Shown one piece after another: positions 1-64,000 of a DNA stretch of 64,000 nucleotides (the first letter of the stretch is position 1; each line of letters begins with the position of its first letter). Both the position numbers and the translations under genes were made by a program. The notes under the pieces were generated by a model, which made no database searches, had not been told where the DNA came from, and worked only from the letters and a program-made list of their open reading frames with translations. Source of the stretch: an uncultured Spirochaetales bacterium (GTDB lineage Bacteria > Spirochaetota > Spirochaetia > Sphaerochaetales > Sphaerochaetaceae); the NCBI GenBank assembly GCA_949300325.1, contig CASGDQ010000028.1:1-64000 (forward strand). Reading direction: 5' to 3'.

Positions 1-2804
1 CCGCAAGGCTTGTGAAATCGGATAGTGGTAATTCGGTGTCTGTGACAGTAAGCGCATTGAAGACCTCAGAAGGCAAAGGATATATAGCATTTCCTGCAAA
101 AGGCGGGATATCGCTGACTGACAGCAACGGCAATCCTGTGGCAAGCTATAAGGAACTGATCACAATTACGGATATTGAGAATCCTGAAAGCACCAACACA
201 TATACTGATTCGACAGATAGGACTTTTGAAGTAGCATCCGGGGCATACAAGGTAACCGTGGCATATTGCGATGTTGATGATAATACGCTCAAGTATGGAG
301 AGAATTCCATATACGTTAACGTATGGGACAACCTCACAACAACTATAGGAGGGAGCCTTGACGAGATAACATCTGATACGACGTTCAAGCCTTCCGACGG
401 GACTGTTGAAGTCAGCGTAACAGCGACGATTTCGGCTGATAGTGAAACAACAATAGAGGTTGCCTCATCTCCTGCGAACCTTGACAGCGCCGATTCTACA
501 GAGAAGACCACTGTCGAGATTCCTGCTGGAGCAACTGATGCTGGAAGTGCGACGCTTACGGTCAAGCCGTACACAGTTGAGAAGGTAGGGGATTTCATTA
601 TAGAAGCTGATGAAGGCAGGACTGTGGTAGGCGGGCTCGATCTGAAACTCGAAGTTAAAGGACAGACGATAGACACGTTCTCTTCTGATGTTACAGTGAC
701 AACATATATTGCAAAAGGTTTGAACGAAGAAGAATTGAAAATAAAGTACAATGGGACAGGTGATGACCCGACTTTGGTGAGCTATGATTCTACTTCTGGA
801 AAGTTAGTATTCACGACAACCCATTTCTCCGAATTCTATGTAACATCGGACAGTGTTGCCTACATTCCGGAGACGAATACGGCTTATTCAAATCTTGCTA
901 CTGCTTTTGGTAATGCGAAGGATGGGGATAATATAATTCTTATCAATGATGTTGTATTAGACGAAAGAATAGTTGTTGATAAGGAAATTGTATTTGATCT
1001 TGATGGTTTTGAAATTACGGAAGGTAATACAATAACAGTTACCGGATGTCTTTTCTATATCTCAGATGGCGGTAATCTTGTTGTGAATGATTCAAGTCCG
1101 GATAAGAGCGGAAGAATTGACTTTACAACAGATAGGCTAAATTCTTCTGGAGATGCAGCTGTTTATGGTGTTTTCCAAATCACGCCATTTGAAAATACAT
1201 TAGCTGAATTGACAATCAATGGAGGTTCATTCATTGGCGAGTATTATGCTATTTCTGGAAATGGTACAGCACATAATACCAAGATAACTATCAATGATGG
1301 ATATTTGGAAGCAGAGAACGGTACAGGAGTATATCATCCCCAGATTGGTGAATTGTATGTCAATGGCGGAACAATAAAAGGGTATGAGACTGGAATTGAG
1401 GTCCGATCTGGAAAAGTTGTTGTTGGAGGAGGATCTATAGAAGCCGAAAGTATACCGACAACAGTTGGTCCTAATGGAAATGGAACCACCAGTAGCGGAG
1501 CAGCTATTGCAATAGCTCAGCATACAACAAAAAATTCAATAGAAGTTATAATCAAAGATGGTAGCTTTAAAGGATATACATCAGTTTATGAATCCAATCC
1601 GCAAAAAAATGATTCTGCTGCTATCTCGAAGGTGAAACTTGATATACAGGGTGGTTCATTTGAGGTCGTAAACGGTGGATCTGTAGCAGTTTATAGTGAA
1701 GATTGTACGAGTTTCATTTCCGGTGGTACATTTGATAGCAAGCCTGCAATGGAGTTTATAGCTGAGGGAAAAAAGATTGTTGTTGAAGGAAACAAATTTA
1801 TTGTCCTGGATGCTGATGAAAATGAAGCATGGTATTGGAATAATCTTGATTCTGATGAGTACTTGATTTCAAATACTGACGAGCTATGCTATTTTAGAGA
1901 TCTTGTAAATGATGGTTTGGACAGCTTTGCTGGAAAAACTGTGAAACTTATTGAGAAGGGGACTTTCGATTTTAGTTCAATTGAAAATTGGACTCCGATC
2001 GGTTCGGGTGATCGTGGTGTAGGAGCGGACGACCATCAGAGTAGCACAGATCATCCTTTCAGAGGAACATTCGATGGACAGGGTAGTACTATTTCCGGTT
2101 TAAGGATATCCGTTAATACCGGGATAGTGGATGATGATACTTCTGTTGGTTTCTTCGGTGTTGTTGCTGGTGATCACAACGACGGAAGTCCGATAGTTGC
2201 AACAGTAAAAAACTTCACGATAGATGGTGCTGAGATTTCTTCAAATACAAACACCACCGGAGGTGCCGTTGGTTTTGCCTTGTATGCGGCAATAAGCGAT
2301 GTCACTGTTCAAAATAGCAGCATTGAATCATACCAAGGGGCAGGTGCAATCGTTGGAAGGTTATATAATTATGGATCGATTGCAGATTGTCAAAACATTG
2401 ACTCTTCTGTTGCTGTCAAGTCTTTTGGTGATGGCTACACATCAGTGCAGAATGCAGGTGGAATAGTTGGTACTCTTTCTTACAGAAATTATGGTGCAAA
2501 TCCAGGAGTCTCCGCAATTGGAAATAAGACAGAATTGACCAATGCAAAGATTTCTTCAGAAAGCATCTATGCAGGTGGAATCTGTGGACATTTTGATAGT
2601 GGAACTTTTAAGGATAATGAAGTTATTCTCGCTAGTACCAGTTTGGTAAATACTCCCGTAGGTGGAGGTGCTGGATGGATGACAGGAACTCAGAATATTA
2701 ATTTTGGTAATACCAATCTGACTGGAAACAAGTTTAAACTTACTGCTGATGGAAGTTATACAGATTGTACAAAGGAAAATAACTGTATAATCAGTAAAAA
2801 CTGA
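1..2804 (+). CDS. Large beta-helix surface protein, 3' part
   Basis: The reading frame is already open at the left edge (codons from base 3), so the true start lies upstream; the first in-window start-like codon, GTG at 12, need not be used. About 930 residues are visible. The first third looks like beta-sandwich adhesin modules. From about residue 290 there is a run of short repeats with cores such as INGGSF, VNGGTI, VGGGSI, IKDGSF, IQGGSF and ISGGTF, typical of a right-handed parallel beta-helix. A GLUG-like segment (FRGTFDGQGSTISGLRI) sits near residue 700. There is no transmembrane or sorting signal at the C-terminus. The protein is probably exported and surface-exposed, perhaps a lipoprotein like those at 50943-57354, but its N-terminus is not visible. 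The function is unknown; adhesion or glycan contact is inference. Confidence 0.8.
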   Translation, partial: ARLVKSDSGNSVSVTVSALKTSEGKGYIAFPAKGGISLTDSNGNPVASYKELITITDIENPESTNTYTDSTDRTFEVASGAYKVTVAYCDVDDNTLKYGENSIYVNVWDNLTTTIGGSLDEITSDTTFKPSDGTVEVSVTATISADSETTIEVASSPANLDSADSTEKTTVEIPAGATDAGSATLTVKPYTVEKVGDFIIEADEGRTVVGGLDLKLEVKGQTIDTFSSDVTVTTYIAKGLNEEELKIKYNGTGDDPTLVSYDSTSGKLVFTTTHFSEFYVTSDSVAYIPETNTAYSNLATAFGNAKDGDNIILINDVVLDERIVVDKEIVFDLDGFEITEGNTITVTGCLFYISDGGNLVVNDSSPDKSGRIDFTTDRLNSSGDAAVYGVFQITPFENTLAELTINGGSFIGEYYAISGNGTAHNTKITINDGYLEAENGTGVYHPQIGELYVNGGTIKGYETGIEVRSGKVVVGGGSIEAESIPTTVGPNGNGTTSSGAAIAIAQHTTKNSIEVIIKDGSFKGYTSVYESNPQKNDSAAISKVKLDIQGGSFEVVNGGSVAVYSEDCTSFISGGTFDSKPAMEFIAEGKKIVVEGNKFIVLDADENEAWYWNNLDSDEYLISNTDELCYFRDLVNDGLDSFAGKTVKLIEKGTFDFSSIENWTPIGSGDRGVGADDHQSSTDHPFRGTFDGQGSTISGLRISVNTGIVDDDTSVGFFGVVAGDHNDGSPIVATVKNFTIDGAEISSNTNTTGGAVGFALYAAISDVTVQNSSIESYQGAGAIVGRLYNYGSIADCQNIDSSVAVKSFGDGYTSVQNAGGIVGTLSYRNYGANPGVSAIGNKTELTNAKISSESIYAGGICGHFDSGTFKDNEVILASTSLVNTPVGGGAGWMTGTQNINFGNTNLTGNKFKLTADGSYTDCTKENNCIISKN

Positions 2805-2831
2805 TAAATCATTCTGATTTTGCCATGTTTT

Positions 2832-2867
2832 GCCGCTGCTTTCAAAAGGCAGCGGCTGTTTTATTTT
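2832..2867 (+). terminator. Rho-independent terminator after the beta-helix gene
   Basis: An 8-bp GC-rich stem (GCCGCTGC / GCAGCGGC) with a 9-base loop is followed by a T-rich tract. It begins 28 bases after the stop codon. The remaining bases to 3046 show no gene or clear signal. Confidence 0.85.
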
Positions 2868-3046
2868 GTAATTATGGAGATGTAATTTGTTTAATTTATT
2901 CTTTTCCATGGATTGATTCTGTTTTATTCAAGCATATCTTTTTTTATGCAATCAGGTCTCATGTCGACAAGAATCATCCACCATATCGTATATTGACTTC
3001 ATGCAATGGAAAAATGTGGAAAGGCCTATTGCGGAATGTGTGCGTT

Positions 3047-3952
3047 TTATTCCTGCTGCGACACATCCTTGTTGAGCGCCACATATTCTTCGAAGGAGGT
3101 ATTGCCCTCGCCGAAGACATGGTATGTATCCTGGATGATCATGAATGCCTTGGGGTCGGTCATGTGCACGATCCTGGTGAGCTTGCTGACCATGTTGTTT
3201 GGCACCACAGTCATGAGCATCGGTTTTGATTTCATCGAATACAATCCCTTTGCCTCTATGATCGTGCCGCTCTTGTCGAGCTCGTAGAGGATGCTGCTTC
3301 TTATCTCGTTAAGTTTGTCGCTTATTATGTATATCGTCTTTGCGTAGTTTGTTCCCATGCTTACGATGACTTTGTTGACCATCAGCTGTGTTATGTATGC
3401 GACGATAATAGCATAAAGCGCCTTTTCAATTCCGAAAATGAACGCAGAGGCTCCGATGATGATTGCATCGACCAGAAACAAAGAAGTTCCCAAGGGGATC
3501 TTTCCATATCTGGCAAGTATCTGTGCAAGTATGTCGGTGCCGCCTGTATTGGCTCCGCTCTTCATCACTATTCCAAGTCCGAGGCCGCAGAGCATGCCGC
3601 CGAAAAGGCACGCCATCCATATGTTCATATCCTTCGAGAGGTCGAGGATGCCTTCGGTGCCGAATACAGCGGTGAATATGTATGTTGACAGGGAGAGCAG
3701 CAGGGCGCCTGCAAGGCTTTTGACACCGAATTGTTTTCCAAAGAGAGCTGTTCCTATGAAAAAAAGCGGTATGTTCTGCAACAGCATCGTGATGCTGAGG
3801 TCCCAGCCGAAGACATGGTAGAGTATTGTAGAGATTCCTGATACGCCGCCCGGCGCAATCTGGGCGGGGTTTGTGAATACGACGATGCTGAAGCCTGTGA
3901 TGAAAGAACCGAGAACTATGTAAAAATATTCGAGGATGGTATATTTCTTCAT
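3047..3952 (-). CDS. YitT family membrane protein
   Basis: This 301-residue protein has five or six hydrophobic helices in its first about 200 residues, with the family's GGVSG and SGANTGGTD loop motifs. A C-terminal soluble DUF2179-type domain follows, containing IYIISDKLNEI and FMIIQDTYHVFGEG. That is the usual YitT layout and length. Members are integral membrane proteins of unknown transport or sensing role. The start codon overlaps the stop of the upstream LOG gene by 4 bases (ATGA), so the two are probably co-transcribed and translationally coupled. The nearest Shine-Dalgarno-like AAGGAG lies unusually far upstream, which fits coupling. Confidence 0.9.
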   Translation of the reverse strand: MKKYTILEYFYIVLGSFITGFSIVVFTNPAQIAPGGVSGISTILYHVFGWDLSITMLLQNIPLFFIGTALFGKQFGVKSLAGALLLSLSTYIFTAVFGTEGILDLSKDMNIWMACLFGGMLCGLGLGIVMKSGANTGGTDILAQILARYGKIPLGTSLFLVDAIIIGASAFIFGIEKALYAIIVAYITQLMVNKVIVSMGTNYAKTIYIISDKLNEIRSSILYELDKSGTIIEAKGLYSMKSKPMLMTVVPNNMVSKLTRIVHMTDPKAFMIIQDTYHVFGEGNTSFEEYVALNKDVSQQE

Positions 3953-4524
3953 AGTTTGTCTGGCAGCTCCTTTTGCAATGCAGAAAGCCTTTCCAGCACA
4001 TCCTCGGTCTTATCTATTACGCTTAAGCTTTCCTTTATTTTTTTGTCCAGAAATCCTTCTGTGACCATTTTATCCAAGAAGGACAGCAAGGTATCGTAAT
4101 AACCGTTTATATTCAGTATTCCCACAGGCTTGTCATGATATTTGAGCTGTTTCCAAGTAAAAATCTCCATCAGCTCTTCCAGGGTGCCGATTCCGCCGGG
4201 CAGGGCCAGAAATGCATCGGACAGGCCGTACATGGTCTTCTTGCGCTCATGCATGTCCTTTACGATTATGAGCTTGCTCTCAACGTCTTTTGTCCGCACT
4301 GAAGGCAGATCCATTTTCTCTGGGAGAACTCCTGTTACATGTCCGCCGTTTGATGAGACCGTGTCGGCTATTATGCCCATGAGGCCACGGTTGCCTCCTC
4401 CGTATACGAGCGATATACCGTTCTGCACCATCAGCATTGCAAGCTTTTTTGCTTCAAGCCTGTAAATGCTGTCCTTTCCCGGAGAAGATCCTGTAAATAT
4501 GCATAAAGATTTTATTTTATCCAC
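3949..4524 (-). CDS. LOG family (TIGR00730) nucleoside-monophosphate phosphoribohydrolase
   Basis: This 191-residue Rossmann-fold protein has the LOG signature PGGIGTLEE near residue 110 and the N-terminal YGGGNRGLMG motif. Family members release nitrogenous bases from nucleoside 5'-monophosphates; in plants the product is active cytokinin, and the bacterial role is generally unclear. The start is GTG (4522-4524) with no Shine-Dalgarno sequence. A perfect TATAAT lies on the minus strand exactly 6 bases upstream, so the message is predicted to be leaderless. The gene heads a two-gene operon with the YitT gene. Confidence 0.9.
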   Translation of the reverse strand: MDKIKSLCIFTGSSPGKDSIYRLEAKKLAMLMVQNGISLVYGGGNRGLMGIIADTVSSNGGHVTGVLPEKMDLPSVRTKDVESKLIIVKDMHERKKTMYGLSDAFLALPGGIGTLEELMEIFTWKQLKYHDKPVGILNINGYYDTLLSFLDKMVTEGFLDKKIKESLSVIDKTEDVLERLSALQKELPDKL

Positions 4525-4536
4525 ATATACATTATA
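4522..4536 (-). promoter_or_regulatory. Leaderless promoter of the LOG gene
   Basis: On the minus strand TATAAT (4531-4536) is followed by six bases and then the GTG start, which would place transcription start at or next to the first base of the codon. The -35 region is weak (TTCCCC at about 4554-4559). Confidence 0.6.
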
Positions 4537-4601
4537 TAGATTATGGGGGAGGCGGGGAAACCCCCGGATTTTGGGCTGGATAATTTTACAGAATATTTGA
4601 C

Positions 4602-4630
4602 TTGATAGTGTAACATCTTTTAGCTAAAAT
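4602..4630 (+). promoter_or_regulatory. Promoter of the FN3/outer-membrane protein gene
   Basis: TTGATA (4602-4607) and TAAAAT (4625-4630) are separated by 17 bases. A leader of about 30 bases with AAGGAG before the ATG follows, so this gene is conventionally led. Confidence 0.6.
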
Positions 4631-4667
4631 CATTATTAAGACATAGGATGAAAAGGAGAATTTCCTT

Positions 4668-5645
4668 ATGAAGAAATTATTGATGGTATTATCCGTTATG
4701 TTGCTCGCTGCCGCAGCGGTTTTTGCCGCGCAGGAAATGAGCGTAACATGGGAATGGCTGTTGGATGACCCGGAAGTTAATTATTACCGCTACCAGCTTG
4801 ACGGCATGGATGAAAATAATTGGACTGTTGTTTCAGGAGATGTGTCGGTATATGTAGCAGAGGGTCTGGATCCTTATAAGAGTTATACTCTTTATCTCCA
4901 GAGGTCTTATGATGGAATCAACTGGTCCGAGACCGCAGAAGCTACTGCAGAAGCCCTTTTGGAGACTGCTGAAATCACACCGGTTGTTGCAGAAGAGCCG
5001 GTTGTGGAAGATATCGTTGTTGTCGAAGAGCCTGTAGTTGTTGAAGAGGTTCCGGCTTTCGTACCTGTTGCCGAGAAGGATTCAAGGTTCACATTCTCCT
5101 TGCTCCTCAGCGGCGGCTTCCTCACACCTGTTACATATGACAACCAATTCAAGGGTGACTGGAATGCATCTGCCGGACTTGCTTTGGATTTTGCAAACAT
5201 CATCACTGCAAATGATAATATCGGCTTCGGTCTCCGCTTAAATCTTGATGGCGACCTCTATGCTGATTACATGAAGTATTTCAAGAACGGATTTACAGGC
5301 TTCTTCAAGAATCTCGTCGATGCGGATAACTATTCATATGGCGCTTCGGCATCGTTGCTGCTTACCACCGATGCACGCATTGGAATCGTGGATTTCACTC
5401 TCGGCCTCGGCGGCGGATATGGTGTTGTAACCGACGGATCCTCTATAGCATATATGTATCCGAACGACTTGAAGATCGGCAGCCTGAATCTTGCCGGCGG
5501 AGCATTCGGTGAAGCCCTTCTTGGCATGAGATTCTATTGTGGAAACGTATTCTCCATTGGTCTTGAAGGCACCTACAGGGTGATGATTCCTGAGTATAAG
5601 GACAACAGAGTCGATGGCAGGATTGTGCTTGGCTTCTCATTCTAA
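4668..5645 (+). CDS. Exported FN3-domain outer-membrane protein
   Basis: This 325-residue protein has a cleavable signal peptide of about 20 residues ending VFAAQ. A single fibronectin-III-like module (MSVTWEWLLDDPEVNYYRY to SYDGINWSE) is followed by a Val/Glu-rich linker at about residues 105-145. The C-terminal half has alternating aromatic and Gly-rich beta strands and ends in the F-terminated strand RIVLGFSF, as in outer-membrane barrels. It is probably a surface-anchored barrel with a periplasmic or external FN3 module. The ATG is preceded by AAGGAG. The next gene starts directly at the stop codon (TAA-ATG). The molecular function is unknown. Confidence 0.8.
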   Translation: MKKLLMVLSVMLLAAAAVFAAQEMSVTWEWLLDDPEVNYYRYQLDGMDENNWTVVSGDVSVYVAEGLDPYKSYTLYLQRSYDGINWSETAEATAEALLETAEITPVVAEEPVVEDIVVVEEPVVVEEVPAFVPVAEKDSRFTFSLLLSGGFLTPVTYDNQFKGDWNASAGLALDFANIITANDNIGFGLRLNLDGDLYADYMKYFKNGFTGFFKNLVDADNYSYGASASLLLTTDARIGIVDFTLGLGGGYGVVTDGSSIAYMYPNDLKIGSLNLAGGAFGEALLGMRFYCGNVFSIGLEGTYRVMIPEYKDNRVDGRIVLGFSF

Positions 5646-6773
5646 ATGGATACTCTATTCGAATATCTGAAATGGAGGGGGGATTTGGATATGTCCAATA
5701 TCCCCTTTTCTATTGAGGATCAGCTGATACTTTCAACCCTGGTATATGTCAATTATGCCGCTTATGTCTCTGAAGATGAGGCCTTGACTGTGAAGGAAGC
5801 CTCCTTGAGGATTCTCAGCCATGGATATAGGGAAAACGATTACAGGGTCAAAAACGATTACAGGCTTTTAGAGGAGATAGTGGATGCAAGGCGGTTTGCT
5901 TCTTTGACTCTTTCTGACTGCATTGAGCATTTTGATGAATCGGCGGAGCGTCAGTTTTTTGCGTTCACTGTACATCTTCCATCCTCGATCTTAATTTGCT
6001 ACCGTGGAACGGATATGTCCCTTGTCGGCTGGAAGGAGGATTTCAATATGGCGTTCTCCGATACGGTTCCAGCCCAGCGTGATGCGCTTGACTATCTTTT
6101 GCTTGTGGCAAGAAAGTATAAAGGCCCGATTCTCCTCTGCGGACATAGCAAAGGAGGGAATCTGGCCGTTTTTGCTGCGGCCAATGCCCCTGAGAAGGTA
6201 AAGAAACGTATTGTCAGGGTGTACAATAACGATGGCCCCGGATTCAATGAAAACAGCAGTACGCATGCTCTGCTGCCCTCTTTGGATGGCAGGGTTGATA
6301 CCCTGGTGCCTTCATCTTCTGTCATTGGCATGCTGATGGAGCATTCGATGGATTATTGCGTTGTCGAATCCTCCTCATTTCTGATTTTCCAGCATGATCC
6401 TTATTCCTGGGTTTTTGACGGGCCTCATTTCAAATACGCCGATTCCCGCAGCAGGGACAGCATTGTCCTGGATAAAGTGGTCTCCGATTGGCTTTCCTCC
6501 ATCACCCCGGAAGAGAGGGAGACGTTTGTGGATGTCCTTTTCACGCTTTTCGGAAAGGCTGGCATAAAATCGTTCAGGGGCTATTCAAAGCAGATGTTTC
6601 TAAAAGCTCCGGAATTCATCAAGGCGTTCCTGATGATTCCCAAAGATCAGAAAGACATGTTCATTCATGTTTTAAACAACCTTTCCAAGGCTTTTGCCGG
6701 GTCGGTCTTATACAGGGAGGATCCGCAGGAGGCCATTGAATTCACCGATAATGACTTTTTGCCTCAAGTATGA
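5646..6773 (+). CDS. DUF2974 (Mbeg1-like) alpha/beta hydrolase
   Basis: This 375-residue protein matches the DUF2974 family, cytosolic lipase-like alpha/beta hydrolases. It has the nucleophile elbow GHSKGGNLA (Ser near residue 174), the YRGTD oxyanion-side motif and the downstream YNNDGPGF segment. The start is taken at 5646, directly after the upstream TAA, because family members begin with an equivalent of YLKWRGDL. A tempting ATG at 5691 behind GGAGGGGGG is rejected: that purine run encodes the conserved WRGDL. Translation is likely coupled to the upstream gene, since no Shine-Dalgarno sequence is visible. The substrate is unknown. Confidence 0.85.
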   Translation: MDTLFEYLKWRGDLDMSNIPFSIEDQLILSTLVYVNYAAYVSEDEALTVKEASLRILSHGYRENDYRVKNDYRLLEEIVDARRFASLTLSDCIEHFDESAERQFFAFTVHLPSSILICYRGTDMSLVGWKEDFNMAFSDTVPAQRDALDYLLLVARKYKGPILLCGHSKGGNLAVFAAANAPEKVKKRIVRVYNNDGPGFNENSSTHALLPSLDGRVDTLVPSSSVIGMLMEHSMDYCVVESSSFLIFQHDPYSWVFDGPHFKYADSRSRDSIVLDKVVSDWLSSITPEERETFVDVLFTLFGKAGIKSFRGYSKQMFLKAPEFIKAFLMIPKDQKDMFIHVLNNLSKAFAGSVLYREDPQEAIEFTDNDFLPQV

Positions 6774-6788
6774 TATGTTATCTTTATG
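6774..6788 (+). promoter_or_regulatory. Leaderless promoter of the MazG-like gene
   Basis: TATGTT (6774-6779) lies 6 bases before the ATG at 6786. ATGACT (6751-6756) is 17 bases upstream of it as a -35 candidate. The promoter overlaps the end of the upstream gene, and no Shine-Dalgarno sequence is present. Confidence 0.5.
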
Positions 6789-7151
6789 ACTGAGGATACT
6801 TTGGCCAGGATTATCGCTTTTCGGGATGAGCGGGGATGGAAGAGATTTCATAATCCGAAGGATCTTGCATTGAGCATATCCGTGGAGGCGAACGAACTTC
6901 TGGAATTGTATCAGTGGGTCAATGGCGAGGAGATTGGAAACGTTCCAATAGAACGCGTTCGCGAGGAACTTGCCGACGTACTGATCTATTCTGCCTTTCT
7001 TGCCGATGCTCTTGGCTTGGACATGGACGATATCGTTCTTGACAAGCTTGAGAAGAACGGCAGGAGGTATCCTAAGAACATTGCTTATGAAAGCAAGGAA
7101 GAATATCTCGTTCTTAAGGAACGGGCGCGCAGCGGAGAAAAGAAGGTATGA
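6786..7151 (+). CDS. MazG-like nucleotide pyrophosphohydrolase
   Basis: This 121-residue all-alpha NTP-PPase is of the RS21-C6/dCTPase type. It has the metal-binding EANELLEL and REELADVLIY motifs (ExxE and ExxD patterns) and ends with a charged tail. Relatives hydrolyse non-canonical or excess deoxynucleoside triphosphates to monophosphates, a housecleaning role in the cytosol. The FHNPKDLALS segment is typical of the short, single-domain family. The stop overlaps the Fic gene's ATG by 4 bases, so the two proteins are made together. Confidence 0.9.
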   Translation: MTEDTLARIIAFRDERGWKRFHNPKDLALSISVEANELLELYQWVNGEEIGNVPIERVREELADVLIYSAFLADALGLDMDDIVLDKLEKNGRRYPKNIAYESKEEYLVLKERARSGEKKV

Positions 7152-7921
7152 AGGACACCCTTATAGAGGGATGTATAGGTTATTTGAAGTTCGGTTATGA
7201 TTTTGACGGGATGGATTTCCCCGAAAATTCTGAAGCAGGTTTTAGAGAGGTCCTCTCGGGAGAAACAGATCCTGCATCCCTGATCAACCGTTATATTGAA
7301 GAGAACGGCTTGGCCACTGAATATGAGGCAGGCTATGACGAGCTTGGGCGTTATCCAGGTACACGCTGCATTGTCAATTATTTCAATATAAAGGACAGGC
7401 AGAAATTGAAGAGAGTGGAGATGTACTTCTCTTCGGTGCGCATCTGCGAGCTGTTCCTCAATCCGATGGACAACGTTTTTTCCTTCGATTATCTTAAAAT
7501 GCTGCACCAGAAGATGTTTGGAGACATCTATCCGTCTGCGGGAATGACCCGCACGGCAAAGGTGAGCAAGAAAACCGAGTTCTGCCAGCCTGAGTACATA
7601 AACCGCCAGGCTTCCGACATATTCGGAAAGCTGGCAGGAGCGAAATACCTCAAAGGGCTTGAGGATATCGATGATTTCATAAACGAGCTGGCTTACTTCA
7701 TGGGAGAGATGGAGGCCCTTCATCCTTTCATGGATGGAAACGGCAGGACCAGCAGGTTCTTCTTTGACCGCTTGAGCCGTAATGCCGGCTATGAGATAAT
7801 ATGGCCTGCGATAGAGGCTGACCGTTTTTTGGAGGCGAACATCGCCGCCATAGATGGGGATTACCAGCCGCTTGTGGATGTGCTTGAGGAGATTGTCATA
7901 CCTTCCAACTCAGAGGCATGA
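7148..7921 (+). CDS. Fic/DOC family protein
   Basis: This 257-residue protein has a complete Fic active-site motif, HPFMDGNGRTSR (catalytic His near residue 193). The upstream target-binding flap region lies around TRTAKVSKKTEF. Fic enzymes transfer AMP or another nucleotide phosphate to hydroxyls of target proteins. The first about 60 residues (EAGFREVLSGETDPASLINRY) resemble the small helical segment found in VbhA-type antitoxins. I could not find a clear S/T-xxx-E-G/N inhibitory motif, so self-inhibition is uncertain. The gene is coupled to the MazG-like gene and followed by a terminator. The target is unknown. Confidence 0.85.
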   Translation: MKDTLIEGCIGYLKFGYDFDGMDFPENSEAGFREVLSGETDPASLINRYIEENGLATEYEAGYDELGRYPGTRCIVNYFNIKDRQKLKRVEMYFSSVRICELFLNPMDNVFSFDYLKMLHQKMFGDIYPSAGMTRTAKVSKKTEFCQPEYINRQASDIFGKLAGAKYLKGLEDIDDFINELAYFMGEMEALHPFMDGNGRTSRFFFDRLSRNAGYEIIWPAIEADRFLEANIAAIDGDYQPLVDVLEEIVIPSNSEA

Positions 7922-7926
7922 TGAAG

Positions 7927-7955
7927 AAGGGGGATTTTCGCATTTCCCCTTTTTC
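7927..7955 (+). terminator. Terminator after the Fic gene
   Basis: An 8-bp stem (AAGGGGGA / TTCCCCTT with one G-T pair) with a 9-base loop is followed by TTTTTC. It ends the 5646-7921 gene group. Confidence 0.8.
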
Positions 7956-7980
7956 TGAAACATTTTTCCCTTGCATTTGT

Positions 7981-7986
7981 TATAAT
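7981..7986 (+). promoter_or_regulatory. -10 box of the YhhN gene
   Basis: A perfect TATAAT is followed by a leader of about 20 bases containing AAGGAG and then the ATG at 8015. The -35 element is not clear. This is a conventional leadered start. Confidence 0.5.
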
Positions 7987-8014
7987 AGCAGTAACCCTAT
8001 GAAGGAGTTTTGAG

Positions 8015-8677
8015 ATGATGATAGCAGCTTTGCTGATCCTCGCCGTAGTTATAGCGGTTCATCTTGTTGCGATATACAAGGGGAAGAATACTCTTAAAAG
8101 CGGTACTAAGAGCCTGCTTATACCTATGATGTTCGTTGCTTTCAACAGCGTGGCCGCGAATTGCGGCATCCATGTCGAGAATATAGGGCTCTTGATGGCA
8201 GTTCTCATATTCTATACGATCGGCGATATCCTTTTGGAAATCACCAGCGATAAGAATTTCTTTTTTGCCGGCGCAGTTTCATTCGTCATAGGGCATATAC
8301 TGTATGCGCTTCTTTTTGCTTTGTTCGGCATAAGGCTGGAAATGGTCATCATGTACATAGGCATATGGTTTTTAGGCTTCATATTCCTTTTCAGGACTGT
8401 CATGGATGAGAAAGAAGAAGAGACCAGGTATTATTTGATGTATGCCGCCTGCGTAGCTGTAATGGGAATTGCAATAGGAGGCGCTGATTTTAAGAGCATG
8501 GTAGCTCAGATAACCGCGCTATCTGGTGCAGTTTCGTTTGCTTTTTCAGACAGTCTCATCATTTTGAGAAGAAGGAAGAAGGACGACAGGCAGGACGATA
8601 TGCTCATAATGCTCACATACATAGGGGCGAACATGCTTCTTCTTTCGTCCCTGCTGTTGGAGTATGCTGTCCGTTAG
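8015..8677 (+). CDS. YhhN/TMEM86 family membrane protein (lysoplasmalogenase-like)
   Basis: This 220-residue integral membrane protein has about seven or eight hydrophobic helices. It carries the YhhN family pattern TKSLLIP, GDILLEI, FVIGHILYA and FAFSDSLII, including the conserved acidic residues in the membrane. Mammalian TMEM86 relatives hydrolyse the vinyl-ether bond of lysoplasmalogen. Anaerobes commonly make plasmalogens, so a lipid role is plausible, but the bacterial function is not proven. The gene converges on ccdA, and the two overlap by 4 bases at their stops. Confidence 0.8.
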   Translation: MMIAALLILAVVIAVHLVAIYKGKNTLKSGTKSLLIPMMFVAFNSVAANCGIHVENIGLLMAVLIFYTIGDILLEITSDKNFFFAGAVSFVIGHILYALLFALFGIRLEMVIMYIGIWFLGFIFLFRTVMDEKEEETRYYLMYAACVAVMGIAIGGADFKSMVAQITALSGAVSFAFSDSLIILRRRKKDDRQDDMLIMLTYIGANMLLLSSLLLEYAVR

Positions 8678-9351
8678 CATCCAAGATAGAACATATACAG
8701 CCCCAGTACGAGAATGAGCAGGCCCAGTATGAATTTCGCAATAGCGGATGCTTTGCTCTTTCGCATTCTCCTGATGAATCCGGTGCCTGTCCCAGCAAGG
8801 ACAGCAAGCACTCCATGCCCGATCGAATAAGAGAGCAGCAGAAGGATTGAATATGCGATATTGTCGCTTGAAGCGGCTAGCACAAGGAGTGCGACGAGAG
8901 CCGGAGTTGCACAGGGAGATGAGAACAATCCTCCGAGCATCCCCGATAAAAGCGCTCCCAGATATCCTCTTTTCGTATTTTTTGCAATCAGGTGTGTGGA
9001 TGGGATGAAATCATAGATTTCCCATGTCTGGAGCGCCATAAGCACCATCAGTATTCCAAGAACTATATACCACCAGGATGAACCCTGGCCGATAAGGGTT
9101 CCTGCAAGAGCGGCGGCTGTTCCCATGGCAGTAAAGACCACTGCGCTCCCTAGTGCAAACACGATCGAGTATGACAGCGCCTTTTTTGTATTCTCTGCCG
9201 CATTGCCCACATAGCCTATGACAAGCGGTATGCTTGATAGGGAGCATGGTGTCATGCTTGTAAGAGCGCCTGCGATAAAGGCTATGAGCGGAGTAAGGTA
9301 TGTGTTTTCCCTGATTATTTCAGATAATGTCTCGAGCAGTCCGTTTATCAT
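8674..9351 (-). CDS. CcdA-type thiol-disulfide electron transporter
   Basis: This 225-residue protein with six hydrophobic helices matches the short CcdA/DsbD-beta family. It has the two membrane-embedded redox cysteines in TPCSLSSIP (near residue 36) and SSPCATPA (near residue 145). CcdA passes electrons from cytosolic thioredoxin to an extracytoplasmic thioredoxin-like partner. The partner is encoded immediately upstream with a 4-base overlap, which makes the pairing strong. The pair probably keeps envelope cysteines reduced. Confidence 0.92.
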   Translation of the reverse strand: MINGLLETLSEIIRENTYLTPLIAFIAGALTSMTPCSLSSIPLVIGYVGNAAENTKKALSYSIVFALGSAVVFTAMGTAAALAGTLIGQGSSWWYIVLGILMVLMALQTWEIYDFIPSTHLIAKNTKRGYLGALLSGMLGGLFSSPCATPALVALLVLAASSDNIAYSILLLLSYSIGHGVLAVLAGTGTGFIRRMRKSKASAIAKFILGLLILVLGLYMFYLGC

Positions 9352-9965
9352 TTGAAAGCTCCCATATCCTCGAAAATCATATACATTTCTTCCTTGCTTA
9401 GGATCCCCTGGTGGCTTGTAAGTGCGAGCTCTCCGCTGTCCTTATAAATATACTGGTAAAAATAAATCTTTCCGGCAACCTCTTCTGAAGGCCTATATGG
9501 GCTTCCATCGGAATAAAAGAAATACTGGGTAGGCACCACCATCGCCGGCAGCCCTCCTGTTCTGGATACATCTTCCCATACATCGGCATATCGTACTGTA
9601 ACTTTCCCGTAAGCCTCTTCATAGAATTCTATCAGATCGGGTTTCATAATCTGGCATGGCCCGCAGGATGCGGCGCCGAAATCAAGAAGCAGCGGCAGGC
9701 CGTGGCTGAAGAATTCCTCCTGATCGAAAGCCGTATATTCCATCGGTATCCGCTCTTGAACGGCCAGCTGTTCCAATTCTGCCTCTTCCTGCGCTTTTTC
9801 CTCCAGATTCTCTTTTGGAGATTCTTGCTGTGGAATTTCTGCAGCAATCTGGACCATATTGTCCGATCCTTTGTTTTTTAATAGCCAAACAGCTCCTATC
9901 AATAGGATTATCAATATCGGTACTATTATTTTGAGTGCTTTTTTCTTGTCCATCTTCCTTTCCAT
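9348..9965 (-). CDS. Membrane-tethered thioredoxin-like protein
   Basis: This 205-residue protein has an N-terminal signal anchor (KIIVPILIILLIGAVWLL), a Glu/Gln-rich linker at about residues 40-75, and a thioredoxin fold with the redox motif ASCGPC and a cis-proline loop VVPTQ. It should sit on the outer face of the inner membrane and receive electrons from the CcdA protein encoded next. ATG at 9965 has no Shine-Dalgarno sequence; a TATAAG on the minus strand lies 9 bases upstream. An ATG four codons later (9953) behind AAGGAAG is an alternative start. Confidence 0.88.
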   Translation of the reverse strand: MERKMDKKKALKIIVPILIILLIGAVWLLKNKGSDNMVQIAAEIPQQESPKENLEEKAQEEAELEQLAVQERIPMEYTAFDQEEFFSHGLPLLLDFGAASCGPCQIMKPDLIEFYEEAYGKVTVRYADVWEDVSRTGGLPAMVVPTQYFFYSDGSPYRPSEEVAGKIYFYQYIYKDSGELALTSHQGILSKEEMYMIFEDMGAFK

Positions 9966-10053
9966 GGTGTCGATCTTATATTCTTGATGAAATTTTGTCT
10001 GTTACCATGTCACGCTTTTCTTGATCTCATGACAGCTCTGAGGTCTTCAAGAC

Positions 10054-10794
10054 TTATAGAAACAGCTCGGCCTGCTTTCTTTCCTTGGCTGTGGCATAAA
10101 GCATTTCTCTTATCCTTTCTTTTCTTTCTTTTGAGATGTCTCTTGCCTTAGCCGGGCAAATGTGCACACATCTCATGCATCCTATGCAGGATGAGGCATC
10201 CGTTTCGCTTGGGTCTTTCAGGCTTATCGCGCCTGCGGGGCAGGAGCTTTGGCAAAGTTTGCATTTTGTGCAGATGCTTTTGTCCGCCTTGATATCCGTT
10301 GCAGATGGCTTTAAAGCCTTGTAGGGCCTGTTTCCTGGAATGTGGAAAGATTCTTTATGATTGGATTCCAATTTCTCCATTATCTTCAGGTAGAAGGAGG
10401 AAAGAAGCTTTTCATCTTCCTCGTCGGGCCTGTTTTGAGCAATTGTTCGGATTATGGAGTGCTCCGCGATTGCAGAGACTGCGGCCAGGATGCTGAAGCC
10501 CCTTTCAGACAGCTTGTCTGACAGCTCAAGCAAGGCATCCTCGTAAGCCCTGTTTCCATATACGATCACCGCTACTGCCTTCGTTTTTTCTGCATGAACC
10601 GCCTCAAGGCGCCTGATTGCAAGATCTGGGCATCTTCCTGCATAACAGGGGAGGGCGATGAACGCCAAATCATCCTTTTTGAGAAAAATGTCTGCGCCTT
10701 TCGAGATATCCACTTCCTCTCCGAACGGGTTCAGCATTTTCAGAGCTTTCCTGGTCCCTCCTGTGGGACTGAAGAAAATATTGTAAGACTTCAA
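10054..10794 (-). CDS. EFR1-family flavodoxin-ferredoxin fusion
   Basis: This 246-residue protein has an N-terminal flavodoxin-like domain with the FMN phosphate loop SPTGGTRK near residue 9, and a C-terminal two-cluster ferredoxin domain. The cluster motifs are CTKCKLCQSSCP and CIGCMRCVHICP (CxxCxxCxxxCP twice). EFR1 proteins are small electron carriers of anaerobes with no settled partner. The start is TTG at 10792-10794, supported by AGGAGG 6 bases upstream. It follows the Crp/Fnr gene by one base, so they form one operon and the regulator probably controls this redox protein. Confidence 0.88.
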   Translation of the reverse strand: MKSYNIFFSPTGGTRKALKMLNPFGEEVDISKGADIFLKKDDLAFIALPCYAGRCPDLAIRRLEAVHAEKTKAVAVIVYGNRAYEDALLELSDKLSERGFSILAAVSAIAEHSIIRTIAQNRPDEEDEKLLSSFYLKIMEKLESNHKESFHIPGNRPYKALKPSATDIKADKSICTKCKLCQSSCPAGAISLKDPSETDASSCIGCMRCVHICPAKARDISKERKERIREMLYATAKERKQAELFL

Positions 10795-10795
10795 T

Positions 10796-11425
10796 TCAAT
10801 CCTCCTTGAAATTCAGCAGCTTGAAATTATTGCGGCTGTATTCTATCAGGCCTTCCTGTTTCATTTTCATCAGTACGAGCGAAAGCGCGCTTCTATCTGT
10901 TGCAAGAAAATCGGCCATCTCCTGCCTGTCCAGATTTATTTTGATGGATGCATTTCCTTGCTTTTGGCACTCATCCTTTAAATAAGATAATACCTTCTCC
11001 TTTATAGTCCTTTGGCTGAGGTGTTCTATCCTTTTTGTAAGATAGAGGTTCCTGTTTGCCAATATTGTGAGGATGTTTATTAGAAGCAGGTTCTCCTTTT
11101 TGACATTCTCAATCGGAAACCAGATTATGCTGCAGTCTGTCTTTGCGCTTATAGTGACAGGGGAAGGGGCGGAGGTAAAAGAAAACGATTCGGCGAACAG
11201 TTCTGTCTCATAGGCGTTCGAGACCAATGTCCCATGTCCTTCGTAATCATATCGGATTATGCTGATTGCTCCTTCCTGCACCTCCCCGAAGCAAGCAACG
11301 CTTTCACCCTTTTCTATGATGATCCCGCCCTTCTTATAAGATTCCTTATAGCAGCCGAGCCTTTCCATCAAGGCCTCCTTGTTTTCGATTCCAGAGAACA
11401 AGGTGTCAGTATTCGATAATATCAT
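10796..11425 (-). CDS. Crp/Fnr family transcription regulator
   Basis: This 209-residue protein has an N-terminal cyclic-nucleotide-like beta-barrel at about residues 20-110 (IIIEKGESVACFGEVQEGAI), a long dimerisation helix, and a C-terminal winged helix-turn-helix. The recognition helix region TDRSALSLVLMKMK lacks the Glu of classic CRP/FNR helices, so a non-classical operator is expected. No N-terminal Cys cluster is seen, so it is not an FNR-type iron-sulfur sensor. The ATG is directly preceded by a 14-bp palindrome that also covers the -10 box, which predicts autorepression. The message appears leaderless. The effector is unknown. Confidence 0.88.
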   Translation of the reverse strand: MILSNTDTLFSGIENKEALMERLGCYKESYKKGGIIIEKGESVACFGEVQEGAISIIRYDYEGHGTLVSNAYETELFAESFSFTSAPSPVTISAKTDCSIIWFPIENVKKENLLLINILTILANRNLYLTKRIEHLSQRTIKEKVLSYLKDECQKQGNASIKINLDRQEMADFLATDRSALSLVLMKMKQEGLIEYSRNNFKLLNFKED

Positions 11426-11439
11426 GTTGTAATTACAAC
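11426..11439. promoter_or_regulatory. Predicted Crp/Fnr operator, perfect 14-bp palindrome
   Basis: GTTGTAATTACAAC is a perfect inverted repeat touching the crp start codon and covering its -10 box. A copy with one altered base lies at 29587-29600 before an ABC transporter. Confidence 0.7.
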
Positions 11440-11460
11440 GGATAATAAGCTGTTTGTCAA
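11426..11460 (-). promoter_or_regulatory. Consensus promoter of the Crp/Fnr gene (leaderless)
   Basis: On the minus strand TTGACA (11455-11460), a 17-base spacer, TGTAAT (11432-11437) and six bases lead directly to the ATG. No Shine-Dalgarno sequence exists. Confidence 0.75.
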
Positions 11461-11485
11461 ATATAAAGGGGGCCGCAGCCCCCTA
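11459..11485 (-). terminator. Terminator of the hslO-rlmKL operon
   Basis: On the minus strand a GGGGGC / GCCCCC stem with a 4-base loop is followed by TTTATATTT. It begins six bases after the rlmKL stop and its tail abuts the crp -35 box. Confidence 0.8.
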
Positions 11486-11490
11486 TGAGA

Positions 11491-13710
11491 TCATTTTCTC
11501 CTGATGATTTTCTTGATCGGCATCCTCACCTTGACCTTGTTTCTGATGAGATAGCATTTATGGCATTTTGGATCTGATAAGAAATCATCGCCGATCGTAT
11601 CCTCGGTTATATCCTTGACTGAATAATCCTCGAAGACCTCCTCATCGAGCTTGAACTTCCTGTAGTTGTTGCTGAAGATGAGAAGCCCGCCCGGAGAAAG
11701 ATGCATAGCAGCAGCCTTGATGAGCTTCCTATGATCCCTCTGCACATCGAAATTGTCCCTTCCTTTGCTGTTGGAGAAGGTGGGAGGATCGCAGAAAATG
11801 AGATCGAACTTGTCATATGTGCCGTAAAGGAAATCCATTACGTCGCTTTTATAAAAGTAATTGTCGATGGTCGATGGATATCCGTTGACCTTCAAATTCT
11901 GCATCGCCCAATCAAGATATGTGGATGAGGCATCCACGGATACGGTCGATACCGCTCCTCCCTTGATCGCATTGAGGGTTGCTGTGCCGGTGTAGCAGAA
12001 AAGGTTCAAGAACCTCTTTCCGTCGCTGACCGACTGGATATAGCTTCTTATCGGCCTGTGGTCAAGGAAGATTCCCGTATCCAGGTAATCGGTGAAATTG
12101 ACAAGTATGTTCAGCCCGTTTTCATGCACGATATTGAAATGGTTGGAGGAGGCCAGGCGTCCGTACTGGTTTTTCCCTTTCTGCTCCTTCCTCTGCTTTA
12201 CATGGATGTCTTCTATGTCTATCCCCGTTGCCCTTTCGGTTGCAAGTATCAGCTCGTGCAGCCTTCTAGCGGCATCATCAGGATCTATTGTCGCCGGCGG
12301 GGCGTATTCGGCCAGGTTTATCCATTTGCCCTCGTAAACATCGATTGCGGCAGAGTACTCCGGCATGTCGGCATCGTATATCCTGTAGCAGGTGACACCC
12401 TGGGCTTCCATCTTCGGCTTGATCGAGGCAAGGTTCTTCATAAGCCGGTTATAAGCCATTTCGGCCCCTTTGCTCAGGCTTTGGCTGAGCCTCTCCTTTT
12501 TCTTCTCAAGGCTCTTTTGCTTAAGCGCTTCCTTTTCCTCTTCGGTGAAGATCGTATAGTGTGCGGCCTGGCAGGCAATCGGTCCGTTGTAGAGGGTGTT
12601 GACCCTCTCCGGTTTCATCGAGATGTTGGATAAAAGCTCGCTTTCAGAACATAGCACGGTCGCTTTCCAGCCCTGGAAGGCCGAAGCCAAGGTGTCGCCG
12701 ATTTTTGTATACAGCTTGTCCATGTCCTCCGTTTTCATCCTCACCCCGTACGGAGGATCTGTGACGATGAATCCCCTTTCAGCAGGCCTTTCCTCCATGG
12801 TATATGATGAAAAATCCTTTATGGAGAATTCTATCAGATCACTGACTCCGGCATTCTTTGCAGCTTCCCGGCTTATTCTTATTGCAACGGGGGAGATGTC
12901 GGAGGCGTAGATTCTTATATCCCGTTCTGAAAGGGCTATACTCCTCTTTTCTTCCGCTTCTGCAATCACCGCATTCCAAAGCTCCTCGTCATAAGAGGGG
13001 AGGCGCTTGAAGGCAAAATCATTTTTCCTGATCAGCCCCGGGGCTGTGGATGATGCCATGAGGGCTGCTTCTATGGCGATAGTGCCCGAGCCGCAGAAGG
13101 GATCGAGGAGCACTCCCGGCACTCCGTCCTGCACGCTCTTTTTCCATTCGCTGCGCGACAGCAGCGCCGCAGCCAGATGCTCCTTTAAAAGGGCCTCGGT
13201 CTGATCTCCTCTGTAGCCTCTTTTCTGAAGCGATTCCCCTGAGAAATCGAGATACCATACAGCCTTTGTCTGATGAATGTGTATGTGCACTGTGATATCG
13301 GGATTGTCGACATCGACATCCGGCCTCATGTCGCCGAATTTTTCCTTGATCCTGTCCACAATGCCGTCCTTGACCTTGAGCGCGGCATAATGCGTGCTAT
13401 TTAGATATGAGCAGCTTTGGACCGTCTTTGTCACCTTCAATGTCTTTTCAGGAGTCAAAAACTCTTCCCATGGGATTTCTTTTGTGGATTCGTACAATTC
13501 GTCAGCGCTGCGTACATCCTCATCATAGTATATTGCCTGCAGAAGGCGGGAGGAAATGCGGGAATTCATGCAGAATTCGTACCCGGTTTTCAGATCGCCG
13601 ACAAATTCGACGCCTGCCTTTGTCTGCCTGAGTTCTGTCGCCCCCGCATTTTCAGCTTCGATCGCCACAAGATCCGATTGGTTTGCCGCGCAGCTTGCAA
13701 AATAGATCAT
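11491..13710 (-). CDS. rlmL: Fused 23S rRNA methyltransferase RlmKL
   Basis: This 739-residue protein has an N-terminal THUMP-type region, an RlmL methyltransferase domain (LLDPFCGSGTIAIEA near residue 205; DPPYG catalytic loop near 320) and a C-terminal RlmK domain (FLNLFCYTGTATLNAI, then DPPTFSNSK). The fusion methylates G2445 (N2) and G2069 (N7) of 23S rRNA by E. coli numbering. The frame is open upstream to 13779, but the conserved start is MIYFASCA at 13710, which also gives a 4-base ATGA overlap with hslO. Length is close to the usual about 700 residues of the fused enzyme. Confidence 0.92.
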   Translation of the reverse strand: MIYFASCAANQSDLVAIEAENAGATELRQTKAGVEFVGDLKTGYEFCMNSRISSRLLQAIYYDEDVRSADELYESTKEIPWEEFLTPEKTLKVTKTVQSCSYLNSTHYAALKVKDGIVDRIKEKFGDMRPDVDVDNPDITVHIHIHQTKAVWYLDFSGESLQKRGYRGDQTEALLKEHLAAALLSRSEWKKSVQDGVPGVLLDPFCGSGTIAIEAALMASSTAPGLIRKNDFAFKRLPSYDEELWNAVIAEAEEKRSIALSERDIRIYASDISPVAIRISREAAKNAGVSDLIEFSIKDFSSYTMEERPAERGFIVTDPPYGVRMKTEDMDKLYTKIGDTLASAFQGWKATVLCSESELLSNISMKPERVNTLYNGPIACQAAHYTIFTEEEKEALKQKSLEKKKERLSQSLSKGAEMAYNRLMKNLASIKPKMEAQGVTCYRIYDADMPEYSAAIDVYEGKWINLAEYAPPATIDPDDAARRLHELILATERATGIDIEDIHVKQRKEQKGKNQYGRLASSNHFNIVHENGLNILVNFTDYLDTGIFLDHRPIRSYIQSVSDGKRFLNLFCYTGTATLNAIKGGAVSTVSVDASSTYLDWAMQNLKVNGYPSTIDNYFYKSDVMDFLYGTYDKFDLIFCDPPTFSNSKGRDNFDVQRDHRKLIKAAAMHLSPGGLLIFSNNYRKFKLDEEVFEDYSVKDITEDTIGDDFLSDPKCHKCYLIRNKVKVRMPIKKIIRRK

Positions 13711-14636
13711 TTCTTTCCTCCCATGATTTCTTCTATTTCCTCTTTCGTGAAGCTGTAGACGCTCGAACAGTTGAAGCATTCGATGTCGAGGGGAAAGCTT
13801 CCGTTTCTGATATCCTCCTTCTCCTTTTCAGGAAGGGAGGCGATATAGTTTTTGAAGCCTTCCTTTGAACATGGGCAGGAGAAGCCCAAAGGCTGTCTTT
13901 CCAGGTGCTTGGGATTGTAATCGGCAAATTCCTTTTCCACATATTCCCTTGCTGAGGCTCCCTCTGAAAGCACCTTTGCCAGGTTCCTCATGTGCCCTGA
14001 TTTTTCCTGGAGGCTGTCAAGGACATCGTCGCCGCATCCGGGCAGAGCCTGCAAAAACAGTCCGCCCGCACCCCATACGCGCGCTTTGTCGTCAAACTGG
14101 ATCGATAAATAAAAAAGGGTGGGTGTCTGTTCGCTTGTCTTGTAATAAAGGGCCAGATCATTTGCAAGATTGCCGTATTCCATCATCACTTGGCCGGTAA
14201 ACGGGCTCTTTGCACCTTCCAGCAGCTTTGTAATGGAAAGGAATCCCGGACCGTAGAGGGGAGAAGTGTCCAAGCTTTCCAAAGGCTTGGAAAGCGGAAT
14301 AGGATTATTGACAAGGTATCCCCTTACAGCACCGCAGGCCCAGGCTTCGATGTTCAGCCCCTTTATCGGGCCGCCGCATTCTATCTGCAGCAATATCCTG
14401 TCGTTGCCCTTTACTGTCGCGCTCAAAAGGGCACCTGCGATATACCCCTGTCCCAATACAAGGGTTTCCAACGGACCGGTCTCATGATTTGCTTTCATCT
14501 GGTTTATCATGCCGGTCGCAGCGGCGGCATAAACGCGCACCTTTTCATCCGCCATTAGGAATATCTCTCTTCCGTCCTCTGGAAGAGAGGCGATGTGCTT
14601 AAGCAGCTCATCGTCTTTGATCAATTTTTTTACCAT
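13707..14636 (-). CDS. hslO: Redox-regulated chaperone Hsp33
   Basis: This Hsp33 has the zinc-binding redox switch near its C-terminus (CPC, then CFNC about 30 residues later: CxC...CxxC), and the family's QGYIAGALL and GCGDDVLDSL segments. Oxidation releases zinc and activates holdase activity. The start is set at ATG 14636 (MVKKLIKDDELL); a TTG 12 codons upstream is open but lacks support. No Shine-Dalgarno sequence is visible and TATAAG lies 9 bases before the ATG, so the leader would be at most a few bases. The gene is coupled to rlmKL. Confidence 0.92.
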   Translation of the reverse strand: MVKKLIKDDELLKHIASLPEDGREIFLMADEKVRVYAAAATGMINQMKANHETGPLETLVLGQGYIAGALLSATVKGNDRILLQIECGGPIKGLNIEAWACGAVRGYLVNNPIPLSKPLESLDTSPLYGPGFLSITKLLEGAKSPFTGQVMMEYGNLANDLALYYKTSEQTPTLFYLSIQFDDKARVWGAGGLFLQALPGCGDDVLDSLQEKSGHMRNLAKVLSEGASAREYVEKEFADYNPKHLERQPLGFSCPCSKEGFKNYIASLPEKEKEDIRNGSFPLDIECFNCSSVYSFTKEEIEEIMGGKK

Positions 14637-14737
14637 GTGGAAAAGCTTATATTCTTTACGATTTTTTTTCAATTGTCAGAGCATTTTGCATATCCCTTCC
14701 AAACTATTGACAAATTAACAGGCATGAGGCATCATTA

Positions 14738-14756
14738 TGATATCAAAAAGATATCA
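14738..14756. promoter_or_regulatory. Inverted repeat between hslO and the SPFH gene
   Basis: TGATATC and GATATCA arms are separated by five A residues; equally, GATATCAAA is directly repeated 11 bases apart. It lies in the divergent promoter region just before the SPFH gene and may bind a regulator, possibly the ribbon-helix-helix protein encoded at 15798. Confidence 0.4.
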
Positions 14757-14776
14757 AATATTCATGGAGGTTTCAG

Positions 14777-15787
14777 ATGAATTTCAATGAAATCAAAGAA
14801 AAAGAGATACAGGGGAAAAGCGGTTATGCCGCGCTTTTCATACTCATTGCGGTCATGGTGCTGTCCATAGCCTTCATAATTTATGCATCGGTGGTTTTCG
14901 AAGAGGAAGAGAATATCGCCTTATATACTCTAGAGATGATACTCTTTATTTTGGTCTTGACCATGGACTGCATAGGTTTTGCAGGCCTAAAGACGGTCAA
15001 GCCGAATGAGGCTTATGTGTTCTCCCTTTTCGGCAAGTATTACGGGACTCTTAAAAAGGAAGGCTTCAGGTTTGTCAATCCGTTTGTCAGCGCTAATTCC
15101 GGCACGAAAAACGATAATAACGGGATGGAAGAGCTGATCGGCGGATTAAAAAAAGGCAGAGCTGGCAGCCAATTGCCCAGAAAGAGCGTATCGATGAGGA
15201 TGCAGACCTTTGCGAACGGCGTGCAGAAGGTCAATGACAGGCTTGGAAATCCGGTCATGGTCGGGGCTATTGTCGTCTGGAGGATAACCGATCCTACTAA
15301 AGCGGTTTTCGTGGTGGACGATTACAAGGAGTTCCTTTCCAATCAGGCGGACAGCATAATACGCAATGTCGCGCGCCTTTATCCATATGACAACATGTCG
15401 GAGGATGAAACTGACATTTCTGCAGACGAGCTCACGCTCCGCGGCTCCAGCCAGGAGATAGCCGACAGGATGAGGGATGAGCTGCAGGATAGGGTGGCCT
15501 CGGCAGGGCTTGAGATAATAGAAGTCAGGATCAACCAGCTTTCATATGCCGAAGAGATAGCGGCGGCTATGCTTCAGCGCCAGCAGGCGGTAGCCATAAT
15601 TGCAGCCAGGAAAAAGATTGTCGAGGGTGCCGTGTCTATGGTGGAGATGGCTCTTGCACAGTTGAAAAACGACAATGTTGTCGATTTCGATGAGGAGAAG
15701 AAAGCGCAGATGGTTTCCAATCTGCTTGTGGTGCTTTGCGGCAACAAGGATGCCCAGCCCGTTGTGAACAGCGGTTCGATATATTGA
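14777..15787 (+). CDS. SPFH/band-7 domain membrane protein
   Basis: This 336-residue protein has two hydrophobic segments in its first about 70 residues, followed by an SPFH (stomatin/prohibitin/flotillin) domain that starts GLKTVKPNEAYVFSLFGKY and includes VGAIVVWRITDPTKAVFVVDDY. A helical C-terminal part (AEEIAAAMLQRQQAVAIIAARK) typically mediates oligomerisation. Such proteins form membrane microdomain scaffolds. GGAGG lies upstream of the ATG. A 54-residue ribbon-helix-helix protein follows 10 bases after the stop, probably in the same operon. Confidence 0.9.
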   Translation: MNFNEIKEKEIQGKSGYAALFILIAVMVLSIAFIIYASVVFEEEENIALYTLEMILFILVLTMDCIGFAGLKTVKPNEAYVFSLFGKYYGTLKKEGFRFVNPFVSANSGTKNDNNGMEELIGGLKKGRAGSQLPRKSVSMRMQTFANGVQKVNDRLGNPVMVGAIVVWRITDPTKAVFVVDDYKEFLSNQADSIIRNVARLYPYDNMSEDETDISADELTLRGSSQEIADRMRDELQDRVASAGLEIIEVRINQLSYAEEIAAAMLQRQQAVAIIAARKKIVEGAVSMVEMALAQLKNDNVVDFDEEKKAQMVSNLLVVLCGNKDAQPVVNSGSIY

Positions 15788-15797
15788 GGTGCCTGTT

Positions 15798-15962
15798 TTG
15801 GATAAGGAAAAGAAACAGGTTCCGCTCCGCATTTCCGCAAAGCTTTACGAGGAGCTTCAGCGTTGGGCCGATGATGAATTCAGAAGCATCAACGGCCAGA
15901 TTGAATATCTTCTCACCGAATGCGTGAAGAAGAGCAGGAATAAGCGGTATAAGGATGAATAG
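15798..15962 (+). CDS. Small Arc/ribbon-helix-helix protein
   Basis: This 54-residue ORF starts at TTG 15798, 10 bases after the SPFH stop, with TGAGGTG upstream as a possible ribosome site. The sequence VPLRISAKLYEELQRWADDEF followed by SINGQIEYLLTECVKK is a classic ribbon-helix-helix: one beta strand with alternating residues, then two helices. Arc-type proteins bind DNA as dimers. Pairing with an SPFH gene recurs in anaerobes (family recollection). It may regulate the operon through the inverted repeat at 14738-14756, which is inference. Confidence 0.8.
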   Translation: MDKEKKQVPLRISAKLYEELQRWADDEFRSINGQIEYLLTECVKKSRNKRYKDE

Positions 15963-16020
15963 TCTTTGCATCTTCAACAAAACTACACATAAAAACATCT
16001 TTTATGGTCTGGTTATGCAG

Positions 16021-16050
16021 TTGATGATGGAGATTGCTTTTGTTTATAGT
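16021..16050 (+). promoter_or_regulatory. Promoter of the tolC-macAB-type operon
   Basis: TTGATG (16021-16026) and TATAGT (16045-16050) are separated by 18 bases. A loose -24/-12-like pattern (TGG at 16010, TTGAT at 16021) overlaps it but lacks the GC of a sigma-54 -12 box. Confidence 0.45.
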
Positions 16051-16072
16051 GAATTAATAGTGGAAAGCGATT

Positions 16073-17521
16073 ATGTTTAAAAGAATAACAGCGGTGGGGC
16101 TCTGCTTGCTGCTTTCTTCTTCTCTTGTTTTTGCCATAGGATATGATGAGATATTGGCTGCGGCGGTCGACAGGAGCTACACAATGAAGAATGCGGAGCT
16201 TACACATCAGAACAATTTGCTGCAGCAGCAATCAGATGATTTGGAGGACGCTCCGGTATGGGCGGTTTCTGTGGAGGCTGCTCCATTCTCATCGAATGAT
16301 ATTTCCAAGGACGGGTTCAAGGTTACAGGACTCACAACCTCCGTAACGCTGCCTAATGACGGAAAAACCAAGATATCCTTCTCTTCACCTTTCAGCATAG
16401 GTTATGGAGAGGGTGCATTCATGATCACTCCGACGGCTTCCGTTTCGCACAAGTTCGATTTCAATTACTTTGATGACGATGTGCTCGATGATTTGACATA
16501 CAGCTACAATCATCTGAGCACCGAGAGGGCTTATCTTGAGGCTCAATACAGTTTTGCAAAAAGCGTCGTGCAGATGCTCAGCCAGATTGTCACGCTGGAA
16601 AAGAACATAAGAAACCTTGAGTATCAGATAGAAGTCACAGAAAAGGATTTAAGCAATCAGCTTGCTTTGAAAAAGACGAGCGAAACGAGCATAACCTACC
16701 AAAGGGCAAAACTCGATCTTGATAGAAATAAATCCAGTCTTGATACCTACATGGATCAATTGAAAAGCGCTAAGGCCCAGTTTGAGACCAGCACGGGTCT
16801 TGTCTGGGACGGCGTGGAGAACATACCTGAGCCTGAATTGCTATTGGAAAAGGTTGAGCAGGGCAATACAAGCGTGATGATAACTGGGCTGGATGCTTCA
16901 ATAGCCGCTCAGAAGGTGGAGCAGCAGGAAAAGCTGATGAATCCCAGTGCGCTCACTCTTTCCGGTTCTGCAGGGTTCGAATACTTCAATGATGCGGCGC
17001 AGAATTCCGGTATTGCCGCAGCTCTCGAGCGTAAGACAGAAAACCGGATCATAGCCGATGTCGGTGCAACGTATTCGGGCAAGAACTGGAGCGTAGGTGC
17101 GACATTCGGTGCCTCCACCCATCCCATTAACATAAACATCACCCCGTCCTTGACCATTACAGGAAGCTGGACCAGCAATAATTCCTCTGAAAAGGACAGG
17201 CTTGCTCTCGAGCAGCTGAGAAATGATGCCATAAAGGCGAACAACAGCTATCTCGACAGCTTGACCAATTACAATATAAATGCCATGAGCCTTTCAAACA
17301 GCATCATGAGCTATCAGTTTGAATATAAGCAGATGCAGGATAACGAAAAATATTATCAGGCTGCGCTTGATTTTGAAAAAACAATGTTTGAAAAGGGTCT
17401 GAATACACAGGACGATGTGGATGCTGCGGCCTTCAATCTCGAGCTTGCAGGCTATGACAGGACTCTGATCCTGCTCAAGGGCATGGAACTTGAATATGAT
17501 CTTTACATATTTTCTTTATGA
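16073..17521 (+). CDS. TolC-like outer-membrane efflux protein
   Basis: This 482-residue protein has a signal peptide ending VFAIG and long amphipathic helices in two repeats: about residues 135-240 (EAQYSFAKSVVQMLSQIVTLEKNI) and 385-480. This is the layout of TolC outer-membrane channel monomers, though sequence conservation is low, as usual in spirochaetes. It heads an operon with a MacA-like adaptor, ATPase, permease and two-component system, so it should be the exit duct of a tripartite ABC exporter. Confidence 0.85.
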   Translation: MFKRITAVGLCLLLSSSLVFAIGYDEILAAAVDRSYTMKNAELTHQNNLLQQQSDDLEDAPVWAVSVEAAPFSSNDISKDGFKVTGLTTSVTLPNDGKTKISFSSPFSIGYGEGAFMITPTASVSHKFDFNYFDDDVLDDLTYSYNHLSTERAYLEAQYSFAKSVVQMLSQIVTLEKNIRNLEYQIEVTEKDLSNQLALKKTSETSITYQRAKLDLDRNKSSLDTYMDQLKSAKAQFETSTGLVWDGVENIPEPELLLEKVEQGNTSVMITGLDASIAAQKVEQQEKLMNPSALTLSGSAGFEYFNDAAQNSGIAAALERKTENRIIADVGATYSGKNWSVGATFGASTHPININITPSLTITGSWTSNNSSEKDRLALEQLRNDAIKANNSYLDSLTNYNINAMSLSNSIMSYQFEYKQMQDNEKYYQAALDFEKTMFEKGLNTQDDVDAAAFNLELAGYDRTLILLKGMELEYDLYIFSL

Positions 17522-17538
17522 TCAGGTAGGTGGTTTTT

Positions 17539-18657
17539 ATGGACGATAAGAATAAGAGCAATGTCAACAGCGATATAGAGGAAAAGGCAAAGAGCCTTTC
17601 GGAGCTCCAGGAGGAGAAATTAAGGGCGGCTTATGCAAGGAAAAAGAGGCGCAAGAGGATCAAGAGCCTTATCGGATGGCTCATCGTAATAGTCATTTTC
17701 GCCGTCCTCTTTATCATGTATACGCAGTATCAGGCCGACAGGGCCGCCAAGCTTGCCGAGGCGAATAAGACGATCACCAAGGAAACGACTGTATATGAGA
17801 CGGAATATTCCGTAACGATCGATATATCCGGCTATGTCGAGGCTTACGATATACAAGAGGCGAAGTTCAGGTCTACGGGCTCTGTGACGGGTGTATATGT
17901 CGAAGAAGGTGATGAGGTTAAAAAAGGCCAGCTGCTTGCTTCGATCGACAATACAAGCCAGGAAGCTTCGCTGCAGAGCATACGCAACCAGATAGAAGAG
18001 GCTGAGCTGAACGGGTCGCAGAAGCAGCTTGAGCTGCTGCGCCTTCAGGAGAAGAACGCTCTCAACAACCTCGATTATACGAACATATATGCGAATTTCG
18101 ACGGCATAATCACCAGTGTGGATGTTTCTGCAGGCGACTATTTCGAGGCGGGATCATCCACAGTGCTCACCCTTGTGGATATTTCGAAGCTCAAGGCCAA
18201 GGTGGAGGTCGATGAAATAGACATGCAGTATGTCAAGGAAGGGATGGAAGCGGATCTCACGTTTGACAGCATGCCGGGCCATCCTCTCAAGGCGCGGATT
18301 TCCTATGTGCCGATGCTCGGCCGTTATTCTTCTTCCGGAATCGGTGTTGTCGATGTCGAGCTGACGATAGATGATCCTCCAGAAAACCTCATTCCAGGTT
18401 TCTCTTTCGAAGGAAACATCAATGTAGACGGACAGGTAAAGATGCTGATCGTGCCTCAGGCTGCGGTCAAGACCGAACGCGGAGGAGCCACATCCGTAAG
18501 AAGAAAGACCTCCACAGGGGAGGAAAAGGTCAATGTGAGCGTGAAGTATCTCGGAGAAAACCTCGTGCAGATCGTATCTGACAATATCAAGGCCGGCGAT
18601 ATCCTCATATATGATGCAAAGAGCAACAGCAACAGCATGATGCCGTTCATGAGGTAG
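17539..18657 (+). CDS. MacA/HlyD-type periplasmic adaptor
   Basis: This protein of about 372 residues starts at ATG 17539 behind AGGTGG; a GTG three codons earlier is open. A charged cytosolic N-terminus of about 40 residues (KARAKKRRKR type) precedes one transmembrane helix (IGWLIVIVIFAVLFIMY). Lipoyl-like halves (VTGVYVEEGDEVKKGQLLASID and FDGIITSVDVSAGDYFEAG) flank a short coiled-coil, and a beta-barrel plus membrane-proximal domain follows. It links the inner-membrane ABC pump to the TolC-like channel. Confidence 0.9.
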   Translation: MDDKNKSNVNSDIEEKAKSLSELQEEKLRAAYARKKRRKRIKSLIGWLIVIVIFAVLFIMYTQYQADRAAKLAEANKTITKETTVYETEYSVTIDISGYVEAYDIQEAKFRSTGSVTGVYVEEGDEVKKGQLLASIDNTSQEASLQSIRNQIEEAELNGSQKQLELLRLQEKNALNNLDYTNIYANFDGIITSVDVSAGDYFEAGSSTVLTLVDISKLKAKVEVDEIDMQYVKEGMEADLTFDSMPGHPLKARISYVPMLGRYSSSGIGVVDVELTIDDPPENLIPGFSFEGNINVDGQVKMLIVPQAAVKTERGGATSVRRKTSTGEEKVNVSVKYLGENLVQIVSDNIKAGDILIYDAKSNSNSMMPFMR

Positions 18658-18660
18658 CAC

Positions 18661-19359
18661 ATGACCGATAACGTTATAGAGATCTTGGATGTCAGAAGAT
18701 ATTATCTTGTCGGCGACTTTGTGGTCCGTGCGCTTGATGGTATCAATCTGAACATACCCCGTGGCGCATTTACAGCCATCATGGGGCCTTCAGGGTCGGG
18801 CAAGTCGACGCTTATGAACATGATCGGCTGTCTGGACAGCCCTACAAGCGGGCTCGTTTCCATCGATGGAGAGGTTACCAATGCGATGGATGAGGCCGAG
18901 CTTGCCGTGGTTAGGAACCATAAGGTGGGATTCGTATTCCAGCAGTTCAATCTCCTTTCGAAGCTGAATGCGCTTGAGAATGTTATGACGCCCTTGCTTT
19001 ATTCCGGAGGGATAACAGGCAAGGAAAGGAAGGAAAGGGCGGAATACCTTTTGGAGCGCGTTGGCCTGAAGGACAGGATGAAGCATGTTCCATCGGAGCT
19101 TTCAGGAGGACAGAAGCAGAGGGTTGCGATCGCCAGGGCTTTGGTCAACAACCCTTCAATACTTCTTGCGGATGAGCCTACGGGAGCTTTGGATACTAAG
19201 ACGGGCGACCAGATAATGAGTCTTTTCATGGATTTGAATGAGGAAGGACGCACAATCGTCTTTGTCACGCATGACCGCGGACTTGGTCTCAGATGCCGGA
19301 ACCAGGTGTACATCCGCGATGGGAAGATAGTGGATTACGATGTTTTTAGAGAATATTAA
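18661..19359 (+). CDS. MacB-type ABC exporter ATPase (LolD/MacB family)
   Basis: This 232-residue ATPase has Walker A GPSGSGKST, Q-loop FQQFNLL, signature LSGGQKQRVAIARAL, Walker B ILLADEPTGALD and the H-loop VFVTHD. It belongs to the MacB/FtsE/LolD group, which drives mechanotransmission rather than direct transport. It starts three bases after the adaptor stop and overlaps the permease gene by 20 bases. In classical MacB the ATPase and permease are one polypeptide; here they are separate. Confidence 0.93.
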   Translation: MTDNVIEILDVRRYYLVGDFVVRALDGINLNIPRGAFTAIMGPSGSGKSTLMNMIGCLDSPTSGLVSIDGEVTNAMDEAELAVVRNHKVGFVFQQFNLLSKLNALENVMTPLLYSGGITGKERKERAEYLLERVGLKDRMKHVPSELSGGQKQRVAIARALVNNPSILLADEPTGALDTKTGDQIMSLFMDLNEEGRTIVFVTHDRGLGLRCRNQVYIRDGKIVDYDVFREY

Positions 19360-20524
19360 GCTTGCACTCTCATCGATGTACCATAACAAGATGAGGACGA
19401 TGTTGTCGCTTCTGGGAATCGTAATCGGAGTCGGAAGCGTGGTGGCCATCATGAATCTCGGCGAGAGTGCGACCAAGAGCATGAACGAATCGATGGCGAT
19501 AAGCGGCATCGATATGGTGACCATAATGCCGATGGGCAGCGCCAGGGAGCTGCAGATTTTCGATGAGTCCTTCGGGTCTGTCCTCATGCAGAACGTTGCT
19601 GGAATCGATCAGGTTATTCCTGTTGCAAACATGCCTGCGAATATCCGAAACGGACAGGAAATAAAGCAGGGGACCGTAAATGGCGTATACTCCTCTTATT
19701 TCGATGTTAATAACCTGGAGTTGATGGATGGGGAGTTTTTCACTGCTCAGGACAACATAAACAGGCGCCAGGTTGTGGTTCTGGGCAGCACCTTGGCCTC
19801 GGAGCTGTTTCCTGTCGGATCTCCGGTCGGACAGTATGTCTCGATTTTCCGCCAGCAGGCGAAGAGCTATCTTGTCGTAGGTGTGCTTGCTGAGAGGAAC
19901 GATACGCTTGGAAACAGTTACGACAGGGCATGCTTCATCCCTTACAATACATACGACCAGCGCCTGAGACGGGTCACGATGCCGAATACATATTCAGTAA
20001 AGGTGAGCGAAGGGACCAACGCAATAACCGTTGCCGACGATGTCGAGGACTATCTTATGCAGATGCTTGGGGATGACGAGTATTTCATGGTCTATTCCCC
20101 CGCCTCGATAGTCGAGATGAGCAATGAGATCATGTCGACTTTTACAATATTCCTTTCGTGCATAGCGGGCATTTCCCTTGTTGTCGGCGGAATAGGAATA
20201 ATGAACATCATGCTCGTTTCCGTTGTGGAAAGGACCCGGGAGATCGGCATAAGAAAGGCTCTTGGCGCCACCCCCAGGACCATCCAGGGGCAATTTCTAG
20301 TAGAATCGATAACTTTGACGCTTTTGGGCGGCTTCATCGGAATTTTGTTGGGAGCTTTTTTGAGTTATGTGGTATCATCATTCGCAGGATGGTCAATGTA
20401 TCTGAGCTGGAAAGCGGTTTTGCTTGCCTTGGGCTTCTCGACTTTCGTCGGTGTGTTCTTCGGCTGGTACCCTGCGCTCAAGGCCGCCGCCTTGGATCCT
20501 ATCGAATCGTTGAGCCATGAATGA
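19340..20524 (+). CDS. MacB-type ABC exporter permease
   Basis: This 394-residue permease has four transmembrane helices: one at about residues 20-42 (MLSLLGIVIGVGSVVAIM), then a large periplasmic MacB-PCD domain, then three C-terminal helices (FLSCIAGISLVVGGIGIMNIMLVSVVERTREIG is the conserved FtsX segment, cited here in parts). With the ATPase, adaptor and TolC-like gene it forms a complete MacAB-TolC-type machine. Substrates of such pumps include peptides, lipids and antibiotics; none can be named from sequence. Confidence 0.92.
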   Translation: MFLENIKLALSSMYHNKMRTMLSLLGIVIGVGSVVAIMNLGESATKSMNESMAISGIDMVTIMPMGSARELQIFDESFGSVLMQNVAGIDQVIPVANMPANIRNGQEIKQGTVNGVYSSYFDVNNLELMDGEFFTAQDNINRRQVVVLGSTLASELFPVGSPVGQYVSIFRQQAKSYLVVGVLAERNDTLGNSYDRACFIPYNTYDQRLRRVTMPNTYSVKVSEGTNAITVADDVEDYLMQMLGDDEYFMVYSPASIVEMSNEIMSTFTIFLSCIAGISLVVGGIGIMNIMLVSVVERTREIGIRKALGATPRTIQGQFLVESITLTLLGGFIGILLGAFLSYVVSSFAGWSMYLSWKAVLLALGFSTFVGVFFGWYPALKAAALDPIESLSHE

Positions 20525-20527
20525 TGT

Positions 20528-21868
20528 ATGTCTGCCAAGAAGAAGGAAAGGATAAGAAAGAGAGTGAAGGTCCGAGATCTGTTCGGACATGAGAAAAGAG
20601 AGCGTCTGCTCTTGTCGGCCGGTCTGGGTATTGTTTTCATAGCCCTGATCGGCCTTACTGTCTTTCTGTCTGCTTCATTGCTCTCCTTGGCCAGGCTTGA
20701 GATGGAAAATACTGTGGAGAGGGCATTCAATGATGTCATTCTCGCCCTTCAGGATAATGCTGTCCAGATAGGCTCGGTGATGAGCGAGAACGATATACTC
20801 GGGGTAGGCATATATTCCGGATACGGCAATCTCCTATACTCTGTGGGGCCTGTTTACAGCAGGCTTCCGCTCACTGAATTCCAAAATCTGGAGCGGGATC
20901 CGGTCACCAATTCCATTACGAATTACAACAGCAGCACGGATACCATGGAGTATATCAGGTTCTCGAATCAGGCGGTGATCCCTTCCAGCCAGAGCCTCCT
21001 GATGCCTTCCGGCGATTCGTTTGTCAATTTCCCGAACATAATCTACCTTTCCTTTGATGGCAGCGAGTACAACAGGAAAATCATAAGGCTCCGATTGATG
21101 TTCTTCTCTGCGATTGCCTTGATATTCGCCTTCTTGTGCATGGTGCTGCGCATTTCAAGACAAAACAGGAAATACAAGCAGCAGCTGATCAGGCAGGAAA
21201 GCCTTGTGAGCCTTGGACAGGCGGCACGCACGCTTACCCATGAGATAAAGAACCCTCTTTCTGCAATCACATTGCAGCTGGCTCTCTTGAAAAGGAGCTT
21301 GGGCAAGGAGAATCTTGAAGATCTGAAAGTCATCGAGAACGAGACCCAGCGGCTGATACAGCTTACGAACAAGGTATCGGATTTCCTGCGCAATCCTTTG
21401 GGACAGCCGGAATATATCGATTTGGTGGAGAGCATACAGAGGCTTTTCCCGCTGTTTGATAATGATATCAGATGGATAGGCTCCTCTGTGGACAAGGCTA
21501 TGATATATTTCGACAGGGAAAGGCTGAGGAGCATTTTTGAGAATATATTGAAAAATGCCATTGAGGCCTGCGAGGGGAGCAAGGTCGATGTGGAGGTTGA
21601 GATAACCCGCTCCAAACGCGGCCGTTTCCACGTTTTTGTCCGCGATCGGGGCTGCGGGATCAAGGCGGAGGACGAAAAGAAGATATTCGATCCGTTCTTC
21701 ACCACGAAGATACATGGATCCGGCATAGGATTGTCCATCACCCGGCAGTTCTTGGCCGCAGGAGGAGGGGAGCTCTGTTTTAAAAAACGCGATGGCGGAG
21801 GTACGATCGTCGAGGTCATAATACCTGAGGCCGCGCGTGGAGAGGATTATGAAGATACTGGTTTGTGA
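20528..21868 (+). CDS. Sensor histidine kinase
   Basis: This 446-residue kinase has a transmembrane helix near residue 35, an extracytoplasmic sensor of about 130 residues and a second helix near 180-200. The dimerisation H-box is LTHEIKNPLSAI, and the catalytic domain carries N box NILKNAIEA, G1 DRGCGI, F box DPFFTT and G2 GSGIGLSI. This is an NtrB/ZraS-like architecture. It follows the exporter permease by three bases and overlaps the response regulator by 20 bases, so it probably senses an envelope signal related to the exporter. Confidence 0.92.
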   Translation: MSAKKKERIRKRVKVRDLFGHEKRERLLLSAGLGIVFIALIGLTVFLSASLLSLARLEMENTVERAFNDVILALQDNAVQIGSVMSENDILGVGIYSGYGNLLYSVGPVYSRLPLTEFQNLERDPVTNSITNYNSSTDTMEYIRFSNQAVIPSSQSLLMPSGDSFVNFPNIIYLSFDGSEYNRKIIRLRLMFFSAIALIFAFLCMVLRISRQNRKYKQQLIRQESLVSLGQAARTLTHEIKNPLSAITLQLALLKRSLGKENLEDLKVIENETQRLIQLTNKVSDFLRNPLGQPEYIDLVESIQRLFPLFDNDIRWIGSSVDKAMIYFDRERLRSIFENILKNAIEACEGSKVDVEVEITRSKRGRFHVFVRDRGCGIKAEDEKKIFDPFFTTKIHGSGIGLSITRQFLAAGGGELCFKKRDGGGTIVEVIIPEAARGEDYEDTGL

Positions 21869-23192
21869 TGATGAAGAGAATATCCGCAATCTTTTGAAAA
21901 GATTTTTCTCCCTTGACGGGATAGAGTGCGATACTGCCGAGAACGGGCTGAGCGCGCAGAGGATCCTCAGGGAAAGCCATTTCGATGCAATGGTGGTGGA
22001 TCTGCGCATGCCTGGGCTTGACGGGCTTGAGCTTATCAGATGGCTCAGGAGGGAAGGCTTCAGGATGCCTGTGGTCATGATAAGCGCCCATGGGGATATA
22101 GCCGATGCGGTGACTGCGCTGAAGGAAGGGGCGCAGGATTATATCGTAAAGCCATTTGATCCTGAGGAGCTTACAATCAGGATAAAACAGCTGGTCGAGG
22201 CGAGAAATCTCAAGGATCTGGTCGAATCGGAAAGCTCCAGAAGCAGCGAGCTGATCGGAGAGAGCGCCGGAATGCTCAAGATAAAGGAGATAATCGCAAA
22301 GATTTCCCCCTCCCAGGCGACGGTGCTGATAACAGGCGAGAGCGGCACCGGCAAGGAGGTCGTTGCAAGGGAAATCCATAAGACCAGCCCACAGAAGGAT
22401 GGTCCTTTTGTGCCTATAAACATAGGCGGGGTGCCGGAGAATCTCCTTGAAAGCGAACTCTTCGGATATGAAAAGGGTGCCTTTACAGGAGCGGGTAGCA
22501 GAAAGACCGGCCTGTTTGAGCTCGCTTCCGGCGGCACGCTGTTTTTGGATGAGATAGGCGATATGCCGTTGTCGCTCCAGGTCAAGATACTGCGAGTGCT
22601 GCAGGAAAAGAAGATAACCCGTCTCGGCGGTACGGAGCAGATGCCGATCAATGCAAGGATCATTGCTGCAACCAACAAGGATCTTGAGGAGATGGTGAGA
22701 AACGGAAAATTCAGGGAAGACCTGTTCTATCGCTTGAATGTGGTCAGGATACGTATTCCTGCTCTGCGTGAAAGGAGCGAGGATATACCGCTGCTTGCCG
22801 CATACATAATAAAGAATCTCAATAGGGAGATGGGCGGTAAGATAACCGGCTTCACGACTGAGGCCATAGAGGCTTTGAAGAAGCATGATTTTTACGGCAA
22901 TGTCCGGGAACTGGAAAACATCCTTGAGAGGGCCTGCATATTCTCAGACAGCGATGTAATAGATGCTGGTGATTTGGATCTCAGGAGCTCTGTGTACAAA
23001 TCCGGCATGAAGCAGACGGCAGAAATACAGGAAGCGGGGGCGGAAGCGAGATCGCTCAGGGATATGGAAAGGGAAGCGATCATCTGCGCTCTGCACCGAT
23101 GGGAAGGAAATCGTACAAAGGCGGCAGAGGAGCTTGGAATTTCCAGGCGCACCCTTATTTCGAAGATAAGCGAATATTCGATAGGTCTTTGA
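21849..23192 (+). CDS. NtrC-family sigma-54 response regulator
   Basis: This 447-residue protein starts at ATG 21849 (MKILVCDDEEN) behind GGAGAGGA. The receiver domain has the phospho-Asp in VVDLRMPG near residue 52. The AAA+ domain has Walker A GESGTGKE and the sigma-54 contact loop GAFTGA. The C-terminal Fis-type helix-turn-helix is KAAEELGISRRTL. It should activate sigma-54 promoters once phosphorylated by the adjacent kinase. I see no convincing -24/-12 promoter in the window, so its targets may lie elsewhere. Confidence 0.94.
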   Translation: MKILVCDDEENIRNLLKRFFSLDGIECDTAENGLSAQRILRESHFDAMVVDLRMPGLDGLELIRWLRREGFRMPVVMISAHGDIADAVTALKEGAQDYIVKPFDPEELTIRIKQLVEARNLKDLVESESSRSSELIGESAGMLKIKEIIAKISPSQATVLITGESGTGKEVVAREIHKTSPQKDGPFVPINIGGVPENLLESELFGYEKGAFTGAGSRKTGLFELASGGTLFLDEIGDMPLSLQVKILRVLQEKKITRLGGTEQMPINARIIAATNKDLEEMVRNGKFREDLFYRLNVVRIRIPALRERSEDIPLLAAYIIKNLNREMGGKITGFTTEAIEALKKHDFYGNVRELENILERACIFSDSDVIDAGDLDLRSSVYKSGMKQTAEIQEAGAEARSLRDMEREAIICALHRWEGNRTKAAEELGISRRTLISKISEYSIGL

Positions 23193-23229
23193 AAAGATAT
23201 ATAAAACCGGTTGATAGGTCAGATTTTTA

Positions 23230-23293
23230 TTTCCTGCCTTAGCCTCTTATATTCTAATTTCTTAATGTGAGGTTAAGGAAAGGAAATTTTTTG
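23230..23293 (+). terminator. Long imperfect terminator of the exporter operon
   Basis: The arms TTTCCT, CCTTA and CCTC (23230 onward) pair with GAGG, TAAGG and AGGAAA (ending 23286), followed by TTTTTT. The T-tract runs straight into the next promoter. Confidence 0.65.
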
Positions 23294-23321
23294 TTGATAT
23301 ATATCAAACGTTTGATATAAT
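23294..23321 (+). promoter_or_regulatory. Promoter with LacI-type operator before the phosphoesterase gene
   Basis: TTGATA (23294-23299) and TATAAT (23316-23321) are spaced by 16 bases. The spacer holds a perfect 20-bp palindrome (23300-23319) with core ATATCAAACGTTTGATAT, a LacI-family operator. Bound repressor would block polymerase. Confidence 0.85.
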
Positions 23322-23344
23322 ATTTATGTTATACGGGGCCTTTT

Positions 23345-24091
23345 ATGAAAATACTGCTCATTTCCGATATTCATAGCAATAAGCAAGCCCTGGATGCCGT
23401 TCTTGCATCCGAATCGGGCTTCGATCTTTTAGTCTGCGCAGGGGATCTTGTGGACTACGGCACCAACCCTTCGTACGTCGTCGATTATTTTAGAAACCGC
23501 ACAGAGCCTACTGTGCTTGTGCATGGAAACCATGATACGCACCTTGTGGAATGCTACAACACAAACGAGTACCTGCAGGTATCCGGAAAGAGCTACAAGT
23601 GGATACACCATAATTGCGAGCGGCTTGACAGGTCTCGTGTAAACTATATCGCATCGCTTCCAACCCATCTCGTATTTTCTGCTGACGGCTGGGATTATCT
23701 GATCCAGCATCAATATGATCAATCCTATGGGGTGATAGAAAGCCGATATCAGTTCGATTCCTATTGGAATGAGCATGCCCATACTAAGGCGGATAGGCGC
23801 AGGATGATCTTCGGGCATTCTCACCGCCAGTGCCGCCATATACTCTGGGATGGGATGGAATGGCTGAATCCTGGAAGCATTTCATATAGGCGTCCTGATG
23901 ATCCCGATAAGAGTGCGAACTACATGGTGATAAACGACGGGAATGTGGAGTTCAAAAGCCTTTGCTACGACAGAAGCGTCCAGCTTGCCGAGGCTGAGGC
24001 GTTTAAAAAGTCCGGACAGATGATGGATACCGAGATCCAGGATTTCATGTTTTTCTTCGGAAATGCCAGGACCTCCAGAGATCCGCTGTGA
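23345..24091 (+). CDS. Calcineurin-like metallophosphoesterase
   Basis: This 248-residue protein has all dimetal motifs in order: SDIHSN, CAGDLVDYG, HGNHD, then GHSH and the final Pro-Gly-Ser loop (NPGSISY). It is of the YfcE/MJ0936-like cytosolic phosphodiesterase group, longer than minimal members. Its promoter is covered by a LacI-type operator that matches those of the neighbouring sugar transporter and of lacI, so it belongs to the sugar regulon. The substrate is unknown; a phosphorylated sugar metabolite is a guess. Confidence 0.88.
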   Translation: MKILLISDIHSNKQALDAVLASESGFDLLVCAGDLVDYGTNPSYVVDYFRNRTEPTVLVHGNHDTHLVECYNTNEYLQVSGKSYKWIHHNCERLDRSRVNYIASLPTHLVFSADGWDYLIQHQYDQSYGVIESRYQFDSYWNEHAHTKADRRRMIFGHSHRQCRHILWDGMEWLNPGSISYRRPDDPDKSANYMVINDGNVEFKSLCYDRSVQLAEAEAFKKSGQMMDTEIQDFMFFFGNARTSRDPL

Positions 24092-24106
24092 TATGAAACA
24101 AAAATG

Positions 24107-24122
24107 TAACAAACGTTTGTTA
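24107..24122. promoter_or_regulatory. LacI-type operator upstream of the sugar transporter promoter
   Basis: TAACAAACGTTTGTTA is a perfect 16-bp palindrome with the central AAACGTTT of the site at 23300. It ends 8 bases before the -35 box. Confidence 0.75.
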
Positions 24123-24130
24123 TATTTTTC

Positions 24131-24158
24131 TTGACAATCAGCAGACGTGGTTTATACT
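24131..24158 (+). promoter_or_regulatory. Strong promoter of the sugar transporter operon
   Basis: A perfect TTGACA (24131-24136), a 16-base spacer and TATACT (24153-24158). It is flanked by the operators at 24107 and 24199, which could allow looping repression. Confidence 0.8.
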
Positions 24159-24198
24159 TGAAGGTGAAGTAGCTGAAAGGGTGTTTTTATTGAACATT

Positions 24199-24216
24199 AT
24201 GTTAAGCGCTTAATAT
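24199..24216. promoter_or_regulatory. Second LacI-type operator in the transporter leader
   Basis: ATGTTAAGCGCTTAATAT has a perfect 12-bp core TTAAGCGCTTAA. It lies in the transcribed leader, just before AAGGAG and the ATG, and resembles the sites at 29403 and 35623. Confidence 0.65.
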
Positions 24217-24232
24217 ACAGAAGGAGAGATAT

Positions 24233-25513
24233 ATGAAAAAGATTTGTGTATTACTACTCGTTGCACTGATTGCACTCGTTCCTGTCCTTGCTAACGGATC
24301 AAAGGAAGAGGCCAAGGCCGCGCCTTCCAGCATCAAAGTCTGGGTGAGCAGCGGATCCGAAGATGGCGTTTATAAGCAGGTTTTCGATAACCTTGAGAAA
24401 TCTGTTGGCATAACCATCATCGATGAGTATTATCCGAAGGACGAGCTTGATTCCAAGCTTCAGGTCGCACCGCTTGTAGGAGACACTCCTGACCTGGTTG
24501 TAGCCGATTACCTCATGATCCCCGCTTATTACGAAGCCGGGCTGATCAATCCTGTGGAATCCTACATGTCCGACGAGCTCAAGGCTGACCTCATCCCATC
24601 GGTTGAAGTTGAGACCACATATGCGGGACATACTGTATCCATGGCTCAGTTCGATGCTGGAATGGGACTCTGGGCAAATAAGTCGATGCTCGAAGATGCC
24701 GGCATAAGGATTCCTACTACATATTCTGATGCATGGACGAAGGCCGAATTCGAGGATGCTCTCAAGAAGCTCAAGGCAAATGGTGTCGAGTATCCGCTTT
24801 ACATCAGGCAGAACAAGCCGGCTTCCCTTTATTTCCAGTACATGCCGTTCCTCGCATCTTTCGGCGGTGAATATCTTGACGAGGATACGATGCTCACTGA
24901 CGGCGCTCTTAATAGCGAGGGGACCATCAAGGCTTTCGAGTATCTTTCCTGGATGGTCAGCGAAGGATATATCAACGGCAAGTGCGATTACGAGAACGGT
25001 TTCTATGAAAGGAAAGAAAGCGCATTGGCTCTTCTCGGACACTGGAAGTATACCGACCATGTGAATTTCCTTGGCGACGATGCCATCATCATCCCGTGAC
25101 CGGATCTTGGGAATGGTGTCTTCACCTGTTCTGGATCTACTGTGTGGGCTATGACGACTGCCGCAGTCGAGAATGGTGTCGATGATATCGTTTACCAGAT
25201 CATGGAAGGCGCTCTTTCTCCTGAGAATATCCTGATCGTAACTAATTTCAACGGCGCAATCCCTTCAAGAAAGTCCGTAATGGATCAGGTGCCTGAGCTT
25301 CAGGAAGGTGGAAGGCTCTATCTTTACAGAGAGCAGCTTGAAGCTGGCATCTCGGTTCTCAGGCCGCTTACACCTGCACATATGACAATCTACAACACGA
25401 TGCAGTCCGTTTATGCGGATATCATCGGAGGCGCCGATCCTGCATCAACGCTTGAGAAGGCTTCCAAGAGCATCGATGAGGTCATTGTTGAAAACGGTTG
25501 GAATAATATCTGA
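24233..25513 (+). pseudogene. Sugar ABC transporter substrate-binding protein interrupted by in-frame TGA
   Basis: The gene encodes a family 1 extracellular solute-binding protein: a signal peptide with a likely lipobox-free end (PVLANGSKEE), then a periplasmic domain. Codon 289 is TGA (25097-25099), splitting it into 288 residues and a remainder. Reading continues in the same frame without a shift, from PDLGNG through SGSTVWAM to the normal C-terminus at 25513; ATG at 25151 or GTG at 25142 could restart. The joined length of about 426 residues is normal for the family. TGA is a regular stop in many genes here. It may be a recent nonsense mutation, a sequence error, or recoding. The neighbours are two permeases; the ATPase must come from elsewhere. 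Confidence 0.8.
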
Positions 25514-25523
25514 TTGCAGATAG

Positions 25524-25555
25524 CCATGGCAGCAGATATGCCATGGTTTTTTCTT
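25524..25555 (+). terminator. Intercistronic terminator/attenuator
   Basis: An 8-bp stem (CCATGGCA / TGCCATGG) with a 7-base loop and TTTTTTCTT. It lies between the binding protein and the permeases and could keep binding-protein mRNA in excess, as in other sugar operons. Confidence 0.8.
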
Positions 25556-25559
25556 ATTG

Positions 25560-25653
25560 ATACCGTACTGTCTGAGGCTTTCCCGCCTTGGACAGCATCG
25601 GTTGCTGAAAACCGGCGTTTAAAATAGCAAACGCCAAAATGGGGATACGGTAT
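25560..25653 (+). ncRNA. Candidate three-hairpin structured leader before the permease genes
   Basis: An 8-bp closing stem pairs 25560-25567 (ATACCGTA) with 25646-25653 (TACGGTAT). Inside are three hairpins: 25568-25595 (11 bp with two G-U pairs), about 25599-25614 (CGGTT/AACCG) and 25614-25635 (GGCGTTT/AAACGCC). The 3' closing strand includes the first two bases of the permease ATG and lies just after its GGGG ribosome site. The layout resembles a translation-controlling RNA switch or a processing site. It does not match a riboswitch class I recognise. Confidence 0.5.
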
Positions 25654-26554
25654 GAAGCTTCCTTTGAATAACAAAGGTGGATTGCTCCGGGATCAGGCCA
25701 GGACTGCAAGGCTGTTCTGTTTTCCGGCTATGCTCTTCATCACTCTTTTTATAATCATTCCATTCTTGCTGTCGATTTATTATTCCTTCACGAACAAGAT
25801 GCTCGTGCCGAGGGTCGGCAGAGACACGTCGTTTGTCGGATTGCAGAACTATTTGAAGGTGTTCACAAACGAGACTACCCGCAGAGCGTTCATCAATACC
25901 GGGGTATATGCGCTGATGGTCGTGCCGGCCATAGTGGTTCTCGGAACGATCCTCGCGGTTCTTGTAAACAGGCCGATCAAGTGCGTCAAGTATTTCCGTG
26001 CGATATATTTCAGCCCGCAGGTTGTTACTATGACGGTCGTCGCGGTTGTCTGGTCATTCATCTTCTCGCCTGGGGATTCAGGGCTGATGAACTCCATACT
26101 CAGGACTTTCGGCATCGCTCCGCAGACCTGGCTGCAGGATTCCAAATGGGCTTTGTTCTGTATTGCGGTGATGTACATCTGGCAGAGCCTGGGGCTTGAG
26201 ATGGTCATCATACTCGGAGGCCTGCAGTATATCTCGGGAGAGCTGTATGAGGCCTGCGATCTGGATGGATGCGGACCGGTGCAGAGATTCTTCTACATCA
26301 CGGTTCCTCTTTTGAAGAACACGATGGTGTATGTATTGCTCTCTGTAACGATCAATACGCTGAAGCTGTTCACCCAGGTATATGTGCTCACAAACGGAGG
26401 ACCTCAGGATTCGACGGTATCGGTCGTATACCAGCTTTATAAAGTCGGCTTCATGAACAATCAGCAGGGATATTCATCAGCTATAGCCGTTGTATTCTTC
26501 ATCATCGTATTGGGGATTTCGCTTTTGCAGAATTATTTGCTGAGGGATAAGTGA
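25652..26554 (+). CDS. Sugar ABC transporter permease (MalF/UgpA type)
   Basis: This 300-residue protein with six transmembrane helices has the EAA loop LYEACDLDGCGPVQRFFYITVPLL (residues quoted across the loop, near 210) that docks an MsmK-type ATPase. It belongs to the CUT1 family for oligosaccharides. GGGG precedes the ATG, whose first bases lie in the closing stem of the RNA fold at 25560-25653. It follows the interrupted binding-protein gene and is followed one base later by the second permease. Confidence 0.92.
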   Translation: MKLPLNNKGGLLRDQARTARLFCFPAMLFITLFIIIPFLLSIYYSFTNKMLVPRVGRDTSFVGLQNYLKVFTNETTRRAFINTGVYALMVVPAIVVLGTILAVLVNRPIKCVKYFRAIYFSPQVVTMTVVAVVWSFIFSPGDSGLMNSILRTFGIAPQTWLQDSKWALFCIAVMYIWQSLGLEMVIILGGLQYISGELYEACDLDGCGPVQRFFYITVPLLKNTMVYVLLSVTINTLKLFTQVYVLTNGGPQDSTVSVVYQLYKVGFMNNQQGYSSAIAVVFFIIVLGISLLQNYLLRDK

Positions 26555-26555
26555 T

Positions 26556-27401
26556 ATGCAGGTAGTAAGAAATCGCAGGATTGTATATTCGTTATATATT
26601 CTTCTATACGTGCTCATCGCATGCCTTTTCATCTTGCCCATGGTCTACATGTTCGTCTCTTCCTTCAAGACCGACAGCCAGATTGTGAGCGATACGTCTA
26701 CGATAAGGGCCTTTTTGCCGACGGGAGATCTGAGCCTGGACAATTATGTCAGCGTTGTAAAAGAGGTCAAGTTCTTCAGATTCTTTAAGAATTCGGCCTT
26801 GACCGCGATAATAAACGTATCTTTGGCGACAATCATAAATGGCATGATAGGCTATGCGCTCGGGCAGCTGGAATTCAAGGGCAAGAAGATGCTTATATCC
26901 TTAATGATCGCGCTTGCCATCGTTCCGACTGAGGCGGTGATACTCAACAGGTTCATAGTCGCCAACAAGCTTGGAATGATCAATACGATATGGGGCCTTG
27001 CGCTGCCAAACGTCGGCTATCCGATGTTCATCTTCCTTTATTATAACCATTTCAAGGGCATGCCGAAGGAACTGGTGGAAGCGGCGGTTGTGGACGGGCA
27101 GAGATACAGTGGCGTGTTCTGGAAGATCATGCTCCCGTTGTCCAAACCGATCATCTCTACAGTGGCGATCATGGAATTCATAAGGATATGGGGCGACCTC
27201 CTTTGGCCTACGCTAGTTACAAGGGACGAGACCTACAGGACTCTTCCCCTTGCCCTCAGGGCGCTTTCTACGGACGTATACATATTCTGGGGCCAGATAT
27301 TCGCGTTCTCAACTCTGATGACGCTTCCGATCCTTATTGTATTTATATTGTTCCAGAAGCAGTTCATTGAATCGATAGCGATGACTGGAATAAAAGGCTG
27401 A
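26556..27401 (+). CDS. Sugar ABC transporter permease (MalG/UgpE type)
   Basis: This 281-residue CUT1 permease has six helices and the EAA loop ELVEAAVVDGQRYSGVFWKI. It forms the membrane heterodimer with the preceding permease. No ATPase gene follows, so a shared MsmK/UgpC-type ATPase encoded elsewhere is expected. Sucrose or a related glucoside is the likely substrate, judged only from the amylosucrase-like neighbour and shared operators. Confidence 0.92.
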   Translation: MQVVRNRRIVYSLYILLYVLIACLFILPMVYMFVSSFKTDSQIVSDTSTIRAFLPTGDLSLDNYVSVVKEVKFFRFFKNSALTAIINVSLATIINGMIGYALGQLEFKGKKMLISLMIALAIVPTEAVILNRFIVANKLGMINTIWGLALPNVGYPMFIFLYYNHFKGMPKELVEAAVVDGQRYSGVFWKIMLPLSKPIISTVAIMEFIRIWGDLLWPTLVTRDETYRTLPLALRALSTDVYIFWGQIFAFSTLMTLPILIVFILFQKQFIESIAMTGIKG

Positions 27402-27423
27402 TATAAGCTCGGCATTTCAAGAA

Positions 27424-27473
27424 GGAGGCAAGCGGGCCGGTTTGAAACGGTTCTGCTTTGCCTCTGTTTTTTT
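27424..27473 (+). terminator. Terminator of the sugar transporter operon
   Basis: GAGGCAA pairs with TTGCCTC around an inner CCG/CGG stem, followed by seven T residues. It starts about 20 bases after the second permease stop. Confidence 0.85.
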
Positions 27474-27541
27474 ATAATAAGGGCTCAAAAATAAATAAAA
27501 TAACTTCTCAAGAAGGACAGGAATTTAATTTCTGATATATG

Positions 27542-29380
27542 TTATTCCCAACAACCTTCAAGGGCCATGCAGCCGTAGCCTTCCACGATGAACGGCCTGC
27601 CTGGTTCAATAGTCCTTTTTGAAAGCAGATCAGTATAATACCCCGTGAAGTAGTTGAAGGCCACACTCTCCGGGTCGGGGGAGTAGTTGAAAATGCATAA
27701 GAGCACTTTTGATCCCTTTTTCCTTCTTAATGCGAACACATGCCTGTTTCCGCTGTCCCAGGTGCTGACCTCGGCATCAGCGCAAAAGAGCTCGCTTTCT
27801 GCCCTTATTTTGTAAAGCTGTCCGAGTATTCCATACAGCCTGTTTTCAAGACTTCCTTCCTTTTTTATCCTCTGGGCCTTCTTCCAGTCGAACTTGGACC
27901 TGTGCAAGTACCTTGAATCGTCCTTTTTAAGCTCATCCTCTTTGTATGAGTAGTCGTTTAGCTGCCCGATCTCGTCGCCGCTGTTGAGCAGCGGAAAACC
28001 GCGCAGGAAGAATGCCGTTGCATAAAGCAGCCTGTAGCGCGCAACTGCATCTTCAAGCTCATCCTTATCATTATCCTTGAGAGCTTTTTCTATTCCGCAT
28101 AGCGAGGCTGTCGTGCCGCAGCTTCTTGCGTCGAGCGTCTTTGGATCGTAGTTGTACAGCTCTCCTAGTGAGAACGAGCCAGGAAACCGGCCCTGGTAGA
28201 ATTCGTATTGGAATATCTTGTGCTTGAGCGGATCTGCGCCGATCAAGGGCTCTTTCTGCTCATCGAATCCCCAGCCGATATCATCGTGGCATCTGAGGTA
28301 GTTCACGAAATTGGCGTTTTCCCCGAGGCTTAACAGATCCACCGTCTGATACTCCAGCAGACGCACATCCCTGCTTGAGAGGGCGCCCCAGATGTTGACC
28401 ATGGAAGCTACTCCATAGAGCAGATGGCACTCAGGCTTCTCTTTTGTTCCAAAGTATGCCGCCAGCTCCTTTGGAGCCATCACGACCTCTCCTTTGAGGA
28501 TGACAGCCGGGCAGACGATCTCAAGAATCATTCTGATCATTCTTACAATCGTATGCACCTGCTTGAGATTCCTGCAGTTTGTCCCTATTTCCTTCCAGAT
28601 GTACGGAACCGCATCAAGACGGAATATCTCGATGCCGTAGTTTGCCCAGAGTAGCATCGAGAACACCATGTCGTTGAACACTGCAGGGTTTTTGTAGTTT
28701 AAATCCCATTGGGTGGGATAAAATGAGGTGAACACCCATTTTCCCATCTTCTGGGAATATGTGAAATTGCCTGGAGCCGATTCCGGGAACACCTCCGGGC
28801 AGGTCTTTTCGTATTCATCCGGTATTCTCCGGTCTGGAAAGCATAGGTATCTGTTCTGGTATGAAATATCCCCGTCCATAGCCCTCTGGGCCCATTCATG
28901 CTCGCTGGATGTGTGGTTCATGACCATGTCCATGCAAAGGCTGATCCCGTTTTTTCTGAGCTCGTCTGCAAGATCTTCAAGATCCTTGTTGCTTCCGAAC
29001 TTCGGATCAACCGTGTTGAAATCGCTTACGGCAAATCCTCCGTCATTGTTTTCCTTCGGAGTTTTTAAAAATGGCATGAGATGCAGGTATGTAATGTGCA
29101 GATCCTTGAGGTAGGCGACCTTGGCCTTCAGCTTTTTGAAGGTACCAGCAAAGAGCTCGGTGTACATGGTCATCCCAAGCATCTTCCCCTCCAAATACCA
29201 GAAGCTGTCTGAAAGCCTCCTTTCATCGAGTTCTTTCAGATCCTCCTTTCTCTTGGCAAAGTAATCCTCCATACCTTTTTCCAGGGCATCAAGCATAGCC
29301 CTGTCATTGTATAATTCCATGTATAGCCATTCGAGTTCGTCCTTATGACGCAGAAGTCTCGAGTTAAAAGTGTCCATCAT
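27542..29380 (-). CDS. Amylosucrase-like GH13 enzyme
   Basis: This 612-residue alpha-amylase superfamily protein is closest to subfamily GH13_4 (amylosucrase or sucrose hydrolase). It has the long N-terminal helical region, DMVMNHTSSEHEWA, the GNFT and QWDLNY segments, the nucleophile in FRLDAVPYIWK, the acid/base Glu in LKGEVV and the third acid in CHDD. Amylosucrases split sucrose and either build alpha-glucan or release glucose and fructose; fructose would feed the PfkB kinase at 36747. ATG 29380 or 29377 follows GGAGG; the second has better spacing. A LacI-type operator lies at 29403-29420. Confidence 0.88.
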   Translation of the reverse strand: MMDTFNSRLLRHKDELEWLYMELYNDRAMLDALEKGMEDYFAKRKEDLKELDERRLSDSFWYLEGKMLGMTMYTELFAGTFKKLKAKVAYLKDLHITYLHLMPFLKTPKENNDGGFAVSDFNTVDPKFGSNKDLEDLADELRKNGISLCMDMVMNHTSSEHEWAQRAMDGDISYQNRYLCFPDRRIPDEYEKTCPEVFPESAPGNFTYSQKMGKWVFTSFYPTQWDLNYKNPAVFNDMVFSMLLWANYGIEIFRLDAVPYIWKEIGTNCRNLKQVHTIVRMIRMILEIVCPAVILKGEVVMAPKELAAYFGTKEKPECHLLYGVASMVNIWGALSSRDVRLLEYQTVDLLSLGENANFVNYLRCHDDIGWGFDEQKEPLIGADPLKHKIFQYEFYQGRFPGSFSLGELYNYDPKTLDARSCGTTASLCGIEKALKDNDKDELEDAVARYRLLYATAFFLRGFPLLNSGDEIGQLNDYSYKEDELKKDDSRYLHRSKFDWKKAQRIKKEGSLENRLYGILGQLYKIRAESELFCADAEVSTWDSGNRHVFALRRKKGSKVLLCIFNYSPDPESVAFNYFTGYYTDLLSKRTIEPGRPFIVEGYGCMALEGCWE

Positions 29381-29402
29381 AACCTCCGGAAGGTAATGCT
29401 GT

Positions 29403-29450
29403 ATATCAACCGCTTAACATAAGAATATACCCGCCTTTTACTTCTTGCAA
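29403..29450 (-). promoter_or_regulatory. Promoter and LacI-type operator of the amylosucrase gene
   Basis: On the minus strand TTGCAA (29445-29450) and TATTCT (29422-29427) are spaced 17 bases. The operator at 29403-29420 reads ATGTTAAGCGGTTGATAT, aligned with the sites at 24199 and 35623, and covers the predicted transcription start. Confidence 0.65.
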
Positions 29451-29456
29451 GTAAAA
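29436..29456. repeat. Inverted repeat over the amylosucrase -35 box
   Basis: TTTTACTT and AAGTAAAA form perfect 8-bp arms around a 5-base centre. The repeat differs from the LacI sites and may bind a second regulator. Confidence 0.4.
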
Positions 29457-29586
29457 TCTTGCCTTATCCAGGTCTTTTAGGACTACAATGTGCTGCTTAC
29501 GGAAAACATAGTATGATATGCGGTTTCAGATTCTCTGATTGGATATTTTTTATTGTGGTTAGCTTTGTAAAACAAATTGGGTCTGC

Positions 29587-29600
29587 GTTGTAATTGCAAC
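29587..29600. promoter_or_regulatory. Second Crp/Fnr operator, before the TauABC-like operon
   Basis: GTTGTAATTGCAAC differs from the perfect palindrome at 11426 by one base. A TAGACT at 29623-29628 would put the site centre about 41 bases before transcription start, a normal activator position. Confidence 0.6.
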
Positions 29601-29651
29601 ATATTTTTAATCTGCAATCTGATAGACTCATCCAAGTGGAGGATGATGAAA

Positions 29652-30650
29652 ATGAAAAAGAAAATATATCTGGTCCTGATCCTTCTTCTTTCTGCGGCAT
29701 CGCTTTTTTCCGCCGGAGCAAAGGAGGATCCTTCCGTTGTCCTTTCATCGGTGCAAGTCCCTGTGAAAGTCGATATCGCTGCGCTCAAAGGGCCGACGGC
29801 CATGGGCATGGTCAAGCTCATGTCCGATTCAGAAAACGGATTGAACAGCGACGGCAATGAGTACTCCTTCATTCTTGAGGGCGCAGTGGATGCTGTTACT
29901 CCTAAGCTTGTGAAGGGGGAGGTGGATATTTCCGCAATCCCTGCCAATCTAGCCTCGGTCCTATACAACAATACCGGCAACCAGATCCAGGTCCTCGTCA
30001 TAAACACGCTCGGCGTACTTTATATTGCAGAAAAGGGCGATACAGTTAAAAGCGTCGAGGATCTGAGGGGCAGGACGATCTATGCTTCAGGCAAGGGCGC
30101 GACTCCGGAGTATGCGCTCATGTACATACTCGGCCAGAATGGGCTTGAGGTGGGAAAGGACGTATTCATCGAATGGCGGAGCGAGCACGCTGAGTGCGTA
30201 GCGGCCCTTCTTGCATCCGATGATGCGGTTGCGATGCTTCCTCAGCCTTTCCTTACAACCGCGCTGATGAACAATCCCGATGTGCGCATAGCTCTCGACC
30301 TCAATACCCTGTGGTATGAGAAGATGGGTTCGGAGCTCATTACAGGCGTTGTTGCCGCCAGAAGGGATTTTGTAGAGAATAATGAGGATGCGGTCAGGGC
30401 ATTTCTTGAAAGCTATGAGCAATCAGTGGAATTTGTCAATTCGAACAATGCAGAGGCTGCCAAGCTGATCGGAGATTATGGTATAATCGCAGAAAAGGTG
30501 GCCCTGAAGGCGCTTCCCGGATGCAATATAACCTTCATTTCAGGAGAAAGGATGCAGCAGGCGCTTTCAAACTACCTTGAAGTGCTTTATGAGCAGAACC
30601 CTGCTAGTGTCGGAGGTAAGGTCCCTGAAGAAGGATTCTATTTCAAATAA
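29652..30650 (+). CDS. TauA/NMT1-like ABC transporter substrate-binding protein
   Basis: A signal peptide (YLVLILLLSAASLFSAGAKED) precedes a type II periplasmic binding fold with ALKGPTAMGMVKL, KGEVDISAIPANL and MLPQPF, placing it in the COG0715-like nitrate/sulfonate/thiamine-precursor group. The start is set at ATG 29652, 9 bases after GGAGG; ATGs at 29643 and 29646 are also open. It heads a binding protein-permease-ATPase operon and carries an upstream copy of the Crp/Fnr palindrome. The substrate cannot be assigned. Confidence 0.85.
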   Translation: MKKKIYLVLILLLSAASLFSAGAKEDPSVVLSSVQVPVKVDIAALKGPTAMGMVKLMSDSENGLNSDGNEYSFILEGAVDAVTPKLVKGEVDISAIPANLASVLYNNTGNQIQVLVINTLGVLYIAEKGDTVKSVEDLRGRTIYASGKGATPEYALMYILGQNGLEVGKDVFIEWRSEHAECVAALLASDDAVAMLPQPFLTTALMNNPDVRIALDLNTLWYEKMGSELITGVVAARRDFVENNEDAVRAFLESYEQSVEFVNSNNAEAAKLIGDYGIIAEKVALKALPGCNITFISGERMQQALSNYLEVLYEQNPASVGGKVPEEGFYFK

Positions 30651-31383
30651 GATTACGAAAGCCCTGCCGGTTGCGCTCTGGCTGCTTGTCTGGCAGGCCG
30701 CAGCCGTCTGGATAGCTCAGGATGTGCTGCTTGTCGGCCCTGTGAGGGTCCTGGAAAGACTGTTTGAGCTTGCGGGGACGCTTTCATTTTGGTCGAGCAT
30801 AGCTTTCAGCCTGAAAAGGATTTTCGCCGGGCTTTTTCTCGCGCTTTTAATAAGCGTTCCCACTGCCTATCTTTCCTACAGGAGCAGGATTTTCTCAGCG
30901 ATGCTGGAGCCTGTGATCCAGTTCATGAAGGCCACTCCCGTTGCAAGCATAGTCATACTTGTCCTGATATGGGTGAACAGCCGGAACCTTTCGGTGGTCA
31001 TTTCCTTTATCATGGTGTTTCCTGTGATGCACTCCTCGATCTTGGACGGGCTGAAAAACGTGGATGGCGGCCTTCTAGAGATGGCCGAAGTGTATGCTGT
31101 GGGCAGAAGCAAGAAGATAAGGTATGTCTACATACCCGAGCTCATACCATTTTTCCAGAACGGCATTACCATCGCTTTGGGCCTTTGCTTCAAAAGCGGA
31201 ATTGCAGCCGAGGTGATTGCAATCCCTTCAGGGTCCATGGGAGAGAAGCTGTATGAAGCAAAGATCTATCTTTCAACACCCGATCTGTTTGCGTGGACTA
31301 TAACAATCATAATCCTGGCAAAGGCTTTTGAGATGTTCTTCCTTTTCCTGCTGCGTGCTGCAGTAAGGAGGATAGAAATATGA
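30589..31383 (+). CDS. TauC-like ABC transporter permease
   Basis: This is a BPD-type inner-membrane permease with about six helices, the loop MAEVYAVGRSKKIRYVYIPEL as EAA-like motif and a C-terminal FLLRAAVRRIEI. It overlaps the 3' end of the binding-protein gene. The start is uncertain: ATG 30589 lacks a ribosome site, while CTG at 30625 lies 7 bases after a perfect GGAGGT (30612-30617). ATG 30589 is given as the conservative choice. It overlaps the ATPase gene by 4 bases. Confidence 0.85.
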   Translation: MSRTLLVSEVRSLKKDSISNKITKALPVALWLLVWQAAAVWIAQDVLLVGPVRVLERLFELAGTLSFWSSIAFSLKRIFAGLFLALLISVPTAYLSYRSRIFSAMLEPVIQFMKATPVASIVILVLIWVNSRNLSVVISFIMVFPVMHSSILDGLKNVDGGLLEMAEVYAVGRSKKIRYVYIPELIPFFQNGITIALGLCFKSGIAAEVIAIPSGSMGEKLYEAKIYLSTPDLFAWTITIIILAKAFEMFFLFLLRAAVRRIEI

Positions 31384-31967
31384 AGATAACGGAGCTTGGA
31401 AAGAGTTTTGGTGAAAAGAAGGTCTTTTCTTCCTTTAACCTTGAGATTCCGGAGCATGAGCTTACCGTTTTCATGGGGCCTTCCGGGTCGGGCAAGACGA
31501 CCCTTTTCAGGATAATACTCGGACTTGAGACGCCTGATTCCGGGACGGTGTGCTTGCAAGGCAGGGTGGGTGCTCTGTTCCAGGAGGACCGCCTTATAAA
31601 AAACCTCAGCGTGATCAAAAACCTCATGCTGGTGACGGACGATAGGGCCCAGGCGGCTCAGGCCTTAGCTGAGGTGGGGCTTGCGGGAGAGATGAAAACA
31701 AAGGCTCATGACCTTTCCGGAGGCATGGCGAGGCGTGTTGCTTTAGTCCGCGCGCTGCTTGCGCCGTTTGATACGCTGGTTGTAGATGAGCCTTTTTCCG
31801 GCCTGGATCCGGAATCCAAGAAGCTTGCAGCAGATTTATTGCTGAAAAAGACAGCAGGGCGCACGGTGCTCTTGATCACTCATGATGCGGATGACCTGGC
31901 TCTTCTTAAAAATCCCCGGGTGGTCGAATTCCCGTCTGGGCGCGTATCCGGTGGCCATGGGTTATAA
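31380..31967 (+). CDS. TauB-like ABC transporter ATPase, short
   Basis: This 195-residue ATPase has Walker A GPSGSGKTT, Q-loop FQEDRL, signature LSGGMARRVALVRAL, Walker B LVVDEPFSGLD and LITHD. It is about 50 residues shorter than typical TauB/SsuB proteins, mainly at the C-terminus, yet all catalytic elements are present. It completes the importer encoded from 29652. Confidence 0.9.
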   Translation: MKITELGKSFGEKKVFSSFNLEIPEHELTVFMGPSGSGKTTLFRIILGLETPDSGTVCLQGRVGALFQEDRLIKNLSVIKNLMLVTDDRAQAAQALAEVGLAGEMKTKAHDLSGGMARRVALVRALLAPFDTLVVDEPFSGLDPESKKLAADLLLKKTAGRTVLLITHDADDLALLKNPRVVEFPSGRVSGGHGL

Positions 31968-32007
31968 AAGATAGTTTCTTGTGCTATCATGAAGCGTGGA
32001 GTTGGAG

Positions 32008-32373
32008 ATGGTTTTGACAGATGAAGATGTTTTGAAAATCAGGAACATGCTCGGGGATAAGCCCGAAAGATGCATAATTGCCGATTGTGTCTATAAGTAC
32101 GGCTCCTTCTGCGGATTTTCCTTTTCCATATCGGATACCAAGGGCAGTTACATCTCAATCCCTTACTCGGAGCTTGATGCGGGAAGCTATCAGGAATTGG
32201 CAGAGCGTCTTTCTGCAAGAAAGAGCGAGCCGTTGAAGACGGAAGCCTCAAAGGTGCTGTCGGAAATAGTCTTCATTGTCAGGGAGCTTGGGCTCGTTTT
32301 GAAGGATGAAGAGGTGGAGGGGCTTAAGGAGCTTACCCATCCTGTGCTTCTTGCCAATGCTGCAAAACGCTGA
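32008..32373 (+). CDS. Small conserved-looking protein of unknown function
   Basis: This protein of about 121 residues has no signal peptide or membrane segment. A mixed alpha/beta N-terminus (CIIADCVYKYGSFCGFSFSISD) is followed by a helical C-terminal half. ATG 32008 has GGAG about 6 bases upstream. GTG at 31996 lies 5 bases after a TATCAT box and could be a leaderless start instead. I do not recognise the family. It stands alone between the transporter and pepF. Confidence 0.55.
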   Translation: MVLTDEDVLKIRNMLGDKPERCIIADCVYKYGSFCGFSFSISDTKGSYISIPYSELDAGSYQELAERLSARKSEPLKTEASKVLSEIVFIVRELGLVLKDEEVEGLKELTHPVLLANAAKR

Positions 32374-32376
32374 AAC

Positions 32377-32414
32377 TACACACTTTCTTTCCTTTGTATT
32401 ATAATTTTTGCATG
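32377..32414 (+). promoter_or_regulatory. Leaderless promoter of pepF
   Basis: TACACA (32377-32382), a 17-base spacer, a perfect TATAAT (32400-32405), six bases, then ATG. There is no Shine-Dalgarno sequence. Confidence 0.65.
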
Positions 32415-34118
32415 AACGGACAAAAACTCCCTCATTGGGATCTCAGCCCCATATACCGGGGTGTCGAATGCGATGATTTTCTCGGTGATCTTGAAAAGAT
32501 CTCGTCCCTCAGCAAGGCTCTTGAGGAGAAGGCTTCATCATCCAGCCTCTATGAGCTTTTGGTCTTGGCCGATGAAATAGCGGCGTTGGTGTCGAATACC
32601 TCATCCTATGCCTCGGCATGCCTTTCGACCGATACCTCCAATCCGGATTATCTGCTTGCAAACAGCCGTGCAGAAGAAGCCTCCATGGCTTATTCCTCTG
32701 CAATGCAGCTTCTGATTTCTGGGATTGCAGAAAGAAAAGATGAGTTTTCCGATCCCCGTCTTGAACAGTATTCTCTTCTCCTTTCGGAATTCCTGGTGCA
32801 GAGCTCGCACCAGATGAGCCGCAAGGAGGAAGACCTTGCGCTCGAGCTTCTCAGGACAAGCGCAAACCAGTGGGAGAGGCTGCAGGAAGCGGTCACCTCG
32901 TCGGTAAGCGATGGGAAAGAGACATTGATCGAGCTTCGGGGCCTTGCTTCGTCTCCGGAGCGCGATGTGAGAAGAAATGCGTTTGAAAGGGAGCTGTATT
33001 TATTGAAGGAGCATGAGACGGCTCTTGCATACAGCTTGAACGGAGTTAAGGGCACGACCTTGGCTTTGGAGAAGAGAAGGGGATGGAAGAGCCCTCTGGA
33101 AAGAAGCTTGTTTTCCTCAAGGATAACAGATAGGACGCTTGATGCCCTTATTGAGGCCCTGGAGTCTTCCCTTCCCATGTTCCGCCGCTATTTTGCTGTG
33201 AAGGCCAAGCTTCTCGGTCTTGAAAGGCTTGAGTGGTACGATATTGCCGCCCCGGTAGGCAGAAGCAGCAAAAAGTATTCGTTCAAGGATGCGGAGGATA
33301 TCATAATCTCCTCCTATTCGAAATTCTCTCCAGAAATGGGAAGCTTTGCCAAAAATGCCTTTGAAAACGGATGGATAGACGCAGAACCGAGAAAAGGAAA
33401 GGTCGGCGGGGCATATGATACCGCTTTCAGGAAAAGCAAGGTTTCCAGGGTGCTGTGCAATTATGATTATTCTTATGACAGCGTCGCCACTCTTGCTCAT
33501 GAGCTTGGGCATGCCTACCACGATCATGTCGTGCGCGATCTTCCTGTCCTGCTTTCTGATTATCCAATGACGCTTGCCGAGACAGCTTCCATTTTCGGCG
33601 AGACGGTGGTTTTCACAGAAGTATTGAAAACGCTTGATGAAGAAGAGAAGCTTCCTGTGATCGAACAGTTCGTCTCCTCTGCCGCCCAGGTGTGCGTAGA
33701 TATCCTTTCGAGGTTTTATTTTGAAAAGGACCTGTTTGAAAAGAGGCGGAGCGGGGAGCTTTCTGCAGCGCAGCTCTGCTCCATGATGATAGATGCCCAG
33801 AATAGGACGTACAGCGATGCCGTGGGAAAGAAGCATCCTTACATGTGGGCTGTCAAGAGCCATTACTACAGCGAGGCCTTCAGCTTCTACAACTACCCGT
33901 ATGCATTCGGGCAGCTTTTCGCCCTCGGGCTCTTCAAGCGGGCTGGAGGCTCCTCATCTTTTTCTTCTTCCTATAAGAGCCTGCTTCTCAAGACAGGTAT
34001 GCAGGATGCGGTCTTTGTCGCAGGCTTAGCTGGAATGGATATCGAGGATCCGATGTTTTGGAAGGAGGGCATTTCAATTATCGCCTCCTATGCAGAGGAG
34101 CTTGAGAATTGGCTTTAA
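32412..34118 (+). CDS. pepF: M3-family oligoendopeptidase
   Basis: This zinc metallopeptidase of about 568 residues has the M3 active site HELGHAYHDH (near residue 367) and the downstream ETASIFGE glutamate ligand. It is of the PepF/clan MA oligoendopeptidase type, cytosolic, cleaving short peptides. ATG 32412 is chosen; the frame is open six codons further to a TTG that would lie inside the -10 box. The message looks leaderless. The stop overlaps the next gene by 10 bases. Confidence 0.92.
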   Translation: MNGQKLPHWDLSPIYRGVECDDFLGDLEKISSLSKALEEKASSSSLYELLVLADEIAALVSNTSSYASACLSTDTSNPDYLLANSRAEEASMAYSSAMQLLISGIAERKDEFSDPRLEQYSLLLSEFLVQSSHQMSRKEEDLALELLRTSANQWERLQEAVTSSVSDGKETLIELRGLASSPERDVRRNAFERELYLLKEHETALAYSLNGVKGTTLALEKRRGWKSPLERSLFSSRITDRTLDALIEALESSLPMFRRYFAVKAKLLGLERLEWYDIAAPVGRSSKKYSFKDAEDIIISSYSKFSPEMGSFAKNAFENGWIDAEPRKGKVGGAYDTAFRKSKVSRVLCNYDYSYDSVATLAHELGHAYHDHVVRDLPVLLSDYPMTLAETASIFGETVVFTEVLKTLDEEEKLPVIEQFVSSAAQVCVDILSRFYFEKDLFEKRRSGELSAAQLCSMMIDAQNRTYSDAVGKKHPYMWAVKSHYYSEAFSFYNYPYAFGQLFALGLFKRAGGSSSFSSSYKSLLLKTGMQDAVFVAGLAGMDIEDPMFWKEGISIIASYAEELENWL

Positions 34119-35242
34119 GGATAGAAAAATATGTCAACGGAGCCTATGGCCTTGCCCATGACGGATCTGGCCGGGTCCATCTTGTATCAAACGCCCTTCC
34201 AGGAGAGCTTGTCATGGAGGAGGATGTGCAGGAAAAGGGCTCTATGGTCATCTCCTCCTGCGGCTCTGTGCTTGAGAAAAGTCCTCTGCGCATCGATCCT
34301 GTGTGCCCTCTTTATGGAATCTGCGGCGGATGCGATTTTCTGATCGTCGATGAGAAGACCTCCGCAGAGCTGAAGCAGCAGGCGGTGGAGGATAACCTAA
34401 AAAGGATTGCAGGCCTTGATAATATGCCGGTTTTCGAGCCTCCTGTGTACGGATCCTTTGAAAGATACCGCGGGCGCTGCCGCATACATGTGGACCCTCG
34501 TCTTAAAAGAGCAGGCTTTCTTGCAAGGGGCAGCAGTAGTCTGGTGGAAGTCGGCTCTTGCCCCGCGCTTTCAGCTAAGCTGGACAGCTTTCTCTCATCC
34601 TCTAAGGATATTCTATTCAAGCGCGCCAGGACGCTGATGATAGAAAAAGGGCTCAACAGGGATAGCGGATGCGTCGAGATTCCCATGCAGGAAGGCTCTG
34701 ATGGCGTCTCATTAGGCCGTGAAAGGGTTTTTGCCTGCGGCTATGTTGTGAGCGCAGAAGTCTTCTTTCAGAGCAACCTGAGGCTTTTGCCCGACCTGCT
34801 TTCTTTTGTTCATGATAATGCTGTTGGAAATGTCGTGGTCGACCTTTATAGCGGGGTGGGAACCTTTTCCAGGCTGTTTGAAGGCGAAGAGAGAAAGGTT
34901 TATGCGGTAGAAAGGCAGAAGGAGTGCCTCTCCCTTTCCAAGATCAATGCTCCTTCGGCCCATTCTTTTACGGATGATGCGGCACTGTTTGCAAAAAGGA
35001 TCTCATCCCATGTCGATACGGTGATTGTAGACCCGCCGAGGGTAGGGCTGGCAAAAGGGGTTCCTTCCAGCATATCAAGCCTTGGCGCCTCAAGGATAAT
35101 CTATGTCTCCTGCGACAGCATAACCGCATCGCGAGACCTGGCCTCTTTTGCAAAAGCTTATTCAGTTGTCTCTGCAAAGCTCTTCGATTTTTATCCTGGA
35201 TCAAGCCATGAGGAGACGGTGTTCATCCTTGATCGGCGCTGA
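34109..35242 (+). CDS. TrmA/RlmD-family RNA uridine C5-methyltransferase
   Basis: This 377-residue class I methyltransferase has an N-terminal TRAM-like segment and cysteines of an iron-sulfur cluster (CPLYGICGGC, then SCP). The SAM motif is VVDLYSGVGTFS, followed by VDPPRVGL and the catalytic cysteine in YVSCDS. Relatives make m5U in tRNA or 23S rRNA (RumA/RlmC/RlmD); the exact site is not decidable. The start is TTG 34109, overlapping pepF, with AGGAG about 10 bases upstream. Confidence 0.88.
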   Translation: MALRIEKYVNGAYGLAHDGSGRVHLVSNALPGELVMEEDVQEKGSMVISSCGSVLEKSPLRIDPVCPLYGICGGCDFLIVDEKTSAELKQQAVEDNLKRIAGLDNMPVFEPPVYGSFERYRGRCRIHVDPRLKRAGFLARGSSSLVEVGSCPALSAKLDSFLSSSKDILFKRARTLMIEKGLNRDSGCVEIPMQEGSDGVSLGRERVFACGYVVSAEVFFQSNLRLLPDLLSFVHDNAVGNVVVDLYSGVGTFSRLFEGEERKVYAVERQKECLSLSKINAPSAHSFTDDAALFAKRISSHVDTVIVDPPRVGLAKGVPSSISSLGASRIIYVSCDSITASRDLASFAKAYSVVSAKLFDFYPGSSHEETVFILDRR

Positions 35243-35257
35243 GGATGAGAAATTGTT

Positions 35258-35402
35258 TTGCCTTTGCCGTTTTGCAGGTTATAATAGCAAGGAGGGAAGG
35301 AATTTTCCCCCGAAAATGAGACTTGTGTTCAGTTTTTCATTTTTGCATAACTTAACTCCTATCAGGTGATGCCGGTTTCGTTGATTCCGGCATCATTTTT
35401 TC
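35258..35402 (+). ncRNA. Predicted short terminated RNA or leader-peptide transcript
   Basis: TTGCCT (35258-35263), a 16-base spacer and a perfect TATAAT (35280-35285) predict a start near 35291. A 9-bp terminator stem (TGATGCCGG / CCGGCATCA) at 35367-35395 with a T-run ends it at about 35402. The RNA of about 110 bases begins with a GGGAA/TTCCC hairpin. It contains a 17-codon ORF, ATG 35316 (MRLVFSFSFLHNLTPIR), whose TGA is the first three bases of the terminator stem. It is either a small RNA or an attenuator-like leader. Confidence 0.6.
35367..35402 (+). terminator. Terminator of the short RNA
   Basis: A 9-bp perfect stem with an 11-base loop is followed by TTTTTTTC-like bases. No gene ends immediately upstream except the 17-codon ORF. 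Confidence 0.85.
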
Positions 35403-35622
35403 TATTTATATGAGCTCTCTTTTGTCCGCTAACCGTTGAATATAGCATCTGATTTTGGATAATCCGGAGCCTTTAGGCCGTTACTCCTATGCAAAAATGC
35501 GGCAAAGGTCGGCAGACGATTGGTGTTTTCTAAATAAAAATATATTATGTAAGAAATTATCTTTACATATATCTTTTATTGCAGGGCTTTTGAAATATTT
35601 ATTTCTATATGAAGTAAAGTGT
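35403..35622 (+). other. Non-coding stretch before the lacI operator
   Basis: No convincing gene. A promoter-like TTGAAT (35436-35441), 16 bases, GATAAT (35458-35463) precedes a foldable segment with GGAG...CTCC and GCC-TTTA-GGC. An AT-rich part holds the inverted repeat TATGTAA / TTACATA (35546-35569). It may be a long leader for lacI or a second small RNA. Confidence 0.35.
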
Positions 35623-35640
35623 ATATCAAACGTTTAACAT
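35623..35640. promoter_or_regulatory. LacI-type operator upstream of lacI
   Basis: ATATCAAACGTTTAACAT shares its left half exactly with the site at 23300, and its reverse complement aligns with those at 24199 and 29403. It predicts autoregulation. Confidence 0.75.
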
Positions 35641-35725
35641 TCAAACACTTTTTTTCTTGCGAAAAGAAATGAAGTATGGGAAAATTATCAATGTATAACA
35701 CTTTTGAAACTCAGGTTGGAAAGAT

Positions 35726-36718
35726 ATGGCTACCATAAAGGATGTTGCAGAGCTTACCGGGTTAAGCATCGGAACGGTAAGCAGGGTTTTGAACAACAGG
35801 GGATATATTTCGCAGAAGACGCGCAAAAAGGTCGATGATGCCATGAAGAAGCTGAATTACCAGCCCAACGCCATAGCAAGGTCTTTAAGCAAATCGTCTT
35901 CAAACATAATAGGGGTCATAATCCCGCTTTTGGACAATCCGTTTTTTGCTTCTCTTCTCTCTGCGATCGAAAATGAGCTGGAGAGCCGGGGCTACCAGCT
36001 TCTTTTGTTCATCTCCGACGGCGATGGGAAGAAGGAAAGCGAGCTTCTAAGGGAATGCAAGCGCAACAGGGTTGCCGGCATTGTCCTCTGCTCTGGGAAT
36101 TTCGAGGCAATGAAGATTTCGGATCTGGATGTGCCTGTCGTATCCATAGAACGCAGCAGGAAGAATTCATCGGTTTCGATAGAATGCGACAACTATAAGG
36201 GCGGAGGGCTTGCGTGCCGTCATCTTTATCAGGCGGGATCGCGCAACATCGTTTACGTCTATGGTGCGCAGGACTATCCGATGCCGGCAGATGCCCGTCA
36301 AAGCGGATTTGAAGATGCTTGCCGCGAGCTCGGTCTTGAAACCAAGATCTACAAGGCGGATAGCGAAAATTTCCACCAGCAGGATTATTTTGAGCTTTTG
36401 GCCAGGGTTTTTGATGAGAATCCCGGCATGGACGGCCTGTTCTGCTCTTCAGACATGATAGCGGCCCAGGCGCTTAAGATGGCGTCGAAAAGAGGGATTG
36501 CGGTTCCAGATGAGCTCAAAATTGTCGGATTCGACGATTCCATCATCGCTGTTTTGACCACCCCCGAGCTGACGACTATACATCAGCCTGTGGATGAGAT
36601 GGCTTCCCTTGCCATAGGATCGCTGTTGTCGTCCATCAAGACGCGCAGCTTCTCATCGACGAGCGTGGTGGTGGATGTGCACCTGGTGGAGAGGGGAAGC
36701 ACAGTGCATGGCAGATAG
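35726..36718 (+). CDS. LacI-family transcription regulator
   Basis: This 330-residue regulator has an N-terminal helix-turn-helix with hinge (TIKDVAELTGLSIGTVSRVL, then YQPNAIARSL) and a periplasmic-binding-like effector domain from about residue 60. It is the best candidate to bind the related palindromes at 23300, 24107, 24199, 29403 and 35623. It is followed 28 bases later by a PfkB sugar kinase. The effector is probably a sugar from the imported glucoside. Confidence 0.92.
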   Translation: MATIKDVAELTGLSIGTVSRVLNNRGYISQKTRKKVDDAMKKLNYQPNAIARSLSKSSSNIIGVIIPLLDNPFFASLLSAIENELESRGYQLLLFISDGDGKKESELLRECKRNRVAGIVLCSGNFEAMKISDLDVPVVSIERSRKNSSVSIECDNYKGGGLACRHLYQAGSRNIVYVYGAQDYPMPADARQSGFEDACRELGLETKIYKADSENFHQQDYFELLARVFDENPGMDGLFCSSDMIAAQALKMASKRGIAVPDELKIVGFDDSIIAVLTTPELTTIHQPVDEMASLAIGSLLSSIKTRSFSSTSVVVDVHLVERGSTVHGR

Positions 36719-36746
36719 GCCGCAGATAGCTTTTTTGGAGGTTGTT

Positions 36747-37625
36747 ATGGATTGTCTATGTTTTGGAGAAGTTCTTTGGGATGTTTTCGGTGAAAAGAGG
36801 ACGCTTGGCGGCGCGCCTTTGAACGTTGCTGGGCATTTTGCCCGTCTTGGAGGGCATGCCGCAATAATCAGCTGCATTGGCGATGACGAGCTGGGAAAGC
36901 TTACGATTGAAGCAATGGACAAGCTTTCCATCGACAGGCGGTTTGTCCATGTCGATGAGGCTGGGATCACCGGCCGTGCTCTTGTCAGCCTTACGGATGG
37001 CATCCCTTCCTACAGGTTCGATGATCCGAGCGCGTGGGATAAGATTGTCCTTTCTGATGAGGAAAAGGCTGAGATAGCCTCAAGGCGTTGGGATGTGTTT
37101 GTTTTCGGGTCCCTTGCCCAAAGAAATGCTGTCTCGCGCAGCACTCTCGATTATCTGTTGGACAATATCAATGCGGAGCTGGTCTTTTTCGATGTGAATC
37201 TCAGGCTTGATTTTTATAATGCCGAGATAATAAGGCATGGTATTGAAAAGGCCGATATCCTCAAGATGAACGATGAGGAGGTGCCGGTAGTATGCGAGCT
37301 TCTTGGTGTGGAAAGCGATAATCCTGTTTCTTCTCTTATGGATCTCTATTGCTTGAAAGCCGTCCTGATCACCAGAGGAAAGGCGGGATCCGACATATAC
37401 TATGATAAGGGAGTATACCATCAGGGCAGCAAGAAGGTGGCTGTTGTTGATACGGTAGGGGCGGGGGACAGCCTTTCTGCAGGATTCTTGTTCTTCCTCA
37501 CAAAAGGCTGCAGCATCCCCGATGCCTTAGCTAAAGCCTCTATGCTGGCCGATTATGTCGTGCAGAATGCGGGAGCCATTCCCGAGTATGACAGAAACCT
37601 TAAAAAGCAGCTGGGCCTGGAGTGA
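36747..37625 (+). CDS. PfkB-family carbohydrate kinase, probably fructokinase
   Basis: This protein of about 292 residues starts at ATG 36747 behind GGAGG; the frame is open upstream but the conserved start is MDCLCFGEVLWDVFG. It has the N-terminal GGAPLNVAGHFARLGG sugar-binding region and the C-terminal catalytic signature DTVGAGDSLSAGFL with its general-base Asp. The GEVLWD start is typical of fructokinases. It lies in the lacI operon and would phosphorylate fructose released by the amylosucrase. Confidence 0.9.
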   Translation: MDCLCFGEVLWDVFGEKRTLGGAPLNVAGHFARLGGHAAIISCIGDDELGKLTIEAMDKLSIDRRFVHVDEAGITGRALVSLTDGIPSYRFDDPSAWDKIVLSDEEKAEIASRRWDVFVFGSLAQRNAVSRSTLDYLLDNINAELVFFDVNLRLDFYNAEIIRHGIEKADILKMNDEEVPVVCELLGVESDNPVSSLMDLYCLKAVLITRGKAGSDIYYDKGVYHQGSKKVAVVDTVGAGDSLSAGFLFFLTKGCSIPDALAKASMLADYVVQNAGAIPEYDRNLKKQLGLE

Positions 37626-37642
37626 TTCCAGGCTTCATGCCC

Positions 37643-39373
37643 TCATATTAGATTCTGTTCCTTCAATGCCGAGTAGATATCGTATATCCTCAGATTCTTG
37701 TTTATGTCCTCTTCGCTTATTTCCGAATAGGAATTGAACACTACGCTCTTTTCTCCGGACGGACGCACCTCGAAGAAGCTGTCTGAAAACAGTCCAGGAA
37801 TGTTTTCCATCTCCAAATGGACTGCAAAGGCAGGCTTCTGGCATTTTATCCTGATTGAGAACGATTTTCCGTTTATCTTTCTGACCGAGTATTCCAATCC
37901 AGGTTCCTGATAAGCGCAATCCACGATCTCGTCAAGAAGAAGGGTCAGTTCCCTATGAAGGTCGAATGTCCTCAGCTTGACATACACGAATTCCTTTTTC
38001 CTGTCGTGTCCTTTTAAATCGATATCCTTGATTTTGACCGCGCTGTGCATCGGAACTTTGGCATTGTATATCTGCTTCTGCCTCTTTTGTCCCGAATATT
38101 CCATGAACTTGATCGAAACCTCGGCATCCTCATCCTTGTCCCCATCGTTGGAGATGAATACCGAGAGCATGCCGTTCTCGATGAACATGATCGGAACGAG
38201 ATCCGCAAAGAACCTGCGGGCTGCATAGTGGCTGGGCTTCCAGGACCCGTCCATTGCTACTGTCGATAATAGGTTGTCATATACCACTCCGTGGTTCGTG
38301 TTGCAGCTTCTTGTTTTTAATACCCAGCGTTCCAGATCTATCGCATCCAAAAACAATCCCAGATAGCCTTTGTCCTTCCTTACCGCAGCATCGAATATGT
38401 CGCAGTTTATGCTGCCGTGCATGAAGGATGGATGATATGAATAGCCATCGACAGCTTCGGGGTGCAGGACAATTATTCCGAGCCTGTCGGTTATGTTGTA
38501 GAACATATGGCTTTCATGCCCGCTGGTGATGAATAGCACGTTTATGTTCGCCTTCGCCGCTGAAAGCAGCAGATCCTCATACCTTCTTTGGTCGTGATGT
38601 GCCATGATTGGCCAGACTGCGCCTTTTGCAAAGGTTTCCTTTCCGTTCACATGCAATGCGCCGTCGATGATTTCGATGGTGCGGAAGGCGACCCTCCTGT
38701 CAAGCTTTTCCTCTCCTAGCTCAAGCTCTGCAGTGTAAAGTATCTGCTTGCCATGTCCTGCGATGTTCCAGCATTCCACCAGGCTGTCCTCAATCTCCAG
38801 CTCAGTTTCTATGAGCTTGCGCTCTTTCTCAAGCTCTATGTCTATATATTTCGACCTTCCCAGCAATGACAGGCCAAGCGCTGTCCTCCTCTTAGAGAAG
38901 GAGCCGTAGTCGATTTCCGCCTTTATGAGCCATTTCCCGTTCTCATGACGCGGCTTGAGATGTGCAGAGTATATTACGCCTGTATCCGTAAGCACAAGGG
39001 ATGCTTCCCCGCAGAAAGAGGTGTTCACAACGGCTTTTATGGTATTGTCCCCGTTTCTTAATAATGCCGTGATATCTTCTGAAGTTGGTTTTTCCCCATT
39101 TATCTCGAGCTGCAGGGCCTCCGGCATTTTTAATACGCAGTATCCTGTTTTGCCTGGCACTGTGAATTTTCTTTCTATGATCCACTTCATGTCGCTAAGA
39201 TATCTGATCTTCTCGCTTACCGCCTTTGCTGCGATGAGCTCCGTGTATATGCTGTTTGCGGTGTTTATCTCAAGATATTTGTGCTTCTCGAAGAAGGTAG
39301 TATATTTTTTGACTGCATCATCCTGGTATGGGCTCAGTTTCCATAGCCCGGACAATGATATTGTCTGTGTCAC
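37643..39373 (-). CDS. Shortened GH2/beta-mannosidase-like protein
   Basis: This 576-residue protein starts at GTG 39373 behind GGAGG. N-terminal jelly-roll and immunoglobulin-like modules (LKMPEALQLEINGE; VAFRTIEIIDGALHVNGKETFAKGAVW in parts) lead into the first strands of a GH2 barrel (SAAKANINVLFITSGHESHMFYNITDRLGIIVLHPE, in parts). The usual catalytic Asn-Glu and nucleophile regions are then missing. The protein passes quickly to C-terminal beta domains, about 250 residues shorter than beta-mannosidases. There is no signal peptide. It may be a non-catalytic sugar-binding or regulatory relic, expressed from TTGCCT-N17-TATAGT upstream. Confidence 0.7.
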   Translation of the reverse strand: MTQTISLSGLWKLSPYQDDAVKKYTTFFEKHKYLEINTANSIYTELIAAKAVSEKIRYLSDMKWIIERKFTVPGKTGYCVLKMPEALQLEINGEKPTSEDITALLRNGDNTIKAVVNTSFCGEASLVLTDTGVIYSAHLKPRHENGKWLIKAEIDYGSFSKRRTALGLSLLGRSKYIDIELEKERKLIETELEIEDSLVECWNIAGHGKQILYTAELELGEEKLDRRVAFRTIEIIDGALHVNGKETFAKGAVWPIMAHHDQRRYEDLLLSAAKANINVLFITSGHESHMFYNITDRLGIIVLHPEAVDGYSYHPSFMHGSINCDIFDAAVRKDKGYLGLFLDAIDLERWVLKTRSCNTNHGVVYDNLLSTVAMDGSWKPSHYAARRFFADLVPIMFIENGMLSVFISNDGDKDEDAEVSIKFMEYSGQKRQKQIYNAKVPMHSAVKIKDIDLKGHDRKKEFVYVKLRTFDLHRELTLLLDEIVDCAYQEPGLEYSVRKINGKSFSIRIKCQKPAFAVHLEMENIPGLFSDSFFEVRPSGEKSVVFNSYSEISEEDINKNLRIYDIYSALKEQNLI

Positions 39374-39564
39374 TTTTTCCTCCCTTTGCTCAAGCCCTTC
39401 TTATGGCCGGGCGGCCTCTTTTTCAACATCAAAACGATGTTTCATCTTTTTCTCTACTAACTATAACATGGGTGCTGTTCTAAGGCAAAATGTTTGTTTG
39501 ATGAAGTCTGTCCCGTATTTTTTAAGGCGCCGCCATAAGAGTGTATTTTTATGTGGAAATACAA

Positions 39565-39580
39565 TATAATCGCTGATATG
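39565..39580 (+). promoter_or_regulatory. Near-leaderless promoter of nadE
   Basis: A perfect TATAAT (39565-39570) lies 7 bases before the ATG at 39578; no Shine-Dalgarno sequence is present. Confidence 0.55.
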
Positions 39581-41476
39581 AAGGATGGATTTATCAAAGT
39601 GGCTGCGGCCAGCCCTGAGCTTAAGGTCGCCGATCCCATGTTCAACGTGGGCAAAATGATGGAGCTTTTCGATCTCGCAAAAGGCTTTGGAGTGAAGGTC
39701 CTTGTATTCCCTGAGCTTTCAATCACCGGATATACCTGTCAGGATCTCTTTCTCTCCTCGGTGCTGCAAACGGAGGCTGAGAAGGCCTTGAAGAGATATT
39801 CTGAGCATACAAAAGGCAGCGATATGCTTTCTTTTGTCGGCTATCCCCTCTCTTATAAGGGCAAGCTTTATAATACTGCGGCGGCGGTGCAGAACGGCAG
39901 GATTCTCTCTTATACTGCAAAGACATATCTGCCTTCCTATGCGGAATTCCAGGAAAACAGATGGTTTTTCCCGTCTCCGGAAGAAAACGTCCGTCTTGGC
40001 GACGGATGCTTACTGGGCAACAAGATAATCCACAGGGCAGGAAAATTTCTGATAGCGGCCGAAATCTGCGAGGACCTGTGGGTCCCCGTATCCCCATCTT
40101 CATCCCATACTGCGAACGGCGCTCAGATCATCGTCAACCTTTCGGCCTCCGATGAAGTGGTGGGCAAGGATGAATATAGGAGGAATCTGGTTGCGATGCA
40201 TTCTGCGAAAACTGTTTCAGCATACGTTTATGCCGATGCCTCCGAATGTGAGAGCACCAGCGATATGGTCTTTGCAGGAAGCAATATCATTGCAGAGAAC
40301 GGGGCCGTTCTGGAAGAGGGAGCTTTTGCTTTGGAGTCCTTGACTGTTTCCGAAGTCGATGTTGAAAAGCTTGATTCTGAACGCAGGAGGCTGACAACGT
40401 TCAAGATGGACCACGATCCGTCTTATTCGTTCATCGATTTCGATTTTGAGGTCTCTGAGACTGTGCTCACGCATAAGATAAGCATGTATCCCTTCGTGCC
40501 ATCGGCACAGGAGGAGAAGAAAAGCCGATGCGAGAAGATCCTTTGCCTCCAGGCTGTCGGCCTGAAGAGGAGGCTCTTGCATACAGGCTCTAAATCGCTC
40601 GTCGTGGGGCTTTCGGGAGGCTTGGACAGCACTCTTGCCCTTCTTGTCTCCGTGCGTGCTATCGATATGCTGGGGCGGGACAGAAAAGATATCATCGCAA
40701 TAACAATGCCCTGCTTCGGTACGACAAAAAGGACGAAGGGCAATGCGGAAAAGCTTGCTTTTGCTCTTGGTGTCTCGTTCAGGACTATAGATATCAAAAG
40801 GAGCGTATTGTCCCATTTCAAAGATATCGGACAGGATCCCGAGGATCTTTCGGTGACATACGAGAATGCGCAGGCCAGGGAAAGGACGCAGGTTTTGATG
40901 GATGTTGCAAACTCAACCGGCGGGCTTGTCGTCGGCACCGGCGATTTGAGCGAGCTCGCACTTGGCTGGGCCACATACAACGGGGATCATATGAGCATGT
41001 ATGCCGTAAATGCATCCATTCCGAAAACCCTTGTCAGGCATATCGTTTCTTATGCCGCTTCCCTGAAAGGGCCTGAAGCGGAAGTCCTTGAGGACATTCT
41101 TGCAACTCCCGTATCGCCTGAATTGCTCCCTGCGAAGGATGGCCGCATAAGCCAGGTCACCGAGGACATAGTGGGACCATATGAGCTGCATGACTTCTTC
41201 ATGTATTATATGGTGCGTTTCGGTTTTTCTCCGGCAAAGATCTTCAGGCTTGCCGAATATGCATTTGGCGATCTGTATCCGAAAGAGGTGATAATGAAGT
41301 GGCTCAGGATTTTTATAAAAAGATTCTTTGCCCAGCAGTTCAAGCGCAATTGCCTTCCTGACGGTCCGAAGGTCGGCAGCGTGACTTTCAGCCCACGTTC
41401 GGATTGGAGGATGCCGAGCGACGCGTCCTCCTCTGCCTGGCTTGAGGAGCTCGATCGTTTAGGTGAAACTTTTTGA
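39578..41476 (+). CDS. nadE: Glutamine-dependent NAD synthetase
   Basis: This protein of about 632 residues has an N-terminal nitrilase-type glutaminase domain (Glu in FPELSITGY; catalytic Cys in AAEICEDLW) and a C-terminal synthetase domain with the ATP PP-loop VVGLSGGLDSTLAL. The synthetase TGDLSELALGW segment binds deamido-NAD. It makes NAD from nicotinate adenine dinucleotide, ATP and glutamine. ATG 39578 (MKDGFIKVAAASPE) is chosen over an ATG nine codons upstream, which would place the -10 box inside the gene. Confidence 0.95.
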   Translation: MKDGFIKVAAASPELKVADPMFNVGKMMELFDLAKGFGVKVLVFPELSITGYTCQDLFLSSVLQTEAEKALKRYSEHTKGSDMLSFVGYPLSYKGKLYNTAAAVQNGRILSYTAKTYLPSYAEFQENRWFFPSPEENVRLGDGCLLGNKIIHRAGKFLIAAEICEDLWVPVSPSSSHTANGAQIIVNLSASDEVVGKDEYRRNLVAMHSAKTVSAYVYADASECESTSDMVFAGSNIIAENGAVLEEGAFALESLTVSEVDVEKLDSERRRLTTFKMDHDPSYSFIDFDFEVSETVLTHKISMYPFVPSAQEEKKSRCEKILCLQAVGLKRRLLHTGSKSLVVGLSGGLDSTLALLVSVRAIDMLGRDRKDIIAITMPCFGTTKRTKGNAEKLAFALGVSFRTIDIKRSVLSHFKDIGQDPEDLSVTYENAQARERTQVLMDVANSTGGLVVGTGDLSELALGWATYNGDHMSMYAVNASIPKTLVRHIVSYAASLKGPEAEVLEDILATPVSPELLPAKDGRISQVTEDIVGPYELHDFFMYYMVRFGFSPAKIFRLAEYAFGDLYPKEVIMKWLRIFIKRFFAQQFKRNCLPDGPKVGSVTFSPRSDWRMPSDASSSAWLEELDRLGETF

Positions 41477-41518
41477 TGATGCGGTTGTTTCTATTTCAGG
41501 ATTAACAGGAGTAGTGAC

Positions 41519-42076
41519 ATGAAAAAGAAACTTATCGTTTTTTGTGTTTTGCTGGTTATTGTGCCGGCCGTGATGTTCGCGGACATCCTCCAGCTGGGAG
41601 TCAATGTCGGATATAAGAACAATTACGCAACAATCGAGGACGAGGGGGTTCAGTTCAAATGGGATAATTTTGTTTTCGGTCCCGATATCAGGCTGAACCT
41701 TTTGTTCCTTGGTCTCGATGTCTCGATGGATCTGGGCTTCCCGGCAGATGCCGTGGTGCTGAACACCAAGGCTATTGGAACCCTGTATATGAAGCTGTTC
41801 GATTTTGCCCGAATCAGCCTTGGAGCCGGAATCGGTATGCCGTTCATGGTGCAGAAAGGACAATGGTCGGTCAACGGACAGTCAATGGAAAATTTTGGCG
41901 ATGTCCTCAAGGATTCCAATCTGATCTACAGGGTGGGCCTCGGATTCATCATCGATCCGGTGGAAATAGTTGCCAATTGGGATATCCCGAGCGAAGGTTC
42001 GATCAGGGATAAGGAATTCATCCCGTCCGTGAAGGCAAGCACCTTCAGCGTGGGCGTGCTCTTCAGCCTGGTTTGA
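41519..42076 (+). CDS. Small exported beta-barrel-like protein
   Basis: This 185-residue protein has a signal peptide ending VMFAD, then alternating strands (LGVNVGYKNNY, IRLNLLFLGLDVSMDLGF, ISLGAGIGMPF, YRVGLGFII) and the terminal strand FSVGVLFSLV. It is probably an outer-membrane or periplasmic barrel of spirochaetal type. The function is unknown. Aggag-type bases precede the ATG. It is followed by a terminator at 42098. Confidence 0.7.
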   Translation: MKKKLIVFCVLLVIVPAVMFADILQLGVNVGYKNNYATIEDEGVQFKWDNFVFGPDIRLNLLFLGLDVSMDLGFPADAVVLNTKAIGTLYMKLFDFARISLGAGIGMPFMVQKGQWSVNGQSMENFGDVLKDSNLIYRVGLGFIIDPVEIVANWDIPSEGSIRDKEFIPSVKASTFSVGVLFSLV

Positions 42077-42097
42077 GCCTATTTCCGCTTTTTATGT

Positions 42098-42130
42098 TGC
42101 CTGAGGTTTTTTCTCAGGCAATTTTGTTTT
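42098..42130 (+). terminator. Terminator after the barrel-like gene
   Basis: TGCCTGAG (42098-42105) and CTCAGGCA (42113-42120) form a perfect 8-bp stem, followed by ATTTTGTTTT. Confidence 0.85.
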
Positions 42131-42143
42131 ATCATGGTCATAT

Positions 42144-42782
42144 ATGGGTGATACGCTAAAAATATTTTTTTCCACCATCATATTGGTGCTTGTCACAAGC
42201 ATAGTTTTTTTTGCTTTATATTTCCTTTTCCCGGATATTTCCGAGCAGACTTTCGGCATTTCCTACAGGTCGTCCAAGGAGGAGCCTCTTGAGACCTTGA
42301 ACATGATTCTTGAGAAGACTGCTCCCGAGTCCTCTGCTTCTTTATTGGAGGAGGAAGCGCAGGAAAATCAGGAAAATGATGTGCTTGTGCTGGATGAGAG
42401 CAATGAAGCTGAGGCCCTGGATGAGAGCAGTCAGGCAGAGGCCTTGGCTGAGAGCAGCGAGGCTCAGGAGATTAAGCAGGAGGAGCTTCCTGCCTTGACG
42501 GAGGATGGGCAGGATGTCCTTTCCTTTTTCAATACCGCAAAAGGCAGGACTCTCATAGGCTCTGTCGGCATGATCGGAGGGCTCAATCTCGATTTGGAAG
42601 CTATTTCCGATACCGTAGATGGCAGAAAGCTGATCAATACTGTGGGCGAATATCTTTCCCAGACAGGGCAGAGCATGGGGGAAATCTTTTCTAATAAGGC
42701 CATCATGTCGGCTTTGACCGGAAAGGTGGATGACAAGATTGCCGGATTGCTTTCGTATCTGAAAGAAGAAGGTGCGATTTGA
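42144..42782 (+). CDS. Membrane-anchored acidic protein of unknown function
   Basis: This 212-residue protein has one N-terminal transmembrane helix (FFSTIILVLVTSIVFFALYFLF). An acidic low-complexity region with three 9-residue repeats (DESNEAEAL, DESSQAEAL, AESSEAQEI) follows, then a C-terminal helical domain (LNLDLEAISDTVDGRKL). I do not recognise the family. TATCAT lies 8 bases before the ATG with no ribosome site, so the message may be near-leaderless. The stop overlaps the next gene's TTG start. Confidence 0.65.
   Translation: MGDTLKIFFSTIILVLVTSIVFFALYFLFPDISEQTFGISYRSSKEEPLETLNMILEKTAPESSASLLEEEAQENQENDVLVLDESNEAEALDESSQAEALAESSEAQEIKQEELPALTEDGQDVLSFFNTAKGRTLIGSVGMIGGLNLDLEAISDTVDGRKLINTVGEYLSQTGQSMGEIFSNKAIMSALTGKVDDKIAGLLSYLKEEGAI
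42393..42473 (+). repeat. Three 27-bp tandem repeats inside the acidic protein gene
   Basis: Units begin at 42393, 42420 and 42447 and encode DESxxAEAL-type peptides. The third is diverged. Confidence 0.7.
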
Positions 42783-43540
42783 AGATAACGTTTCTGGGTA
42801 CCGGCACGAGCCATGGGATTCCCGTTTTAGGATGCTCTTGTCCTGTATGCACCTCTTTAGATGTCCATGACAAGAGATACCGGTCTTCGATAATGGTGGA
42901 AGCAGACGGCTCATGCATAGTTGTTGACACGGGGTATGAATTCCGTCTTGCAGGAATCAGAGCGGGGCTTAAGAAGGTTGATGCAGTGCTTTACACCCAT
43001 TCCCATTCCGATCATTTGATGGGGCTTGATGATTTGAGGGTGTTCACCCGGGATCACAGGATACCGATTTATGCCAATGCCGATACAATAAAAGACATCA
43101 AGGAGAAGTTTCCGTATGCTTTCAGGCATTATGACGGCAACTACGGTCTTCCGCTGCTTGATGCGAATGAGCTGGAAAACTACCGCCCTGTGAAAATATG
43201 CGGGATCTGCATAACACCGATTCCCGTCATGCATGGCTGCCATCAGATACTGGGCTACAGGTTTTCCAATTTCGCGTATGTTACAGATGTGTCTTATATC
43301 AGCGAGGAATCATTTTCTGCTTTGAAAGGAGTGGAGGTGCTTGTCCTTGGAGCGCTCAGAACAAGGCCCCATGCGACACATTTCTCTTTTGACCAGGCTC
43401 TCGAGGCGTTTTTGAAAATCGGTGCGAAGAAGTGTTATTTCACGCATATAAATCATGAGACCTCGTATGAGGATATAAACAGGCTGTACGGATCCTATGG
43501 AATAGAAAGCGCATATGATAATCTGGTGTTGGAGGTTTGA
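42779..43540 (+). CDS. PhnP-like MBL-fold metallohydrolase
   Basis: This 253-residue metallo-beta-lactamase-fold protein has the metal motif THSHSDHLMGLDD and the N-terminal GTGTSHGIPVLGC followed by CPVC, as in PhnP-type phosphodiesterases. PhnP cleaves cyclic ribose phosphates, but many such proteins lie outside phosphonate operons, as here. The start is TTG 42779, overlapping the upstream stop. The polA gene begins directly after its stop. Confidence 0.88.
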   Translation: MKITFLGTGTSHGIPVLGCSCPVCTSLDVHDKRYRSSIMVEADGSCIVVDTGYEFRLAGIRAGLKKVDAVLYTHSHSDHLMGLDDLRVFTRDHRIPIYANADTIKDIKEKFPYAFRHYDGNYGLPLLDANELENYRPVKICGICITPIPVMHGCHQILGYRFSNFAYVTDVSYISEESFSALKGVEVLVLGALRTRPHATHFSFDQALEAFLKIGAKKCYFTHINHETSYEDINRLYGSYGIESAYDNLVLEV

Positions 43541-46390
43541 ATGGGTTTGGAACTTTTCAGCGACGAGGAGCTGGATCAGAAGAAGCTCGAAGAGGAAAGA
43601 TCAAAAGAGAAAGAGGATATAGAAAAGAGAATTATCAGGGAAAAGAATGAGAAGGTTGAGGATGAGACCACTTTCGTTTCCGATAAGAAGCTGTATGTGA
43701 TAGACGGATATTCTCTCATATACAGGTCGTATTTCGCATTCCTCAGCCATCCCTTAACCGATGGGCAGGGGCATAACATGAGCGCCTATTTCGGATTCTT
43801 CAATACGCTTTTAGCCCTTATAAGCCAATATGGAATGGATTATCTGGCTGTAACCATGGATGAGAAGGAACCGACATTCCGCCATAATCTCTATCCGGAA
43901 TATAAGGCCAACAGGGATAGGGCTCCTGAGGATCTCCATGCCCAGGTCCCGCTTATCAAGGGTACGCTTGAAAAAATGGGCGTCAAGGTCTTATCCAAAC
44001 CGGGATATGAGGCTGATGATGTCATTGCCAGCCTGACGCGCATCGCTTCAAAAAATGGCGTAGATACTGTGATGTTCACTGGAGACAAGGACCTATTGCA
44101 GCTTGTAGGAGAGCATGTCTCAGCCCTCCGTCCGCCAAAAAAAGGGGAGCGCAGCTACAGCCTTTTCAAAAGGGATGAGGTATATGGGGAATTCGGTGTT
44201 TACCCCGAACAGATCATAGATTATCTCTCGCTTATCGGCGACAGCGCAGACAATATCCCCGGAGTCAAGGGTATCGGGGAAAAGGGTGCGGTGAAGCTCC
44301 TTGCTGAATTCGTAAGCCTCGAGGGCATATACCGCAAGCTGGACAGGATAAGCGCAAACGTCAGGAAAAAGCTTGAGGACGGAAAGGCCTCGGCTGAATT
44401 GTCGAAGGTGCTCATAACCCTTTCTTACGACGCGCTTGATGAGGATTTTGATCTTGAGGAGCTGTCGCTTGCAAAGATCAGGAAGGAAAACGCCAAGGAG
44501 GATTTCATCAAATACGGCCAGAGCCAGCTTGTCAAGAAGATAGGCGTTCGGACCGCTGAAAAGGAAATCGCGGCGGAGGTAAAGCCCACAGCTACTGAGG
44601 ATAAGAGATTCCTTGGTAAAGGCTCCTACAGCCTTTTGACCGATATTAAAGAGATAGAAAGGCTTTTTAAGGAATGTATTGCATCCCATGGCGCCATCAT
44701 GGCCTTCGATACCGAGACAACAGGGCTTGAGATCGATTCTGATCTTGTCGGATTTTCCTTTTCATATGAATTGAAGAAAGCCTATTACTGTCCTCTTTTA
44801 AGCCAGGGCAAGGAATACCTTTCTCTTGAAGATGTCGTTGCGCTTTTTAAGAAATACTTTTCTTCTGGAAAAATACGCTTGGTCGGACAGAATCTTAAAT
44901 ACGATCTCGAAATTCTTCAGAGCCTCGGAGTCGAGATATCTTCCGTGCATTTCGATACTATGGTCGCAGCGTGGCTTCTTGAGTCGGATAGGGCGCAGTT
45001 CAACCTTGACGACTTGGCTTCAAGATATCTGGATTATGCCACGATCCGCTATGAGGATGTGGTTGCTCAGGGCTGTGATTTTTCTGATGTACCCCTCGAT
45101 AAGGCTTTGGACTATGGAGCTGAGGACAGCGATCTGGCATACCGCTTGTATATGCTTCTGGAAGGCAGGCTTGCCCATGAAGGGCTATTGGATGTGATGG
45201 AGAAGATCGAGCTTCCTCTGATCAAGGTCTTGGTGAAAATGGAGATGAACGGCATCTTGCTTTCTGATGAGAGGATGGAGGCCTTGAAGAAGGATACGGA
45301 CGAGAAGGTTGAGAGGCTTGAGAAGGAAATATATGCCGATGCCGGACATGTCTTTAATATAAATTCCACGCAGCAGCTTGCAAAAGTGCTTTTCGAGGAA
45401 AAGGGGCTCAAGACCGGCAAGAAGACCAAGAGCGGGTATTCTACGGATGTTGATACATTGGAATCCTTGAGGTCCACAGGCGAGAAGATCATAACCGATA
45501 TCCTCGATTTCCGCCTGCTGTCAAAGCTTAAAAGCACATACATCGATGTATTGCCCACATTGAAGGGCAGGGATGGAAGGATCCATACGAGCTTTTTGCA
45601 GACCGGCACTGCCACAGGAAGGCTTTCCAGCCGGAACCCGAATCTGCAGAACATCCCGGTGCGCACCCCCGAGGGGCGCATGATCAGGAGCGCTTTTTTG
45701 GCAAAGCCCGGATATACGTATATTTCAGCCGATTATTCGCAGATCGAGCTGGTCGTGCTTGCCCATATGTCATCCGATCCTGAGCTCTGCAAGGCTTTCA
45801 GAAGCGGCGAGGATGTCCATAGATATACTGCAGGGCTGGTATTCAATAAGGATGTTTCCGCAGTCAGCGCCGATGAAAGAAGGATTGCTAAGACAATCAA
45901 TTTCGGCATCATGTACGGCATGTCGGCTTTCCGGCTGTCCAACGAGCTTGGAATTTCCAGATCCGATGCCTCCTCGTTCATCGACCGGTATTTCGAGCGT
46001 TATGGCGCGATACGGAAATTTGTTGAAAAGTGTGTGAAAAAGGCGGAGGAGGATGGTGCGGTTACTACGCTCTTCGGGCATAGGCGACGCATTCCTGGAA
46101 TCCGCAGTGTAAATAAGACGGAGAAGAAGGCGGCTGAAAGGGTTGCAGTAAATACTGTGATCCAGGGAACTGCAAGCGAAGTGATGAAGCGTGCGATGCT
46201 TTCCCTCGATGACGACCTTCTGGATTGCCTTGTGCTGCAGGTGCATGACGAGCTGATTTTCGAGGTTCCTTCAGCTGCAGCTGATGAGATGGCCTGCAGG
46301 ATCAAAAAGATAATGGAAAGCTCGACAAGCTTCTCTGTCCCGATAAAAGCAAGCGTTGAGATTGCTGAATGCTGGGGGGATATGCACTGA
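43541..46390 (+). CDS. polA: DNA polymerase I with N-terminal extension
   Basis: This 949-residue enzyme has a 5'-3' FEN-like nuclease domain (VIDGYSLIYRSYFAF; GDSADNIPGVKGIG). Its 3'-5' proofreading domain is apparently intact (FDTETTG, NLKYD, YGAEDSDLAYRLY). The polymerase motifs are A DYSQIELVVLAH, B RRIAKTINFGIMYG and C LQVHDELIFEV. It is unusual in having about 48 highly charged residues before the normal first strand. The first ATG follows the upstream stop directly, and later Met residues are not well placed. The gene overlaps coaE by one base. Confidence 0.96.
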   Translation: MGLELFSDEELDQKKLEEERSKEKEDIEKRIIREKNEKVEDETTFVSDKKLYVIDGYSLIYRSYFAFLSHPLTDGQGHNMSAYFGFFNTLLALISQYGMDYLAVTMDEKEPTFRHNLYPEYKANRDRAPEDLHAQVPLIKGTLEKMGVKVLSKPGYEADDVIASLTRIASKNGVDTVMFTGDKDLLQLVGEHVSALRPPKKGERSYSLFKRDEVYGEFGVYPEQIIDYLSLIGDSADNIPGVKGIGEKGAVKLLAEFVSLEGIYRKLDRISANVRKKLEDGKASAELSKVLITLSYDALDEDFDLEELSLAKIRKENAKEDFIKYGQSQLVKKIGVRTAEKEIAAEVKPTATEDKRFLGKGSYSLLTDIKEIERLFKECIASHGAIMAFDTETTGLEIDSDLVGFSFSYELKKAYYCPLLSQGKEYLSLEDVVALFKKYFSSGKIRLVGQNLKYDLEILQSLGVEISSVHFDTMVAAWLLESDRAQFNLDDLASRYLDYATIRYEDVVAQGCDFSDVPLDKALDYGAEDSDLAYRLYMLLEGRLAHEGLLDVMEKIELPLIKVLVKMEMNGILLSDERMEALKKDTDEKVERLEKEIYADAGHVFNINSTQQLAKVLFEEKGLKTGKKTKSGYSTDVDTLESLRSTGEKIITDILDFRLLSKLKSTYIDVLPTLKGRDGRIHTSFLQTGTATGRLSSRNPNLQNIPVRTPEGRMIRSAFLAKPGYTYISADYSQIELVVLAHMSSDPELCKAFRSGEDVHRYTAGLVFNKDVSAVSADERRIAKTINFGIMYGMSAFRLSNELGISRSDASSFIDRYFERYGAIRKFVEKCVKKAEEDGAVTTLFGHRRRIPGIRSVNKTEKKAAERVAVNTVIQGTASEVMKRAMLSLDDDLLDCLVLQVHDELIFEVPSAAADEMACRIKKIMESSTSFSVPIKASVEIAECWGDMH

Positions 46391-46977
46391 TGGTTATCGG
46401 GCTTACAGGAAGATCCTGCGCGGGAAAGGACGAGGTTGCATCGATTTTCCGGCAGAAAGGCTTTTACGTTATCGATGAGGATCACCTTGGACATGTGGCG
46501 CTTGATGCCAATTTGAGCAAAATACATAGCAGCTTCCCATCTGCGGTTGTAAACGGGAAGGTTGATAGGAAAATCCTGGGAAAGCTGGTTTTTTCCGATC
46601 CTTCAAATCTTGCCCGCCTTGAACAGATAAGCCATCCGTGGATGAAGGAGGAGACTTCAAGGCTTGTGAAGGAGGGGCTTGAAAGGGGTGAGGTGGTTGT
46701 CATAAATGCGGCCATCCTGGTGCGTTTGGATCTTGTCAGCCTTTGCGATGAGATCGTTTTTGTGGATGCCCCTTTTGAGATAAGGGCACGCCGTGCGGCC
46801 ATCAGGGATGGCATCGACGAAGCATCCTTTGCCAAGAGGGAGGCGAATCAGAAAGATATTTATCCGGATTTTGAAACCTTTGGCAAAAAGATTGTTAAAA
46901 TTATAAACGACCACGAAAAAAAACAACTTTATCGACAAGTGGAAGATTATTGTGGTAGTATCATAAACAGAGGTTGA
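46390..46977 (+). CDS. coaE: Dephospho-CoA kinase
   Basis: This 195-residue P-loop kinase has the phosphate loop GLTGRSCAGKDEV (a Cys-Ala variant of the usual GSGKS), DEDHLGH in place of the usual DAD motif region, and a lid with RRAAIRDG. It adds the 3'-phosphate of coenzyme A. The start is the ATG sharing its A with the polA stop (TGATG); the frame is open seven codons upstream. polA-coaE adjacency is common in bacteria. Confidence 0.92.
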   Translation: MVIGLTGRSCAGKDEVASIFRQKGFYVIDEDHLGHVALDANLSKIHSSFPSAVVNGKVDRKILGKLVFSDPSNLARLEQISHPWMKEETSRLVKEGLERGEVVVINAAILVRLDLVSLCDEIVFVDAPFEIRARRAAIRDGIDEASFAKREANQKDIYPDFETFGKKIVKIINDHEKKQLYRQVEDYCGSIINRG

Positions 46978-46979
46978 TT

Positions 46980-48248
46980 ATGGGTAAAGAGATAAGATAT
47001 ATCCTTTTGTCATTTTCAGTAGTTCTGGCGATCTTTCTTTTCGCCTTCATCTGGCAGGTCCGCCCGGGGTATGAGGATGAGCTCCTTGCTCAAGCAAGAG
47101 AACGTCAGAACGAGCAGCTCGTGAATGTTCCCGAACCGCTTGCAACCAGCAGCCAGAGTGCAGAAAGCGGTTTGGATGCGGATGAGGTGGCAGATGCCCT
47201 TCTTGCCGACCAGTCGTTCCTCGACAGCGTTGCAGAGCGCGTTTCCGCTTCGGTTCCGGCTTATGTGGAGCAGTATGCAGAGGCTTATATCGCCAATCTC
47301 CCCGAGGAATTCATCAACAGCATTTCCGAGAGAGTGGTCGATTCCATCCTTGCGGATCAGGAAGCTATCCTCAGAGCCATCGATTCCAGGACAGAAGATG
47401 TTGTGAACGGAATTTTGGCGGATAAAGAAGCTGAGTATGCTTCTTATATCACTGATGCTGTGTATTCGCAGGTGGATTCGATGAGAGCAGGCTTGGAGAC
47501 GGATATCCTCTCTGCTGTAGAAAAGCAGATTGAAAAAAGCATTAATCAGGCTTTGATCGATGCTGAGGCTGTTGTCGATCAGAAGATTGCTGATGCAGTA
47601 TCCGATGCCGAGGCTGCAGTCGATCAGAAGATTGCTGATGCGGTATCTGATGCCGAAGTGGAAGTAAAAGCCATGATCTCTTCAGCAATCGATGATGCTG
47701 TTGCTTTATATGAGCCGCAGGTCCAGGCGATGATCGATGCTTCCATCGCTTCAGTAAAGCAGGAGTTTGAAGCCTATTTCGAACAGAACAAGGATGCGCT
47801 TCTTTCGCTTGTTGCAAGCAATGTTGCTGAAAACCTCGTGCAGGCAAGCGGACGCAAGACGGGTGATACCGATTACGACCGCATAGTATATCAGGTTTCC
47901 TCCGATGTTGTTGGCGCGCTCGGAGCTAAGGGTGGAAAGACCTTTGATGGTCTTGATTCCTATAAGGAAAACACATATGCGGCTATTGAGAACATTGTTC
48001 TTGAAGTCATGTCAAGGCTGGAAGAGAAGTATGCCGTATCTCCTGTGACTGTTGTTGAGGAGGCTCCGGTTGCTTATTCCGAGCAGGCTAGTGAAGTGCA
48101 GCCGCAAGAAAAGCAGGCCTTGATCAGCAAGCCTTCATTCTCATTCTCAACTCCTTCTGCTTCAACATCCTCTGATGATTATGCCGCAGATAGAGAGGAG
48201 ATCAGAAGAGCGGAAATCAGGCGTGTTTTGGACGGATTGATGAACTGA
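46980..48248 (+). CDS. Membrane-anchored coiled-coil repeat protein
   Basis: This protein of about 422 residues has an N-terminal signal anchor (YILLSFSVVLAIFLFAFIW) and a long, Ala/Asp/Glu-rich helical region. Within it two exact-length 15-residue repeats (AVVDQKIADAVSD and AAVDQKIADAVSD) occur near residue 200. The Ser/Pro-rich C-terminal part ends with a charged helix (REEIRRAEIRRVLDGL). It is likely an extracytoplasmic filament or spacer attached to the inner membrane. ATG 46980 follows GAGG. The function is unknown. Confidence 0.7.
   Translation: MGKEIRYILLSFSVVLAIFLFAFIWQVRPGYEDELLAQARERQNEQLVNVPEPLATSSQSAESGLDADEVADALLADQSFLDSVAERVSASVPAYVEQYAEAYIANLPEEFINSISERVVDSILADQEAILRAIDSRTEDVVNGILADKEAEYASYITDAVYSQVDSMRAGLETDILSAVEKQIEKSINQALIDAEAVVDQKIADAVSDAEAAVDQKIADAVSDAEVEVKAMISSAIDDAVALYEPQVQAMIDASIASVKQEFEAYFEQNKDALLSLVASNVAENLVQASGRKTGDTDYDRIVYQVSSDVVGALGAKGGKTFDGLDSYKENTYAAIENIVLEVMSRLEEKYAVSPVTVVEEAPVAYSEQASEVQPQEKQALISKPSFSFSTPSASTSSDDYAADREEIRRAEIRRVLDGLMN
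47559..47648 (+). repeat. Two 45-bp tandem repeats in the coiled-coil gene
   Basis: Units at 47559-47603 and 47604-47648 are nearly identical and keep frame; a third, diverged copy begins at 47649. Copy number may vary between strains. Confidence 0.8.
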
Positions 48249-48269
48249 GTCAAAGCCGGTCGTTTTCAG

Positions 48270-48308
48270 CCCTTTCTTCTTAGGAGGAAAGGGTTTTTTA
48301 TTTTTTTT
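48270..48308. terminator. Terminator between the coiled-coil gene and epmB
   Basis: A 10-bp stem (CCCTTTCTTC / GAGGAAAGGG) with a TTAG-type loop and a long T-run. It serves the plus-strand gene; its T-run reaches the stop of the minus-strand gene. Confidence 0.85.
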
Positions 48309-49335
48309 CCGGATATTCCCTGCTTCCTCCATAAGGAGAGGTGAATACCCATTTCCCGTTTTCGTGCCCATTGGTGTAATCATGTGTGAGAATGACCTTT
48401 CCTCCGCCCTCTGGAAGATCGATCGTGTATTGGGGCATGGCAAGCCCGGAGAGCCTTTTTCTTAGTTCTTTTTCTATTTCCAGGCCGCGCTCTATTTTTA
48501 CCCTGAGATGTTCCGTGCCGTTTACAAGGTCTCCCTGAAAGAGGTAGTAGGGCTTTATTCTTGTTGCAAGCAGCTTGTTTGATAGCTCTTCAAGCACATC
48601 GACGCTGTCGTTTACCCCTTTTAGTAGCACCGCCTGGTTCATAGGGATGATTCCCAGCTTCAGGAATGATGAGATGATCCTTTCTGTTTCACTTGTGATT
48701 TCCCTCGGATGGTTGAACTGCGTCATCAGATAATAAGGAGCTCCCCAGTTATGGAGCTTTAGAGTCTCAAACAGCTTTTCAGTGAATCTCTCAGGATATG
48801 TGGCTATGGCTCTTGTGCACAGCCTGTATATTATGTCCGCCCGTGCTTCCTTTAATGTCTTGAGCATCATTGAAATGTGTTCGTCGGACAGGGTGAACAT
48901 ATCCCCGCCTGTGAGAAGGACCTCCTTTATCTCCTTATGCTCCGCCAGATATGAGGCGGCTTCTTCGAGTTCTTTTTCGTTTATGGGTCCGGATGAATTT
49001 GATGTGAATCTTCTTCTGAAGCAATGCCTGCAGTAAGAGAAGCACCTGTCTGTTGTAAGAAGCGCCGCCCTGTTCGCATAACGGTGTATGAGGCGCTTTG
49101 TCTCGGAATGCTTTTCCTCTTCCAACGGATCCAGGCCTCCTAAATCGTCCATGTTCTCGAAACAGGTGGGGATGAACTGCTTTCTTATCGGATCTTCCGG
49201 ATCGTCCTTGTTTATCAGGGACATTACGTGCTCTGACACCAATAGCGGGAGAGTGGAAGGAAAAGAGAACCAATTCCTCTCTTCCTGAGTGAGAGTGAGG
49301 TGCTTTTCAAGCTGATTTAACGAACTTATGCCCAT
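48298..49335 (-). CDS. Radical-SAM lysine aminomutase, EpmB/KamA-like
   Basis: This protein of about 345 residues has the radical-SAM cluster motif CFSYCRHC (CxxxCxxC), LLTGGDMF and the PLP-site region near the C-terminus. Length and the PLEEEKHSE segment fit EpmB, which converts alpha-lysine to beta-lysine for EF-P. KamA-type lysine 2,3-aminomutases are longer. EpmA and EF-P genes lie 9 kb away, supporting EpmB. The open frame to 49644 is rejected because conservation starts at MGISSLNQLE. TATTTT lies 6 bases before this ATG and no ribosome site is seen. Confidence 0.82.
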   Translation of the reverse strand: MGISSLNQLEKHLTLTQEERNWFSFPSTLPLLVSEHVMSLINKDDPEDPIRKQFIPTCFENMDDLGGLDPLEEEKHSETKRLIHRYANRAALLTTDRCFSYCRHCFRRRFTSNSSGPINEKELEEAASYLAEHKEIKEVLLTGGDMFTLSDEHISMMLKTLKEARADIIYRLCTRAIATYPERFTEKLFETLKLHNWGAPYYLMTQFNHPREITSETERIISSFLKLGIIPMNQAVLLKGVNDSVDVLEELSNKLLATRIKPYYLFQGDLVNGTEHLRVKIERGLEIEKELRKRLSGLAMPQYTIDLPEGGGKVILTHDYTNGHENGKWVFTSPYGGSREYPEKK

Positions 49336-49410
49336 ATCGGTAAAATATCTATCATCAAAGCCTACGATTATCAAGAAGGGTATGGTAGAATCGATTCTGT
49401 TGGAGGTGCT

Positions 49411-50724
49411 ATGCCTGAGAAAAAAGAAAAGAAGAGCCTTAAGGGATATTGGCTGACGACATTTTTGATCGGATTGGGTTTTTTCACAATGGGACTTATG
49501 GATCCGCTTTATGACAATTACGTCCCGATATTCCTCGGATATTATATAGAGCAGAACAGCCTGATAGGCGCGATAATGACATTGGACAATATCCTTGCGA
49601 TATTTCTTATTCCGATTTTTTCCGCTTTCAGCGACCGCACACACACAAGGATCGGACGCAGGATGCCTTATATTGTGACGCTGCTTCCCATTACGGCGGT
49701 TTTCTTCGGCCTCGTCCCTATAACCGCTTATCAGGGGCTTGCAATACTTGTTGTGACGATCTTTCTGCTTAATATCGCCAAGCAGGCGGTACGCGGTCCT
49801 GTCGTAGCTCTCATGCCCGATATGGTTCCAGGCGATCTCAGAAGCGAGGCGAACGGTGTGATAAACACCATGGGAGGGATTGCGACGATTCTCGGCACCA
49901 TACTTTTAGCAAGGCTTATGGATGTGGTTGTCACCGTCCCCGGCCTTGGCGCAAAGGATAAGATTTTGGCATTCCCTGTGGCATCCTTGTTTGTAATCCT
50001 TGCTGTGATCCTCCTGTTCATATTCGTCAAGGAAAAGAACAGCAAGGTTTCAGAATCCGATAAGGAAAAGGCCAAGGAAGACAAGGAGCCCATTTTCAAG
50101 AGTCTGAAGGCTGTTGTCGCAGAAGAGGAAAAGAGTGCGCTTTATATCCTTTTATCGCTTTTGTGCTGGTTTATTGCCTACCAGGGAATCCTCCCGTTTG
50201 TTGGAAAGTATACCACAGAGGTTCTTGGAACAAGTGCTGGCACTGCGGCCCTCTCTTCCGGCATGGTCGGTGTGGCATATGCGATCTTTGCAGTTCCTTC
50301 AGGACGGTTTGCTCATAAGCATGGAAGGAAGAAAACGATACGCATGGCGCTTTTCGCTCTTGTGATCATACTTGCGCTTGTGTTCGTGCATTCTGCATTC
50401 TTGACAGGTTTGAACCCGACATTCCGCCTTTATTCGTTCTGGGCGCTTTTATTCCTGTTCGGCATTTTCTGGGTTACCGTGGTCACAAATTCCTTTCCGA
50501 TGCTCTGGCAGATGGCCGATTACACGACAATGGGCATATACACGGGGCTGTATTATTTCTTCAGCCAGCTTGCTTCGATCATCTCTCCGCCCTTGGCAGG
50601 TGGAGCGACGGATCTTTTTGGGTATCCGGCTTTATTCCTGTATGGCATGGTATTCATGCTCATAGCGTTCATTTTGATGAAGAAAGTTAACAGGGGCGAA
50701 CCCGAAGATCTTGAAAACGAGTGA
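49411..50724 (+). CDS. MFS transporter of the GPH/SLC45-like sugar carrier group
   Basis: This 437-residue protein has twelve predicted helices. The cytosolic loop SDRTHTRIGRRMPYI is the hallmark of glycoside-pentoside-hexuronide/SLC45-type carriers, which include sucrose and other glucoside importers. An acidic, Lys-rich loop separates the halves. GGAGG precedes the ATG. It stands alone, divergent from epmB, and ends at a terminator. The substrate is not assigned. Confidence 0.85.
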   Translation: MPEKKEKKSLKGYWLTTFLIGLGFFTMGLMDPLYDNYVPIFLGYYIEQNSLIGAIMTLDNILAIFLIPIFSAFSDRTHTRIGRRMPYIVTLLPITAVFFGLVPITAYQGLAILVVTIFLLNIAKQAVRGPVVALMPDMVPGDLRSEANGVINTMGGIATILGTILLARLMDVVVTVPGLGAKDKILAFPVASLFVILAVILLFIFVKEKNSKVSESDKEKAKEDKEPIFKSLKAVVAEEEKSALYILLSLLCWFIAYQGILPFVGKYTTEVLGTSAGTAALSSGMVGVAYAIFAVPSGRFAHKHGRKKTIRMALFALVIILALVFVHSAFLTGLNPTFRLYSFWALLFLFGIFWVTVVTNSFPMLWQMADYTTMGIYTGLYYFFSQLASIISPPLAGGATDLFGYPALFLYGMVFMLIAFILMKKVNRGEPEDLENE

Positions 50725-50731
50725 TTGTGAG

Positions 50732-50766
50732 GGGGGAGGCAGAAAAGCCTTCCCCATATTTTTTTT
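50732..50766 (+). terminator. Terminator of the MFS gene
   Basis: A 9-bp stem (GGGGGAGGC / GCCTTCCCC, one G-T) with a 6-base loop is followed by eight T residues. Confidence 0.85.
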
Positions 50767-50775
50767 GACATATAC

Positions 50776-50805
50776 TTGAATCTCTGTTCTGAAAACATAT
50801 ATAGT
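50776..50805 (+). promoter_or_regulatory. Promoter of the surface lipoprotein operon
   Basis: TTGAAT (50776-50781), an 18-base spacer and TATAGT (50800-50805) predict a leader of about 130 bases before the ATG at 50943. Confidence 0.5.
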
Positions 50806-50942
50806 ACTAGCAGTAAATAGGCATGAATAAGCTATTGTGTTCGATATTTTTGAATAGTAGTGTAATTTCTTCATAGTCTATCGGTTTGAAATATGAAAAA
50901 GTTGTTTGGTATGGTTTTCCCACACCTAAATAGGATATCGAG

Positions 50943-53900
50943 ATGAAAAATAGGATTTTTTCAATATTGTTTTCAGTGCTTCTCACTGCGCTTTTCATTT
51001 CCTGTCCGGCAGCCCCGCCGACAGAACCTATGGACAGTTATCTGCCATATGTTGTTCCATCAACTGTGGAAGGATTGACGGCGTCCAATGGATATGAGAA
51101 TGAGATCAGACTTTCCTGGAATGCCTCTTCCAATGCTACAGGGTATCAGGTGTGGATGATTGATGCTAATAACTATGGAGCTTCCTCAGGTACTTCTTCA
51201 TCTTCCCATAGTTATTCAAAACTGGAGCAAAGGGGATTCACTTTTTATGAACAGGTTTCTAGCACCTCTTGCGATATTAAAAACCTTGGTAAAGGCAAGG
51301 CTTATATTTTTTCCGTTGTAGCGCTGAGAGATCTGGGAGACGATGTCACCTCGATAAATAATAGATTGCTATATTCCGATATAAGCGATTTTGTGGAAGG
51401 AAGCACGGTTGGAAATATTTCCCTGTCGGCTGTTCCTACTACAAAAAGCATAATCCTGTATTGGGATGTTCCTAATATTTTTTCTGCAATACCATCCGTT
51501 CCTGGGGCAGAAGAACCTTTATATGATCATGAGTTCACAATCAAATATAGGGAGAAGGGGACAAATGATTGGCTTGTGGTTGAAAGCGATGAGATAGGAG
51601 ATGTTTTTTCTTATCCGATGTCAATTTCCGAGTATTCGCTTAGTTTGAATACAACGTATGAATTCCAGGTGTCAATGGCTGTGGAATTAGAGGGAGAGCC
51701 GATTTCATCCGTTGATAGCGATATCCTTCCGGTTGTAACAGATTCCTCGTTCTCGATTGAGCCTGTTCTTTCTGTGGATGTGGAGCAGGGGGTATCGATT
51801 GATTCAATTGCTGTAAGCTGGAAAGCCCCTTCGATTCCGACTGGAATTGATAGCAAGAACGTGTTCAAGATAGAACGAGCTGTGGATGATGGTTCGGATC
51901 CATCTTCACTTGAATGGACAACCCTGATTTCTCCTGCGGATTTTGATGCTCTCTCAATTGAGGCTTCCGGCGGTGTTTACTCTTGGAAGGATGATACGGC
52001 ATCGGACAATACCAAGTACTATTACCGTATCACAAATGGTTATAAGCAAGCCGAAGGTGTGTATATAATGCAGGATAGCTCCGATCCGGTCACGATATCT
52101 TCCTCTTCTGGTTGGAAAATCTGGAGACCTGATATGGCAGAGGTGGCATTTTCCAAAGATGATGGTGGTGATTTTGGAACTTTGTCTTTCTCTTGGAAAT
52201 ATCCTTATGAGGCTAGTGAAAGGATTTCTTGGGTCATAGAAGAGAGCGTATGGAGAGGTGACGACGGAAAGACCGAAACAAGACCTGTCGATGGATTGTC
52301 CATTACATGGAATGGCGATTCGAAGGAGTATGTCTCGGGTCCGTATAAGATAGAGGCGGAAGAGGGCGTTGTCAAGGTTTATTCCTACAAGCTCAATTTC
52401 ATGGTCGATGGAAAGAGTGTTTCTGTTCTGAATATCGTTTCGGATGATAATATCGCGCTTGGCTCATCATCTGGACCGGTATTGATATCAAATATCAGTG
52501 CGACTACGGATTATGTGGAAATTGTTAAGCTTTCCTGGACTGTGGATGCGTCGATAAGCAGTTTGGATTCGTCTTCTTATACGATCTACGAAGATGAAGA
52601 GATAAAGGATATCGAAGGTCTTGAGATAAGCGGCGACGGTTTGGAAAAATCGATATCGCTTCCAGCCGCCGTTGGAGTCCATTCCTATAGGATAGCTGTC
52701 ACTGTGACGGAATCAGGTGCCCAAAATATTTATTATTGTCCAGATATTGCCACAGGATCCGTTTTGAATGTCCCTGAAGCACCTTCAGCAACCGACGGTA
52801 CCGATAAAGACGGCATAACGGTAACATGGACTGTTCCTGTCGAGCATGTCGTATATGAGCTCTGTTATAAGGCAGAGAGTGCGGGTGATTCCGAATGGAC
52901 TATTCTTGAAGATGACGATAACGATGGTTCTGTATATCTGCCGAAGGCGGGGGATAGCTCTGATGGCCAAATTTTCGAATTCAAACTGAGGGCCTACAAT
53001 AAGAATCAATCCACGGCTGAAGGCAATCTTTATACCGATTATTCCTCAATTGAGCATGGTAATGTGTTTGGAGCCGGAGCCATGACTGTTTCCGCTTCCT
53101 ATGGCGATGATCCTGAAGCAATTACCATTTCTTGGGCTCCTGCCTTAGGTGCAGATTATTATGAGATATACAGGGATGGAGTGAAGCTTCCTGGACAGCA
53201 TAAGGGTACTAGCTATTCCGATTCCTCCGTCTCAAAGCTCTCTCCTGATGAGAGCAATCCCATACCGCTTTCTAAAGAATATGCTTATACGGTCGTTCCT
53301 GTAAGCAATAGTCTTGGTTCTGTGGATATTTCGTATTGCAAGACTGCTGCAGGTAAACTGTTTGCGCCTCCAGAAGGAATCAATGCTTCAAAAGGCGGGT
53401 ATGTTGGCAGAATTAATATTTCATGGGATGAGGTCGATGGTGCTTCGTATTATATGCTGCAGAAATATAAGCTTTCAGATTCCGGTGAATATATTGCAGT
53501 AGGCGATCCCATAAGGGTGAATGGAACTTCGTATGATGATACTGTTTCAACTGAGTCCGTGTATTATTCGGTGCAGGCAGTAAACTCAAACGGGGTGGCT
53601 TCGCAATATCAAAATGGATTCTCGGCAGAGAAGAATATGTATGGAGAAATCGAATACTCAAACTATGGATATAGACTATCCAAGCCTCAGACCTTCTTTG
53701 TTAGTGAACAGGTGGATGGAAACGGCGTTTATAAGGAATATGTGCAACTGACATGGTCCCGTTCCCTAGGAGCCGATACTTATAGGATCAGCGCTCTTAA
53801 CAGTACAACTGAAATCAATGTTACAGAAGGTATGGTATATGGAAGTGAAGCTCAATTGGTGACAAATGGTAAGTCTGAAAATGAAATCGGATATCTTTCA

Positions 53901-54557
53901 TATGATCCGGCGACAGGTGTTTATACATACAACGATGCAACTGGGGTATTTACCACTTCTTCCATGATAACGTCTTTTGCAGTGGCTGCTAAAAACAGCA
54001 CAACGGATAATGTTTCGGAAAACGCATCGGATAATACTCCTGTTCATAGGCAGTTTACAGATGTCGAATATGTGAATCTTGTCAACCATACCTTATATGG
54101 ATTGCTGCATAGGGCTGATGAGTCTTCTGTGATAAATGGGGACTGGTTCCAATTTGGAGCGTTTGCAGACGAAATGGTATCTTACTCGGAGAGTAATGCT
54201 ACTGTCAGTGTACCACGGTATGGATGGGCCGGTCATAAGACCGGATTGGTTTCCCTAACAGGATTTTATGATGATTCGGTCAAAGTTCGTTTAACCACAA
54301 GTGATTTAGTAACGGATAATGATGGTGGATTCGCAGAAGGAGATGACCCATTGAATTATTTGAGAGATGGGACCATAACAGTGGATACTTCGTTGCTTGA
54401 GGATTCCAGCAGTGGCAAAAAATATAAATCAAACGTATCTGTTAAGTTTGGAAATATCAATGTGATTAGCATCAACTCTTCTGAAAGTTACACAGTCACC
54501 ATTGATGGTGCTGTCACGACCATTAATGATTCAGCTTCACTGCAAAGGCCGTTCTAG
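50943..54557 (+). CDS. Giant FN3-repeat lipoprotein
   Basis: This 1204-residue protein has a lipoprotein signal ending LFISC (lipidated Cys near residue 21). Many fibronectin-III-like modules follow, each starting with a motif such as ENEIRLSWNASSNATGYQVW, KSIILYWDVP, DGITVTWTVP, EAITISWAPALGADYYEIYRDG or GRINISWDEVDGASYYML. The C-terminal about 200 residues are not FN3-like and carry SVPRYGWAGH. It is probably displayed on the cell surface as a rod. It heads a four-gene operon with two more lipoproteins and a barrel-like protein. The function, possibly adhesion or glycan contact, is unknown. Confidence 0.82.
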   Translation: MKNRIFSILFSVLLTALFISCPAAPPTEPMDSYLPYVVPSTVEGLTASNGYENEIRLSWNASSNATGYQVWMIDANNYGASSGTSSSSHSYSKLEQRGFTFYEQVSSTSCDIKNLGKGKAYIFSVVALRDLGDDVTSINNRLLYSDISDFVEGSTVGNISLSAVPTTKSIILYWDVPNIFSAIPSVPGAEEPLYDHEFTIKYREKGTNDWLVVESDEIGDVFSYPMSISEYSLSLNTTYEFQVSMAVELEGEPISSVDSDILPVVTDSSFSIEPVLSVDVEQGVSIDSIAVSWKAPSIPTGIDSKNVFKIERAVDDGSDPSSLEWTTLISPADFDALSIEASGGVYSWKDDTASDNTKYYYRITNGYKQAEGVYIMQDSSDPVTISSSSGWKIWRPDMAEVAFSKDDGGDFGTLSFSWKYPYEASERISWVIEESVWRGDDGKTETRPVDGLSITWNGDSKEYVSGPYKIEAEEGVVKVYSYKLNFMVDGKSVSVLNIVSDDNIALGSSSGPVLISNISATTDYVEIVKLSWTVDASISSLDSSSYTIYEDEEIKDIEGLEISGDGLEKSISLPAAVGVHSYRIAVTVTESGAQNIYYCPDIATGSVLNVPEAPSATDGTDKDGITVTWTVPVEHVVYELCYKAESAGDSEWTILEDDDNDGSVYLPKAGDSSDGQIFEFKLRAYNKNQSTAEGNLYTDYSSIEHGNVFGAGAMTVSASYGDDPEAITISWAPALGADYYEIYRDGVKLPGQHKGTSYSDSSVSKLSPDESNPIPLSKEYAYTVVPVSNSLGSVDISYCKTAAGKLFAPPEGINASKGGYVGRINISWDEVDGASYYMLQKYKLSDSGEYIAVGDPIRVNGTSYDDTVSTESVYYSVQAVNSNGVASQYQNGFSAEKNMYGEIEYSNYGYRLSKPQTFFVSEQVDGNGVYKEYVQLTWSRSLGADTYRISALNSTTEINVTEGMVYGSEAQLVTNGKSENEIGYLSYDPATGVYTYNDATGVFTTSSMITSFAVAAKNSTTDNVSENASDNTPVHRQFTDVEYVNLVNHTLYGLLHRADESSVINGDWFQFGAFADEMVSYSESNATVSVPRYGWAGHKTGLVSLTGFYDDSVKVRLTTSDLVTDNDGGFAEGDDPLNYLRDGTITVDTSLLEDSSSGKKYKSNVSVKFGNINVISINSSESYTVTIDGAVTTINDSASLQRPF

Positions 54558-54568
54558 GGGGAAAGGAA

Positions 54569-56842
54569 ATGAAAAAAAAGCTTGTATCAATTATTGCAAT
54601 ATCAGCAGTCTTATTTCTGGTCTCCTCCTGCAATTGGGACGTATGGGGAGCCGAGTATAAGGATTATGGAAAGGGGACAGGAACAACTTCCTCGGCTCTG
54701 ATATTCAAAGGGGATGCTCCTGCCGCACTCACCTCTACGCAGGCAAGATTTTCGGATAAGATTGTTGTAGGCTGGAATTCTGTGACCGGTGCTGATTACT
54801 ATGAGGTTTATCGTGCTGAAGTTTCATCCATTGGAGATGATATATCATCCCTTTCTTGGTCAAAGATGCTTGAATCTCCTGTCGGACTTGTTTCTTATAC
54901 CGATACTGATGTTGAATCGGGAAAGATATATGTTTATCGTGTCCGTGCGCGCAGCTTTTCCCTTCCAAGCGTTTTAGGCGCATATTCCGATGTCTCATAT
55001 GGATGGCTGCTCACACCGCCTGAAACACTTTCCGCAACTCAGGGCGCAAGTGTGAAATCAATAAACATATCATGGTCGAAAGTTTCCAATATATCAGGAT
55101 ATAGGATTTATTGGAGCTCAACAGGATACGGCGGGACATGGCAGGTTGCCGTTCCTGAGGGGTATGATGGATATGATTACATCCTTTCATCAAATGTTCT
55201 GGAATTCCAGTTTGTTCCTTCAAGCCAATATAAAGGTCAGAAGATCTATTTTTATATTGAATCGATTTCCAAATCCGGCGAGCAATCGGATCCTTCAGTT
55301 CAGCGTGTCGGATATACATTTGTCGAAGGAGCTCCGTCCGCACCTATGAATTTTTCAGTTTCCAAAGGAGCTTCCACTTCATCTATTACTTTGCAGTGGG
55401 ATGCCATGTACGGGACTTCTGCAGATGGAGGCCAGACGGATTATGATTGGGAAATCTACCGCTCTGCCTCTGGAGAATCAGAAAGGAAGATATATTCCAC
55501 AGTCGATGGAGATCCGCAGCCTGAAGCCTCTGAAGGAGTAATGACATATATAGATACCTCAAATCTTAAGCCAGGTGTTGAGTATACTTATACAGTCAGT
55601 GCGATAGGAAAAATAACAGATGATAGCGGCGTGGAGACTTCTGTAAATGGACTTCCTTCACAGGATACAGGTTTCCTGTTGTCTCCTCCTACCGAAATCG
55701 AGAGTATCGGAATCAGCCAGGATCCGAATGGATTCAAATTCACTTTCAAGGATGCGCTCGGTGCAAAGGATAATCCAACGTGGACATATACTGTTTATGG
55801 AAGCGAGGGTAAGAGCGGTCCTTGGACTCCTCTTGAAGGGTATGTCAATTTCCCTGTTACAGATGACAGCCGCAAGACAGTCTTCTCTCCTTATGATGGA
55901 GATGCGAATAAGTTTGAGTATTTTACAATCAAAACTTCCGATGGGTATGTCGAGAGTGCTGATTATGTAGAAGCTGTCGGCTCTCCGATAATGGTCAGCC
56001 GGCCAACCAGGCCGGATGGATTCTCCGCTTCTGATAATGTGGTCTATGCCGGTACTGCAGCCGTTAATGGAATTTATCCAATTACTGTTTCCATGGTGAA
56101 AGGTAATCTTGTAAATTCGTATAACCTGAGGGTATGGAAAGAAAAACCTTCTTCAAATTCCTCTTCGGGGTATGAACAGCTTGATAATGTTTCGTTCACC
56201 ATGGATTCTGGGAATGCTGTGATAAAGGAAGCATCAAGAGCCCCGATTGGGACAATGTATTATTTTGCAGTCCAGGGAGTTGATGTGCTCGGGCGCGAAG
56301 GTGAATGGTCCGATGTCGATTCCGGTTATGGTGCAATAACAGGAGATACTCTCATAAAGTATATGCAGTGCTATGGTTTCAAGCCCTGGGAATACCTCAA
56401 TAAGCCGGTATTGAATGATGAATATCCGTATCCTGATAAGGATATTGTTGAAAAATGGACCAACAGCAAGATTTACGGGTATGTCAAACAGGCAGGTACC
56501 GGTAGTCTCACAGATGGAAATGTTGTCACCGAATACAGTTATTTCCATAACGGAAGAATAAGCTATTCGGCGGCCTTGAGCGGCGCTAATGGTAAAATCA
56601 CATTCTCATACAATAATTTCGGTGAGGTTGAATGGCTTAATACCACCGGCAGCTATACCATGGTCGTCGGACTTTCAGGTTCTGGCAGTTGCGATGGCGC
56701 TTTGACTATTGGCGGCATGTATCCGGCATCGATAGGATTTGATAAGATTTCTGTAAGTAATCAGGCTTTTGCCGGTTATTATACTGTCCTTCAGAAAAAT
56801 GGTACTGCATCAGAGGATGTAAGTCCTAACCAAAGCTACTGA
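54569..56842 (+). CDS. FN3-repeat lipoprotein
   Basis: This 757-residue protein has a lipoprotein signal ending LVSSCNWD. At least four FN3-like modules (DKIVVGWNSVTGADYYEVYRAE, KSINISWSKVSNISGYRIYW, SSITLQWDAMYGTS and later) precede a C-terminal domain of about 150 residues with GRISYSAALSGANGKITFSYN. The C-terminal domain resembles that of the preceding protein in character. AAAGGAA precedes the ATG, 11 bases after the upstream stop. The two large lipoproteins may form one surface assembly. Confidence 0.82.
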   Translation: MKKKLVSIIAISAVLFLVSSCNWDVWGAEYKDYGKGTGTTSSALIFKGDAPAALTSTQARFSDKIVVGWNSVTGADYYEVYRAEVSSIGDDISSLSWSKMLESPVGLVSYTDTDVESGKIYVYRVRARSFSLPSVLGAYSDVSYGWLLTPPETLSATQGASVKSINISWSKVSNISGYRIYWSSTGYGGTWQVAVPEGYDGYDYILSSNVLEFQFVPSSQYKGQKIYFYIESISKSGEQSDPSVQRVGYTFVEGAPSAPMNFSVSKGASTSSITLQWDAMYGTSADGGQTDYDWEIYRSASGESERKIYSTVDGDPQPEASEGVMTYIDTSNLKPGVEYTYTVSAIGKITDDSGVETSVNGLPSQDTGFLLSPPTEIESIGISQDPNGFKFTFKDALGAKDNPTWTYTVYGSEGKSGPWTPLEGYVNFPVTDDSRKTVFSPYDGDANKFEYFTIKTSDGYVESADYVEAVGSPIMVSRPTRPDGFSASDNVVYAGTAAVNGIYPITVSMVKGNLVNSYNLRVWKEKPSSNSSSGYEQLDNVSFTMDSGNAVIKEASRAPIGTMYYFAVQGVDVLGREGEWSDVDSGYGAITGDTLIKYMQCYGFKPWEYLNKPVLNDEYPYPDKDIVEKWTNSKIYGYVKQAGTGSLTDGNVVTEYSYFHNGRISYSAALSGANGKITFSYNNFGEVEWLNTTGSYTMVVGLSGSGSCDGALTIGGMYPASIGFDKISVSNQAFAGYYTVLQKNGTASEDVSPNQSY

Positions 56843-56859
56843 GAGAGGATGGATGTATT

Positions 56860-57354
56860 ATGAAGAATTTTAAGATCATCATTTTGATATTCTTATCTTT
56901 ATTCCTGGTTCTTGCAGGCTGTGAGAACAGCATACCCAATCCTATAGTCGGGACATTCGTTCTACTTGCGGAAGCCGAGGGTGCTCCCAATTATATGCTT
57001 GCTGGGTTCAGCTTCGCCGAAGACGGGTCTTTTACCTATGCAGAGGTCATAAAAGGATCAACAAAGGTTATTAAAGCCTCCGGTTCATATAATGTCCTGG
57101 TGGATTATTTTGATTTTGTTACTTCTTCCGGACAGATTAATATCACTATCGATTATTTCAGTGAAACGGATACTGCAGAAAACCTTATTCTTCATTTAGG
57201 TGTGAATCCTTTCCTGTTTGATTGGCAATGTGACAGAAACAACGGTCCTTCCGGTATGACTCTTGTTGTTGATGCTAATGACAGCAGAAAAAACTATGAG
57301 CTTGTTTACAAAGGCTCTGCTTCCGCGCTTGATGATATCATAGCAGGATATTGA
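56860..57354 (+). CDS. Small lipoprotein of the surface operon
   Basis: This 164-residue protein has a lipobox LVLAGC near residue 22 and a compact beta-rich domain (GTFVLLAEAEGAPNYML, FSFAEDGSFTY, GSYNVLVDYFDF) like small lipocalin- or copper-resistance-like envelope proteins. It sits 17 bases after the preceding gene. The stop lies within the ribosome site of the next gene. The function is unknown. Confidence 0.72.
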   Translation: MKNFKIIILIFLSLFLVLAGCENSIPNPIVGTFVLLAEAEGAPNYMLAGFSFAEDGSFTYAEVIKGSTKVIKASGSYNVLVDYFDFVTSSGQINITIDYFSETDTAENLILHLGVNPFLFDWQCDRNNGPSGMTLVVDANDSRKNYELVYKGSASALDDIIAGY

Positions 57355-57365
57355 GGAGGAAGGAT

Positions 57366-58028
57366 ATGAAGAGATATGCTATTGTTTTAATTATTTGCAC
57401 TTTGTTTTCACTTCTTCCCCTTGGTGCCGCGACATTGAAACCTGAGACTGTCGATGCAATAATCAATGCTCTAAATGAGAGGGGATATACCGTTGTCGAT
57501 GAGAATGCCTTGTCATCGGGGGCAAAAGAGCAAAAAAATTGGTGGGATTCGGAAATAGAGCAAGCCCATTTCAGTTATGATGTTTATTTCAGATCATTTA
57601 AGAACCGAGGATCGAATTTCTCCGTAGGCGGTGGACTTAATATCGGATTGCAGACATCATCTTTTAAATTCGAGTTATATGGATTGGGTGATTATTTCTT
57701 GAAACCCTTGGGCGGAGAAGGAGGGGCTGCCTCTTTGGAGTATATGTTAGAGGTAGGCGGCATGCTTGCTTGGAAATTCATGGAGGTGTGGCGTACAAGG
57801 ACATACATATGTCTGGATGTCGGGTATTTCATGCAGTTTGCTTCGATACCTAGGGCGCCAAAGGATATATTCATGGCGATGAACGGAATCATGATAAGGC
57901 CAACAGTGAAGACTTACTTTCAAATAAGCAAGAATTATGATATGTCGTTGGGACTGTTCTTCCAGACTCCATTATATCCTGTCTACAATGATTATAGGGG
58001 TGTTGGAGTTATTATCGGAATCCTTTGA
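57366..58028 (+). CDS. Barrel-like exported protein of the surface operon
   Basis: This protein of about 220 residues starts at ATG 57366 behind AGGAGGA. It has a signal peptide ending LPLGAAT, a short helical segment, then amphipathic strands (FSVGGGLNIGLQ, FKFELYGLGDYF, TYICLDVGYFMQF, MSLGLFFQTPLY) and the final GVGVIIGIL. It is probably an outer-membrane barrel that could anchor or export the lipoproteins encoded upstream. This is inferred from operon context only. Confidence 0.72.
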   Translation: MKRYAIVLIICTLFSLLPLGAATLKPETVDAIINALNERGYTVVDENALSSGAKEQKNWWDSEIEQAHFSYDVYFRSFKNRGSNFSVGGGLNIGLQTSSFKFELYGLGDYFLKPLGGEGGAASLEYMLEVGGMLAWKFMEVWRTRTYICLDVGYFMQFASIPRAPKDIFMAMNGIMIRPTVKTYFQISKNYDMSLGLFFQTPLYPVYNDYRGVGVIIGIL

Positions 58029-58035
58029 TCCAAGT

Positions 58036-58066
58036 GAAAAAAATGGTCCTCCGCATATGGAGGACC
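58036..58066 (-). terminator. Terminator shared by efp and the surface operon
   Basis: GGTCCTCC and GGAGGACC form a perfect 8-bp stem. The minus strand continues into seven T residues, the better terminator; the plus side has only TTT. Confidence 0.8.
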
Positions 58067-58085
58067 TTTCCGTCTCGAATGAATC

Positions 58086-58649
58086 TCAGCTGTTGACCCT
58101 TTCAAGATATTCCTTTGTCTCGGTGTTGACCCTGACCTTTTCACCCTGCTTGATGAAGCCGGGAACTCTGATCTTGAGACCGGTCTCGAGAACCGCATCC
58201 TTTGTCACACCCTGGACCGTATCACCGCGGACCGCATCTTCCGTCTCGGTTACGACATAAACGACCTTGGACGGAATCTGGATGTCGAGGACCTGGTCCT
58301 CCCACATCGTGACCCTGTAGGTCTCGCCGTCTTTCATGAGGAACTCGTAGTCGGGGAAGCTCTTCATGGGAACCTCGATCTGCTCATAGCTTTCCGTGTT
58401 CATGAAAGCGAAGTTCTCGCCATCGTTGTAGAGATACTGGAAATCCCTGTCTTCAATCGTGATGTCCTCAGCGTTGTCCTGCGTCTTCATGGTTTCCTGA
58501 AGAGTCTGTCCTGTTGAAGGGCTCTTTAATTTCAGGCGCACAAATGCAGAACCCTTGCCGGGGTTCACGAATTCACGTTCGATGCAGAGAAACGGCTGTC
58601 CTTTGATCAAAAGAGCTGTTCCTTTCTCAATCTGTCCTGCTTTAATCAT
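58086..58649 (-). CDS. efp: Elongation factor P
   Basis: This 187-residue, three-domain EF-P has the modification loop NPGKGSAF with Lys32 at the position beta-lysylated in E. coli (Lys34). It relieves ribosome stalling at polyproline. GAGGT lies about 10 bases before the ATG. The gene is directly downstream of epmA, the enzyme that should modify this lysine. An EpmB-like enzyme is encoded at 48298-49335. Confidence 0.96.
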   Translation of the reverse strand: MIKAGQIEKGTALLIKGQPFLCIEREFVNPGKGSAFVRLKLKSPSTGQTLQETMKTQDNAEDITIEDRDFQYLYNDGENFAFMNTESYEQIEVPMKSFPDYEFLMKDGETYRVTMWEDQVLDIQIPSKVVYVVTETEDAVRGDTVQGVTKDAVLETGLKIRVPGFIKQGEKVRVNTETKEYLERVNS

Positions 58650-58672
58650 AAATCTTTTACCTCAAAAAAGTG

Positions 58673-59665
58673 TTAATTCGTATTATTGCCATTAGATAAC
58701 ATATCAGAAAGAGGGAATGAAAGTAAAGGTGTTATTTCCTTTAATCCGAGTTCAACCATCAAAAGCCGGTCAAGGCCGATGGCAACTCCGCTGGATTTTG
58801 GCATATCGATTTGGGCAAAAGAGAAATCGGCAGCAGGTATCACCTCTCCTGTTTTTTCCCTTTCCTGCTTTAATCGTGAATATTCCTTTTCATAGTATTT
58901 TTTGATTTTTTCCTTATCGGTCTCTTCTGCGTAGCAGTTGGCAACCTCCACTCCGTTTATGTACATCTCCCATCTAGCTCTGCAGAAGAGCCCTTCCTTT
59001 TCAAGGGCAAGGCACTCAATCTGTTTGGGGTAGTCGGTGAGTATCACCGGGCATTCGAGGGGTAGGGACGGCTCGACATCATTTATGAATATCCTGTTGA
59101 ACGTATCGTCCCAAGCTTCGTCATCCGGAACATAAAGCCCTCTTTTTTCTGCATGATCTTTTAGAAATTGGTAATCTTGAGCTTTTACCAGATCGAGGCC
59201 GGAATACTTAAAAACCGCTTCTGCTACGCTCATTACAAGCGGCTTGCTTGTCACATAGGAAGGCGCATCGTCAAATGATATCTCCTTCAAAAATTCTTCT
59301 GTCAGGGTTATGGAATCCATTTCATCGAAATCCACGGTGTAGTATTCGAGCATTGAGAATTCCGGGTTATGGATTTCTCCAAGCTGCTCTGCGTTGCGGA
59401 AGCATTGGCTGATCTGGTAGATGGACCCAGAGCCAGAAGCAAGCATCCTCTTCATGAATATTTCCGGGGAAGGAATTAGGTACAGCTCTCTTTTTTCCAT
59501 GAAGCTGTTTATGAAAGTGGTGGAAAAGTTTTTTATCGTAGGCTCCGGTATCAGGGAAGACGAGAGCGATGGGGTGGATACCTCCATGTAGCCCCGTGTG
59601 TCGAAGAACCTGCGTATATTGCCATAAAGAGCGTTTCTTTTTCTCTGATAAGTGAAATTGAACAT
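58673..59665 (-). CDS. epmA: EF-P lysyltransferase EpmA
   Basis: This protein of about 330 residues is a class II lysyl-tRNA-synthetase-like catalytic core without an anticodon-binding domain. Motif 2 is FRNAEQLGEIHNPEFSMLEYY in parts, and motif 3 is GVAIGLDRLLMVELGL. It ligates beta-lysine to EF-P. The frame is open to 60421, but that extension is antisense to mnmE and rejected; ATG 59665 (MFNFTYQRKR) starts the conserved part. TACAAT lies exactly 6 bases upstream and there is no ribosome site, so it looks leaderless. Confidence 0.93.
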   Translation of the reverse strand: MFNFTYQRKRNALYGNIRRFFDTRGYMEVSTPSLSSSLIPEPTIKNFSTTFINSFMEKRELYLIPSPEIFMKRMLASGSGSIYQISQCFRNAEQLGEIHNPEFSMLEYYTVDFDEMDSITLTEEFLKEISFDDAPSYVTSKPLVMSVAEAVFKYSGLDLVKAQDYQFLKDHAEKRGLYVPDDEAWDDTFNRIFINDVEPSLPLECPVILTDYPKQIECLALEKEGLFCRARWEMYINGVEVANCYAEETDKEKIKKYYEKEYSRLKQEREKTGEVIPAADFSFAQIDMPKSSGVAIGLDRLLMVELGLKEITPLLSFPLSDMLSNGNNTN

Positions 59666-59677
59666 GCGGCAATTGTA
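59663..59677 (-). promoter_or_regulatory. Leaderless promoter of epmA
   Basis: On the minus strand TACAAT (59672-59677), six bases, then ATG. The -35 is weak. Confidence 0.55.
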
Positions 59678-59721
59678 ATCCAATACAGGATTTGTTGAAA
59701 AGACCTTTATGTGTGCGCATG

Positions 59722-59761
59722 TTGAAGAAACAACCGTTAAGCGGTATATTCTTAAGATATG
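59722..59761 (+). promoter_or_regulatory. Near-leaderless promoter of mnmE
   Basis: TTGAAG (59722-59727), a 17-base spacer, TATATT (59745-59750), eight bases, then ATG at 59759. No Shine-Dalgarno sequence. Confidence 0.65.
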
Positions 59762-61075
59762 TTCAGCTATACCACCGAAGAGAGGATATATTCGCTTGCG
59801 ACCCCGTTTTCCCCGTCCGCGCTTGCAATAATCAGGACAAGCGGGGAAGGCTGCATAGATTCTCTTTGCAATGCGTTTTCCAATCCGGGAAAACTCTCCC
59901 AGGCAAAATCCAATTCCCTTCTGCACGGGTTCATGCTCTCCTCTGACGGACAGAAGATAGACGAGGTTGTCCTTGCCGTATACAAAAGCGGTCATGGATA
60001 TACAGGCGAAGAGGCTGTGGAGATAACCATGCATGGGAGCCTGCCTGCAATAAAGAAGCTTTCCCGCCGTCTTGAGGAGCTTGGTTTCCGCCAGGCTCTC
60101 AAAGGAGAATTCACCTATAGGGCCTTCATGCATGGAAGGATGGATCTTACGGAAGCCGAAGCGGTGGAGGAGATAGTGCGCGCAAAAAGCGACGAGGCAC
60201 AGAAGAATGCGCTGGACAGGCTCGGTGGAAATCTCAGAAGAGCTATTGAAGAAATAAGGGCGCGCCTTGTGGATATTCTTGCCTCGCTGGAGGTGCAGCT
60301 GGATTATGCGGAGGATGAGATCCTTGAGGATTGGGTATATCCCAAAGATGAGGTAGAGGATATCATCTCGATGCTTAAGAGGATGGTGTCCACTTATGAT
60401 TCCTCCAGGCTTTATTCCCAAGGGGCTGTTGTTGTGCTTGCGGGAAAGACGAATGCGGGCAAGTCTTCGCTTTTCAATGCTCTTTTAAAAGAAAATCGTG
60501 CTATTGTCTCTTCCGAGGAGGGGACGACGAGAGATTTCCTTGAGGCGCTCTGCGACATGGACGGGCTTCCTGTATTGCTTTATGATACGGCAGGTCTCAG
60601 AAGCGAGGGCGGGGGCGTGGAAAAGGAAGGCATGAAAAGGGCCAAGGCGCTTATGGACAAAGCCGATCTTGTGCTTTATCTTACCGATGGAAGCGACGAG
60701 GAGCTTCCAGATGGGGATGAAAAGACGGTGATAATCAATTCCAAGAACGATATTTCCGGAAAAAAGGACGGGGTTTCGTTCTCTTCGGTCACCGGAGAGG
60801 GGATTGCCGATGTTGTTTCGCTTGTGAAAGAGAAGCTCATGGGACGGATTTCACTATCTACTGATGTTCCACAGATTGAATCTGCGAGACAGAAGGATGC
60901 GCTTTCGGCGTCTGCTGAAATACTAGAAAAGAGCATGGCGGATGAAAATGCTCCTGTAGATATCATGGCCATGTATTTCCAGGATGCGATCAATTCGCTT
61001 GCGCTTCTTACAGGAGAGATCGGGAGCGAGGAGATACTTGAAAAGCTTTTCTCCTCGTTCTGTTTGGGAAAATAA
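59759..61075 (+). CDS. mnmE: tRNA modification GTPase MnmE
   Basis: This 438-residue protein has an N-terminal tetrahydrofolate-binding domain, a helical domain split around a G domain, G1 [10 protein letters not shown] (Thr in place of the usual Pro), G3 DTAGLR, a weak G4 (NSKND) and the C-terminal FCLGK that supplies the catalytic Cys. With MnmG it makes 5-carboxymethylaminomethyl-uridine at the tRNA wobble base. It is followed two bases later by mnmG. Confidence 0.96.
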
Positions 61076-61077
61076 CG

Positions 61078-62877
61078 ATGAGAGATTATCAGGCAATAGT
61101 AATCGGGGGAGGGCATGCCGGAATCGAGGCATCTCTTGCCCTTTCAAGACAGGGGTTCGACACCCTTTTGATAACACAGTCGCTGGATGCGATCGGCCGC
61201 CTTTCCTGCAACCCTGCCATCGGCGGGCTTGCGAAGGGCAACCTTGTAAGGGAGATCGACGCGCTCGGCGGAGAGATGGCCCATCTGATAGATGCCACGA
61301 TGATACAGTTCAGGATCCTCAACAGGCGCAGGGGACCTGCGGTGCAGGCCTACAGGGCGCAGGCGGATAAGTTTTCCTATTCCCGCCTTGCCAAGGAGAC
61401 GCTTGAAAGGCAGGAGCATCTGAATCTTTTCATGGATACGGTTACGGATTTCATAATCGAGGAAGGAAGGATTGCAGGAGTTGTCACAAAGCGCGGCTGG
61501 AGCATAAGCGCAGAGGTCGTTGTGCTCACAACCGGCACTTTCATGGAAGGCAGGATATTCATCGGAGAATATGATGCCCCGAATGGAAGGCTTGGCGAGG
61601 AAGCAGCGCTCGGACTGGGGGTTAACCTTCGCAAGAAAGGATTCCGCTTGGGCCGGATGAAGACCGGCACTCCTGCAAGGGTAAAGAAATCATCCCTTGA
61701 TTTTTCTCTTCTCGAAGTGCAGGAAGGGGATGAGGAGATGCGTCCGTTCTCATTCGATTACGAGCATATATCCCGTCCTGCGCTCGACTGCTATGTAACA
61801 TATACAAATGAAAAGACCCATTCCATAATCCGGGACAACATACACAGGTCCCCTCTGTATGGCGGGAAAATAGTAGGAAAGGGACCGAGGTATTGTCCTT
61901 CTATAGAGGATAAGGTGGTGCGCTTTCCGGAGCGCGAGAGGCATCAGATATTCATCGAGCCTGAAGGATTGGGTACTGAGGAGATGTATCTCAACGGACT
62001 TTCCTCATCGCTTCCTGAAGAGGTGCAGCATCAGTTCATCAGGACGCTTCCAGGCCTTGAGCATGTTGAGATAATGCGTCCGGCGTACGCTGTCGAGTAC
62101 GATTATCTGGATCCGCTTGAGCTTTATCCGAGCCTGGAGAGCAAAAGATGCAGGAATTTGTTCATCGCGGGGCAGACCAACGGCACTTCCGGCTATGAGG
62201 AGGCTGCCGCTCAAGGGCTTTTAGCGGGAATAAACGCCGCACAGGCTCTTAAAGGGGAGGAGCCGCTTATATTATCCAGAACCGATTCATATATTGGGGT
62301 GCTGGTGGACGATTTGACCACAAAGGGCACCGAAGAGCCTTATAGGATGTTCACTTCCAGGGCGGAGTACAGGCTTTGCCTCAGAAATGGGAATGCCGAT
62401 CTGCGCCTTACTGGAAAGGGGTATGAGAAAGGGCTTGTGAGCAAGGAGAAATTCGAGCGTCTGGAGCAGAAGATTGCAGATATGCAGGCTCTGAAGGATC
62501 TTCTCTCTTCAGCAAGACATGGCAAGAAAAACTGTCTTGAAGCTTTGAGGGAACCGGAGACTATGATAGCCGATTTCAATTTAGCCGGCCTCGATGGATT
62601 CAGCGAATCTGTCAGGGAAGAGGTGGAGCTTGATGTGAAATATTCCGGATATCTTGCCAGGCAGGAGAGGGAAGTTGAGAAATTTGCTCGATTGGAGGGT
62701 GTAACCATTCCTTCCGATTTTGATTATGATTTAGTGGAGGGGATTTCCGCCGAATCAAGGGAGAAGTTCAAGAAGGTGCTTCCTGTAAACCTTGGACAAG
62801 CTTCCCGCATAAGCGGCGTGAGGTTTTCCGATATAGCTGTGCTTTCTGTTGCGCTCAAGGGGCATAAACGTGGATAA
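61078..62877 (+). CDS. mnmG: tRNA modification FAD enzyme MnmG
   Basis: This 599-residue protein has the FAD Rossmann motif [31 protein letters not shown], and the late [17 protein letters not shown]. The C-terminal helical domain binds MnmE. It works with MnmE on tRNA U34. The length is normal or slightly short. The stop overlaps the rsmG start by 8 bases. Confidence 0.96.
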
Positions 62878-63499
62878 GAGTCTTTTGCCTGAGGCCTTCG
62901 ACCGTTTAAAAATCGGCTATGATGATGCCGTTCTTTCCCGGTTCGATGCTTATCTGGGGGAAATAATGCTTTTCAATCCTACTTATAAGCTTGTCGCTCA
63001 AGAAGATGAGGATGAAATCATAATAAGGCATTTCATAGATTCTGCGGCGGCTATGCCATATATAGCCTCGCTTGGGCCGAAGACGATTGCAGACCTTGGA
63101 AGCGGTGCCGGTTTTCCAGGCGTGGTGCTTGCCATATTGATGCCGGATACGGAATTCACCCTTGTCGAGCGGATGAGCCGCAGGGTCTCTTTCCTGCGCA
63201 ATGTGATTGCACGTTTGGCTTTGGATAATGTCGAGATAGCAGATTGCGATGCAAAGCGCGTTGCAAAGACTTTTGATGTCGTTACAGCCAGGGCATACCA
63301 TCCTGTATACGACTGCTTTGATGAAATGGAACGTCTTGTTGCCGATAATGGACACATTGTGCTTTATAAAGGTCCTGAGAAAAATGCAAAATCGGAAGCA
63401 GAGGTTCTAGAAAGGAGCAAAAAGATCGATGGCTGCAAAATCCTCCGTCTTCAAGTTCCTTTTTTGGATGAGGCCAGAAGCCTCCTTGTGTTAAGGTGA
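62870..63499 (+). CDS. rsmG: 16S rRNA m7G527 methyltransferase RsmG
   Basis: This protein of about 209 residues starts at GTG 62870 behind AAGGGG, overlapping mnmG; a TTG seven codons upstream is open but unsupported. It has the SAM motif [17 protein letters not shown] and the family's FLRNVI and VTARAY segments. It methylates N7 of G527 of 16S rRNA. The order mnmE-mnmG-rsmG is widespread. Confidence 0.94.
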
Positions 63500-63504
63500 A
63501 TCAT

Positions 63505-64000
63505 ATGGGCAGAAAAAAAGGTGGCATAATAACCACGTTGTATGTTTTGATACTCTTTATCGCCGGGGCAGGCATGATCGCACTGGGTTATACCCTGGAC
63601 ATGTTCAAATCTCCGGTTGCGGATGTTGCAAATAAGGTTTATTCATTCCTTGTTGAAAATGTGGCATTCTCCGGGCCAAAGGATGCGGACAATCCTCTTT
63701 TAGTCCCAGGAGCATTCTTAATCGTTGAGTCGCTGCTGGTCACCTATTACAGGAGGAGAAAACCATACAGCCTTGTTTTTTCCTTCTACCTTTATTTTGT
63801 ATATTTTTCCGCACTCATCCTCTTCCATTTAAGAAGCGGGATCATGACTCCGGCTTTTGTGATGGAGCGTGTCGGTGCGGATAAGATACCTCTTGTTTCC
63901 ATCCTCTGTTTCTTGGAGGTGGTCCTGGGCCTTGTGATCATGTATATCACGGGCTCTCTCGATCAGAAGTGGCGCACCTCGAGAGCCCGGCTTGAGGATG
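63505..64000 (+). CDS. Partial polytopic membrane protein
   Basis: The gene runs off the right edge after 165 codons. ATG 63505 lies 6 bases after AAGGTG. Four hydrophobic segments are visible (LYVLILFIAGAGMIALGY, LLVPGAFLIVESLLVTYY, YSLVFSFYLYFVYFSALILF, IPLVSILCFLEVVLGLVIMYI in parts). It ends in a basic stretch (QKWRTSRARLED). I do not recognise the family. It follows rsmG by five bases and is probably in the same operon. Confidence 0.7.
   Translation, partial: MGRKKGGIITTLYVLILFIAGAGMIALGYTLDMFKSPVADVANKVYSFLVENVAFSGPKDADNPLLVPGAFLIVESLLVTYYRRRKPYSLVFSFYLYFVYFSALILFHLRSGIMTPAFVMERVGADKIPLVSILCFLEVVLGLVIMYITGSLDQKWRTSRARLED

Follow-up and report, generated by a model that had tools for sequence, protein, structure and literature searches.

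At Escherichia coli promoters activated by CRP or FNR in the class II manner, the regulator site is centred at -41.5, the -35 element is poor or absent, and the -10 element is extended. Within the wider Crp/Fnr family, the HcpR and HcpR2 regulons of anaerobes have been described by comparative genomics (Rodionov et al. 2005, PMC1274295; 2004, PMC545781). HcpR is an NO-responsive regulator of nitrosative stress that controls hcp and frdX. The HcpR2 motif, GTAACnnnnGTTAC, is a 14-bp palindrome with a 5-4-5 geometry (PMC1274295).

The locus described here lies in a 64,000-nucleotide stretch of DNA (the window) from an uncultured Spirochaetales bacterium. It shares with the HcpR and HcpR2 systems a Crp/Fnr-family regulator without the FNR cysteines, a 14-bp 5-4-5 palindrome, a ferredoxin-type partner, and activator and repressor sites, here predicted ones, that are distinguished by their overlap with the -35 or the -10. 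It differs in its half-site, which is GTTGT where that of HcpR2 is GTAAC, and in its constant target, which is an ABC importer, no hcp gene having been seen beside the regulator. Unlike most of its relatives in the HcpR-like class, the regulator also lacks a CxxxCxxH loop. The features are:

8674 to 9351, minus strand: CcdA/DsbD-like membrane protein
9348 to 9965, minus strand: thioredoxin-like protein (CGPC) with an N-terminal hydrophobic stretch
10054 to 10794, minus strand: EFR1-family flavodoxin/ferredoxin protein, beginning one base past the end of the regulator gene
10796 to 11425, minus strand: Crp/Fnr-family regulator of 209 aa with an HcpR-like fold (profile and fold matches)
11426 to 11439, no strand assigned: operator GTTGTAATTACAAC, abutting the regulator ATG and containing the -10 TGTAAT (11437 to 11432, minus strand)
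11455 to 11460, minus strand: -35 element (TTGACA) for the regulator gene, separated by 17 bp from TGTAAT, with the predicted start at the A of the ATG
29587 to 29600, no strand assigned: operator GTTGTAATTGCAAC, centre at -41.5, present in all six regulator-bearing genomes
29620 to 29628, plus strand: extended -10 TGATAGACT, hexamer TAGACT at 29623 to 29628, 22 nt 3' of the operator
29652 to 30650, plus strand: substrate-binding protein of the TauA/SsuA/NMT1 fold (profile and structure comparison)
30616 to 31383, plus strand: ABC permease (BPD_transp_1), exact start uncertain
31380 to 31967, plus strand: ABC ATPase (profile match)

We consider it likely that the window's Crp/Fnr regulator activates the importer in a class II manner and represses its own gene through the same palindrome. 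The palindrome would be the operator of this regulator, and a dimer bound at -41.5 would contact RNA polymerase as at class II promoters, switching on a TauABC-type importer from a promoter that has an extended -10 but lacks a clear -35. Bound in front of the regulator gene, the dimer would lie across both the -10 and the transcription start and so limit its own leaderless message, and with it EFR1 and probably the thioredoxin-like and CcdA-like proteins encoded downstream. The regulator scores above the cut-off for both of its domains (PF00027, cNMP_binding, 38.5 bits; PF13545, HTH_Crp_2, 39.2 bits), and the best TM-score among the Foldseek matches listed is to Porphyromonas gingivalis HcpR (9day; 0.72, 24% identity). 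The EFR1 protein matches NF038196 at 80.3 bits against a cut-off of 75.

The two operators lie about 18 kb apart and differ by a single base, and the site at 29587 to 29600 lies 65 nt upstream of the ATG that opens a binding protein-permease-ATPase operon (29652 to 31967); the initial annotation had described this arrangement, and the coordinates and sequences agree. Across the 2.3 Mb genome, exact GTTGTAATTRCAAC occurs only at these two positions. Allowing up to one mismatch over the whole 2.32 Mb gives three places, namely both operators and a weaker one in contig C59, and a looser palindrome, GTTGNANNTNCAAC, likewise occurs at three places, against none for the reversed control. Within the window alone, eight matches with up to three mismatches were found where 4.3 were expected, a count reached by 8 of 100 shuffles; the motif count in the window is thus not statistically striking, and the evidence is therefore comparative. 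The palindromes of this genome precede only the regulator gene, the transporter and a glycoside-hydrolase gene. The last of these sites, GTTGTATTTTCAAC, lies 5 nt 5' of a glycoside-hydrolase-like gene (locus L107, 2998 to 3011; G000 C27:7497-7510) and also occurs in G023 and G034, but there the entire intergenic region is conserved; on its sequence, this gene is a possible third target.

Footprinting covered 48 genomes from one genus (Candidatus Ornithospirochaeta-like). Nearly all members of this genus have the transporter, and a regulator ortholog is present in six of the 48: the window's own and five at 94, 76, 49, 46 and 46% identity, together forming one clade with support of 99/99. The initial annotation had named loss of the site despite retention of the regulator as the outcome that would count against it, and the comparison that bears on this was run and upheld the prediction: the palindrome stands 5' of the transporter in all six genomes with the regulator and in none of the 40 same-genus genomes that lack the regulator and have a readable transporter start. 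The site reads GTTGYAATTRCAAC in G000, G023, G034, G019 and G020 and GTTGCAATTGCAAT in G031, and begins at -62 to -67 across the six. Between divergent lineages it is 86-100% identical, against 25-35% for the 60 nt upstream. From these alignments, the comparison establishes the identity of the operator, its co-occurrence with the regulator and its conserved spacing.

The palindrome matches inspected in five regulator-less genomes (G009, G010, G012, G061 and G068) all lie within coding sequence, in a pstA-like, a parE-like, a nucleoside phosphorylase, an oxidoreductase and a cas3-like gene. Additional sites in G019 and G020 (at a trpB-like gene, an ABC exporter and a MATE gene) were not counted because they too lie inside coding sequence. 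The next-best regulator match in the family, in G137 (41%), was rejected as an ortholog because the CxxxCxxH loop is present in it and the transporter of that genome lacks an upstream site. In G031 (locus L037), an NtrC-type gene is retained 5' of the transporter, as in most of the genus, with the palindrome between them, an intermediate arrangement.

The spacing between site and promoter is as constant as the site itself. In each of the six genomes a TAnnnT hexamer lies exactly 22 nt 3' of the palindrome, five of these hexamers having TGn in front, and, when sequences are anchored on the site, no other offset from 0 to 29 gives TAnnnT in more than three of the six. The sixth, G031, has a weak hexamer, TATCCT, without TGn, and its site is an imperfect palindrome. 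Because the hexamer lies 22 nt downstream, and assuming the usual 7 nt from the -10 hexamer to the start, the operator is centred at -41.5; the initial annotation, from the TAGACT hexamer, had placed it at about -41. On this geometry, the transporter site is at the class II activator position in all six genomes. No clear -35 lies 15-19 bp from the extended -10 in the window, and across the transporter promoters no -35 at that distance matches better than 3 of 6 bases. The transporter promoter therefore resembles the E. coli class II promoters in the position of its site, in its poor or absent -35 and in its extended -10; it differs in its half-site, and its class here is predicted from sequence.

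The geometry at the regulator gene is of the other kind. The site there had been proposed to overlap the -10, and this holds, with TGTAAT inside the operator and 17 bp from a perfect TTGACA. Four of the six genomes have a site at the regulator gene, and all four show a TTGACA-like -35 (TTGACA in G000, G023 and G034, TTTACA in G031), the same 17 bp and TGTAAT (TGTACT) within the operator, and in those four the predicted transcription start is the A of the ATG. The conserved -10 inside the operator and the predicted start on the ATG point to autorepression of a leaderless message. Both promoter geometries are conserved across diverged flanks, and the contrast between an activator and a repressor position drawn in the initial annotation is thereby backed by comparison; that the window's regulator binds the sites, and the sign of its action at each promoter, we infer.

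The regulator belongs to a broad group of relatives. The CxxxCxxH loop is carried by 20 of 24 relatives and missing in the six orthologs, and residues R and S of the recognition helix are invariant across the family. Most relatives carry GTTG-N6-CAAC 5' of their own gene. HcpR-like paralogs across the Spirochaetia (loci L010-L032, for example L012, L014, L017 and L028) have tGTTGttttt(A/G)CAACa about 40-66 nt before a conserved LFxGI motif, and the site before their own genes suggests family-wide autoregulation. In G023 (C9) and G034 (C4), GTTGGAGAAACAAC separates a paralogous Crp/Fnr gene from a divergently transcribed FrdX-like ferredoxin gene (L166, L167), a layout resembling that of hcpR and frdX. 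In G050 (C38; L175, 1464 to 1477), a short gene followed by a DUF438-like gene has GTTGCAATTGCAAC where it is predicted to start, perhaps a target of the paralog there. Other Crp-like genes are also found beside the importer: in G083 (L098) one adjoins the transporter divergently, with GTTGCCGTTGCAAC between, and in G058 (L097) a different small Crp-like gene lies just 5' of it, with similar helix-turn-helix ends of genes in G051 (L096) and G056 (L095). From these arrangements, the importer seems to have been placed under Crp/Fnr control repeatedly.

The transporter site could be read in other ways. The regulator might repress the transporter too, from a promoter of the form TTGTAA-18-TGTAAT whose -10 lies inside the operator, so that both sites would be repressor sites. 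The transporter operator does hold such an alternative -10, TGTAAT, without a conserved -35; a -35 matching at 4 of 6 bases stands 18 bp before it in G000 and G023, and the regulator gene shows this arrangement plainly. However, a -35 is not found at one conserved spacing before it in G034, G031, G019 and G020, and this inner -10 becomes TGCAAT in G034 and G031, whereas all six genomes retain the outer one at 22 nt, which makes repression of the transporter improbable in our view. More doubtful still is recognition of the site by an HcpR-like paralog in place of the window's regulator. The recognition helix of the paralogs is very similar, their own genes are preceded by GTTG-N6-CAAC, and those in G023 and G034 might bind as well, but G016, G036, G039 and G045 have paralogs and no site before the transporter; the site tracks the window's regulator, not the paralog. 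Finally, although the match count within the window is not significant, we give almost no credence to a chance palindrome or to one that owes its conservation to something else, for instance an mRNA element, given the exact co-occurrence, the fixed spacing, the diverged flanks and the lack of any Rfam match in 29380 to 29700; a riboswitch 5' of the transporter was rejected on the same empty search. Activation of the importer by the window's regulator is the reading we retain.

How much weight co-occurrence can bear depends on its history. The six genomes represent about four divergent lineages, and the transporter tree, on which they form one clade with six genomes that have neither regulator nor site, implies one or two gains or losses; it needs two changes, but the data do not reject a single origin (p-AU 0.179). 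With so few independent events, co-occurrence alone is weak statistically, and it is the fixed spacing and the diverged flanks that carry the argument. In G016 the rlmKL-like gene that precedes the regulator elsewhere is still near EFR1 and the regulator is gone, an arrangement suggesting that regulator and site were lost together.

The initial annotation had further predicted that EFR1 and the importer act together, and the comparison does not support this in the form proposed. EFR1 lies directly 3' of the regulator in G000, G023, G034 and G031 and lacks a separate site, its only tie being its place downstream of that gene. Regulator, transporter and site all persist in G019 and G020 without an EFR1 ortholog, and G016, G002, G009 and others have EFR1 without the regulator. 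The transporter is thus the core, constant target, and by gene content the link of EFR1 to regulator and transporter is weaker than that between regulator and transporter. The thioredoxin-CcdA pair of G019 and G020 is located elsewhere, and no site was found at it. A literature search on the motif and EFR1 returned nothing relevant.

The importer shares its gene order and binding-protein fold with the sulfonate importers TauABC and SsuABC (TauA 6ssy, SsuA 2x26) but scores far below the NCBIfam cut-offs, the binding protein reaching 66.1 bits for the sulfonate-binding family TIGR01728 against a threshold of 163.5, and no sulfonate enzymes lie nearby. The closest solved structure to the binding protein is 3hn0, which has no assigned function or ligand, followed by TauA and SsuA, and the fold pointed to no substrate. 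The transporter neighbourhoods at 13 loci of relatives contain no consistent enzyme pointing to a substrate. In several distant relatives (L158, L159, L164 and L177), the binding-protein gene is directly 3' of tyrS. In the window, the operon is followed by a conserved ORF of 125 aa (31996 to 32373), with no Pfam or NCBIfam match, and then by a peptidase M3 (PepF-like) gene.

A more speculative and, we think, rather unlikely extension is that the candidate sensor loop disappeared from an HcpR-type regulator whose operator was retained, and that this protein turned into a dedicated switch with two modes, a class II activator of an importer and a brake on its own leaderless mRNA, with transporter output set mainly by feedback on the level of the regulator. 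More broadly, the predicted gut-spirochaete regulon adds a solid new case to a familiar type of gene control. For a genus of uncultured gut spirochaetes it offers a clean regulon open to testing, in which the distance of one palindrome from the -10 would decide between activation and repression, and the operator GTTGYAATTRCAAC, together with the family-wide GTTG-N6-CAAC, is usable for annotating a large and little-studied Crp/Fnr branch in the Spirochaetia.
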